DNA from: Chloroflexia bacterium
Lineage (GTDB): Bacteria > Chloroflexota > Chloroflexia > Thermomicrobiales > CFX8
Assembly (NCBI GenBank): GCA_030431755.1
Contig: JAUIIK010000048.1
Span: forward strand, 1-34,563
DNA length: 34,563 bases
Direction: 5' to 3'
In this document: in pieces, positions 1 through 34,563 of the stretch
Layout: each line of letters starts with the position of its first letter
Numbering within the stretch: position 1 is the first letter of the stretch
Made by a program: the position numbers and the translations under genes
Notes under the pieces: model-generated
Told to the model about the DNA's origin: nothing
What the model saw: only the letters and a program-made list of their open reading frames with translations
Databases searched by the model: none

Positions 1-1778
1 TTAGAAGTGGGGATGCTAATGCTATTGCCTATCATTACCACCAGGCTGAAGATGATAGAGCCGCCAGGTGGCTAATCGAGGCAGGCCAACAAGCAGAGCG
101 GACGTTTGCATGGATGGCGGCAGTTGATCTTTACGAAGCGGCCGCGAGGCAACTCAGACCTCGACACGACACTCGCTCGGAATACTGCAGGCTAATCGCC
201 GATATTGCTCGATTGGTCCGATTCGATGATCCGGAACGTGGACTGCATTATCTCGAGGAAGCTCTGGAACACGCCCATGCAGCTGAGGATCAGGAATTGG
301 TCGGTGCATGCCTCGTGGAGCGCGGGCTACTGCGGACTAACGTGGGTAGTGTCAAGCTTGGAATCGAAGACGTTCTCCAGGGACTTGAGATTCTCGATGA
401 TCTAGGCCGAATAGAGGCTGTAGAGGCTCAACGAGGCTTCACTATTCGTGGCTCGGTCGGATTGCTGCTCTCGAATGCGGGTCGATTTCAGGAATCACTC
501 GACTTCTGGATTCAGTACTTTGCCAAGGACAGTGAGCGAGTCAAAGCATGGGGAAACGGCCTCGCACGCACGTGCGCGATGCTTGGACGTCCAGACGAAG
601 CGCGCGAAAAATGCGCTGAGATGCTGTCAGCTGCCCAGGCACAGAATCACAGCCTCAACGCCATATCTGCGGCGGTGAGTGAGGTTACCTTCGTCGCGAT
701 GCCATATTTCTTTGACGATGTGGGGTATCGAAAGGCTGTCTGGGACCAGTATCGGAAATTGCAGCTTGGGAGTAGTGGCTTCTCGAACCACCCGATCAAC
801 CTCGTCGCGCCACCAGCTGATGGTCCAGGCTTCATAGGAAGTCGGGATTGGGGCACATGGCGAACATGGCAGAGAAAGATTACCGGTTTCGGGTATTCAT
901 TCTGGGGGCACTATGGTTGTGCGATGTCAGGTATGCTCTCGAGATTGCAGGGCGATGCAGCACACGCCGAAGCGCAGGTTTCGTCAGTGCTTCTAGATGG
1001 TCCGAACACCGAACCCGGCTCAACTCCAAGTTTCTACGCTAGCACGATGTTACAGTGCCTCGCTGCCGATCTTGCGCTGGATAGAGACGAAGTTGGTGAT
1101 GCATTTCCCTGGCTCGAAGCCCACGATCGCTGGCAGGAATGGAGTGGCGCAGTGCTTGGCCTCGCTGAAGGACAGCTTGGCTGGGCCCGCTATTCTCGTG
1201 TTGCAGGCAACCTCGATAAATCTCGCAAACACGCCGAACGCGCTTATGAGTACGCCTCCGATCCCCGGCAACCTCTGGCCCTCATCGCTGCTGACCGCTT
1301 CATCGGGCAGCTCGATGTCGATGAGGAGATGTACGACGAAGCAGCGGTACGGCTGACAGCGTCGCTGGAGCTAGCGGTGCGGTGCGAGGCGCCGTTCGAG
1401 CAGGCGCTGACGATGGTGGTGATGGCGGAACGGGCGGCGAAGCTGGGCGAGGTTGATGAGGCGCGAGGGCTGATCAAACGGGTGCGGGAGATCTGCGAGC
1501 CATTGGGAGCGAAGCCGACGCTGGAGCGCGTCGATGCGATTGAGGCGCTGCTGCCGAGGACGAGGCAGAGCAGCGAGGATCATCCCTTCGGCCTGACCGG
1601 GCGCGAGATTGAGGTGCTGCAGCTGGTGGCGCGGGGCCGGACCGATGCCGAGGCGGCGGAGGAGCTGTTCATCTCGCCACGGACGGTCAGCCAGCATCTA
1701 CGGAATGCCTACAACAAGCTCGGCGTCAACAACCGGGCCGAGGCGACACGGGTGGCGGTTGAGGCTGGGATCGTGTGA
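1..1778 (+). CDS. LuxR-family transcriptional regulator, C-terminal part (5' end outside window)
   Basis: The reading frame is open from the first full codon (position 3) to TGA at 1776-1778, so the gene begins before the window; the ATG at 114 is internal. The segment before it (residues AIAYHYHQAEDD and AARWLIEAGQQAERTFAW) is typical of the helical repeat region of large LuxR/MalT-like regulators, which normally follows an N-terminal AAA ATPase. The middle is TPR-like helical sequence. The last 60 or so residues are a LuxR/GerE helix-turn-helix (LTGREIEVLQLVARG, then SPRTVSQHLRNAYNKLGV). It probably binds DNA as a ligand- or ATP-dependent regulator; its targets cannot be told. GC is about 50-53% in sampled lines before about 1330 and 65-73% after it, although the frame is continuous, which suggests a recombined 3' end. 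Confidence 0.88.
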   Translation, partial: RSGDANAIAYHYHQAEDDRAARWLIEAGQQAERTFAWMAAVDLYEAAARQLRPRHDTRSEYCRLIADIARLVRFDDPERGLHYLEEALEHAHAAEDQELVGACLVERGLLRTNVGSVKLGIEDVLQGLEILDDLGRIEAVEAQRGFTIRGSVGLLLSNAGRFQESLDFWIQYFAKDSERVKAWGNGLARTCAMLGRPDEAREKCAEMLSAAQAQNHSLNAISAAVSEVTFVAMPYFFDDVGYRKAVWDQYRKLQLGSSGFSNHPINLVAPPADGPGFIGSRDWGTWRTWQRKITGFGYSFWGHYGCAMSGMLSRLQGDAAHAEAQVSSVLLDGPNTEPGSTPSFYASTMLQCLAADLALDRDEVGDAFPWLEAHDRWQEWSGAVLGLAEGQLGWARYSRVAGNLDKSRKHAERAYEYASDPRQPLALIAADRFIGQLDVDEEMYDEAAVRLTASLELAVRCEAPFEQALTMVVMAERAAKLGEVDEARGLIKRVREICEPLGAKPTLERVDAIEALLPRTRQSSEDHPFGLTGREIEVLQLVARGRTDAEAAEELFISPRTVSQHLRNAYNKLGVNNRAEATRVAVEAGIV

Positions 1779-1786
1779 ACGGATCC

Positions 1787-1871
1787 GTAGGGACGGGGCT
1801 CATTCGGGGTGCTCTCTGGGTCCGCGTACGGACGCGGCCTCCAGCCGGATGGGGACGAGCCCCATCCCTAC
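1787..1871. repeat. MITE-like palindromic element with GTAGGGA(C/T)GGGGCTC ends
   Basis: The left end GTAGGGACGGGGCTC (1787-1801) is the inverted copy, with 1 mismatch, of the right end GAGCCCCATCCCTAC. The right arm (1848-1871) also folds on itself: GATGGGG, 5 nt, CCCCATC. The same arm recurs at 15266-15289 and 15397-15420, so this is a dispersed family. It holds no gene. It lies between the stop of the LuxR gene and the convergent homocysteine methyltransferase gene and may act as a bidirectional terminator-like structure. Confidence 0.7.
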
Positions 1872-1910
1872 GCTGGCGTTCGGTCCCTCATTTCCGATGC
1901 ACGGTGAGAT

Positions 1911-2876
1911 TTAGGCAACCGGCTGGCGTTGGTCCTTGACGACGGGGGCGAGGGCTGCGATGTGTTCGGGGCCGGTGCCGCAGCAACCGCCGATGATCTG
2001 AGCGCCCATGGCGATCCATTCGTGGCCGTAGGCGGCGAAACGCGCGTACTCATCGTCACCGGCATCGTTCGGCTCCGGGTTGTGGGAGTAGGCTCCGATT
2101 GGGCCGGAGAAGGCAGCTCGTAGCTTGGGCAGGCTAGCGGAGATGCGGTCTGGGCCCGAGCACATCAACAGAATCGCTTCAACCGGCAACCTATCAAGCG
2201 CCTGGACGAGATCCTCGAAACTCTCGCGATACTGCATCGTTCCGGCCGATGAGGCAGCCCGAATGCCCAGCAGGACCGGGAGTCCGGCTGTCGCGCAGGC
2301 CTCGACTGCGGTGACGCACTCGTCGATCGCGCCGACGAACTCGGGGAGCATGAAATCCACCCCGACATCGGCCAGTACCCGCGCCTGATTTTCGAACTCA
2401 TGGCGCAGATCACCATCGACGGGCGGGGCGATGCCGCCGGCCACGTAGGCTTCCGGGTTGACGGCATCGCGCGCCTGGATGGCAATTTCGCCGGCGGCGC
2501 GGGTGTAGCGTTCCCATTGGTCAGCCAGCCCCAGGCGGGCAAGTGGTGGCGCGCTCGTCCAGAAACTGTTGGAGATGATGATGTCCGCGCCGAGTCGTAG
2601 GTAGCTCTCGTGGATCTGGCGCACGATCTCCGGCGATTCGATGTTCGCCGGGGCCGACCAGGGGCCGAGCTGGCGCAGGAACTCCTCGTGGACCCGGCGC
2701 ATCTCGGCCGGGTCCGATTCCTCGAGGTAGTCCCGGGCAGTCAGCGGGTCGGTCTCGTCGAATGTCTGCCCGCGCGATGTGTCCGCGCCGAGGCGGGCGA
2801 GCTGATCGCCGGTTGCGCCATCCATCAACAGGACCTCTCCGGCTGCAAGGCGGTCGACGATCGAACGAGTTGGCAT
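1911..2876 (-). CDS. homocysteine S-methyltransferase family protein
   Basis: The protein has 321 residues and belongs to the zinc-dependent homocysteine S-methyltransferase family (Pfam S-methyl_trans), a TIM barrel that moves a methyl group from S-methylmethionine, betaine or a corrinoid to a thiol or selenol. Visible motifs are the N-terminal LLMDGATGDQLARLG, the ADIIISNSFWT strand, and zinc ligands Cys239 (LLMCSG) and Cys298-Cys299 (GGCCGTGPEHI). ATG at 2876 is preferred to an in-frame start 19 codons upstream because AAGGA lies 8-10 nt before it and homology begins there. It is the last gene of a minus-strand group, 242 nt after the PRC-barrel gene. The methyl donor and acceptor cannot be read from sequence; the family includes selenocysteine and selenohomocysteine methylating members, which matters only if the rhodanese call below is right. 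Confidence 0.88.
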   Translation of the reverse strand: MPTRSIVDRLAAGEVLLMDGATGDQLARLGADTSRGQTFDETDPLTARDYLEESDPAEMRRVHEEFLRQLGPWSAPANIESPEIVRQIHESYLRLGADIIISNSFWTSAPPLARLGLADQWERYTRAAGEIAIQARDAVNPEAYVAGGIAPPVDGDLRHEFENQARVLADVGVDFMLPEFVGAIDECVTAVEACATAGLPVLLGIRAASSAGTMQYRESFEDLVQALDRLPVEAILLMCSGPDRISASLPKLRAAFSGPIGAYSHNPEPNDAGDDEYARFAAYGHEWIAMGAQIIGGCCGTGPEHIAALAPVVKDQRQPVA

Positions 2877-3118
2877 GCGAGAGTCCTTGCTTGATGTGAA
2901 TTCGTCGAATTGTGGTGGGCATGATACTTCCAACGTGCTGGAGATGGTGAGGACTGTCGACGGCCAAGCATGCGTGTAGCGCTGGCCCTCTACCCGGTTA
3001 CCTGGTTACTGAGTCTCCCATTGCGGCTGCCTGGGTTTTCCGTGGGAGCGGTTATCCGCTTGCCGGCCAGGGTGCTACTTGGTCCGCAAAGATCGTAGCG
3101 GGAGCGGCACGCCGGGGA

Positions 3119-3679
3119 TCAGTCGCGCGACGATGCTTCCGCTTCTTCGGCCGTGATCTCCAGGTCGATGCGGTCATGCTTGATCGAATGAACTGCCGAG
3201 ATCGGCACATGGACGTCATGGGTGAAGATGCGGCCGGCATCGACGATGAAGGCCGTCGCGATCCCATCCTGCCCATAGACGACCTCGTCGAGGTGGCCGA
3301 TATGCTGCCCGGCACTGTCGTAGACCTCCGAACGGTGGCTCAGGACGACGGCGTCGCGCGGGGCGCTGCCGGGCGTGGTCAGGACCATCGGCTCTTCGAT
3401 GCGCAGTCCGCCACTGACGAATACGGCTTCGTGCCGTGCCGTAACAAAGGGTGGCAGCTTATCGACGGCGTCGGACGCTATTCGCAGATGGACGACATGC
3501 GTATCGTCGATATGGTCGATCAGCCCGCGCTGGACTATGCGATGCGTCCCGAAGAAACGGCCCTCGTGGACGACGAACTCCCGCACGGCCATCGTCTCCA
3601 CCTCATAGACGATGCGGTCAACTTTGCCGATTTCTTGTCCATCGCTGGTCTTGACAGCGCTACCGATATCGATATTCAC
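3119..3679 (-). CDS. PRC-barrel domain protein (two PRC repeats)
   Basis: The protein has 186 residues and two copies of the PRC-barrel beta domain, roughly residues 1-78 (GSAVKTSDGQEIGKVDRIVYE) and 105-178 (SHRSEVYDSAGQHIGHLDEVVYG). PRC-barrels occur in photosynthetic reaction-centre H subunits, in the ribosome maturation factor RimM and in many stand-alone stress proteins of Chloroflexota and Actinobacteria. No signal peptide or membrane segment is seen, so it should be cytoplasmic. The GTG start at 3679 has a strong GGGAGGGG 6 nt upstream. It lies 49 nt after the amidase stop and may be co-transcribed with it. The function is unknown; binding of RNA or protein partners is a family-level guess. 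Confidence 0.8.
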   Translation of the reverse strand: MNIDIGSAVKTSDGQEIGKVDRIVYEVETMAVREFVVHEGRFFGTHRIVQRGLIDHIDDTHVVHLRIASDAVDKLPPFVTARHEAVFVSGGLRIEEPMVLTTPGSAPRDAVVLSHRSEVYDSAGQHIGHLDEVVYGQDGIATAFIVDAGRIFTHDVHVPISAVHSIKHDRIDLEITAEEAEASSRD

Positions 3680-3728
3680 GAGCTACCCCTCCCAAACTTC
3701 CCGAACACTGTGTAAAGCGGAGCATGTC

Positions 3729-5126
3729 CTACACGCTTGCCGCCAGCAATGGCGACAGGCGGCCATGCCATGGGCCGTGGAGATCAACGGCGTGGGCGGC
3801 ACGGAGGACTGTCGCATCCTGCCAGGGTTTGCCGGCTAGCTGGAGTGATACTGGCACATCATGCTCGCCGAGTCCGACCGGAACGACGGCTGCCGGCCAG
3901 CCGAGGGTGTTGAAGGGGCCACAATAACGGCCGTTCTGCTCGACGATGCCAATCGGCGGGGCTTCGTGGGGCACGCCGGGGAGCGCGATCAGATCGATAT
4001 CCGCCAGCGTCGCCTCGATCTCCGCTCGGAGGGCTGCCCGCGCTTGCTGGATCTGGACGAATTCGACGGGGCTATAGGCATATGCGCCGATGAGCCGGTC
4101 GCGCGACCACTCCGAAACGTCATCCCAGCGATCGCGCAGGAAGCGCTCGTAGTAGGCGGCCGCTTCGATGTTGAGCACCGCCAGGTTGATCGTGTTCAGA
4201 TCGCGGAGCGCCGGGAGGGCTATCTCGATGACATCCGCGCCTGCCCCGGCGAGCGCGGCAACGCCGGCATCGACACCGGCGCGGACGGCCGGGGTCGGGT
4301 AATCATCACCCCAACCATCGTCAGTGACCTTTGCCACCCGCAGTCCCTCAACACCCTGGTCGAGGGCAGCCGCGTAGTCACCAACGCTGATCTGACGGGT
4401 GCGGCTGTCGCGCGGGTCGTAACCGGCCATGGCGTCGAGCATATGGGCGATGTCGCTGGTTGTCCGGGCCATCGGGCCGATGTGGTCAAGCGACCAGGAG
4501 AGCGTCTGCGCGCCATAGGCACTGACGAGACCGTGGGTCGGTTTGATCCCGGCCAGGCCGCAGAGCGCCGACGGCATCCGGATCGAGCCACCGGTGTCGG
4601 AGCCGGTCGCGCCGAAGCACATCCCGGCCGCCAATGCCGCGCCGGTGCCGCTTGATGAGCCGCCGGTATCACGCTCTCGGTTCCAGGGATTCTGGACGAC
4701 GCCGTAGTGGGCGTTGTTTGAGGCAGGCGAGTAGGCGAACTCCGGCATGTGGGTTTTGCCGATGATAACGCTGCCGGCAGCCTCCAACCGTTCGACCCCG
4801 GCGCTATCCTCATCAGCGACGCGGTCGGCCAGGACACGCGAACCGGCCGGGGTCGTCTCGCCCCGCATGTCCATCAGATCCTTGACCGCCAACGGGACGC
4901 CGTGGAGCGGTCCACGATAATCACCGGCTGCAATCTCGCGTTCGGCGCGTTGGGCCTGGTCGCGCGCCCGCGCTTCGGTGACGATGCGGAAGGCGTTGAC
5001 CTCGTCGTTGTGTGTGGCGATCTGATCCAGGCAGGCGTCGAGCGCTTCGACCGGCGAGACATCGCGTGCCTGGAGCTTCCCGGCAAGGTCGGTGAGCGAC
5101 AGCTTCAGCACATCAGGCGTCGCCAT
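3729..5126 (-). CDS. amidase-signature family amidase
   Basis: This 465-residue enzyme is a complete amidase-signature (AS) hydrolase. The Ser-cisSer-Lys triad is readable: Lys82 in PLAVKDLMD, Ser157 in DTGGSSSGTG and nucleophile Ser181 in GSDTGGSIRMP; the 24-residue spacing between the serines matches the family. It hydrolyses a carboxamide to acid and ammonia in the cytoplasm. AS enzymes range from GatA to AtzE/biuret-type amidases and fatty-acid amidases, and the substrate cannot be assigned. The ATG overlaps the end of the small upstream gene by 14 nt, with GGAGGAGG inside that gene, so translation is probably coupled. That arrangement recalls AtzG-AtzE and GatC-GatA pairs. A true GatA is less likely because no gatB is next to it. 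Confidence 0.9.
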   Translation of the reverse strand: MATPDVLKLSLTDLAGKLQARDVSPVEALDACLDQIATHNDEVNAFRIVTEARARDQAQRAEREIAAGDYRGPLHGVPLAVKDLMDMRGETTPAGSRVLADRVADEDSAGVERLEAAGSVIIGKTHMPEFAYSPASNNAHYGVVQNPWNRERDTGGSSSGTGAALAAGMCFGATGSDTGGSIRMPSALCGLAGIKPTHGLVSAYGAQTLSWSLDHIGPMARTTSDIAHMLDAMAGYDPRDSRTRQISVGDYAAALDQGVEGLRVAKVTDDGWGDDYPTPAVRAGVDAGVAALAGAGADVIEIALPALRDLNTINLAVLNIEAAAYYERFLRDRWDDVSEWSRDRLIGAYAYSPVEFVQIQQARAALRAEIEATLADIDLIALPGVPHEAPPIGIVEQNGRYCGPFNTLGWPAAVVPVGLGEHDVPVSLQLAGKPWQDATVLRAAHAVDLHGPWHGRLSPLLAASV

Positions 5127-5325
5127 TGCCGGCCTCCTCCGCGACGCGAGAGCGCAGGTAGTCGGGGTTGCTGTTGTGGAAGTCGAGCCGGCTCAGCAGC
5201 TCGTCGAGCGCGCGTATGCGGACGGCAATGTCGCGATCTACCCGCTCGATGGTCGCATCATCCGGCTCGACGCCAGCGGCCCGCATGCTGGCGAGCCAGC
5301 TGGCTTTGCGTTGTGGTGGTAGCAA
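5113..5325 (-). CDS. small AtzG/GatC-like partner of the downstream amidase (hypothetical)
   Basis: This small gene (70 residues) starts with TTG at 5325. AAGGAG lies exactly 7 nt upstream (5333-5338), which favours TTG over the in-frame ATG at 5349; that ATG falls in a dispersed repeat. The product is helical and charged (ASMRAAGVEPDDATIERV, then RIRALDELLSRLDF). Its stop overlaps the amidase start by 14 nt. Size, helix pattern and coupling to an AS amidase resemble GatC and AtzG, short proteins that wrap around and stabilise their amidase. No firm family signature can be read by eye, so this role is inferred from context. Confidence 0.6.
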   Translation of the reverse strand: MLPPQRKASWLASMRAAGVEPDDATIERVDRDIAVRIRALDELLSRLDFHNSNPDYLRSRVAEEAGNGDA

Positions 5326-5339
5326 TGTGGTGCTCCTTA

Positions 5340-5462
5340 CGGCCCTCATCCCCTAGCCCCTTCTCCCAATCCTGGGAGAAGGGGAATCGATTCGGGAGTC
5401 GCGATAGTTGTTCCTGAATTTCCTCCCCTCTCCCAGGATTGGGAGAGGGGCCGGGGGTGAGG
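5340..5462. repeat. inverted pair of dispersed palindromes (CTCTCCCAATCCTGGGAGAG family)
   Basis: Two copies lie in opposite orientation: 5340-5388 (CCCTCATCCCCTAGCCCC, then TTCTCCCAATCCTGGGAGAA) and about 5426-5462 (CTCTCCCAGGATTGGGAGAG, then a GGGGGTGAGGG flank). Each core is itself a palindrome. Further copies are at 9009-9050 and 23019-23058, with a variant at 23164-23212. The pair fills the gap between the rhodanese stop and the small amidase partner and could end or weaken transcription. Confidence 0.75.
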
Positions 5463-5491
5463 GTGGCTGCTTCCCTATGCCCTGTTCCCTG

Positions 5492-6352
5492 TCACCTGTT
5501 CCCTACTTCCACCGGCATATCATCCCGGTTACCCCACTCGGCCCAGGAGCGGTCGTAGTTGGCGACGTTGTTGTAGCCGACGAGGTAGAGGACGAACGTG
5601 CCGTGCGCCGCACGGATGCCGCCCTGTCAGTAGGGCACGATCTTCTTATCGCGTGGCACGCCAAGGTCGGTGAGGATGCGGGTGATCTCGGCGGCGGGCT
5701 TGAAGCGGGTGGCGTTGTCCCAGTCGACGAAATCGCGCCACTCGACGTAGATCGCGCCTGGGATGTGGCCCTCGCGCTGGTTGGACTCGTTCGGGGCCGG
5801 CTTCTCGCCGGTCCACTCCTCGATTGCGCGCACGTCGAGCGGGACGATCTCGTCGTTCTGGACGCCGGGCAGGATGACATCGCAGTTGGCGATCTTCTCC
5901 GGGTCGGTCTCGCTGCCGTCGATGGTGACGTTGCCGGGTGTGACGTCGGGGTGTTCCTTGACGACGGGGTGGCGGCTGGCAACCCAGCCAGGGTAGCCGC
6001 CGTTGAGGACCGCCGAATTCTCGAAGCCGTGGTACCAGAGTGCCCACCAGACGCGCGTCGCCAGGAGCCCGCCTTCGGAGTCGTAGAGGATGACCCGCGA
6101 GTCGTCATTGACGCCCAGACCACGCAGGATCTCCTGGGTCTGCGCCGCCGTGGCGACGCCTACGCCGGTCTCGGTGTTCCGGAAATAGGGGTGGATTGGC
6201 AGGATGCGAGCACTCGGGAGGATCGCCCGGCCCATGCGCATCTCAGGCCGGTCGCAGTCGATGATAACGACATCCGGGTCGTTCAGATGCTCGCTCAACC
6301 AGTCCGGCTCGACGAGTAGCTCGGGGCGGGTATAGGCGTTCGTTGCGGTCAT
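5492..6352 (-). CDS. two-domain rhodanese (thiosulfate sulfurtransferase-like) with in-frame TGA at the catalytic site; probable selenoprotein
   Basis: Read through TGA 5627-5629 the protein has 286 residues, the normal length of a tandem-domain rhodanese. Residues 15-130 form the inactive N-terminal domain (RVILYDSEGG, with Asp at the old active position, then GYPGWV). Residues 150-280 form the catalytic domain (LDVRAIEEWTG, GHIPGAIYVEW). The active loop reads IVPY-TGA-QGGIRAAHG, where the family has a Cys (PYCxGGxRA), so the TGA, residue 242, replaces the nucleophile. The frame then gives 44 more codons with typical endings (VLYLVGYNNVANYD, SWAEWGN) and TGA at 5492-5494; the last few residues run into a repeat. 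ATG 6352 follows AAGGAG by 11 nt and is preferred to GTG 6364. It lies 29 nt after the methyltransferase gene. Selenocysteine is the favoured reading; a sequencing error (TGC or TGT) or a fresh nonsense mutation cannot be excluded from one sequence. Confidence 0.85.
5601..5615 (-). promoter_or_regulatory. candidate bacterial SECIS hairpin
   Basis: Counting from the base after the TGA (5627-5629, minus strand), nucleotides 12-17 (CCGTGC) pair perfectly with 21-26 (GCACGG) around a GGC loop at 18-20. Bacterial SECIS elements are known to need a short stem-loop with a G among the first loop bases, about 16-37 nt after the UGA. As I recall, the E. coli fdhF element has its upper stem at about 12-28 and a GGUC loop at 19-22, nearly the same geometry. 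A chance hairpin in GC-rich codons remains possible. Confidence 0.6.
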
Positions 6353-6381
6353 CTCAGGGAGCACTCCTTTGCGCTAGCCCC

Positions 6382-7212
6382 TCAAGGCTTCGTGGCGACG
6401 GTAATGACATAGGGTATCGCGATCATAAAGCGATCCTCGCGGGCCGCCAACTCGACGGTCGAGAGCCAGCGTCGGGCCGTGCCCGGCTCGACCTGCCTGC
6501 CGGCTGTGGCGTGGTCGCTCCAGACCTCCGGCACGCCGGCGACGGTCGGAATGTCGGCGTCTTCGAAGACCTGTAGATAACCGCGCACCGTCTCGACATC
6601 CATCCCGGCCTCCCGGCAGGCATGGGCGGTTTCCCGGGCCGCCAGGGGCGAGGCGTAGACCTTCGCTGCCGAGGCCATGACTCGCGCCGTGACCGCCGGA
6701 TCGGGGCCGGCCGCCATGATCGTATAGGGATCATAGTCGGTCACGACCAGCCGCCCGCCGGGCACGAGCACCCGTTGCATCTCCGCGATGACCGGCCCGA
6801 GCGGCGCGACGTGCATCAGCAGCTTCTCGGCAACGACGGCGTCGAACATCTCGTTGCGGTAGGGCAGCTCGTGGCAATCGCCGACGGAGAAAGTCGAGTT
6901 CTTGATCCGCAGCAGCTCGGCCCGGCGTTCGGCGACGTCGATGAAGTGGGGGTTGAGATCAAGGCCGTGGATGCTGCCGTCGGAGGTGACGCGCTCGTGA
7001 AGCCGGTCGACGAGGACGCCGGGGCCGCAGCCGACCTCCAACACGACGCCACCGGGCAGCAGATAGAGCTCATCGAGCAACGCGCCCCGGAGGTTGCTGA
7101 AGCGCGGGTCGTCGAGCGTCTCAAGCAGCGCTGCGGCGATTGGTTTGGATGCCTCGGCCGACCCTTCGGCGAGCAGTTCGTAGAGATCGTTCCTGCCCGG
7201 TCTATTCCTCAC
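6382..7212 (-). CDS. class I SAM-dependent methyltransferase
   Basis: The 276-residue protein has a Rossmann methyltransferase core: motif I VLEVGCGPG (residues 57-65), acidic Asp85 at the end of strand 2 (IHGLDLNPHF), motif II region NSTFSVGDCHELPY, the FDAVVAEKLLMHV strand and the VLVPGGRLVVTDYDP loop. This pattern is that of the Methyltransf_11/UbiE-like group, which methylates small molecules; the substrate is unknown. The GTG at 7212 has AAGGGG about 6 nt upstream. The rhodanese gene follows 29 nt downstream, so the two are probably co-transcribed. The divergent OsmC gene starts 138 nt away on the other strand, so that gap should hold both promoters; I could not pick either with confidence. 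Confidence 0.87.
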   Translation of the reverse strand: MRNRPGRNDLYELLAEGSAEASKPIAAALLETLDDPRFSNLRGALLDELYLLPGGVVLEVGCGPGVLVDRLHERVTSDGSIHGLDLNPHFIDVAERRAELLRIKNSTFSVGDCHELPYRNEMFDAVVAEKLLMHVAPLGPVIAEMQRVLVPGGRLVVTDYDPYTIMAAGPDPAVTARVMASAAKVYASPLAARETAHACREAGMDVETVRGYLQVFEDADIPTVAGVPEVWSDHATAGRQVEPGTARRWLSTVELAAREDRFMIAIPYVITVATKP

Positions 7213-7350
7213 GATGCGCCCCTTAACATTGCTTCACGCTAACATGAGCGGGGCGGCGACGCCATGCCCCCAGACCCCGGCAAGGGGTACATAGACCAGC
7301 CCGTGTCATGGATGGCGCGGGCAAGAATAGATCCGAAAGGACGCAACACC

Positions 7351-7779
7351 ATGGCAGCAGATCGAAGCGCATCCGTAACCTGGCAGGGCAGTCTGATGGA
7401 AGGCTCTGGCGTTATCAACAATGTCACCAGCGGCGCGATCAGTAACCTCGACGTCAGCTGGCCGGCCCGGACGGAAGAGCCCGGCGGCAAGACCAGCCCG
7501 GAGGAACTCATCGCGGCGGCCCACGCGGCGTGCTACGCGATGGGACTCTCACACGGTCTCTCCGGCGCAGGCACACCGCCCCAGAAGCTCGATGTCTCGG
7601 CAACCTGCACCTTCGACCCGCCCAAGATCACCAAGATGGCCATCACTGTCACCGGCCAGGTCGACGGCATCGATCAGGCAGCATTCGAACAGGCCGCCCG
7701 GGAAGCCGCCGACGGCTGCCCCGTCTCCGGCGCGCTGAAGGGGAACGTTGAGATCGTCGTCTCGGCTACGTTGGAGTAG
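7351..7779 (+). CDS. OsmC/Ohr family peroxiredoxin-like protein
   Basis: This 142-residue protein is an OsmC-family member, thiol peroxidases that reduce organic hydroperoxides. The two characteristic cysteines are present: Cys61 in IAAAHAACYAMGLS and Cys123 in DGCPVSGAL, both encoded by TGC. ATG 7351 is chosen because GAAAGGA lies about 10 nt upstream and the protein then starts like the family (SASVTWQGSLMEGSG); an in-frame ATG at 7264 would add a 29-residue tail of non-coding appearance. It is cytoplasmic. It stands alone: repeats follow it, and the aldo/keto reductase begins 176 nt later. Confidence 0.9.
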   Translation: MAADRSASVTWQGSLMEGSGVINNVTSGAISNLDVSWPARTEEPGGKTSPEELIAAAHAACYAMGLSHGLSGAGTPPQKLDVSATCTFDPPKITKMAITVTGQVDGIDQAAFEQAAREAADGCPVSGALKGNVEIVVSATLE

Positions 7780-7925
7780 GTAGTTCGTAGTTTGTAGGTC
7801 GTAGTTAACAGCCAACTCTTGCCCTGACTCGTCTCCCACGCCTAGAAGGCGCTCAGGGAGAAGGAGCTAGAGCAAGAGGGCTGCTTCGGCTTTCCTACAA
7901 ACTACGCACTACAACCTACAAACTC
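7780..7925. repeat. GTTTGTAGGTTGTAG-type inverted repeat element
   Basis: The stretch between the OsmC and aldo/keto reductase genes is framed by inverted arms: about 7781-7808 (TAGTTCGTAGTTTGTAGG, then TCGTAGTT) and 7894-7925 (CCTACAAACTACGCACTACA, then ACCTACAAACT). The same arms frame 22986-23258, and a half copy is at 28139-28170. The interior (about 85 nt) has no gene. It is probably a non-autonomous dispersed repeat. Confidence 0.65.
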
Positions 7926-7955
7926 GCGAACAGCACGAAAGGCAACAACACCAAC

Positions 7956-8915
7956 ATGCAGTACAGGCCATTCGGCAGGAGTGGGTTCCAGGTTTCGGCG
8001 ATCGGGTTGGGTGGGAACACCTTCGGCCGGGCCTGTGACGAAGCTGATACGGCGGCGGTTGTCCACCGGGCGCTGGAGCTGGGGATCAACCACTTCGACT
8101 GCGCTGATACCTATGGCGGGGGTGGCGTTTCGGAGCGCTATCTCGGGAAGGCGCTCGCGGGCCGGCGCTATGAAGTAGTGCTGACGACGAAGACCGGGTT
8201 CCCGCTCGGCGAGGGGCCGAACGCCGACGGTCTGTCGCGGAGGCGGATCATCAACAACCTGGAAGCGAGCTTGCAGCGGCTCGGCACCGACTACGTCGAT
8301 GTCTTCTACCTCCACCGGCCCGACTCCCGGACGGATATCGAGGAGAGCCTCGAAGCCGTCGACGATCTGGTGCGCCAAGGCAAGGTGCGCTACGCGGCCT
8401 GCTCGAACTACTCCGGCTGGGAGATCGCCCGGCTGGTCGAGCGGGCCATGGCCAACGGCTGGTCGGCGCCGATCGTCAGCCAGTCGATCTTCAATTTGTA
8501 TGCGCGCGACGTAGCCAACGACATTACGCCGGCGCTCGAAGCCTATGGCATGGGGTTGGTGCCTTATTCGCCGCTGGCGGGCGGGGTCTTCACCGGCAAG
8601 TACAAGCCCGGTCAGGACACCCCGGCCGGCACCCGCGCCTACGGCAACTTGCGTATGGAGCGGCTGGTCCAGGACGATATCCTCGGCCCGGTCGCCGAAC
8701 TTGACGCCTACGCGCAAGACCGCGGCTACACCGTCGGCCAGCTGGCCGTCGCCTGGCTGCTGGCCCAACCGACCGTCTGCTCGGTCATCACCGGTGTCAC
8801 CCGGCCCGAGCAGGTGGAACAGAACGCCGCCGCGGTCGACATCGCGCTGACCGCCGAGGACATGGCCGAGATCGACCGCATCGTGGCGCAGATGCCGGCG
8901 AAACTGGATACGTAG
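7956..8915 (+). CDS. aldo/keto reductase
   Basis: The 319-residue protein is a TIM-barrel NAD(P)H-dependent aldo/keto reductase that reduces aldehydes or ketones to alcohols in the cytoplasm. The catalytic tetrad is complete: Asp51 and Tyr53 (CADTYGGGGVSE), Lys79 (TTKTG) and His120 (FYLHRPD). NADPH-binding elements follow (PYSPLAGGVFTGKY; SVITGVTRPEQVEQN). It starts MQYRPFGRSGFQVSAIGLGG, the standard family opening, so ATG 7956 is secure. It resembles the YajO/YhdN-like AKR subfamilies; the physiological substrate is unknown. The 140 nt after it hold another TCTCCC palindrome and no gene. Confidence 0.93.
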   Translation: MQYRPFGRSGFQVSAIGLGGNTFGRACDEADTAAVVHRALELGINHFDCADTYGGGGVSERYLGKALAGRRYEVVLTTKTGFPLGEGPNADGLSRRRIINNLEASLQRLGTDYVDVFYLHRPDSRTDIEESLEAVDDLVRQGKVRYAACSNYSGWEIARLVERAMANGWSAPIVSQSIFNLYARDVANDITPALEAYGMGLVPYSPLAGGVFTGKYKPGQDTPAGTRAYGNLRMERLVQDDILGPVAELDAYAQDRGYTVGQLAVAWLLAQPTVCSVITGVTRPEQVEQNAAAVDIALTAEDMAEIDRIVAQMPAKLDT

Positions 8916-9008
8916 GTGCTAGGGAAGGTTATAGGGGATAGCGGAGGCTGGTCTAGCTCCCTGACTTCTGCTGTGCCCTACAACCTGTCACCTACTATCT
9001 GCGGATTG

Positions 9009-9050
9009 CCCCCCTCTCCCAGAATTGGGAGAGGGGTTGGGGGTGAGGGC
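9009..9050. repeat. dispersed palindrome, TCTCCCAGAATTGGGAGAGG copy
   Basis: The core CTCTCCCAGAATTGGGAGAG is a near-perfect palindrome flanked by GGTTGGGGGTGAGGG. It belongs to the same family as the copies at 5340-5462 and 23019-23058. It ends just before the start of the AhpD-like gene, so the start region of that gene abuts the repeat. Confidence 0.75.
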
Positions 9051-9055
9051 CGACA

Positions 9056-9412
9056 ATGACACGTCTTGACGATTTCCGCGCACACCGCTCGAAGATGAAC
9101 GAGCGCATTGGCGAGATCGGGCATCGGGGGATCAACCGGTTCTTCCGGCTCGATAGCGCTGCCTACGAGCAGGGCGCGCTCGACCCGAAGACCAAGGAAG
9201 GGCTCGGGCTGGTGGCCTCGGCGGTGCTGCGCTGCAACGATTGCATCGACTATCACCTCGACCAGTGCGTCGACCTGGGCTGGACCGATGAGGAGCTGTA
9301 TGAGGCGTTGAACGTCGCGCTGGTCGTTGGCGGGAGTATCGTCATCCCGCACCTCCGGCACGCTGTCGAAACGATCGACCTCCTGCGGGCGGAGCAGCCG
9401 GACGAGTCATAG
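9056..9412 (+). CDS. carboxymuconolactone decarboxylase/AhpD-like protein
   Basis: This 118-residue helical protein has the redox motif Cys60-x-x-Cys63-x-x-x-His67 (VLRCNDCIDYHLDQCVDLG), the signature of AhpD-like alkylhydroperoxidases of the CMD family. Such proteins relay electrons in peroxide reduction; the CxxC separates them from true carboxymuconolactone decarboxylases. The family length fits. No clear AGGAG is visible because the start (ATG 9056) directly follows the GGGGGTGAGGG end of a dispersed palindrome, whose purine-rich tail may serve as ribosome binding site. With the OsmC gene it is the second probable peroxide-defence gene in this stretch. Confidence 0.88.
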   Translation: MTRLDDFRAHRSKMNERIGEIGHRGINRFFRLDSAAYEQGALDPKTKEGLGLVASAVLRCNDCIDYHLDQCVDLGWTDEELYEALNVALVVGGSIVIPHLRHAVETIDLLRAEQPDES

Positions 9413-9469
9413 GCGCGGCGTGGTATTCTCCGAGTTCCGTACGGACGGTCGGAGAGTGGAGACGACCCG

Positions 9470-9667
9470 TTGGCTGCGAACGAACGCCCTCAACCTGACA
9501 CGACCTGGACGGCTCGCCAGACGCTAGCGATCTATGCTGGCATCGGTGCGCTCTACGTCACGCTCGGCGTGTTCATCCCTGAGCTGCTCTTCTCCTGGTG
9601 GGAGGGCGTGCCGTTCCTGCTGCTCTGTCTCTGGATTGTCCACGCCGTCTGGCGTCGGCTGGCATGA
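9470..9667 (+). CDS. small two-helix membrane protein (hypothetical)
   Basis: The 65-residue product has a polar N-terminus (AANERPQPDTTW) and two hydrophobic segments, about residues 19-38 (LAIYAGIGALYVTLGVFIPE) and 42-60 (SWWEGVPFLLLCLWIVHAVW). It starts with TTG at 9470 after GGAG at 8 nt spacing. Its stop overlaps the next start as ATGA (9664-9667), so the two genes are translationally coupled and the products may sit together in the inner membrane. No family is recognised. Confidence 0.65.
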   Translation: MAANERPQPDTTWTARQTLAIYAGIGALYVTLGVFIPELLFSWWEGVPFLLLCLWIVHAVWRRLA

Positions 9668-10467
9668 GCTGGGCGGCCCATGATTTAGAGCCATATGCTT
9701 TTCAGAAGCACTTCGGTAAGCGAGTTGCCTTCATCCCATTGCTGATCGGCTCGTATGGGCCGGATATGCTGACGAAGTGGCTCGTTTACGGGGTGGGTTT
9801 CGCAGGCATCACGCTCAAGGCGGGCGACACCCAGCAGTTCCACCGCGGTTGGCCAGGCGTTGGCTTCACCCACTCGTTGGCGTTCGGCCTACTGATCGCG
9901 TTGATCATCTACGCCGTCTCCCGGAACAAGGTTTACGCCTACAGCTTTCTGATGGGCCACTGGGCGCACGCGCTCAGCGATGTCGGCGACTCGCTGGGCA
10001 CGATGCTGCTCTTTCCCTTCTCAACCGAGACCTACAGTATCGGCGCCTGGGCCTATGCCGGGCAGACCGGGAGATATCTCGATGCGGCCGCCTACTTCAG
10101 TAGCTTCGGCTTCGTCTGGGACGGTATCTGGGTTGTTGTCGCGCTCTTCAGCTGGCGGGTGATCAAACGCGACTACTTCTATGATGTGGTCGTTGCCGCT
10201 GACGGCACCTGGACGTGGTTACTAAAGCGCTTCCCTGAGTACCTCGTCCTGGCGCTCTACCGGGGCAGCTATTTCTATGGCATCACGCGCTGGGTTGCCT
10301 GGCTGCTCTGGGTGCACGTGCTCCATAGCTACGACTTCGACCTGACCTGGGGCGGACCATACTGGGTCGAGCCGGTGACGACCTCGCTTGTGGAAATGAC
10401 CGGGCCGTGTTCGTGTCCGACCTGCTGCGGCCCGCTCGGCGCGTGCCCATGCGTGACGAACCAGTGA
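9664..10467 (+). CDS. YdjM/DUF457-like membrane-bound metal-dependent hydrolase family protein
   Basis: The 267-residue protein has several membrane helices and conserved His/Asp positions: RVAFIPLLIGSYGPDMLTKW, WPGVGFTHSLAFGLL and the motif GHWAHALSDVGDSLG. These match membrane proteins named after LexA-regulated YdjM (putative metal-dependent hydrolases); the reaction is not known. ATG 9664 overlaps the previous stop (ATGA) and is preferred to an upstream in-frame start lying inside the previous gene. The last 21 residues contain six cysteines in 15 positions (CSCPTCCGPLGACPC), which looks like an added metal-binding or disulphide tail and is not a usual end for the family. The EEP-family gene begins 10 nt downstream. 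Confidence 0.72.
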   Translation: MSWAAHDLEPYAFQKHFGKRVAFIPLLIGSYGPDMLTKWLVYGVGFAGITLKAGDTQQFHRGWPGVGFTHSLAFGLLIALIIYAVSRNKVYAYSFLMGHWAHALSDVGDSLGTMLLFPFSTETYSIGAWAYAGQTGRYLDAAAYFSSFGFVWDGIWVVVALFSWRVIKRDYFYDVVVAADGTWTWLLKRFPEYLVLALYRGSYFYGITRWVAWLLWVHVLHSYDFDLTWGGPYWVEPVTTSLVEMTGPCSCPTCCGPLGACPCVTNQ

Positions 10468-10477
10468 GGTCGAGCGC

Positions 10478-11275
10478 GTGTCTGTGCCTTCGCACCTTAG
10501 TGGAACGATGCGCGTCGGGACGCTCAACCTGCGGAACACCTCGGACCGCTGGCCGGAGCGCTACCCGCTGCTGGCTGAGCAGCTCTCCGCGCTAAGCCCC
10601 GACATCATTGGCTTCCAGGAGCTGCGCCGGCCGTCGTTGCAGGCGCGGCGGATCGAGCATGGGGCGAACGCAGGCGGCGCAGCACGAGCGACCTCCTACC
10701 GGCTCCACCGCAAGTGGAAGACGGGCCTTCGCTGGTTCTGGGAAGGACTCGGGATTCTGACCGAGCTGCCGGTGCTGGCGCATGACCGGCTCGACCTGGG
10801 CGGCGGCAACCGTATCGCACAGCGGCTACGGGTGCGGCTCGACACCGGGCAGGCGCTCGATTTCTACAACACGCACCTGCATCACGCTGCCAAGGACCAC
10901 GATCTTCGCGTACGGCAGGTCGAACGGATACTCGCCTGGATGGCTTCGCATGGGGCTACGCCGAAGGTGCTCGTGGGCGACTTCAACGCGTTGCCGGGCG
11001 ACGAAGCGATTCAGGCAGTCGTTGGAAGCGGCGACATGCGCTCGGCATTCATCGCCGCGCATGGAGCGGAGCCTGCCGCGACGGTGCCGACGCCGCTTGG
11101 CCGGCACCGGGATGCCGAGGAGAAGGTCATCGACTATATCTTCGTCAGCCAACAGGTCGAAGTCCACGATGCCTGGATTACCTTCGACCAGCCCCACGAC
11201 ACCGACGACCGGCTCTCGGCCTCCGATCATTTCGGATTGGCAGCGACGATCTCGCTGGCCACATCCACGACGTAG
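10478..11275 (+). CDS. endonuclease/exonuclease/phosphatase (EEP) family protein
   Basis: The 265-residue protein has the EEP fold signatures: VGTLNLRN at the first strand, Glu48 in FQELR (metal ligand), NTHLHH, the GDFN motif (Asp168, Asn170) and the SDHFG end (Asp250, His251). EEP enzymes are Mg-dependent phosphodiesterases acting on nucleic acids, phosphoinositides or sphingomyelin. Here the substrate is unknown, and no signal peptide is visible. The GTG at 10478 has GAGG 8 nt upstream; ATG at 10508 (MRVGTLNLRN) is a possible alternative with a weaker site. It follows the membrane protein gene by 10 nt, so the three plus-strand genes from 9470 probably form an operon. Confidence 0.85.
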   Translation: MSVPSHLSGTMRVGTLNLRNTSDRWPERYPLLAEQLSALSPDIIGFQELRRPSLQARRIEHGANAGGAARATSYRLHRKWKTGLRWFWEGLGILTELPVLAHDRLDLGGGNRIAQRLRVRLDTGQALDFYNTHLHHAAKDHDLRVRQVERILAWMASHGATPKVLVGDFNALPGDEAIQAVVGSGDMRSAFIAAHGAEPAATVPTPLGRHRDAEEKVIDYIFVSQQVEVHDAWITFDQPHDTDDRLSASDHFGLAATISLATSTT

Positions 11276-11280
11276 AGACG

Positions 11281-11362
11281 CCGCCGCTGGCGCGTCTCGG
11301 TATTGACTTCGATATGCTCCTGGAACCGTTCATGAATCGGATGGGAGACGCGCCAGCGGCGG
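11281..11362. terminator. long inverted repeat between convergent genes
   Basis: Perfect 18-bp arms CCGCCGCTGGCGCGTCTC (11281-11298) and GAGACGCGCCAGCGGCGG (11345-11362) enclose 46 nt. The left arm can also pair with the GAGACG just before it (11275-11280). The structure lies between the converging ends of the EEP gene and the FMN-binding protein gene, so it can act as a terminator for both. There is no T-run, and it may equally be a dispersed repeat. Confidence 0.6.
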
Positions 11363-11417
11363 GGTTGGTGTCAATGCCACGGCCGAACCCGCCTGGCGTC
11401 ATGGCGAGGCAGGTGCG

Positions 11418-11840
11418 CTACTCGTCGTGGCCAGCCTGGCCGTGGAATTCGATCCAGTCCTCGGGAGTGAGCCGGATCGAGATCGCGTCATGGTCTTGCG
11501 TGCGCTCGGCGTAACGCCGGCCCTCGTCCTGGCCGAGATAGCGCGTTGAAATGCGTCGGTGATCTTCCGGGGTGAGCGGCGGCCCGATCTCCGCCGTGCC
11601 GCGGACCATCAGCGCGTAGTAGGGCGTCTCACGCTGGTCAAGGACGAGAGTTGCGGCTGGGTTGCGCTCGATATTGCGCTGTTTCTGGGAGCCGCGCCCG
11701 GCGCTCATGATGACGACGCCATCCTCGTACAAGTACCAGATCGGCATCGCGTGCGGCCGCCCCTGCCGGTCGACCGTCGCCAGCACGGCTATCTGTGGCT
11801 CATGCAGGAACGCCTCGGCCTGTGCCGTTGCCTTGCCCAT
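11418..11840 (-). CDS. FMN-binding split-barrel (PPOX / F420-dependent) family protein
   Basis: The 140-residue protein has the pyridoxamine-phosphate-oxidase-like split barrel: AEAFLHEPQIAVLATVDRQG, RPHAMPIWYLYEDG, QKQRNIERNPAATLVLD and a C-terminal WIEFHG. Members bind FMN or deazaflavin F420 and reduce or oxidise small molecules; the cofactor cannot be told from sequence alone. ATG at 11840 is chosen because GGAG lies 5-6 nt before it; an in-frame TTG five codons upstream would place that GGAG inside the gene. It converges on the EEP gene, with the inverted repeat at 11281-11362 in between, and lies 81 nt after the start of the divergent... upstream side of the amidase end at 11922 on the same strand. 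Confidence 0.83.
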   Translation of the reverse strand: MGKATAQAEAFLHEPQIAVLATVDRQGRPHAMPIWYLYEDGVVIMSAGRGSQKQRNIERNPAATLVLDQRETPYYALMVRGTAEIGPPLTPEDHRRISTRYLGQDEGRRYAERTQDHDAISIRLTPEDWIEFHGQAGHDE

Positions 11841-11921
11841 GAATGCTCCAATCAATTTGACTTCGTGGTGATCGCTGTGATCGCAGGGTATCCGACAATC
11901 TGCCGCGCTGCCACATCAGAT

Positions 11922-13388
11922 TCAATAGCCTGGCGGGGGCGCATAGCCCTGGACGAAGGGCGCGAGCGCGCGGGCAATTGCGAGCAGCTTCATCTCGCTC
12001 CAGCGCGGGCCGACGATCTGGAGACCGATCGGTAACCCCTCAGCTGACTGCGTTAGCGGGACGACTACGGCTGGGTGGCCGGTCAGGTTGAAGGGGGCGG
12101 TGTATGCGCCGCCTGCCACCCAGTAGGCGATGGTCTGGCCATCGACATCAATCGGGGTCTCGCTCGGGCAATGGCTGATCGCCGGCGTCGATGTGACCGG
12201 GCAGAGCAACGCGTCGAAGTCGACGAAGAACTGCTCCAGGCGCTGGATGTGGTCGTCGCGTTGGTTGAGGATGTGAGCCAGATCCCGCACCGTCGCCCCA
12301 ACGGCTCGGGCCATCCCGCGCGCGGTTGGGTCGCCGGCATTCGGGTCGAGGTGGTCCGGATCAATGCCACGTTCGCGTAGCTGGGCCAGCTCTTCCGCGG
12401 GCGTCAGCATCACAGTGCGTTCGATATGCGCGAGCCCGCCGCGCGTTTCCCAAATCGTTTCGAAGTTCAATCCATCCGGCAGTTTCCGCTCGACTCGCGC
12501 CCCTGCCCGGCTGAGATCGTTTGCCAACTGCGCCAACCCGGCGCGGGTGTCAGGCGTCACCGGGACGCCGCCGAAGTCGTCGGACCAGGCCAGCCGGAGG
12601 CCGGATGGCGCCGGCGACCCGACGGAGGTGAGCGGGACGGGCGGGACCTCGACCTCGCGGCCATCGGGTCCGGCGATGAGGCGCAGCGCGAGATCGAGGT
12701 CATTGAGCGAGCGCGCCAGCGGGCCGATGGTGTTCATATGTCGCACGGCGCGGGGTTGACCGGGCAGATCCGGGATGTGGCCGGTCGTCGGGACGCGGTG
12801 CTCGGTCGGCTTCAGTGAGTAGATGCCGCAGTAGTGTGCCGGAATGCGCACCGAGCCGCCGATGTCGCTACCGAGTTCCAATGATGTGAGTCCGGCTGCG
12901 ATCGCCGCGGCCCCGCCGCCGGTCGAGCCGCCGGGCGTGCGATTGAGATCCCAGGGGTTGTTCGAGCGGCCGAAGATCGGGTTGTCGCACTGGAAGTCGC
13001 GTGAGAGCACCGGCAGGTTGGTCTTGCCGATGATGATCGCGCCGGCGGCCTTCAGGCGGGCCACGACCGGGGCGTCCTCGGCCGGGATGTAGTCTCGGAG
13101 CGGTTCGTAGCCGCCGGTGGTGCGGATGCCGGCGGTCGCGATAGCGTCCTTGATCGTCACCGGGACGCCGTGGAGCAATCCCCAGTAGTCGTCCCGTGCC
13201 GCTGCTTCATCTGCCTCTTTCGCCCTGGCGCGCGCCCGGTCGGTGTCGAGCGTCACGATGGCGTTCAGGGCGGGATTGTGCCGCTCGATCTGCGCCAGAT
13301 GCGCGTCGAGCAGTTCGACGGCGGATATCTGGCGGTCGCGGATGGCGTCAGCCAGTTCGGTTGCCGGCGCGAAGGTTGGACGTTCCAT
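11922..13388 (-). CDS. amidase-signature family amidase (second copy)
   Basis: The 488-residue protein is another complete AS hydrolase, with Lys80 (GVPVTIKDAIATAG), Ser155 (NRTPGGSTGGGAAA) and nucleophile Ser179 (GSDIGGSVRIP), again 24 residues apart. It differs clearly from the amidase at 3729-5126: GGSTGGG replaces GGSSSGT, and the region after residue 330 (LTPAEELAQLRERGIDPDHL) is more like bacterial amidases acting on aryl or aliphatic amides. No partner gene overlaps it. The stretch downstream of its 5' end leads to the divergent acetamidase gene 299 nt away, so both amide hydrolases could share one control region. The substrate is unassigned. Confidence 0.9.
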   Translation of the reverse strand: MERPTFAPATELADAIRDRQISAVELLDAHLAQIERHNPALNAIVTLDTDRARARAKEADEAAARDDYWGLLHGVPVTIKDAIATAGIRTTGGYEPLRDYIPAEDAPVVARLKAAGAIIIGKTNLPVLSRDFQCDNPIFGRSNNPWDLNRTPGGSTGGGAAAIAAGLTSLELGSDIGGSVRIPAHYCGIYSLKPTEHRVPTTGHIPDLPGQPRAVRHMNTIGPLARSLNDLDLALRLIAGPDGREVEVPPVPLTSVGSPAPSGLRLAWSDDFGGVPVTPDTRAGLAQLANDLSRAGARVERKLPDGLNFETIWETRGGLAHIERTVMLTPAEELAQLRERGIDPDHLDPNAGDPTARGMARAVGATVRDLAHILNQRDDHIQRLEQFFVDFDALLCPVTSTPAISHCPSETPIDVDGQTIAYWVAGGAYTAPFNLTGHPAVVVPLTQSAEGLPIGLQIVGPRWSEMKLLAIARALAPFVQGYAPPPGY

Positions 13389-13621
13389 CGGCAGTTCCCT
13401 CTCGGCTAGCGGCGATGGCCGGATGTGGTGGGAGGCAGTCTAGCAAGAGCTTTCGTGGACGGGGTCACTAGCTTGAGGAAGGCAACCCGCCGCGTTGCCG
13501 GTACGAGAGCGCGCGAACGCCGGCTGCCTCGCATGAACCACCCATTCCATGTCCCGGCCACGTGATGCGTTGCCTCCCGCCTGGAGTCCAGAGGATTTCG
13601 ATGGCGATCTACACCGTGTCC
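13389..13621. other. intergenic region between divergent amide hydrolase genes
   Basis: Apart from the dyad and promoter listed at 13622-13649, the gap holds no convincing gene. Short frames here lack a ribosome binding site and show no coding bias. The promoter of the minus-strand amidase must lie in this stretch but has no clear boxes. Confidence 0.5.
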
Positions 13622-13649
13622 ATTGCCCGGGGCAATTCCGCTCTATACT
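13622..13649 (+). promoter_or_regulatory. operator-like dyad and -10 box upstream of the acetamidase gene
   Basis: ATTGCCC-G-GGGCAAT (13622-13636) is a perfect 7-bp dyad around one base. TATACT at 13644-13649 is a good -10 hexamer, and the dyad covers the -35 position (CATTGC, 17 nt upstream). A repressor bound here would block RNA polymerase. The start codon lies 38 nt downstream. The regulator is unknown. Confidence 0.5.
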
Positions 13650-13687
13650 GCCCCATTCAACACCGTCGCGTACGCAGAGGAGGAGCC

Positions 13688-14812
13688 ATGTCGCCACGCA
13701 CCCATCACATAACTGTCGACCCCTGGAAGCCACTGGCCGAGCAAGCGGAGATCGGCCACAATCGCTGGCACGAGGGCATCCCGCCGATCCTCGAAGTCGA
13801 AGAAGGGGATAGGGTTGTCCTCGATACGCTCGATGCGCTGGATGGTCAGATCACGCCGGGAATGTCTGCCGCGGAGGTGGCCCAGGCCGATCTCGGTCCC
13901 GTCCATGCGCTGACCGGGCCGGTCTTCGTCAAGGGCGCTGAGGCGGGCGACCTGCTCGAAGTGAAGCTGATCGACATCGAAGCCGATCCCTGGGGGCACT
14001 ACGGCTTCACGGCCCAGTTGCCCGGCTTTGGCTTCCTGCGCGACTACTTCCCCGACCCGCATATCGTCCACTGGCGGATTGTCGATGATTACGCCGAATC
14101 CGACGAGCTGCCCGGGGTCCGGCTGCGCTACGGCGCGCACCCCGGTTGCATCGGCCTCGCGCCCTCGAAGGAGCTGCGCGAGACGATCCTGGCCCGTGAG
14201 CAGGCGGCGCTCGACGCCGGCGGCATGGTGCTGATGCCGGACGTGGCCGGGGCGGTCCCGGGCGGCGACATTGGTGGCGAGGCGTTGCGGACCGTTCCGC
14301 CACGCGAGGTTGCCGGGAACATTGACATCAAGCAGATCACGCCGGGCACGAGCGTCTACCTGCCGGTCTACGCCGAAGGGGCGCTCTTCTCGACCGGTGA
14401 CGTCCACTTCGCCCAGGGCGACTGCGAGGCCTGCGGCACCGGCATCGAGATGCGTGCCCGTGTGCATGTCGAATTCAAGGTTCACAAGGGGCTGGCACAG
14501 GAGCGCGGCATCCGCTCGCTCCAATTCGCCCGTGACAGCTATTTCAACGAACCGCACCTGGCCGCCCCGCGCCGCTTCTACGCGACGACCGGCTTCTCAG
14601 TGACGGAGGAGGGCGACAACCGGGCCGAGGATCTGACGCTGGCAGCGAAGAACGCGCTGCTATCGATGATCGACCACCTCGGCACGCGCGGCTACGACCG
14701 GCAACAGGCCTACGCGATCTGCAGCGTCGCCGTCGACCTGCGAGTCAGCCAGGTCGTCGACGCGCCGAACTTCATCGTCAGCGCCCTGCTGCCGCTGGAC
14801 ATCTTCGTCTAG
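13688..14812 (+). CDS. acetamidase/formamidase family protein
   Basis: The 374-residue protein belongs to the FmdA/AmdA family, zinc-dependent enzymes that hydrolyse formamide or acetamide to ammonia and the carboxylic acid; they are unrelated to the AS amidases in this window. Family motifs visible: NRWHEGIPPILEVEEGDRVV, GPVFVKGAEAGDLLEVKLIDI, HPGCIGLAPS, GGDIGGEAL, LPVYAEGALFSTGDVHFAQGDCE. ATG 13688 follows AGAGGAGG by 4 nt, and homology begins there; longer in-frame starts run into the promoter. It is preceded by a dyad operator and followed by a hairpin terminator, so it is probably a single-gene, regulated unit. Confidence 0.92.
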   Translation: MSPRTHHITVDPWKPLAEQAEIGHNRWHEGIPPILEVEEGDRVVLDTLDALDGQITPGMSAAEVAQADLGPVHALTGPVFVKGAEAGDLLEVKLIDIEADPWGHYGFTAQLPGFGFLRDYFPDPHIVHWRIVDDYAESDELPGVRLRYGAHPGCIGLAPSKELRETILAREQAALDAGGMVLMPDVAGAVPGGDIGGEALRTVPPREVAGNIDIKQITPGTSVYLPVYAEGALFSTGDVHFAQGDCEACGTGIEMRARVHVEFKVHKGLAQERGIRSLQFARDSYFNEPHLAAPRRFYATTGFSVTEEGDNRAEDLTLAAKNALLSMIDHLGTRGYDRQQAYAICSVAVDLRVSQVVDAPNFIVSALLPLDIFV

Positions 14813-14838
14813 CCGCCTAACTGCTTGGTCAATACAAG

Positions 14839-14869
14839 TGACCCGAGCCAGTCAAATTGGCCCGGGTCA
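14839..14869 (+). terminator. hairpin after the acetamidase gene
   Basis: TGACCCG-A-GCCA (14839-14850) pairs with TGGC-C-CGGGTCA (14858-14869): 11 bp with one A/C mismatch and a 7-nt loop. It starts 27 nt after the stop codon. The T-run behind it is weak (TTCACATTTCGG). Confidence 0.6.
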
Positions 14870-14896
14870 TTCACATTTCGGCTTCATGTGTCTACT

Positions 14897-15097
14897 CTAC
14901 GCTCGCGCGAACTCGCCACGTTCGATGCGCCACTTGAGGAAGGCAAGCCGCTCGAACTCCCGGTTGCTCTCGCAAGCCTCCCGGAAGGGATCGAAGCGGG
15001 CTCTGAGCTGCTTGAGCGTCGTGATTTCGGCGGTGCTGAACCCGATCGCCAGGAGATCGCGGCTGGTCGTCGTCGGGGCGGTGAGTGTCAGTTCCAT
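14897..15097 (-). CDS. small conserved-looking hypothetical protein
   Basis: From ATG 15097 the product has 66 residues, is rich in Arg, Glu and Leu, and ends REFERLAFLKWRIERGEFARA. The patterned helix (LKQLRARFDPFREACESN) and the clean stop suggest a real protein similar to short unnamed proteins of this phylum; this is recall, not a search result. An in-frame start at 15232 adds sequence with repeat-like bases and no site. Only a weak GGAAC/GGAC lies upstream of 15097. No function can be proposed. Confidence 0.5.
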   Translation of the reverse strand: MELTLTAPTTTSRDLLAIGFSTAEITTLKQLRARFDPFREACESNREFERLAFLKWRIERGEFARA

Positions 15098-15265
15098 CGG
15101 TCTTGTCCGTTCCTGTCCTGTCGTCGCTGTCGATGTATCTACTCTATGGTGGATCGCGACGACACAGAATCGCAGGAACATGGCAAGTCGGCATCGAGGT
15201 TTCTCGATGGCTCGAATCGGTTGATGACCCACTTGCTTCTACTGGCCAGACGAAGCGACAAGACC

Positions 15266-15420
15266 GTAGGGATGGGACTCGTCCCCATCAGGTCGTCGGG
15301 AACGACGACACGCACCGGCAACCAACGCGTATCCCGAGAGGTCGGATCCTACGAAACTCGACGGATTCCTTCGCACGCTGCCGTAGCCGGCAGCCGGATG
15401 GGGACGAGCCCCATCCCTAC
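15266..15420. repeat. MITE-like element with 24-bp inverted ends (GTAGGGATGGG family)
   Basis: The left end (15266-15289, GTAGGGATGGGACTCGTCCC then CATC) and right end (15397-15420, GATGGGGACGAGCCCCATC then CCTAC) are inverted copies with one mismatch, enclosing about 107 nt without a gene. The same right arm is present at 1848-1871. No transposase is encoded, so this is a non-autonomous repeat. It fills most of the gap between the small hypothetical gene and the amidohydrolase. Confidence 0.75.
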
Positions 15421-15472
15421 GAGAATTGGCGCTGAGAGTCGACTGGGGAAAGTGGTTGGTTGGCGTAGCGCG

Positions 15473-17101
15473 CTACCCGGCGCGTCCCGGTCCATCGACG
15501 ATGCGGCCCGGGGTTGCGCCGGTGTGGACGCCCTCGGAGACGACGCGGGCGCCGTTGACCCAGACATCGCGGACGCCGGTCGAGAGCTGGTGGGACTGCT
15601 CGAAGGTGGCGTTGTCGGTGACGGTCGTGGGGTCGAAGATGACGATGTCGGCGTAGGCGCCGGCGCGGAGGACGCCGCGGTCGTGGAGGCTGAGCCTGTC
15701 GGCGACGGCGGAGGTCATCTTGCGGATGGCGTCTTCCCAGGTCAGGACGCCTTCTTCGCGGACGTACTTGCCGAGGACTCGGGTGTAGGTGCCGTAGCCG
15801 CGCGGGTGGGTCGGCCCCATCGGCTCGGCCCAGGCCGGGTCCATACCGCCGGCGTCGGTCGAGACTTTGATCCAGGGCTGACGCAGCTGCTCGGCCAGGT
15901 TGTCCTCGCTCATCGAGAAGTAGATCGTGCTGATGCGCTGGCGTTCCGAGAGCAGCAGCTCGAACGCCGTATCAACCCAGTCGGCGTCGCCGCGATCAGC
16001 CTGGATCTCGGTCAGCCGCATGCCGGCGTACTTGCGGTTCTCGTCGCGTTCGAAGCCGACCGGCATGACGCCCTCGGGGCCGGACCAGGCGGCCATCGCC
16101 TCCCAGTCGCCGCTCGGGTTCAGCGCTTCGGCCTTGATCTTTGCGCGCATTTCCGGGTCAGCGAGATTCTCATAGAGCTTGCCATCGGCTTCGGCCCAGG
16201 GCGGCAAGACCGCGGTCAGGCCGGTGCCGTTGGCGATGTAGGGGTACATGTCGGCGGTTACGTCGAGACCCTCAGCGCGGGCGGTGGCGATCATCTCGAT
16301 GACCTGCTCCATCTTGTGCCAGTTGGCGCGCCCGGCGGCCTTGAGGTGGTAGATCTCGACCGGCGCGCCGGAGCGGCGGCCAATCTCGATGGCTTCCTCG
16401 ATGCCCTCGATCAACCCGGCGGCTTCGGAGCGGACGTGGGTGATGTAGACGCCGTGGTGTTCAGCGACGACCTTGCAGACCTCGACGATCTCGTCCGTCT
16501 CGACGAAGGCGTCGGGCGGGTAGATCAGGGCGTAGGAGACGCCAAATGCGCCATCCTCCATCGCTTCGGCCATGACGCGCCGCATGACGTCGAGCTCGCC
16601 GGCATCGGCCGGGCCCATCGCCATGCCTTTGGCGTAGCGCCGGAGCGTGCCGCCGCCGAGGAAGGAGCCAACGTTGGGCGAGACGCCGACATCGATCATC
16701 GCATCAAGCCAGTCGCGGAAGCGTGTCCAGCCCATGGCCCGTTCGCGCCACTCCGGCAGGTTGTCGATCAGCAGGCCGGAGATCGGGTCGTCGATCTTGC
16801 CGCCGAAGGGCGCGGGGGTCCAGGCTTCGCCCATGATCTCGGTCGTGATGCCCTGGGTGATCTTCGAGAGGCAGCGGTTGTCCCTCATCAGCGGCATGAT
16901 CGAGTGGCTCTGGATATCGATAAAGCCGGGACAGACGATCATGCCGCCGGCGTCGATGACCTCAGCGACGTTGTCGGCGTTGGCTGAGCCCGGCGGCAGC
17001 ACCGCCTCGATCCGGTCGCCGCTCACCAACAGGTCGCCGTAGATCCACGGGTTCCCTGTGCCGTCGATGATCTTGCCGCCACGAATGAGCAGGTCTGTCA
17101 T
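15473..17101 (-). CDS. D-aminoacylase / N-acyl-D-amino-acid deacylase family amidohydrolase
   Basis: The 542-residue protein has the amidohydrolase composite beta domain (LLIRGGKIIDGTGNPWIYGD) and the TIM barrel of N-acyl-D-amino-acid deacylases, which free D-amino acids from N-acyl forms. Ligand positions: His222 (YITHVRSEAAG), His252 (VEIYHLKAAG) and Asp416 (VSTDAGGMDP) match the His220/His250/Asp366 set of the Alcaligenes enzyme. Two differences are clear: the HxH motif is Gln64-Ser-His66 (GFIDIQSHS), and the Cys96 region reads IMGEAWTPAP, with Glu92 near that place. So it is a variant subgroup with possibly altered metal use. ATG 17101 follows AGGGA; the preceding 340 nt are intergenic. 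Confidence 0.88.
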   Translation of the reverse strand: MTDLLIRGGKIIDGTGNPWIYGDLLVSGDRIEAVLPPGSANADNVAEVIDAGGMIVCPGFIDIQSHSIMPLMRDNRCLSKITQGITTEIMGEAWTPAPFGGKIDDPISGLLIDNLPEWRERAMGWTRFRDWLDAMIDVGVSPNVGSFLGGGTLRRYAKGMAMGPADAGELDVMRRVMAEAMEDGAFGVSYALIYPPDAFVETDEIVEVCKVVAEHHGVYITHVRSEAAGLIEGIEEAIEIGRRSGAPVEIYHLKAAGRANWHKMEQVIEMIATARAEGLDVTADMYPYIANGTGLTAVLPPWAEADGKLYENLADPEMRAKIKAEALNPSGDWEAMAAWSGPEGVMPVGFERDENRKYAGMRLTEIQADRGDADWVDTAFELLLSERQRISTIYFSMSEDNLAEQLRQPWIKVSTDAGGMDPAWAEPMGPTHPRGYGTYTRVLGKYVREEGVLTWEDAIRKMTSAVADRLSLHDRGVLRAGAYADIVIFDPTTVTDNATFEQSHQLSTGVRDVWVNGARVVSEGVHTGATPGRIVDGPGRAG

Positions 17102-17190
17102 GGTTGTGCGTTCCCTCTCCCTTGATGCTGGGTGACGTTAGCACGCACGGACTTCGTCCGGCATCCCTCGATACAGACCGACGGACAGGC

Positions 17191-17389
17191 TGTCATCCTG
17201 ACCGGAGCGGTAGCGGAGTGGAAAGATCCGACTCTCAACGTACATGTGGATGAGTATCGAACAATTGCTCTGATCAATGTTGCGGTATGGAAGTGGGAAC
17301 AATGACAAGAGCAATTGTTCGGTATTGACCTACCCCGTTCATTTGACTCTCGGATCCTTCCACTTCGCGGAGCCTTCGGTCAGGATGAC
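17191..17389. repeat. nested inverted-repeat element (GTCATCCTGACC family)
   Basis: The outer arms are 17191-17231 (TGTCATCCTGACCGGAGCGG, then GGAGTGGAAAGATCCGAC) and 17351-17389 (CGGATCCTTCCACTTCGCGG, then GGTCAGGATGAC), imperfect inverted copies of about 40 bp. Nested inside are perfect 14-bp arms CGAACAATTGCTCT (17258-17271) and AGAGCAATTGTTCG (17308-17321). Sequences of the form TCATCCTGA(G/C)CGGAGCG..GGATC are common dispersed repeats in this phylum, as I recall. No gene is present in 17102-17441. Confidence 0.7.
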
Positions 17390-17441
17390 GTGTTGCTTAT
17401 TGGCTTGGGTCGCCGGACGTGTGACGAGGCATCACGCATGG

Positions 17442-18479
17442 TCACACCCCTGCCAACCGGGCAATCTCGTCGAGATTGTCCCAGTCCATGCCGCGGTTGC
17501 CGGATTCGATCTGGTGGATGACCTGGACGACGGCGGCGTTGACCGGGGTGGGGATGCTCTCGCGCCGGCCGAGCTCGACGACCGCGCCGGGCTGCATGTC
17601 GACCTCGGTCTTGCGGCGCTTGACGCGGAGATCGCGCCACATGCCGGTCTTGTCCTTGATCGCGCCGCGCATGTCGTCGCCGACAGCGCGGACGGCGCTG
17701 GTGGCGTGTTCTTCGTAGTCGTCGCCGGGGGCGAAGAGCATGGGGTCGAAGACGCCGATCGGCATCAGCTGTGGGGTCTGGGTCATGCCGACGGTGTAGA
17801 CCTCGGTTGAGGCCAGCCTGCAGAGCTCCTGGCCGAGCGGGTGGTTGACGACGTCGTAGACCGGCGCGTCGACGCAGGCCGTGACGAAGGCCATCCCGGC
17901 CCAGGTCATCTTGCCCCAGAGATAGCCCCAGATGTTGTCGGTCATCTCGGCCGGCATGGCGTGGCCAACCAGCTCCGCCAGCGCCTCGAGCCGGGGCGTG
18001 ATCGCGCCGTCGAGCTCGCCGACGTGTAGTGTGCGTTCGTTCGAGAGTTGCAGCAGCCCCGGTTCGAGGTAGTCGGCGGCGAAGTGGACGAAGCAGCCGA
18101 CGGTGCGGTCCGCGCCGACGTGCCGGGCGATGATCGACTCGTTCAGCCCGTTCTGGATCGAGACGACGAAGCCGTGCTCGGTCAGCAGCGGGCCGTAGTG
18201 TTGCATGGCTTCGTCGGTGAAGTGGCCCTTGATGCAGAGCAGGACGACGTCAAGTGGACCGGTCAGATCGTCGGCATGGAGGGCTTTGACCGGGTAGCTG
18301 TGGTCGCCCCGGATGCCTTCGATACGCAGCCCGTCGGCGTTCATCTTATCTACGTGTTCTCGCACCGTATCGACGAGGGTGACGTCGTAGCCCGCCTGGG
18401 TAATGAACGCGCCGATTGTCCCGCCAATCGCGCCAGCGCCGATAACGGTGATCTCGCGGTTGCGTAGCAGGTCACTCAT
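17442..18479 (-). CDS. ketopantoate reductase (PanE/ApbA) family protein
   Basis: The 345-residue protein has the N-terminal Rossmann motif ITVIGAGAIGGTIG (GxGxxG at residues 14-19), an acidic residue after the second strand (VTLVDTVREHV), the family's LLCIKGHFTDEA strand and IQNGLNE loop, and a C-terminal helical domain with the conserved Lys in WGKMTWAG. PanE reduces 2-dehydropantoate to pantoate with NADPH in coenzyme A synthesis, but many paralogues reduce other 2-oxo acids. The ATG overlaps the end of the MFS transporter gene by 8 nt (ATGAGTGA) with AAGGA 9 nt upstream, so the two are co-transcribed. That pairing hints at an imported substrate and makes a catabolic role as likely as pantothenate synthesis. 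Confidence 0.85.
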   Translation of the reverse strand: MSDLLRNREITVIGAGAIGGTIGAFITQAGYDVTLVDTVREHVDKMNADGLRIEGIRGDHSYPVKALHADDLTGPLDVVLLCIKGHFTDEAMQHYGPLLTEHGFVVSIQNGLNESIIARHVGADRTVGCFVHFAADYLEPGLLQLSNERTLHVGELDGAITPRLEALAELVGHAMPAEMTDNIWGYLWGKMTWAGMAFVTACVDAPVYDVVNHPLGQELCRLASTEVYTVGMTQTPQLMPIGVFDPMLFAPGDDYEEHATSAVRAVGDDMRGAIKDKTGMWRDLRVKRRKTEVDMQPGAVVELGRRESIPTPVNAAVVQVIHQIESGNRGMDWDNLDEIARLAGV

Positions 18480-19914
18480 CGGTGTTGGTCCTTTCGTCAG
18501 AATCCGTGTCCGCTTGGCCCTCGACGGATGGTTCTGGTGCTATGTCCTCATCGTCGATCAGGCTGGAGAAGGCGGCTGGCTCGCCGCGTCCGGGCCGGAG
18601 GGTGAATGATTCCGGCGCTGCTGATTCGGGCTCGATCTCGGGGCGCGGCGGCAACGGCTCTTCGGCCGCGAGCTGGGGGAGATCCGGTATGCGGCGGAAG
18701 TAGAAATAGTAGAGCGCCATCGCCCCGGTCATCGCCACCCCGTAGGCCAGGAAGGTCGGGCCGTAGCCGTAGCGCACGATGACACCGCCGGCGACGAACG
18801 ACGACAGCGAGAAGCCGAGGTTCCAGGCGGCGGAACGGTAGCCGAAGACGCTATAGCGCACCCGCTGCGGGAGGACGTCGGAGATGAAGCTGCTCTCCAT
18901 CGACCAGCTGACGGTGATCGAGCTGACCCGGATCAGGTGGGCCGTGACAGCGATGCCCAGCACCGGCGAGATCGCCATGAGACAGAAGAGCGGCACTGGA
19001 ACCAGCCGGACGATGACCGAGCCGGCCTGGGAGCCGAGCCTGGCCGATATCCAGGGCGACCAGAGGCCGACGACGGCAGCGATGGTCCAGGCCAGGGCGA
19101 AGATGATCCCGATCAGCGCCGCGCTCGCGCCAATCGATGAGAGGTAGACATTGTAGAAGGGGAAGACCGCGCCGCCGCCGAGCGCCATCAACCCGCCCAC
19201 GGTGACGTAGACGATCATGCGGTTGCGGATCTCGGCCGGAGGCGCGTCGGTCTCCGGTTCCTCATCGTCGTCGTGTCGCCGGGCGGTGGCCGGGGTCGAT
19301 GTGCGGCGCTCTTGGGACATCAGGAAGAGCGGGATGAGGGCCAGCGCCGCCAGAGCGATGCCGATGATCATCGTGCTGCGAAACGCTCCGGCGCTCGGCC
19401 TGCTCAGGCCGATGGTCAGATCGAGCAGCAGCGGGGCCCAGCCACCGATCAGGCTGCCGGCAGTCGTCGAGAGCGAGATCAGCGACATCGTCAGGGCTGC
19501 GACCTCCTGCCGCTGGCGCTGGCGGGTGAGCTCGACGACGAAGGGCATGACCGGGGTAAAGACCATCGAGGTGCTCGCGCCCCAGAAGGCGGAGAGTAGC
19601 AGGAGCGCGACGTCGTTGGTGATCGTGGCCAGCAAGATCGACGCAAGCAGGTAGAGCGCCACGCCGCCAGTGACGACCTTCCAGAGGCCGAACTTGCCGA
19701 TGAAGCGGCCTAGCAGCGCGGCGGTACCGGCCATCGCCAGCGTCTGGATCGCGTTGAAGAGGCCGATGAAGTCCTCTTCGTGGCCGAGTTGAATCAGATA
19801 GAGGTTGAAGACGAGGGCGAAGACGCCGATGGCGATATTCGCGGCGAGGGTATATGCGAAGTAGAGCCTGATATCGCGGTCATAGCCGCGTATACGCCGC
19901 ACGAACGAACCCAC
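18472..19914 (-). CDS. MFS transporter
   Basis: The 480-residue protein shows about 12 hydrophobic segments in two groups of six, separated by a long acidic loop (residues about 203-230, TPATARRHDDDEEPETDAPP). The first half begins LYFAYTLAANIAIGVFALVFNLYL; the A-type loop after TM2 reads GRFIGKFGLWK. The C-terminal 70 or so residues are hydrophilic, Pro/Glu-rich and cytoplasmic, longer than in most MFS proteins. The start is GTG at 19914 with GGGGAG 4 nt before it. It overlaps the ketopantoate reductase gene by 8 nt. Direction of transport and substrate are unknown; drug/metabolite efflux and solute uptake are both possible. Confidence 0.88.
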   Translation of the reverse strand: MGSFVRRIRGYDRDIRLYFAYTLAANIAIGVFALVFNLYLIQLGHEEDFIGLFNAIQTLAMAGTAALLGRFIGKFGLWKVVTGGVALYLLASILLATITNDVALLLLSAFWGASTSMVFTPVMPFVVELTRQRQRQEVAALTMSLISLSTTAGSLIGGWAPLLLDLTIGLSRPSAGAFRSTMIIGIALAALALIPLFLMSQERRTSTPATARRHDDDEEPETDAPPAEIRNRMIVYVTVGGLMALGGGAVFPFYNVYLSSIGASAALIGIIFALAWTIAAVVGLWSPWISARLGSQAGSVIVRLVPVPLFCLMAISPVLGIAVTAHLIRVSSITVSWSMESSFISDVLPQRVRYSVFGYRSAAWNLGFSLSSFVAGGVIVRYGYGPTFLAYGVAMTGAMALYYFYFRRIPDLPQLAAEEPLPPRPEIEPESAAPESFTLRPGRGEPAAFSSLIDDEDIAPEPSVEGQADTDSDERTNTDE

Positions 19915-20006
19915 GCTGCTCCCCTCCGTGCCGGATGCGAGTTGGAGCGTATCTGGCGATTATAGTCGCACACTGCCGGTTGTGGTGCCTGGGGCGAGCG
20001 CAGGCG

Positions 20007-20804
20007 CTAGAGCTGCTTCGAGAGGATTGGCCGCTTGTAGAGCAGCGAGAAGCCCGCCCGTTCCATGTTGCGGGCCGAGGCGTTGCCGATGACCGTCTGG
20101 GTCGCGGCCATGGTGCAGCCAACCTCGAAGGCGTCGTGCAAGCGCCGGGCGACGAAGTAGGTCTGGAAGCCTCGACCCCGAAACTCGGGCCGGGTCGCCG
20201 TGACGAAACACTGACCGGTTTCGCCGGCGATGTAGAGTACCGAGGCTGCCGCAGGTTCGCCATCGACGCGGATCAGGTAGTGCCGCCAGTTGGGCTCTTC
20301 GATGGCTGCGGCGTAGACGTGGCCTCTAGCGTGGTCAGCCGGGTAGTTGTGCCCCAGGTTGAGCGTGTCGCCCCACTCGTCGCGCCGGGCGCTTGTGGCC
20401 AGTTCGATGGTTGCGCCGGTGGACAGCTTTGGTAGCTCGACCGGCCCGGAGAGCGACCGCGCCCAGAAGAACTCCTTGTCGGTTAGCTCGAAGCCGCGGG
20501 CGACGGCGTCGCCGGCGCGCCACCAGGCCTCAACCGGCGGGCTGCCGTTGATGCCGAATCTGGGCATGTTGCGCCGGCGGCCGCACGCTTCAAGCTGCTC
20601 AATGACCTGGCCGTAGTCCGGCGCGTCCGGCAGGTTCAGGATGACCGAGAAGGCCGGGTCCGGATCGCGGGGGTTCCAGACTACCTGGATGCCGTCGACC
20701 TCGTCGTGGGCTGTGTGCCAGCCAGGGGCAGCGGCCCGGTAGAGATCGACGAAGGCCGCTGACTCGGCAGAGACGGCACGCTGGATCTGCTCGCTCTTAT
20801 CCAT
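20007..20804 (-). CDS. GNAT family N-acetyltransferase
   Basis: The 265-residue protein has a C-terminal GNAT domain: the acetyl-CoA pyrophosphate loop is in TRPEFRGRGFQTYF (R/QxxGxG form), preceded by the strand GQCFVTAT and followed by NASARNMERAGFSLLYKRP. The N-terminal 120 residues resemble the fused, less conserved half of double-GNAT proteins. ATG 20804 has AGGTGG 6 nt upstream. It lies 93 nt from the MFS gene and 43 nt from the decarboxylase, all on the minus strand. The acceptor substrate is unknown. Confidence 0.85.
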   Translation of the reverse strand: MDKSEQIQRAVSAESAAFVDLYRAAAPGWHTAHDEVDGIQVVWNPRDPDPAFSVILNLPDAPDYGQVIEQLEACGRRRNMPRFGINGSPPVEAWWRAGDAVARGFELTDKEFFWARSLSGPVELPKLSTGATIELATSARRDEWGDTLNLGHNYPADHARGHVYAAAIEEPNWRHYLIRVDGEPAAASVLYIAGETGQCFVTATRPEFRGRGFQTYFVARRLHDAFEVGCTMAATQTVIGNASARNMERAGFSLLYKRPILSKQL

Positions 20805-20846
20805 GGCTTACCACCTGTACCGTCAGACCGCGCCAACCCGTCAAGC

Positions 20847-22298
20847 TCATCGTACAACCCGGAGCGACGCGAACGATTCGTCGGAGAGGCCGGAGAGGTA
20901 CATGCCGGCCTCGACGCCGGCCCGGAGATAATCGATGACCTCGGCCCGAATGCGCTCGCCGGGCGTGATGATCGGGATGCCGGGCGGGTAAGGCGTGATG
21001 CTCTCGGCGCTGATGCGGCCCGCGGCGGCTTCCGGGGCGATGCGCTCGGTATCTGCCGAGAATGCTTCGCGCGGCGTCAGCTCTATCTCTCCGGCGAAGA
21101 GCAGCTCGCCGGTCGAGCGCGGCAGGCTGGCCCCGTGGCCCGGTTTGCGGTGGGCCGGCAGGGCTTCGAGACCCGCAAGCAGCCGGAGAATCGATGCGGT
21201 GTCGCCGATGGTGATCAGGAAGAGGACCGACATCAGGTCGCTCATCTCAACCATGACGCCATGCTCATCGCGCAAGATCTCCTCGGCTTCGTAGCCGGTC
21301 AAGCCGAGTTCGTGGACGTCGACGAGGACGCGGGTGATGTCGAAGTCAGCGCCCGGCCGCCCGGCAAGCAGTCGCGGGCCGACGGTCGAGAGACCCTCGA
21401 TATCGCCTACCTCATCACGCACCTGGCGGGCCATCTCCAGCGCCTGGAAGAGCAGCTGCCGGCCGTGCAACGCCATCTGCCGGCGGCTGGCGTCGAGCGA
21501 TCCGAAGATCAACACAGAAGGGCTCGTCGTCTGGACCATGTCGACGACGGTGTGCAGCCGCTCGATATCGAGCAAGCCCTCGCGCAGCACCAGCGTCGAA
21601 CCCTGGGTGAGCGCGCCAAGCATCTTGTGGGTGCTGGAGACACTGGCGTCTGCCCCGGAAGCCATCGCCGACTGCGGCAGATCCGGGTGGAAATGGAAGT
21701 GCGGTCCCCAGGCCTCGTCGACAAGCAACGGCACGCCGGCAGCGTGACAGATGTCGGCGATGCTCGCCAGATCGCTGGTGACGCCGACGTAGGATGGGCT
21801 AACGAGGACGACGGCTTTGGCGCGTGGATGGGCGCGTAGGGCTTCGGCGACGGCTCCCGGCGATGTGTCGAGCGGGAGGTTGTGCGCCCGGTCAATTGCC
21901 GGTTTCAGGTAGACCGGACGCGCGCCGCTGAAGACCAACCCGGCCAGCAGCGACTTGTGGAGCATGCGGGTGATGATGACCTCGTCGCCGGGATTGCAGG
22001 TCGCCAGCAGCATCGCCAGGTTGCCGGTCGTGCTGCCGTTGACCAGAAAGCGGGCGTCAGCGCCACCGTGCGCCTCGGCAGCCAGCCGCTCGGCCTGGCG
22101 TAGCAGGCCCCAGGAGAAGTGCGGGGTGTCGACGCCGCCGCCGTGCGGCACATCGACGCTAAGCGCGTCGCCGAAGAGCGCCCGGCCAGCGTCATCAAGC
22201 CCCGCGCCGCGCTTATGGCCCGGCGTCGAGAACATGACAGCGTCGGACGCCGCGAACTCCTGCATCCGTTCGAAGAAAGGCGCGCGCGTTTGGTCCAT
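20847..22298 (-). CDS. Orn/Lys/Arg decarboxylase family PLP enzyme
   Basis: The 483-residue protein is a fold-type I PLP enzyme of the Orn/Lys/Arg decarboxylase family in its short Gram-positive-like form (SpeA/YaaO size). Key positions: FSTPGHKRG near residue 25, FLVNGSTTGN (PLP phosphate contact), Asp194 in LLVDEAWGPHF and the Schiff-base Lys225 in SSTHKMLGALTQGS. A C-terminal domain follows (SAESITPYPPGIPIITPGE), as in the family. It makes a polyamine or cadaverine from a basic amino acid in the cytoplasm; which one cannot be told. The ATG follows directly on the TGA of the metallo-hydrolase gene (TGAATG), so translation is coupled. Confidence 0.9.
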   Translation of the reverse strand: MDQTRAPFFERMQEFAASDAVMFSTPGHKRGAGLDDAGRALFGDALSVDVPHGGGVDTPHFSWGLLRQAERLAAEAHGGADARFLVNGSTTGNLAMLLATCNPGDEVIITRMLHKSLLAGLVFSGARPVYLKPAIDRAHNLPLDTSPGAVAEALRAHPRAKAVVLVSPSYVGVTSDLASIADICHAAGVPLLVDEAWGPHFHFHPDLPQSAMASGADASVSSTHKMLGALTQGSTLVLREGLLDIERLHTVVDMVQTTSPSVLIFGSLDASRRQMALHGRQLLFQALEMARQVRDEVGDIEGLSTVGPRLLAGRPGADFDITRVLVDVHELGLTGYEAEEILRDEHGVMVEMSDLMSVLFLITIGDTASILRLLAGLEALPAHRKPGHGASLPRSTGELLFAGEIELTPREAFSADTERIAPEAAAGRISAESITPYPPGIPIITPGERIRAEVIDYLRAGVEAGMYLSGLSDESFASLRVVR

Positions 22299-22967
22299 TC
22301 AGTCCAGCTCAGGTGTCATCAACCAGATCTCCGTCGTCTCCGGGAGTTTATCCGCTCCCAGCTGCACTGCGCCCTCGACATGCCGGACCTGCTCGTGACG
22401 GGTCAGCCAGCCGTCGGGAGGCTCCAGCGTCGACTCGGGCGCGGTGATCTGCGGGATGAAGTAGTGGACCGGGATGACGACGCGGGGTTTGAACAGCTCG
22501 ATGAAGGCGTCTACCTCGTCGTATCCGAGCAGGTGGCAGGAATCGTCGACCGGCACGATCAGCAGGTCGACTGCGCCGATGGCGGCGACGAATTCCGTGG
22601 GCGGGGGCCAGCGGTTGTCGCCGAGATGGCAGACGCGCACCCCGCCCGACTCCAGCACGAAGATCACATTCGCCAGCCCGGCGCTGCTGTGCCCCGGCAC
22701 ATGCCAGTCGCCGTAGCCGGTCAAGCGCAGATCGCCCATTTCGAGCTGGAGCGGATGTCGCGCAATAGTCGGCAAGCCGCTGATTCTATGCACGGCATCA
22801 TGGTCGAAGTGATCGTGGGTCACAACCAGCAGATCGGCCTCGGTCCGCGGGAACTCCCGTACGAACCAGCGCCTGTTCTCCGGGTTCCGCCACGGGTCGA
22901 TGACGACGCGCAGCCCGGCGTCGGTCGTGAGCTTGAAGGCGCTATGCGCGAGGTATTGGAGCTTGAT
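22299..22967 (-). CDS. metallo-beta-lactamase-fold hydrolase with non-canonical start
   Basis: The product has the metallo-beta-lactamase fold of the UlaG-like kind: VVTHDHFDHDAV (HxHxDH), VPGHSSAG, VCHLGDNR and VVIPVHYF. Homology clearly extends upstream of the first usable GTG (22823): the in-frame residues IKLQYLAHSAFKLTT, then DAGLRVVIDPW form the expected first strands. In-frame TGA at 22980-22982 closes the frame, and no ATG, GTG or TTG lies between it and 22823. The most plausible initiator is ATC at 22967, with GAGAGG 8 nt before it; ATC starts are rare. Otherwise the true start was lost when the repeat at 22986-23258 arrived. Substrate unknown; the gene is coupled to the decarboxylase. 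Confidence 0.72.
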   Translation of the reverse strand: MKLQYLAHSAFKLTTDAGLRVVIDPWRNPENRRWFVREFPRTEADLLVVTHDHFDHDAVHRISGLPTIARHPLQLEMGDLRLTGYGDWHVPGHSSAGLANVIFVLESGGVRVCHLGDNRWPPPTEFVAAIGAVDLLIVPVDDSCHLLGYDEVDAFIELFKPRVVIPVHYFIPQITAPESTLEPPDGWLTRHEQVRHVEGAVQLGADKLPETTEIWLMTPELD

Positions 22968-22985
22968 GTCTCTTGCCTCTCAGGG

Positions 22986-23258
22986 GAGTTTGTAGGTTGT
23001 AGTTCGTGGTGAACAGTCGCCCTCACCCCCGGCCCCTCTCCCAATCCTGGGAGAGGGGGGTAAGAGAGGGAATAGGTGCTAGGGGATAGGGGATAGGTTG
23101 TAGCAGTCGTCCGGGCCAAAGGCGCTGCTATCACCTATAACCTAAACCCTATCCCCTGGTTCCACTCCCCTCTCCCCCGCTGGAGCGCAGCGGAAGCGTG
23201 TGGGAGAGGGGAGTCTTCTGACTTTCCTACAACCTACGCACTACAACCTACAAACTAA
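22986..23258. repeat. composite nested inverted-repeat array
   Basis: Outer arms are GTTTGTAGGTTGTAGTTCGT (from 22987) and the inverted ACGCACTACAACCTACAAAC (ending near 23257). Inside lie a CTCTCCCAATCCTGGGAGAG palindrome (23019-23058), GGATAGGGGATAGGTTGTAG (about 23084-23103) opposed by CTATAACCTAAACCCTATCC (about 23133-23153), and a variant CTCTCCC copy (23164-23212). Three repeat families seen elsewhere in the window are therefore nested here. No gene is present. Confidence 0.7.
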
Positions 23259-23261
23259 TCC

Positions 23262-24356
23262 CTACTCGCCCCAGGTGTCGCGGAGGACGCGGATCCAGTT
23301 GCCGTGGGCGATCTTGGTGAGGTCGTCGTTGTCGAAGCCGTGGTCGGCGAGGGCTTGCATGAGCTTCGGCAGGCCGGCGGCGTCCTTGAGCTCGGCGGGC
23401 ATGGTTGCGCCGTCGTAATCGGAGCCGAGCGCGACGTGGTCGACGCCCATCTTGTCGGCCATGTAGACGACGTGCTCGACCATGGTGCTGATCGGTGTGT
23501 CGGCGTCGTTTGCGCCATCCTCGCGCAGGAAGCCGACGTGGAAGTTGAGCCCGGCGACGCCGTTGCTCTCCTTGATCGCGTCCATCATCTTGTCGGTCAG
23601 GTTGCGTGGTGAATTCGAGAGGTTCCAGGCGTTGGAGTGGGTCGCGACGAGCGGGGCGTCGGTCAGCTCGGCGACATCCCAGAAGCCCTGCTCGGTGATG
23701 TGCGAGAGGTCGATCATGACCTTCTTGCGGTTGAGCTGGCGGACCAGCTCCTTGCCGTGTTCGTTAAGGCCCGCGCCGGTATCGGGCGAGGCTGGGAAGG
23801 CGAAGGGCACGCCCTCGGTGAAGATGTTGCGGCGGCTGTGGGTCAGGCCAACCGAGCGCAGCCCGGCGGCGTAGAAGACCTCTAGCGCGTCGCCGTTGGT
23901 GTCGAGCGGTTCCGCGCCTTCGAAATGCAGCTCTATGGCAAATGTGCCGTCGGCGACACATTGCTCGATTTCGGCGGCTGTGCGGACGATCTTGACCTGG
24001 CCCTCGGATTCCTTGGCCACCTTCAGCAGCGTGCCGAGCATCGCCAGGGCGTTGGTCTGGGCGTAGTCGAGCGGCATCGGATCGGGCCAGTTGGCGGGGT
24101 CGGCATATTGTTGGGCGTATTCGCCGAGCGCCTGGGACGGGTCACGACCCTCGTCGCGTGCCTTCTGCATGATCTCGGCGACGTTGGGGTCGATGATGTA
24201 GACGGCGAAGAAGCCGCCCATCAACCCGCCTTCACGGGCGCGCGGCAGGTCGATGTGACCGGTTTCGCTCTTGTCGAAGAACGAGCGCTCGCCGCGCACG
24301 AGCTGCATGACGGTGTCGTTGTGCCCGTCGAAGACGAGCGGTAGACCGTTGGACAT
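23262..24356 (-). CDS. membrane dipeptidase (peptidase M19) family protein
   Basis: The 364-residue protein belongs to peptidase family M19, a TIM-barrel zinc dipeptidase. The full ligand set is readable: His12 and Asp14 (FDGHND), bridging Glu146 (LHFEGAEPL), His219 (DLSHITEQG), His240 (VATHSNAW) and Asp313 (GSDYDGA). It should cleave dipeptides, perhaps including those with a D-residue. No signal peptide is visible, so it acts in the cytoplasm. ATG 24356 follows GGGAG at 9 nt. It is bounded by a repeat array at its 3' end and by the stress-like gene 95 nt upstream on the same strand. Confidence 0.92.
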   Translation of the reverse strand: MSNGLPLVFDGHNDTVMQLVRGERSFFDKSETGHIDLPRAREGGLMGGFFAVYIIDPNVAEIMQKARDEGRDPSQALGEYAQQYADPANWPDPMPLDYAQTNALAMLGTLLKVAKESEGQVKIVRTAAEIEQCVADGTFAIELHFEGAEPLDTNGDALEVFYAAGLRSVGLTHSRRNIFTEGVPFAFPASPDTGAGLNEHGKELVRQLNRKKVMIDLSHITEQGFWDVAELTDAPLVATHSNAWNLSNSPRNLTDKMMDAIKESNGVAGLNFHVGFLREDGANDADTPISTMVEHVVYMADKMGVDHVALGSDYDGATMPAELKDAAGLPKLMQALADHGFDNDDLTKIAHGNWIRVLRDTWGE

Positions 24357-24450
24357 TGCTGGAAACTCCCTCGATTCCCTCCGAACCTTCAGTGTCGGGC
24401 CATTGTCGCCCGAACCGGGGAATCAGGGAAGAGCAGCGCAGTCCCGCGGG

Positions 24451-24873
24451 TTACGCCGCGAGCGTGCGGATGGTGAAGCGGCCGAATTCGTGGATGCAGT
24501 GGCCGCCGGCTGATTTCAGGGCGGCAACGAGGTCGTCGCGTTGGCCTGCCTGGATGCCGTCGATGGTCACGATGACTGCGCCGCGCTCCAGCTCGGCGCG
24601 GTAGCGCCCCGCTAGCTCGCGTTCCGGCCCGATGCAGCAGAGCAAACTGATGAGTTGATCGAGCAGGCGCGGCGGGGCGTTCTGTAGCGTTGCCCGGTGG
24701 ATGACGTCGATAGCGGCTCGCTCAACGCCAAGCCCAGCCAGCGCCTGCATGAGCAGCGGGAGCCGCCCGGCGTTGTCGACCAGGGCGACGACCGAGCCGT
24801 TTTGGAAGTGCAGGGCGTGTGGTGTGGCGGCGGAAGCCAGTAGCGCGTTCTGTGTATAGGTAGCAGCCGACAT
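24451..24873 (-). CDS. hypothetical protein, stress-protein (YflT/17M)-like alpha/beta domain
   Basis: From ATG 24873 (AAGGAG about 9 nt upstream) the protein has 140 residues. Two alpha/beta halves are visible: SVVALVDNAGRLPLLMQALAG and AVIVTIDGIQAGQRDDLVAALKSAG. These resemble the general stress protein 17M / YflT type fold, where strand-helix units alternate, and the end GGHCIHEFGRFTIRTL fits that pattern. The match is by eye only. A longer in-frame start (24996) would run through the regulatory site at 24930-24963, so it is rejected. A CCCCGG-T-CCGGGG palindrome lies in the leader (24894-24906). The heptamer promoter upstream suggests control by the two-component system at 25821-28102. 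Confidence 0.6.
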   Translation of the reverse strand: MSAATYTQNALLASAATPHALHFQNGSVVALVDNAGRLPLLMQALAGLGVERAAIDVIHRATLQNAPPRLLDQLISLLCCIGPERELAGRYRAELERGAVIVTIDGIQAGQRDDLVAALKSAGGHCIHEFGRFTIRTLAA

Positions 24874-24929
24874 GAGTCTGTCTCCTTCGTCGAGCCCCGG
24901 ACCGGGGTGGCTGAATTGACCGTGCTCCC

Positions 24930-24963
24930 ATCTGAACACGCGAGTCTGTGAGTTCCCTGAGAT
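24930..24963 (-). promoter_or_regulatory. candidate response-regulator site and promoter (site 1)
   Basis: Read on the minus strand: ATCTCAG, 4 nt (GGAA), CTCACAG, 10 nt, then TCAGAT as a -10-like hexamer. The heptamers repeat at 11 bp, one helical turn, as in PhoB/OmpR boxes. The start codon of the 140-residue gene is 56 nt downstream. The layout is identical to sites 2 and 3. Confidence 0.55.
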
Positions 24964-25033
24964 AACTCTTAAGGTTCCCCTTGATTCGCGGTTCAAGGCG
25001 CCTGTCGTTGATTCCTACCGACTGTCCAGCCAG

Positions 25034-25067
25034 TTCCCAGAAAACTCACAGAGAGGCTTGCTTCTAT
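25034..25067 (+). promoter_or_regulatory. candidate response-regulator site and promoter (site 2)
   Basis: TTCCCAG, 4 nt (AAAA), CTCACAG, 10 nt, then TTCTAT. It lies 77 nt upstream of the exported helical protein gene, in the same divergent gap as site 1. The second heptamer takes the place of a -35 box, as expected of an activator-dependent promoter. Confidence 0.55.
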
Positions 25068-25144
25068 GGGTATGTGCCGTTGATGCGATGGCCGCTCACG
25101 GCACACTGTCGATTCACCGGTCGAGTCAGAAAGGACACGAGTCA

Positions 25145-25672
25145 ATGACGACCGAAACGAGACCATCTCCACTTTCGCGCCTGATCATGGGCGGGGTATT
25201 CGTCCTCGCCGGCGCGCTGCTGGCCTTCGCGCTGCTGCCCGGCCTGGTTGGGGCGCAGACGGCGGAGGAGGCGACTCCCGAGACTGAAGAGCCACGGGAG
25301 TTCGGCCACCGGCACGGCGGGTTTCTGGGTGGCCACACGGCCGCTGAAGTGACCGCCGAGCTGACCGGCACGACCGTCGAGGACGTGACCGCTGCTCTCC
25401 AGGAGGGCGCAAGTCTGACGAGCTATGCAGAAGAGAACGGCGTCAGCCGGGATGAGCTGGTCAGCGCGATCGTTGCCGCCATGCAAGCGAACCTGGACGA
25501 GCGCGTTGCTGAGGGGTCGATCACCCAGGAACGCGCCGACGAACTGGCGGCGGAGATGGCGACGCAGGTCGAAGCACTGGTCGACCGCGCAGGACAGCCC
25601 ATGCGGGGCGGTCCCGGCGGCTGCGGCCAGGAACAAGAAGAGGGAGAGGAGACCGCGACCGACACTGTCTAG
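25145..25672 (+). CDS. exported or membrane-anchored helical protein (DUF2680-like)
   Basis: The 175-residue protein starts at ATG 25145, with AAGGA 9 nt upstream. A single hydrophobic segment (LIMGGVFVLAGALLAFALLP) followed by GLVGAQTAEE acts as a signal peptide or anchor. The rest lies outside the membrane: two amphipathic helices, TAAEVTAELTGTTVEDVTAA and ITQERADELAAEMATQVEALV, around a VSRDELVSAIVAAM unit, typical of DUF2680/YckD-like proteins. The C-terminus is Gly- and Glu-rich (GGPGGCGQEQEEGEE). It could be an envelope-stress partner of the sensor kinase, in the manner of CpxP or Spy, but this is inference from position. A strong hairpin follows the gene. Confidence 0.72.
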   Translation: MTTETRPSPLSRLIMGGVFVLAGALLAFALLPGLVGAQTAEEATPETEEPREFGHRHGGFLGGHTAAEVTAELTGTTVEDVTAALQEGASLTSYAEENGVSRDELVSAIVAAMQANLDERVAEGSITQERADELAAEMATQVEALVDRAGQPMRGGPGGCGQEQEEGEETATDTV

Positions 25673-25705
25673 CATCGGACCCATGACGACGGTCTGACAG
25701 AACAA

Positions 25706-25743
25706 GCCCGCTGCCGGGGTTCCCCACATCCCTGGTAGCGGGC
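25706..25743 (+). terminator. strong hairpin terminator after the helical protein gene
   Basis: GCCCGCTGCCGGGG (25706-25719) pairs with CCCTGGTAGCGGGC (25730-25743): 14 bp including two G-T wobbles, loop of 10 nt. No T-run follows. It separates the helical protein gene from the two-component genes, so the latter need their own promoter (site 3). Confidence 0.7.
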
Positions 25744-25756
25744 CTTCCGGCGCGTC

Positions 25757-25790
25757 TTCACAGGCAGTTCTCAGGTGGACGTGGTTTCAT
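25757..25790 (+). promoter_or_regulatory. candidate autoregulatory response-regulator site and promoter (site 3)
   Basis: TTCACAG, 4 nt (GCAG), TTCTCAG, 10 nt, then TTTCAT; TAGGAT at 25790-25795 is an alternative -10. The response-regulator ATG is 30 nt downstream. It has the same 34-bp layout as sites 1 and 2, so it is a candidate for autoregulation. Confidence 0.55.
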
Positions 25791-25820
25791 AGGATTGGAA
25801 CATAAGGAACGGGGTGCCTC

Positions 25821-26558
25821 ATGTCGACCAATGGGCACACAAACGGGGATTTGAACGCGACAACCGACGACAAGCAGCGCATTCTGGTCGTTGACGACGA
25901 GGAGTCGATTACCGACCTCCTTTCGACGGCCCTGCGCTTTGTCGGCTACGACGTGCAGACGGCCGCCAACGGCCGCGCGGCGTTGACTGAAGCCTCATAT
26001 TTCATGCCGCACCTGATCCTGTTGGACGTCATGATGCCGGGTCTGGATGGCTTCGAGGTCTGCGAGCGGCTGCGCTCGAATGGCGACAGTGTCCCGGTCA
26101 TCTTCCTGACGGCGCGCGACGAGCACGAGGACAAGCTGCGCGGGTTCACACGCGGCGGCGACGACTATGTGACGAAGCCGTTCAGCCTCGAAGAGCTCGT
26201 CGCCCGCATCCGGGCCGTGCTGCGACGCTCCGGAGCGACTGACGAGACCGAGCCGAACCGTCACCGCTACCGGGATCTCGAGCTTGATGAGGAAGCCCAC
26301 CGCGTCTGGCGCGGCGGTGAGGTCGTCCATCTCTCGCCGACCGAGTTCCGGCTACTGCGCTATCTGCTGATCAATGCCGAGCGGGTCGTCTCGAAGTTCC
26401 AGATCCTCGACCATGTCTGGCAATACGACTTCGATGGCGACGCCAACGTCGTTGAGACATACATCAGCTATTTGCGGAAGAAGATCGACAATCACGATCC
26501 GAAGCTGATCCAGACTGTGCGTGGTGTCGGCTACTCCCTGCGCGCCGAAGGGGGCTGA
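25821..26558 (+). CDS. OmpR/PhoB-family response regulator
   Basis: The 245-residue protein has an N-terminal receiver domain (residues about 20-135): acidic pair Asp25-Asp26 (ILVVDDEES), phosphoacceptor Asp69 (LILLDVMMPG), Thr97 (VIFLTARDE) and Lys119 (YVTKPF). The C-terminal winged helix (about 145-243) reads HLSPTEFRLLRYLLINAERVV, DANVVETYISYLRKKID and QTVRGVGYSLR, typical of OmpR/PhoB DNA-binding domains. It is phosphorylated by the kinase encoded 5 nt downstream. Proteins of this type bind direct repeats of 6-7 bp at 11-bp spacing, the pattern found in sites 1-3. Confidence 0.95.
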   Translation: MSTNGHTNGDLNATTDDKQRILVVDDEESITDLLSTALRFVGYDVQTAANGRAALTEASYFMPHLILLDVMMPGLDGFEVCERLRSNGDSVPVIFLTARDEHEDKLRGFTRGGDDYVTKPFSLEELVARIRAVLRRSGATDETEPNRHRYRDLELDEEAHRVWRGGEVVHLSPTEFRLLRYLLINAERVVSKFQILDHVWQYDFDGDANVVETYISYLRKKIDNHDPKLIQTVRGVGYSLRAEGG

Positions 26559-26563
26559 CACTG

Positions 26564-28102
26564 ATGTCGATCAAGGCGCGCCTCGTCATCATCATCAGCA
26601 TCCTCGTTACGGCGGCCTTCGTTCTGACGGGCATCATCACCGTGCGCGAGACGCGGGCAGGGATGGTCGACCGCGTCGATGAAACGCTCTTTGCGATTCA
26701 GTCGAAGTCCAACCCGAAAGATGGCAACAACTGGAGCAATGGCCGGCGTCAGGGTGGACCTGGTCTGGGGTTCCCCGCGAACCAGAGCGGTCAGGATGGC
26801 TCTGCTGCTGAGGTTGAGACGGACGATGACGGTTCATCCGGTGGCGGTGTCTACCGGCGGAGCACGGCCACACTGTCGATTGGCCGGGACGGCACGGTTT
26901 CCGGGGCCTCGCCTTCCGGGTATGTAGACGACCCCGACCCCTTGCCGGACCTCTCCGGCTACGATTTCGACGAACTCCAGGACAAGGCCGGGGATACCTT
27001 CACGAGTGGCGCGATAGAGGGCGGGCTCGAGTACCGCGTGCTGGTGCAGCCGCAGGGACCGGGATCGGTCAGTGTCGTTGCTATCCCGCTGAGCGATGTC
27101 GATGCCACAATCCGCAACCTGACGTTGATCATCGCTGTGCTCGGTGTGGTCGTGCTCGTTACGATGACCGGGCTCGTCTGGTTCGTCATCCGGCGCTCAC
27201 TCGCGCCGATCGATTCAATGATCTCCACAGCCGGTCTAATCGCCAGCGGCGATCTCTCGCAACGCGTCGAGATCGAGGATGAGCGCACCGAGGTCGGGGC
27301 GCTGGGCGGCGCGTTGAACGCGATGCTCAGCCGGATCGAATCCTCGTTTGCAGCCAAGGAAGCATCGGAGCGGCGCTTGCGCCAGTTCGTTGCCGACGCC
27401 TCGCACGAGCTGCGGACACCGTTGACCTCGATTCGCGGCTACGCCGAGCTCTACCGTAGCGGCGCTGTTGCGACGCCCGAGGATACGGAGCGGGTTATGG
27501 GTCGCATTGAGTCCGAAGGCTCGCGGATGGGTCACCTTGTCGAGGATCTCTTGCTGCTCGCGAGGCTGGACCAGGGGCGTCCATTGCGGACGGACCCGGT
27601 CGATCTCGTCGAGCTTGTCGCCGGGGCGGTGATGGACGCCGAAGCCGGCGCGCCGGATCAACTCATTGAATACCGGCACGATGCAGAGGGGCTGGTCACC
27701 GGCGACGCTGACCGGTTGAAGCAGGTGGTCGAGAATCTGCTGGCGAACGCCCGGATTCATACGCCGCCCGGCACGCCAGTCCACGTCGAGGTGCGGGCGG
27801 CAGACGATGAGGTGCGTCTGACGGTGGCGGACGAGGGGCCGGGTATCGCGGCGGACGATGCCGCGCATATCTTCGACCGCTTCTACCGGGCCGACTCGTC
27901 GCGGGCGCGCTCGAGTGGCGGGGTTGGCCTCGGCCTGTCGATTGTCGCGTCGATCGTTGAGGCGCACGATGGTGAGATAGAGCTGCAAACAGCGCCCGGC
28001 GAGGGCGCGAGGTTCATCGTCCGGCTTGCCCGGCTTCACTCGACTGCTGAAGAACGGGCCGCAGCGTCGGCGCCGGAGTTGGCGAAGACGTTGGCTGATT
28101 GA
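26564..28102 (+). CDS. HAMP-domain sensor histidine kinase
   Basis: The 512-residue protein is a membrane sensor kinase. TM1 is about residues 7-27 (VIIISILVTAAFVLTGIITV) and TM2 about 187-209. Between them is a 160-residue outer domain with a low-complexity Gly/Ser/Asp stretch (residues 60-97). HAMP follows (RRSLAPIDSMISTAGLIASGD), then HisKA with phosphoacceptor His281 (FVADASHELRTPLTSIRGYA) and HATPase_c: N box ENLLANARIHTPPG, G1 DEGPGIAADDA, F box IFDRFYRAD and G2 SGGVGLGLSI. It is encoded 5 nt after the response regulator, so they form one operon. The signal is unknown; the neighbouring exported protein is a candidate modulator. Confidence 0.94.
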   Translation: MSIKARLVIIISILVTAAFVLTGIITVRETRAGMVDRVDETLFAIQSKSNPKDGNNWSNGRRQGGPGLGFPANQSGQDGSAAEVETDDDGSSGGGVYRRSTATLSIGRDGTVSGASPSGYVDDPDPLPDLSGYDFDELQDKAGDTFTSGAIEGGLEYRVLVQPQGPGSVSVVAIPLSDVDATIRNLTLIIAVLGVVVLVTMTGLVWFVIRRSLAPIDSMISTAGLIASGDLSQRVEIEDERTEVGALGGALNAMLSRIESSFAAKEASERRLRQFVADASHELRTPLTSIRGYAELYRSGAVATPEDTERVMGRIESEGSRMGHLVEDLLLLARLDQGRPLRTDPVDLVELVAGAVMDAEAGAPDQLIEYRHDAEGLVTGDADRLKQVVENLLANARIHTPPGTPVHVEVRAADDEVRLTVADEGPGIAADDAAHIFDRFYRADSSRARSSGGVGLGLSIVASIVEAHDGEIELQTAPGEGARFIVRLARLHSTAEERAAASAPELAKTLAD

Positions 28103-28504
28103 GGGCAGGGATTTCCCTCACCCCCCGGCCCGCGCGGGGAGTTTGTAGGTTGTAGTGCGTAGTTTGTAGGAAATCAGGAGGGACTTTTCCTCACTCCCCA
28201 GCCCGCGACCCGCTACGCGGATACCCCGCCCACTGCTGCGCGGGGAGAGGGGGAGGAGTGCAGGGTTGCGTTGGCGGGGTGCTGATTTCATCTTTGGACG
28301 ACTTCCGACTTCCGACTTCCGACTTCCGACTTCCGACTTCCGACTTCCGACTTCCGCGGGTGCTGGGTGCCCTCGGGGCATGGCGCGACTCCGTGGGTGC
28401 TGGGCGTACTTTGGGCATGGCGAGACTCCCGAGTCCTTGCGGCAGTAGTTAGAATTCACCGGTAGGGTCTATCACGCTCGCACAATCGAACATGGAGCTA
28501 CCCG
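28103..28504. other. intergenic region filled with repeat remnants
   Basis: This 402-nt gap holds a GTTTGTAGGTTGTAGTGCGT half-element (28139-28170), degenerate CCCTCACCCCCCGGCCCG-type palindrome pieces at about 28118-28260, and the heptamer array at 28300-28355. No gene can be supported; frames through the heptamer array are simple-sequence artefacts. The promoter of the TerC gene must lie in the last 100 nt but has no clear boxes. Confidence 0.6.
28300..28355. repeat. 8 perfect tandem copies of GACTTCC
   Basis: The 7-bp unit GACTTCC (GGAAGTC on the other strand) is repeated eight times without change over 56 bp. It is a short tandem repeat likely to vary in copy number by slippage. It is intergenic, about 150 nt upstream of the TerC gene. 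Confidence 0.95.
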
Positions 28505-29257
28505 TTGGATTTAGGTTTTATTGGCGCGCTGATCAGCATCATCATCATCGACCTGGTCCTGTCGGGGGATAATGCCGTTGTAATCGGGATGGCGGCGAGC
28601 CGCTTGCCGGCGGAGCAGCGGCGCAAGGCGATCATCTGGGGCGGGGCCGGCGCGGTCGGGTTGCGGATGTTCTTCACCGTCCTGGCGGCGTTGCTGCTCG
28701 ATGTGCCGCTGTTGCAGGCTATCGGCGCATTCCTGCTGCTCTACATTGCCTTCAAGCTGCTCAAGCCAGTCGAAGGGCCGCACGAGGTCGCCGCGGCCGG
28801 GTCGCTGCGCGAGGCGCTACAGACGATCATTTTGGCCGATGTAGTGATGAGCCTCGACAATATTCTGGCGGTCGGCGGCGCGGCGCACGGCCATCTGGGC
28901 TTGCTGCTCTTCGGCCTGGCGCTGTCGGTGCCGATCCTGCTCTTTGGCAGCAGCATGATCGCCCGGGCAATCGATAACTACCCGATTCTCAACTACATCG
29001 GTTCCGGCATCCTGGTCGTCACGGCGACGCGCATGTTCTTCGAGGACGCGATTGTCCACGACTACATCGCGCTGAGCCTGCCGGTCGAGATTCTGGTCAT
29101 CGCGCTCGTTACGGCGGTCGTCCTCGGGATTGGCTACCTGCTCAATCGCCGGGCGGAGGAAGTAGCACTGGCGACTGCGCGGGCGCGGGTGGAAGAGGGC
29201 GAAGCGCCGGAGGACGCGGTCAAGGAAGAAGGCAGCGCTGCCAGCGCGACGGACTAG
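28505..29257 (+). CDS. TerC/YjbE-family integral membrane protein
   Basis: The 250-residue protein has about seven membrane helices and the two paired TerC motifs, IIDLVLSGDNAVVIGMAA and LADVVMSLDNILAVGG, whose acidic residues lie in the membrane. It fits the YjbE subfamily, linked in several bacteria to metal (manganese) export or to metallation of exported proteins. The C-terminus is a charged cytoplasmic tail (LATARARVEEGEAPEDAVKE). The start is TTG at 28505, with GGAG 7 nt upstream. The Mn-sensing yybP-ykoY riboswitch that often precedes this family was looked for, and no such leader was recognised. Confidence 0.9.
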   Translation: MDLGFIGALISIIIIDLVLSGDNAVVIGMAASRLPAEQRRKAIIWGGAGAVGLRMFFTVLAALLLDVPLLQAIGAFLLLYIAFKLLKPVEGPHEVAAAGSLREALQTIILADVVMSLDNILAVGGAAHGHLGLLLFGLALSVPILLFGSSMIARAIDNYPILNYIGSGILVVTATRMFFEDAIVHDYIALSLPVEILVIALVTAVVLGIGYLLNRRAEEVALATARARVEEGEAPEDAVKEEGSAASATD

Positions 29258-29298
29258 CCGGCACCCCCGCTGATGGCGTGTTGAGAGGGAATGGGAAC

Positions 29299-29751
29299 AT
29301 GCTCGAGCAGATGGCGTCGCCGGAGCAGCAGGCGGAGATCAAGGGTTGGTTCGACACCTGGAGTGGCTACGTTGCCGCCGTTGACTTTGCCTCCGCCCGG
29401 CCACTCTTTCATCCGGAGGTTGTCGGCTTCGGCACCTACATGGAATACGTGCGAGGGCTCGACGCGCTCGAAGCGCGACAGTGGCGCTCGATCTGGGGCA
29501 CGATCAGCGATTTTCGATTTGCGACCGAGCATTTGATCTGCGGCGTCTCGTCCGACGGTCTCCAGGCCTGGGGCATCACGCCCTGGACCTCGACCGGGTA
29601 TCACGAGGATGGCACGCCATACGAGCGGCCCGGTCGGGCGACAGTGCTCTTCGTGCGCGAGTCGCCGTCAGGCAGTTGGCTTGGAATCCATACCCACATC
29701 TCGCTCTCGCCCGGCACCCCGCAGCGTTCGTTTGGACGCCCGGACGGGTAG
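29299..29751 (+). CDS. SnoaL/NTF2-like domain protein
   Basis: From ATG 29299 (GAGGG about 10 nt upstream) the protein has 150 residues. Its pattern is that of the NTF2-like/SnoaL fold: an N-terminal helix QQAEIKGWFDTWSGYVAAVD, FASARPLFHPEVVGFGTYME, then paired strands ICGVSSDGLQAWGITPWTST and RATVLFVRESPSGSWLGIHTH, which ends with the typical HTHISL. Such proteins are calcium/calmodulin-kinase-association-like domains, isomerases or ketosteroid-type catalysts; the function is not assignable. It lies 41 nt after the TerC gene and may be co-transcribed. A GTG seven codons upstream is a weaker start. Confidence 0.82.
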   Translation: MLEQMASPEQQAEIKGWFDTWSGYVAAVDFASARPLFHPEVVGFGTYMEYVRGLDALEARQWRSIWGTISDFRFATEHLICGVSSDGLQAWGITPWTSTGYHEDGTPYERPGRATVLFVRESPSGSWLGIHTHISLSPGTPQRSFGRPDG

Positions 29752-30157
29752 CATGTATCTTCAGCCTCGGGAGGCGAGGTCTTGGGCTCCTGTCTCGATG
29801 CGCCGTTTCTCCGGATGTGCATAGTCTCTGCCGCAGTCATGGCGGGAAGGGCATGAGCTCTTATCCCTTTTCGCGGTGAGAAAGTCCGGTCGCGTGTAGG
29901 GGCGTGGACCCAAGGGGTGCTCCTCACGCCCGGTAGTCGCTTACCTCGAACGTACGCAGGGAGCGCAGGGCTGGCGTGATGAATCACGCCCCTACCGAGG
30001 CCTGTCAGTTCATGCCACCAACAGGATGAAACAGTATTACCCGTGAACACCGGTAAAGCGAAAACCGGGTGGAGATGAACTCCACCCCTACGATGTTTGC
30101 GTGTGTTTCGGCGTTGGTGGTTCTGCTGTCTTGTGGGGCAAGCGATGTTGAATGAAC
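29752..30157. other. intergenic region with palindromes, no gene supported
   Basis: A small GCCTC-GG-GAGGC hairpin (29764-29775) follows the SnoaL gene. Then come a TIR element (29896-29995) and an isolated hairpin GGGTGGAG-ATGAA-CTCCACCC (30067-30087). A minus-strand frame through this stretch overlaps the SnoaL gene and has no coding look. Nothing else is recognised. Confidence 0.55.
29896..29995. repeat. 100-bp MITE-like element, ends GTAGGGGCGTG / CACGCCCCTAC
   Basis: The ends are perfect 11-bp inverted copies. The inside is GC-rich and non-coding, with a further short inverted pair next to the right end (GCGTGATGAATCACGCC, 29974-29990). Similar GTAGGGGCGTGAATCACGCCCCTAC structures occur as dispersed repeats in this phylum, as I recall. 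Confidence 0.65.
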
Positions 30158-30183
30158 GAAGCCCCGGTTCACACCGGGGCTTC
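30158..30183 (-). terminator. perfect hairpin terminator of the acidic repeat protein gene
   Basis: GAAGCCCCGGT (30158-30168) and ACCGGGGCTTC (30173-30183) form a perfect 11-bp stem with a TCAC loop. It lies 36 nt after the TAA of the minus-strand gene and is followed on that strand by GTTCATTCAAC. It may serve both strands. Confidence 0.8.
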
Positions 30184-30218
30184 GTCGTGTGCTCGACGTT
30201 ATCGGAGCGGTTCAGGCG

Positions 30219-33200
30219 TTAGAAGCCGGTCCCGTCGTCGTCATCGTCGTCGAAGTCGTCTCCGACGAGGTCGTCCTCTTCGAGTGGCGGGGCGATGGTG
30301 TCGTCCGCGCTCTGGTCGCCCTCGACGATGTCGGGCTGTTCGATCACGACTTCTTCGATTTCTTCCGCGCTTTCCTGAGGCTGTTCCTGTCCAGACGCCT
30401 CCGGCTCGTCGCCGGTCTCGGGGCCGTTGAATTCGAGCGGTTCTTCGCCGGCCTCTTCGGCCCGCTGCTGCTCCTCGTCGGTCAGGAACTGCAAGTCTTC
30501 CTCAGACTCTTCGCCCGCGGAGTCATCTGCCGAAGTTCCCTCGGACTCGGCCGCGCCGCCTTCGGAGGCTTCGCCGCCAGGGCCGGTGTCGGCGTCGGCT
30601 GCGTTGCTCTCCTGGTCAGCCTCGGCAGCTTCGGTTTCGGGGGCGACCGCATCTTCATCAAGTTCAGCCGCCTGTTCCTGGGCCAGAGGCTCCGGCTCGA
30701 CCTGTGCCCAGTCCGGGTGGACTTCCAGCGTGCCGTCGTAGCGCAGGATGTAGCCCGCATCGACGTTGCTGCCGGTCGCGTGGTCGTTGACGAAGATCAC
30801 CCGGTCGCCGCCGACATTGTCCTGGACCATGACCGTGTAGTTCCCCTGGGAGAACTGGTGCATGTTGACGCCCCCGACGTTGTGGACGCCTTCGTACTGC
30901 CAGTCGCCCTGAGCCGGGCTCGGGTAGGTCATGCCGCCGTACTCGAAGTAGGCCGGTAGACCGTAGAAGACGGATTCCGGGGCGACGAGGCCGGCCTGTT
31001 CGGCTTCCATGTCCTGCCCGGTCTCCTGCGTCTCCGCCACCTCGGCCGGCTCGGTCTCCTCGGCAACCTCCTCGGCGGCCTCTTCTCCGGCGCCGTCGGC
31101 AGTCATCGCGGCGACTTGTACTTCGGCAACGCCGACACCCTGCGGGTTCTCGCCGTAGTATTCGCCGTCGTGGCCCATGTAGTAGCCGTTGGCGTCCTGG
31201 TTCAGGCTGTGGCGCGCTTCGAGGCCGTTCGCGCCGTAGTACTCGACCTGGACGAGGCCGTTCGGGTGTTCGATGACGGTGACCTGGTAGTCCCAGACGC
31301 CGTCGTTGTCGAGGTCGGCGTTGTAGTTGCGGGCGTAGCCGCCGTCGGCCGTGCCCGCCTGGTTGGTCATCTCGAAACGCTCGTCGGTTTCCGGGTTGGG
31401 CCAGCGGTCGTCGTCGAGGTAGTCCGGCGCGCCCTGCGGCAGGTAGCCGTCCGCTTCGAAGACGATCTCGGTTTCCTGGCCCTCGTACCCGGCGATGCCC
31501 ATGGGATTCTCGCCGTAGTAGTCGTAGTCGGAGACTGTCCCGTACTGATCCAGGTGGATACGCGCTTCAAGGCCGTCAGGGCCGGAGTACTCGACCTGCA
31601 CCTGGCCATTTGGATGTTCGATGACGGTGATCTGGTAGTCCCAGACGCCGTCGCCGGTCAGGTCGGCGTTGTAGACGCTGGCGTAGCCATCTTCTGGCGT
31701 GCCGGCCCGGTTAGTCATCTCGAAGCGCTCGTCGTCCTCGGGGTTCGGCCAGCGCTCGTCGATGAAGTACGCGCCCGCGCCGTCTGGGAAGTAGCCGTCG
31801 ACTTCGTAGTCGTCGCCGAGCGTACCTTCCTGCGGCAGCTCGTCGACCCACTGGCCGTCGTGCCAGTGCTCCAGGTTGTACTGACCGTTGCCGTAGACAT
31901 AGGCGCGCGCTTCCGCGCCATCGGCGTAGGGCGGGGTGAGAGCCCCGGCCGGCTCGTCGTGCCAGTAGAGCGTCTGCGTCCCGTCGGCGTTTTCCTGAAC
32001 GACGATTGACGAGCTGCCATGGTCGAAGACGTGGTAGACGGCGTCTCCGTAGGTCTCGGAGTGGTGGTACTGGTACTCCTGGTCGTACTCCGGGTTGACA
32101 TAGTTGCCGTAGAAGCGGCCTGGCAGGTCGTCGTGCAGCAGGTTGTAGACATACTGCGCGTCGTAGTCTCCGGTGTCGGCTTCCTCCGCGCCTTCTGTCG
32201 CATAGCCGTAGGCCGCGCCCTGGGTGTCCTGGCCGTACTCCCAGGCATAGCCCTGGTAGTAGCCGTTCGCATCCTGGGTGATGTTGATCCAGGCTGAGGC
32301 GGGCGACTGATAGTCCTCGTAGTACTGCACCTCGACCGTGCCATCCGGGCGCTCATTCACGACGATCTGGTAGTCGTGGTTCCCGTCACCATCGAGATCG
32401 GCGCGGTAGACCCGTGAGGAGATACCGCCGTACTCGTTGGTGTCATAGAGCTCGAAGCGTTCGTCCAGCTCCGGGTTGACCCACATCGGATCGCCGAAGT
32501 ACTCCGGCGCGCCGTCGGGCAGGTAACCGTCCGCTTCGATGGCGATCTGCTCGGCCGGCGGGTAGTCCGACCAATCCTGAGCATCGGGGTTCCAGTAGTT
32601 GATGTCGTACTGGCCGTTCTCATCGATCGACATCATGGCTGCGTTGGCGAGCTGTTCCGCGCCCACGGCGTAGGGCGACTCGACGTAGCCGTCGAACCAG
32701 TAGACGAGCGTATTGCCGGAACCGTCGGTGACGACCGCGATCGAATGCGTGCCGGCCTCGTTGTGGAACATGTAGGCGCTCTGGCCTGCCCCACCCATCG
32801 GGACGGTGTGGGAGAAGTGATAGTCCGGGTCGGCCTCGGGGTTCGCGTAGCCGCCGGGCAGCTCATCGGGCAGGTTGTCCGGCAGCAGGTCGTAGGCAGC
32901 TTGCTCGGCGTAGGCGTCCGCGTTGGGATCGGGCGCTTCGTACTCCGGCACGCCGTAGGTCTCGTCGCCTTCGGTGGTGACGTGATATTCGTAGTACTGG
33001 CCATCCGGGGACTGGGTCACCTCGATCGTGTGATACGGCGGCGAGCCGTCGACGTCGCGGTACTGCATCTCGATACGGCCGTCGGCGTACTCGACGACCT
33101 GGATGGCGTAGTCGGCTGAACCGTCGCCGTCGAAGTCGGCCGCGTACATGCGGGCCATATCGCCATCCAGGGTTTCCTGGGACTGGAAGAGGACGAAGCG

Positions 33201-34563
33201 CGGGTCCGTTTCCGGGTTGACCCACATCGGGTCGCCGAAGTACTCCGGCGCGCCCTCGGGCAGGTAGCCGTCGATTTCCTGCTCGTAGACCTCGGCCAGC
33301 GGCGGTGTTTCGACCCACTCGCTGGTCTCAGGGTCCCAGTAGGTCATCGCGTACTCGCCGCCAGCGATGTTCGCCATTGCCTGGAAACCATCGGTGACAT
33401 CTGCGCCCGCGAGCGTATCGACATGGCCTTCGAGCCAGTACATCGTCACGAAGCCGTCGGCCGGCTCGCCATAGACGATCGTCTGCGTGCCGTCGAGGCT
33501 GTGGAAGAAGTGCACCGGCGTGCCATCCATGTCGGCGGTATGGGAGTACTCGAAGTCGGGATGGTTCTCCGGGTTCGGATAGCCTTCGCCGAACTCTGCC
33601 GGGAGATCATCCGGGAGGAGGTCATAGGCTGCAGCCTCGGTGTAGAGGTTCTCTCCGACCTCATAGTCCGGCGGGGTCCAGTCGTCGGGGATCTCGTAGT
33701 TCCAGGCGTCGCCGTTCCAGGTGAGAACGAGGCCGTCGGGGTAGGTGACTTCGCGCGCGCCATCTTCGCCACGGTACCACTCGGAGCGGATCTGGCCCTC
33801 GTCGGTCTCCCAGAGCGCGATGACGCGGTCCTCGAGAACGATGACCTCGCTCGGTTCGCCCCAGGGCGCGTCTGGGTGGTAGGGGTCATAGACGCCCGCC
33901 CCATCGACATCGTAGATGCCGTACTGCGGCATGGCGTTGACTGGCAGGGCGTCCGGCTCGGTGACCCATGCGCCATCGACATACTCGACCGTTGCCTTGT
34001 ACTCGACGTAGCCATCGGTATAGCCACCTTCGGAGTACCAGGTGATCGTCTCACTGCCGTCGGCGTTGCGGACGATCATTGCCCGGCCGCCGCCGAAGGT
34101 GTAGACGTTCGGGGCCTGATTCTCGCCGGGCGGATCCGGCTCGCCGTAGAGCACATACGGGTGATCGAAGTCGTAGTTGTCGTCGTAGTGCTCGGCCCAG
34201 GCGGGATCGTAGTCGCCGTCGTATGCGTCGTCGAGCTCCTCGTAGCCAGGGATGTCGTCAACGGTGATCGTCTCGTACCCGCCATCCTGGTCGAGCTTGA
34301 GGTAGTTATAGTCCGGACCTTCGCCCTCACGGAGATAGGCGTTGCCGTACTCATCGACCTGTAGCAGAACCGGCATCGGGTAGTCGCCGGCCGGCGTTTC
34401 ATTGCCGTACTCGTCGACGAAGTAGGCCTGGCCATCCTCGTAGAGCTTGACCTGGTAGCCCAGGTCGGTCTCGACTGTCACCCAGCCCGCGTTGGCGTCC
34501 CAGGCGACGGTGCGCGGGTAGTCATAGTCAGCGTCATACGGCTCGTAGTCATAGTCGGGAATG
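30219..34563 (-). CDS. giant acidic tandem-repeat protein with DxDxDG motifs (5' end outside window)
   Basis: At least 1447 residues are visible; the frame is open to the window edge, so GTG 34481 is not the start. The protein is very rich in Asp, Glu, Tyr and Gly. A module of about 245 residues occurs three times. Part A starts YDLLPDDLP/YNLLHDDLP (near 33632, 32899, 32153) and carries Y.NPE..P.Y..SHT. Part B starts GYLP(E/D)GAPEYF (near 33274, 32533, 31803) and carries a calcium-type motif: DFDGDGSADY, DLDGDGNHDY, DLTGDGVWDY. A fourth B copy (31453, DLDNDGVWDY) follows directly. Then come acidic low-complexity stretches around a small domain (VFYGLPAYFEYGGMTYPSP) and a poly-Asp end (DDDDDDGTGF). 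No family recognised; it is probably exported or at the surface and binds calcium, but no signal or anchor is visible here. Confidence 0.85.
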   Translation of the reverse strand, partial: IPDYDYEPYDADYDYPRTVAWDANAGWVTVETDLGYQVKLYEDGQAYFVDEYGNETPAGDYPMPVLLQVDEYGNAYLREGEGPDYNYLKLDQDGGYETITVDDIPGYEELDDAYDGDYDPAWAEHYDDNYDFDHPYVLYGEPDPPGENQAPNVYTFGGGRAMIVRNADGSETITWYSEGGYTDGYVEYKATVEYVDGAWVTEPDALPVNAMPQYGIYDVDGAGVYDPYHPDAPWGEPSEVIVLEDRVIALWETDEGQIRSEWYRGEDGAREVTYPDGLVLTWNGDAWNYEIPDDWTPPDYEVGENLYTEAAAYDLLPDDLPAEFGEGYPNPENHPDFEYSHTADMDGTPVHFFHSLDGTQTIVYGEPADGFVTMYWLEGHVDTLAGADVTDGFQAMANIAGGEYAMTYWDPETSEWVETPPLAEVYEQEIDGYLPEGAPEYFGDPMWVNPETDPRFVLFQSQETLDGDMARMYAADFDGDGSADYAIQVVEYADGRIEMQYRDVDGSPPYHTIEVTQSPDGQYYEYHVTTEGDETYGVPEYEAPDPNADAYAEQAAYDLLPDNLPDELPGGYANPEADPDYHFSHTVPMGGAGQSAYMFHNEAGTHSIAVVTDGSGNTLVYWFDGYVESPYAVGAEQLANAAMMSIDENGQYDINYWNPDAQDWSDYPPAEQIAIEADGYLPDGAPEYFGDPMWVNPELDERFELYDTNEYGGISSRVYRADLDGDGNHDYQIVVNERPDGTVEVQYYEDYQSPASAWINITQDANGYYQGYAWEYGQDTQGAAYGYATEGAEEADTGDYDAQYVYNLLHDDLPGRFYGNYVNPEYDQEYQYHHSETYGDAVYHVFDHGSSSIVVQENADGTQTLYWHDEPAGALTPPYADGAEARAYVYGNGQYNLEHWHDGQWVDELPQEGTLGDDYEVDGYFPDGAGAYFIDERWPNPEDDERFEMTNRAGTPEDGYASVYNADLTGDGVWDYQITVIEHPNGQVQVEYSGPDGLEARIHLDQYGTVSDYDYYGENPMGIAGYEGQETEIVFEADGYLPQGAPDYLDDDRWPNPETDERFEMTNQAGTADGGYARNYNADLDNDGVWDYQVTVIEHPNGLVQVEYYGANGLEARHSLNQDANGYYMGHDGEYYGENPQGVGVAEVQVAAMTADGAGEEAAEEVAEETEPAEVAETQETGQDMEAEQAGLVAPESVFYGLPAYFEYGGMTYPSPAQGDWQYEGVHNVGGVNMHQFSQGNYTVMVQDNVGGDRVIFVNDHATGSNVDAGYILRYDGTLEVHPDWAQVEPEPLAQEQAAELDEDAVAPETEAAEADQESNAADADTGPGGEASEGGAAESEGTSADDSAGEESEEDLQFLTDEEQQRAEEAGEEPLEFNGPETGDEPEASGQEQPQESAEEIEEVVIEQPDIVEGDQSADDTIAPPLEEDDLVGDDFDDDDDDGTGF

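Follow-up and report, generated by a model that had tools for sequence, protein, structure and literature searches.

A two-domain rhodanese of the Chloroflexota that almost certainly carries selenocysteine in place of the catalytic cysteine

Introduction

Is an in-frame TGA codon at the active site of a bacterial rhodanese gene a lesion, or is it read as selenocysteine (Sec)? This question is raised by a locus in the window, a stretch of 34,563 nucleotides that constitutes contig 251 (JAUIIK010000048.1) of a 5.1-Mb draft genome of a Chloroflexia bacterium (order Thermomicrobiales, family CFX8; 272 contigs, 97% complete). A first-pass annotation, made from the sequence alone, had proposed a probable selenocysteine rhodanese here, a proposal that is strongly supported by the relatives of the gene, the sel genes and a frozen hairpin described below. 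We refer to the gene and its product as Sec-rhodanese; its main features in window coordinates are as follows.

5495..6352, minus strand: Sec-rhodanese coding sequence, 286 residues, two rhodanese domains; terminal TGA at 5492-5494, putative Sec at residue 242
5531..5857, minus strand: C-terminal (catalytic) rhodanese domain, residues 166-274 (Pfam PF00581)
5627..5629, minus strand: in-frame TGA, read as Sec, in the catalytic-Cys column of the C-terminal rhodanese domain
6364..6368, minus strand: AGGAG, a likely ribosome-binding site 11 nt upstream of the ATG (read from the sequence)

Results

A TGA codon in the catalytic column of a tandem rhodanese

Codon 242 (TGA) is the sole internal stop of the 286-codon frame and is followed by 44 codons and the TGA terminator; the active-site motif reads IVPY-U-QGGIRAAHG, and the base 3' of the TGA is C. 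The G+C content at third codon positions is 0.88 before the TGA and 0.86 after it. The details given in the first-pass annotation, among them the GC-rich third positions and the C after the TGA, are all correct. The 20 nt upstream of the ATG read GCAAAGGAGTGCTCCCTGAG, with the AGGAG placed within the 29-nt gap that follows the methyltransferase gene.

The product is a tandem rhodanese, in which PF00581 matches two stretches (101.5 bits). Its AlphaFold2 model has a pLDDT of 94.9, and the best PDB match is 1uar (TM-score of 0.89 over 287 columns; sequence E-value of 1e-40). The TGA falls in the same alignment column as the catalytic Cys in two solved rhodaneses, 1uar and 3hzu, in agreement with the earlier suggestion that the TGA stands where two-domain rhodaneses have their nucleophile. 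No NCBIfam model scores over its cut-off on this protein; the best full-length match, SseA (NF008557), reaches 129.7 bits, below the equivalog cut-off of 250. Because its catalytic column holds UGA, we consider the protein a Sec variant of the two-domain rhodanese family rather than a standard Cys member. Ordinary gene calling ends Sec-rhodaneses one residue short of the active site, which makes this a systematic annotation error.

The TGA and the sequence after it are conserved

Each of the four other family genomes has an ortholog with exactly one TGA, at the same codon; identity to the window protein is 52-67% in the genome search and approximately 50 to 67% in pairwise comparison. In these four orthologs and in the window protein, the active-site motif is UQGG or UQSG. 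Identity among these orthologs is 58-79% after the TGA and 47-67% before it, and dN is lower than dS after the TGA in every family pair, with many dS values near saturation (for the window sequence and that of G002, dN is 0.19 and dS is 0.79). These results bear out the earlier impression that the codons after the TGA look selected: dN is well below dS in all pairs, identity is higher after the TGA, and the relatives keep both the TGA column and the downstream sequence. Other homologs have Cys in this column, as an alignment proposed with the first-pass annotation now shows. The residues Y241, Sec242, Q243, G245, R247, A248, A249 and H250 are invariant in 33 Sec homologs, several of them being fixed by the motif used to collect the sequences.

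Of 158 genomes examined from the class, only the five family genomes contain the Sec motif. Two further TGA flags, in G003:C434 and G047:C429, proved to be normal terminators inside the match, and both of these proteins have Cys. The genome of the window also encodes a Cys paralog (G000:C217:4331-5173) with the motif YCQGGVRAAH, which is 37% identical to Sec-rhodanese and uses other synonymous codons; thus, a single genome offers a natural Sec/Cys pair for enzyme comparison.

A bacterial SECIS hairpin is frozen at synonymous sites

Downstream of the TGA lies a hairpin that the first-pass annotation had missed.

5601..5615, minus strand: hairpin CCGUGC-GGC-GCACGG, the bacterial SECIS, spanning nt 15-29 (with the U of the UGA as nt 1); apical loop GGC at 5607-5609

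It has a 6-bp stem and a 3-nt loop that starts with GG, and 17 nt separate the UGA from the loop. The published rules for bacterial SECIS elements (bSECIS) call for a loop of 3-9 nt, a stem of 4-16 bp, a G in the first two loop positions, a UGA-to-loop distance of 16-37 nt and a minimum free energy of -7.5 kcal/mol or lower (PMC13188914). The hairpin agrees with every one of these constraints, with -8.0 kcal/mol on its own and -17.5 kcal/mol for the 48-nt stretch.

The residues RAAH are encoded by CGT GCG GCG CAC in 107 of 111 distinct Sec sequences, the variants being three with CAT and one with CGC. As a control, Cys homologs were collected by the same pattern with TGY in place of the TGA: among the 16 that share the RAAH residues, 14 different codon sets occur, and none of the 16 has all four inner base pairs of the stem. 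The choice of CGT is not a matter of codon bias, because CGT makes up only 9% of the Arg codons in the window. The outermost pair (nt 15 and 29) combines the third base of an Ile, Val or Met codon with the second base of a Gly, Val or Ala codon, and both change together: the 111 Sec sequences have CG in 100 cases, GC in three, AT in three and mispairs in five. The covariation score calculated from 20 sequences was 0.184, compared with a shuffled mean of 0.067; none of 500 shuffles scored as high, and no slid register equaled it. Since these 20 sequences were picked to include variants, the pair counts over all 111 are the fairer measure. Folding z-scores of the 48-nt stretch against shuffles were unremarkable (-1.9 to +0.2), and in L011, a member of the family, part of the 6-bp stem is open in the minimum-energy fold. 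Because the single-fold z-scores were uninformative, we base the case for the SECIS on the frozen codons, the covariation and the control with Cys homologs. This freezing of nt 15-29 at synonymous sites is the strongest evidence for Sec, and the strict signature can be used as a search tag.

The genome encodes the Sec machinery

The first-pass annotation had proposed a search of the same genome for selA, selB, selC and selD, and all four are present. There is one tRNA-Sec gene (78 bits against an Rfam cut-off of 47; ARAGORN identifies it as SeC(tca)), and SelA, SelB and SelD score 506, 318 and 363 bits, respectively, all over their cut-offs. The machinery alone proves little, because SelB is over its cut-off in 45 of the 61 genomes of the order.

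The selD gene of this genome (G000:C13:10733-11668, minus strand) has an in-frame TGA of its own, in the motif ASTAGUASKL, at the position that Sec or Cys usually occupies in SelD proteins. The selenophosphate synthetase is thus probably itself a selenoprotein in this genome, judging from its sequence.

Sec-rhodanese is widespread and forms one clade

A scan of 84,980 species, one genome each, with a Sec-motif pattern that left third codon positions free, except for C or T in the His codon, gave at least 116 matching loci. Among the matches listed, 115 of 116 encode Sec-rhodanese; the exception, in Paenibacillus, is a chance match. These counts include two loci on the same contigs as the orthologs in the family genomes G001 and G002 (L126 and L108, respectively). 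Most of the matches listed come from Chloroflexota, namely SAR202 and Dehalococcoidia, and include the complete chromosome of Candidatus Lucifugimonas marina; other labels among them are Binatota, Tectomicrobia/Entotheonella, Gemmatimonadetes and Deltaproteobacteria. These minority labels may reflect binning errors, because most matches are metagenome bins. What was a sparse metagenomic prediction in 2005 has become a clearly delimited gene family, of which more than 110 members are named and assembled.

A tree of 138 rows has a well-supported branch (SH-aLRT of 96) that separates all 94 Sec proteins, together with six nested Cys proteins, from the rest, and parsimony gives four Sec/Cys state changes in all. 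Two of the nested Cys groups, belonging to families f50 and f66, fit the motif and no longer have the frozen codons; the third case is a single long-branched row (L031) whose placement is unsure. In f50, a family of Chloroflexota, one member (G443) has the Sec motif and two others (G245 and G336) have Cys and lack the hairpin codons, which suggests a fairly recent change from Sec to Cys. The Sec forms thus make up a single clade, within which a few lineages later went back to Cys. These reversions, together with the Sec/Cys paralog pair in one genome, make the question of why a sulfurtransferase needs selenium directly testable.

The five family proteins form a clade (support of 100) that is joined to the Sec side of the tree by a long stem nested within it, whereas the Cys paralog groups with the Cys proteins of its own order. 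For this reason, horizontal acquisition of the Sec gene by the family is likely; with a midpoint root and a support of only 81 for the inner branch, it is not proven.

Sec-rhodanese lies in a gene cluster conserved within the family

Three genes flank Sec-rhodanese on the same strand.

6382..7212, minus strand: SAM-dependent methyltransferase, weakly ArsM/UbiE-like (Pfam Methyltransf_31), 29 nt upstream of Sec-rhodanese
5113..5349, minus strand: small ORF (78 amino acids) located between Sec-rhodanese and the amidase gene, with whose start it shares 14 nt
3729..5126, minus strand: amidase-signature enzyme, the downstream partner; best NCBIfam match AtzE, below cut-off

The order methyltransferase, Sec-rhodanese, small ORF and amidase, all on one strand, is the same in five of five family genomes, with a similar small frame at the place of the small ORF in each of the other four. 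The small ORF has no significant Pfam match. The methyltransferase and the amidase belong to broad families, all of their NCBIfam scores are below cut-off, and neither names a sulfur pathway. Outside the family, the cluster is not kept at Sec loci, and neighbor clustering revealed no common sulfur or selenium partner there. An undescribed pathway made up of these four genes, in which Sec transfers S or Se where the Cys paralog cannot, for example to form or cleave a thio- or seleno-amide metabolite, is an unlikely reading that we put forward tentatively.

Several other elements of the window deserve mention. The 365-nt gap between Sec-rhodanese and the amidase holds, in addition to the small ORF, a short inverted repeat at 5355-5460, CCCCTCTCCCAATCCTGGGAGAGGGG ... 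CCCCTTCTCCCAGGATTGGGAGAAGGGG, which looks like a dispersed intergenic repeat. Near the methyltransferase, a divergent gene at 7264-7779 (plus strand) encodes an OsmC-family peroxiredoxin and has no in-frame TGA; OsmC is a selenoprotein family elsewhere. At 30219-34481 (minus strand) there is an open frame of 1,420 codons with no Pfam match above cut-off and weak matches to Tcp10_C and FG-GAP.

Discussion

Proposed mechanism and alternatives

The position of the TGA, its conservation, the SECIS, the machinery and the predicted fold, all of them read from sequence, indicate that the active site almost certainly carries Sec. Our explanation of the locus as a whole, to which we assign a probability of roughly 0.93, is that the gene encodes a two-domain rhodanese (a COG2897-type sulfurtransferase) with Sec in place of the catalytic Cys, inserted through SelB and the hairpin and used in sulfur transfer. 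We infer Sec insertion itself, the sulfurtransferase activity and the nature of donor and acceptor along the following lines. When the ribosome meets the UGA at 5627-5629, SelB loaded with Sec-tRNA(Sec) would bind the hairpin 15-29 nt downstream, and Sec would be inserted; failing this, the protein would end before its active site. The Sec selenolate would be cradled by the six-residue loop U-Q-G-G-I-R and would most likely accept a sulfane sulfur, with thiosulfate or 3-mercaptopyruvate among the conceivable donors, and the resulting enzyme-Se-S(-) intermediate would then hand the sulfur to an acceptor. Six-residue cradles are typical of sulfurtransferases with the rhodanese fold, which makes sulfur transfer via a Se-S intermediate the most likely chemistry.

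Instead of sulfur, the enzyme might carry selenium, as a perselenide (Se-Se) or by delivering selenide, for example to SelD. Rhodanese-fold proteins can bind selenium, and Sec is a plausible ligand. However, SelB scores over its cut-off in 45 of the 61 related genomes, of which no more than the five from the family contain the Sec motif; thus, selenium supply does not generally involve Sec-rhodanese. Nor do the other loci share a selenium-gene neighbor, and we regard a selenium carrier as improbable. Alternatively, the UGA may be decoded by the Sec machinery but serve mainly as a selenium-dependent switch, in which the 241-residue truncated form made in the absence of selenium, or polarity on downstream genes, is what matters. 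The conserved cluster does place genes downstream, and the Cys paralog could take over the reaction when selenium runs short; on the other hand, most Sec homologs outside the family lack a conserved cluster and the truncated form gives no sign of separate constraint, so that such a role is highly improbable.

Neither of the remaining explanations invokes Sec. That UGA is read as Trp, Gly or Cys throughout the genome is scarcely credible here, although UGA reassignment does occur in other bacterial lineages: TGA also serves as a normal stop, both the methyltransferase gene and the rhodanese gene itself terminating in it, tRNA-Sec, SelA, SelB and SelD are all encoded, the homologs have Cys in the TGA column, and the hairpin would have no role. 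A nonsense mutation or sequencing error in one codon of a Cys rhodanese, for which a single base (TGA versus TGC or TGT) in a draft assembly would suffice, is already refuted by the sharing of the TGA among five independent assemblies at 50-67% protein identity, as well as by its presence in at least 115 named loci of several phyla and the low dN relative to dS after it; the first-pass annotation had rightly considered such a chance event unlikely.

Comparison with known systems

The reading of the gene as a Sec-dependent two-domain rhodanese can be set against its closest known relatives. The Thermus thermophilus rhodanese (1uar) and the mycobacterial CysA/SseA proteins (3aay and 3hzu) have the same two-domain fold (TM-scores of 0.88-0.89) and share with Sec-rhodanese the place of the catalytic residue, the six-residue loop and the C-terminal NYDxSWxEWGN; however, they have Cys in a CRI(A/G)ER loop instead of U-QGGIR, at approximately 30% identity. 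The E. coli 3-mercaptopyruvate sulfurtransferase SseA (1urh) also has a Cys active site, with another loop. Two NCBIfam models, the rhodanese-related (seleno)protein NF041203 and TsoB (NF045694), combine a rhodanese domain with a selenoprotein, as Sec-rhodanese does, but the former describes a short CxU-type protein (34 for Sec-rhodanese against a cut-off of 115) and the latter a DsbD fusion (18 against 805).

The closest counterparts are themselves predictions. Three Sec rhodanese genes of COG2897 were predicted from the Sargasso Sea in 2005 (PMC1088965), and a Sec rhodanese was also predicted in the related GOS data (PMC2398784), so the statement in the first-pass annotation that such selenoproteins had been predicted from metagenomes was correct. 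This kind was catalogued in 2026 as "rhodanese-like form 4" with a UxxG motif (accessions MCY3690685.1 and MQG53192.1; PMC13188914) and has been described as SseA-type (PMC9312934). The open-access literature searched yielded no experimental work on a Sec rhodanese, and the kind thus appears to have been predicted before but never experimentally characterized. The window protein, which we matched to form 4 by COG, motif and description, agrees with all of these in its COG-level family, Sec for the catalytic Cys, the UxxG motif (here UQGG) and a predicted bSECIS. Whereas the Sargasso and GOS cases are a handful of marine metagenome sequences, the present one is an intact gene in a different class of Chloroflexota; what is new here is the breadth of the family, its single frozen SECIS, the reversions to Cys and the conserved gene cluster.
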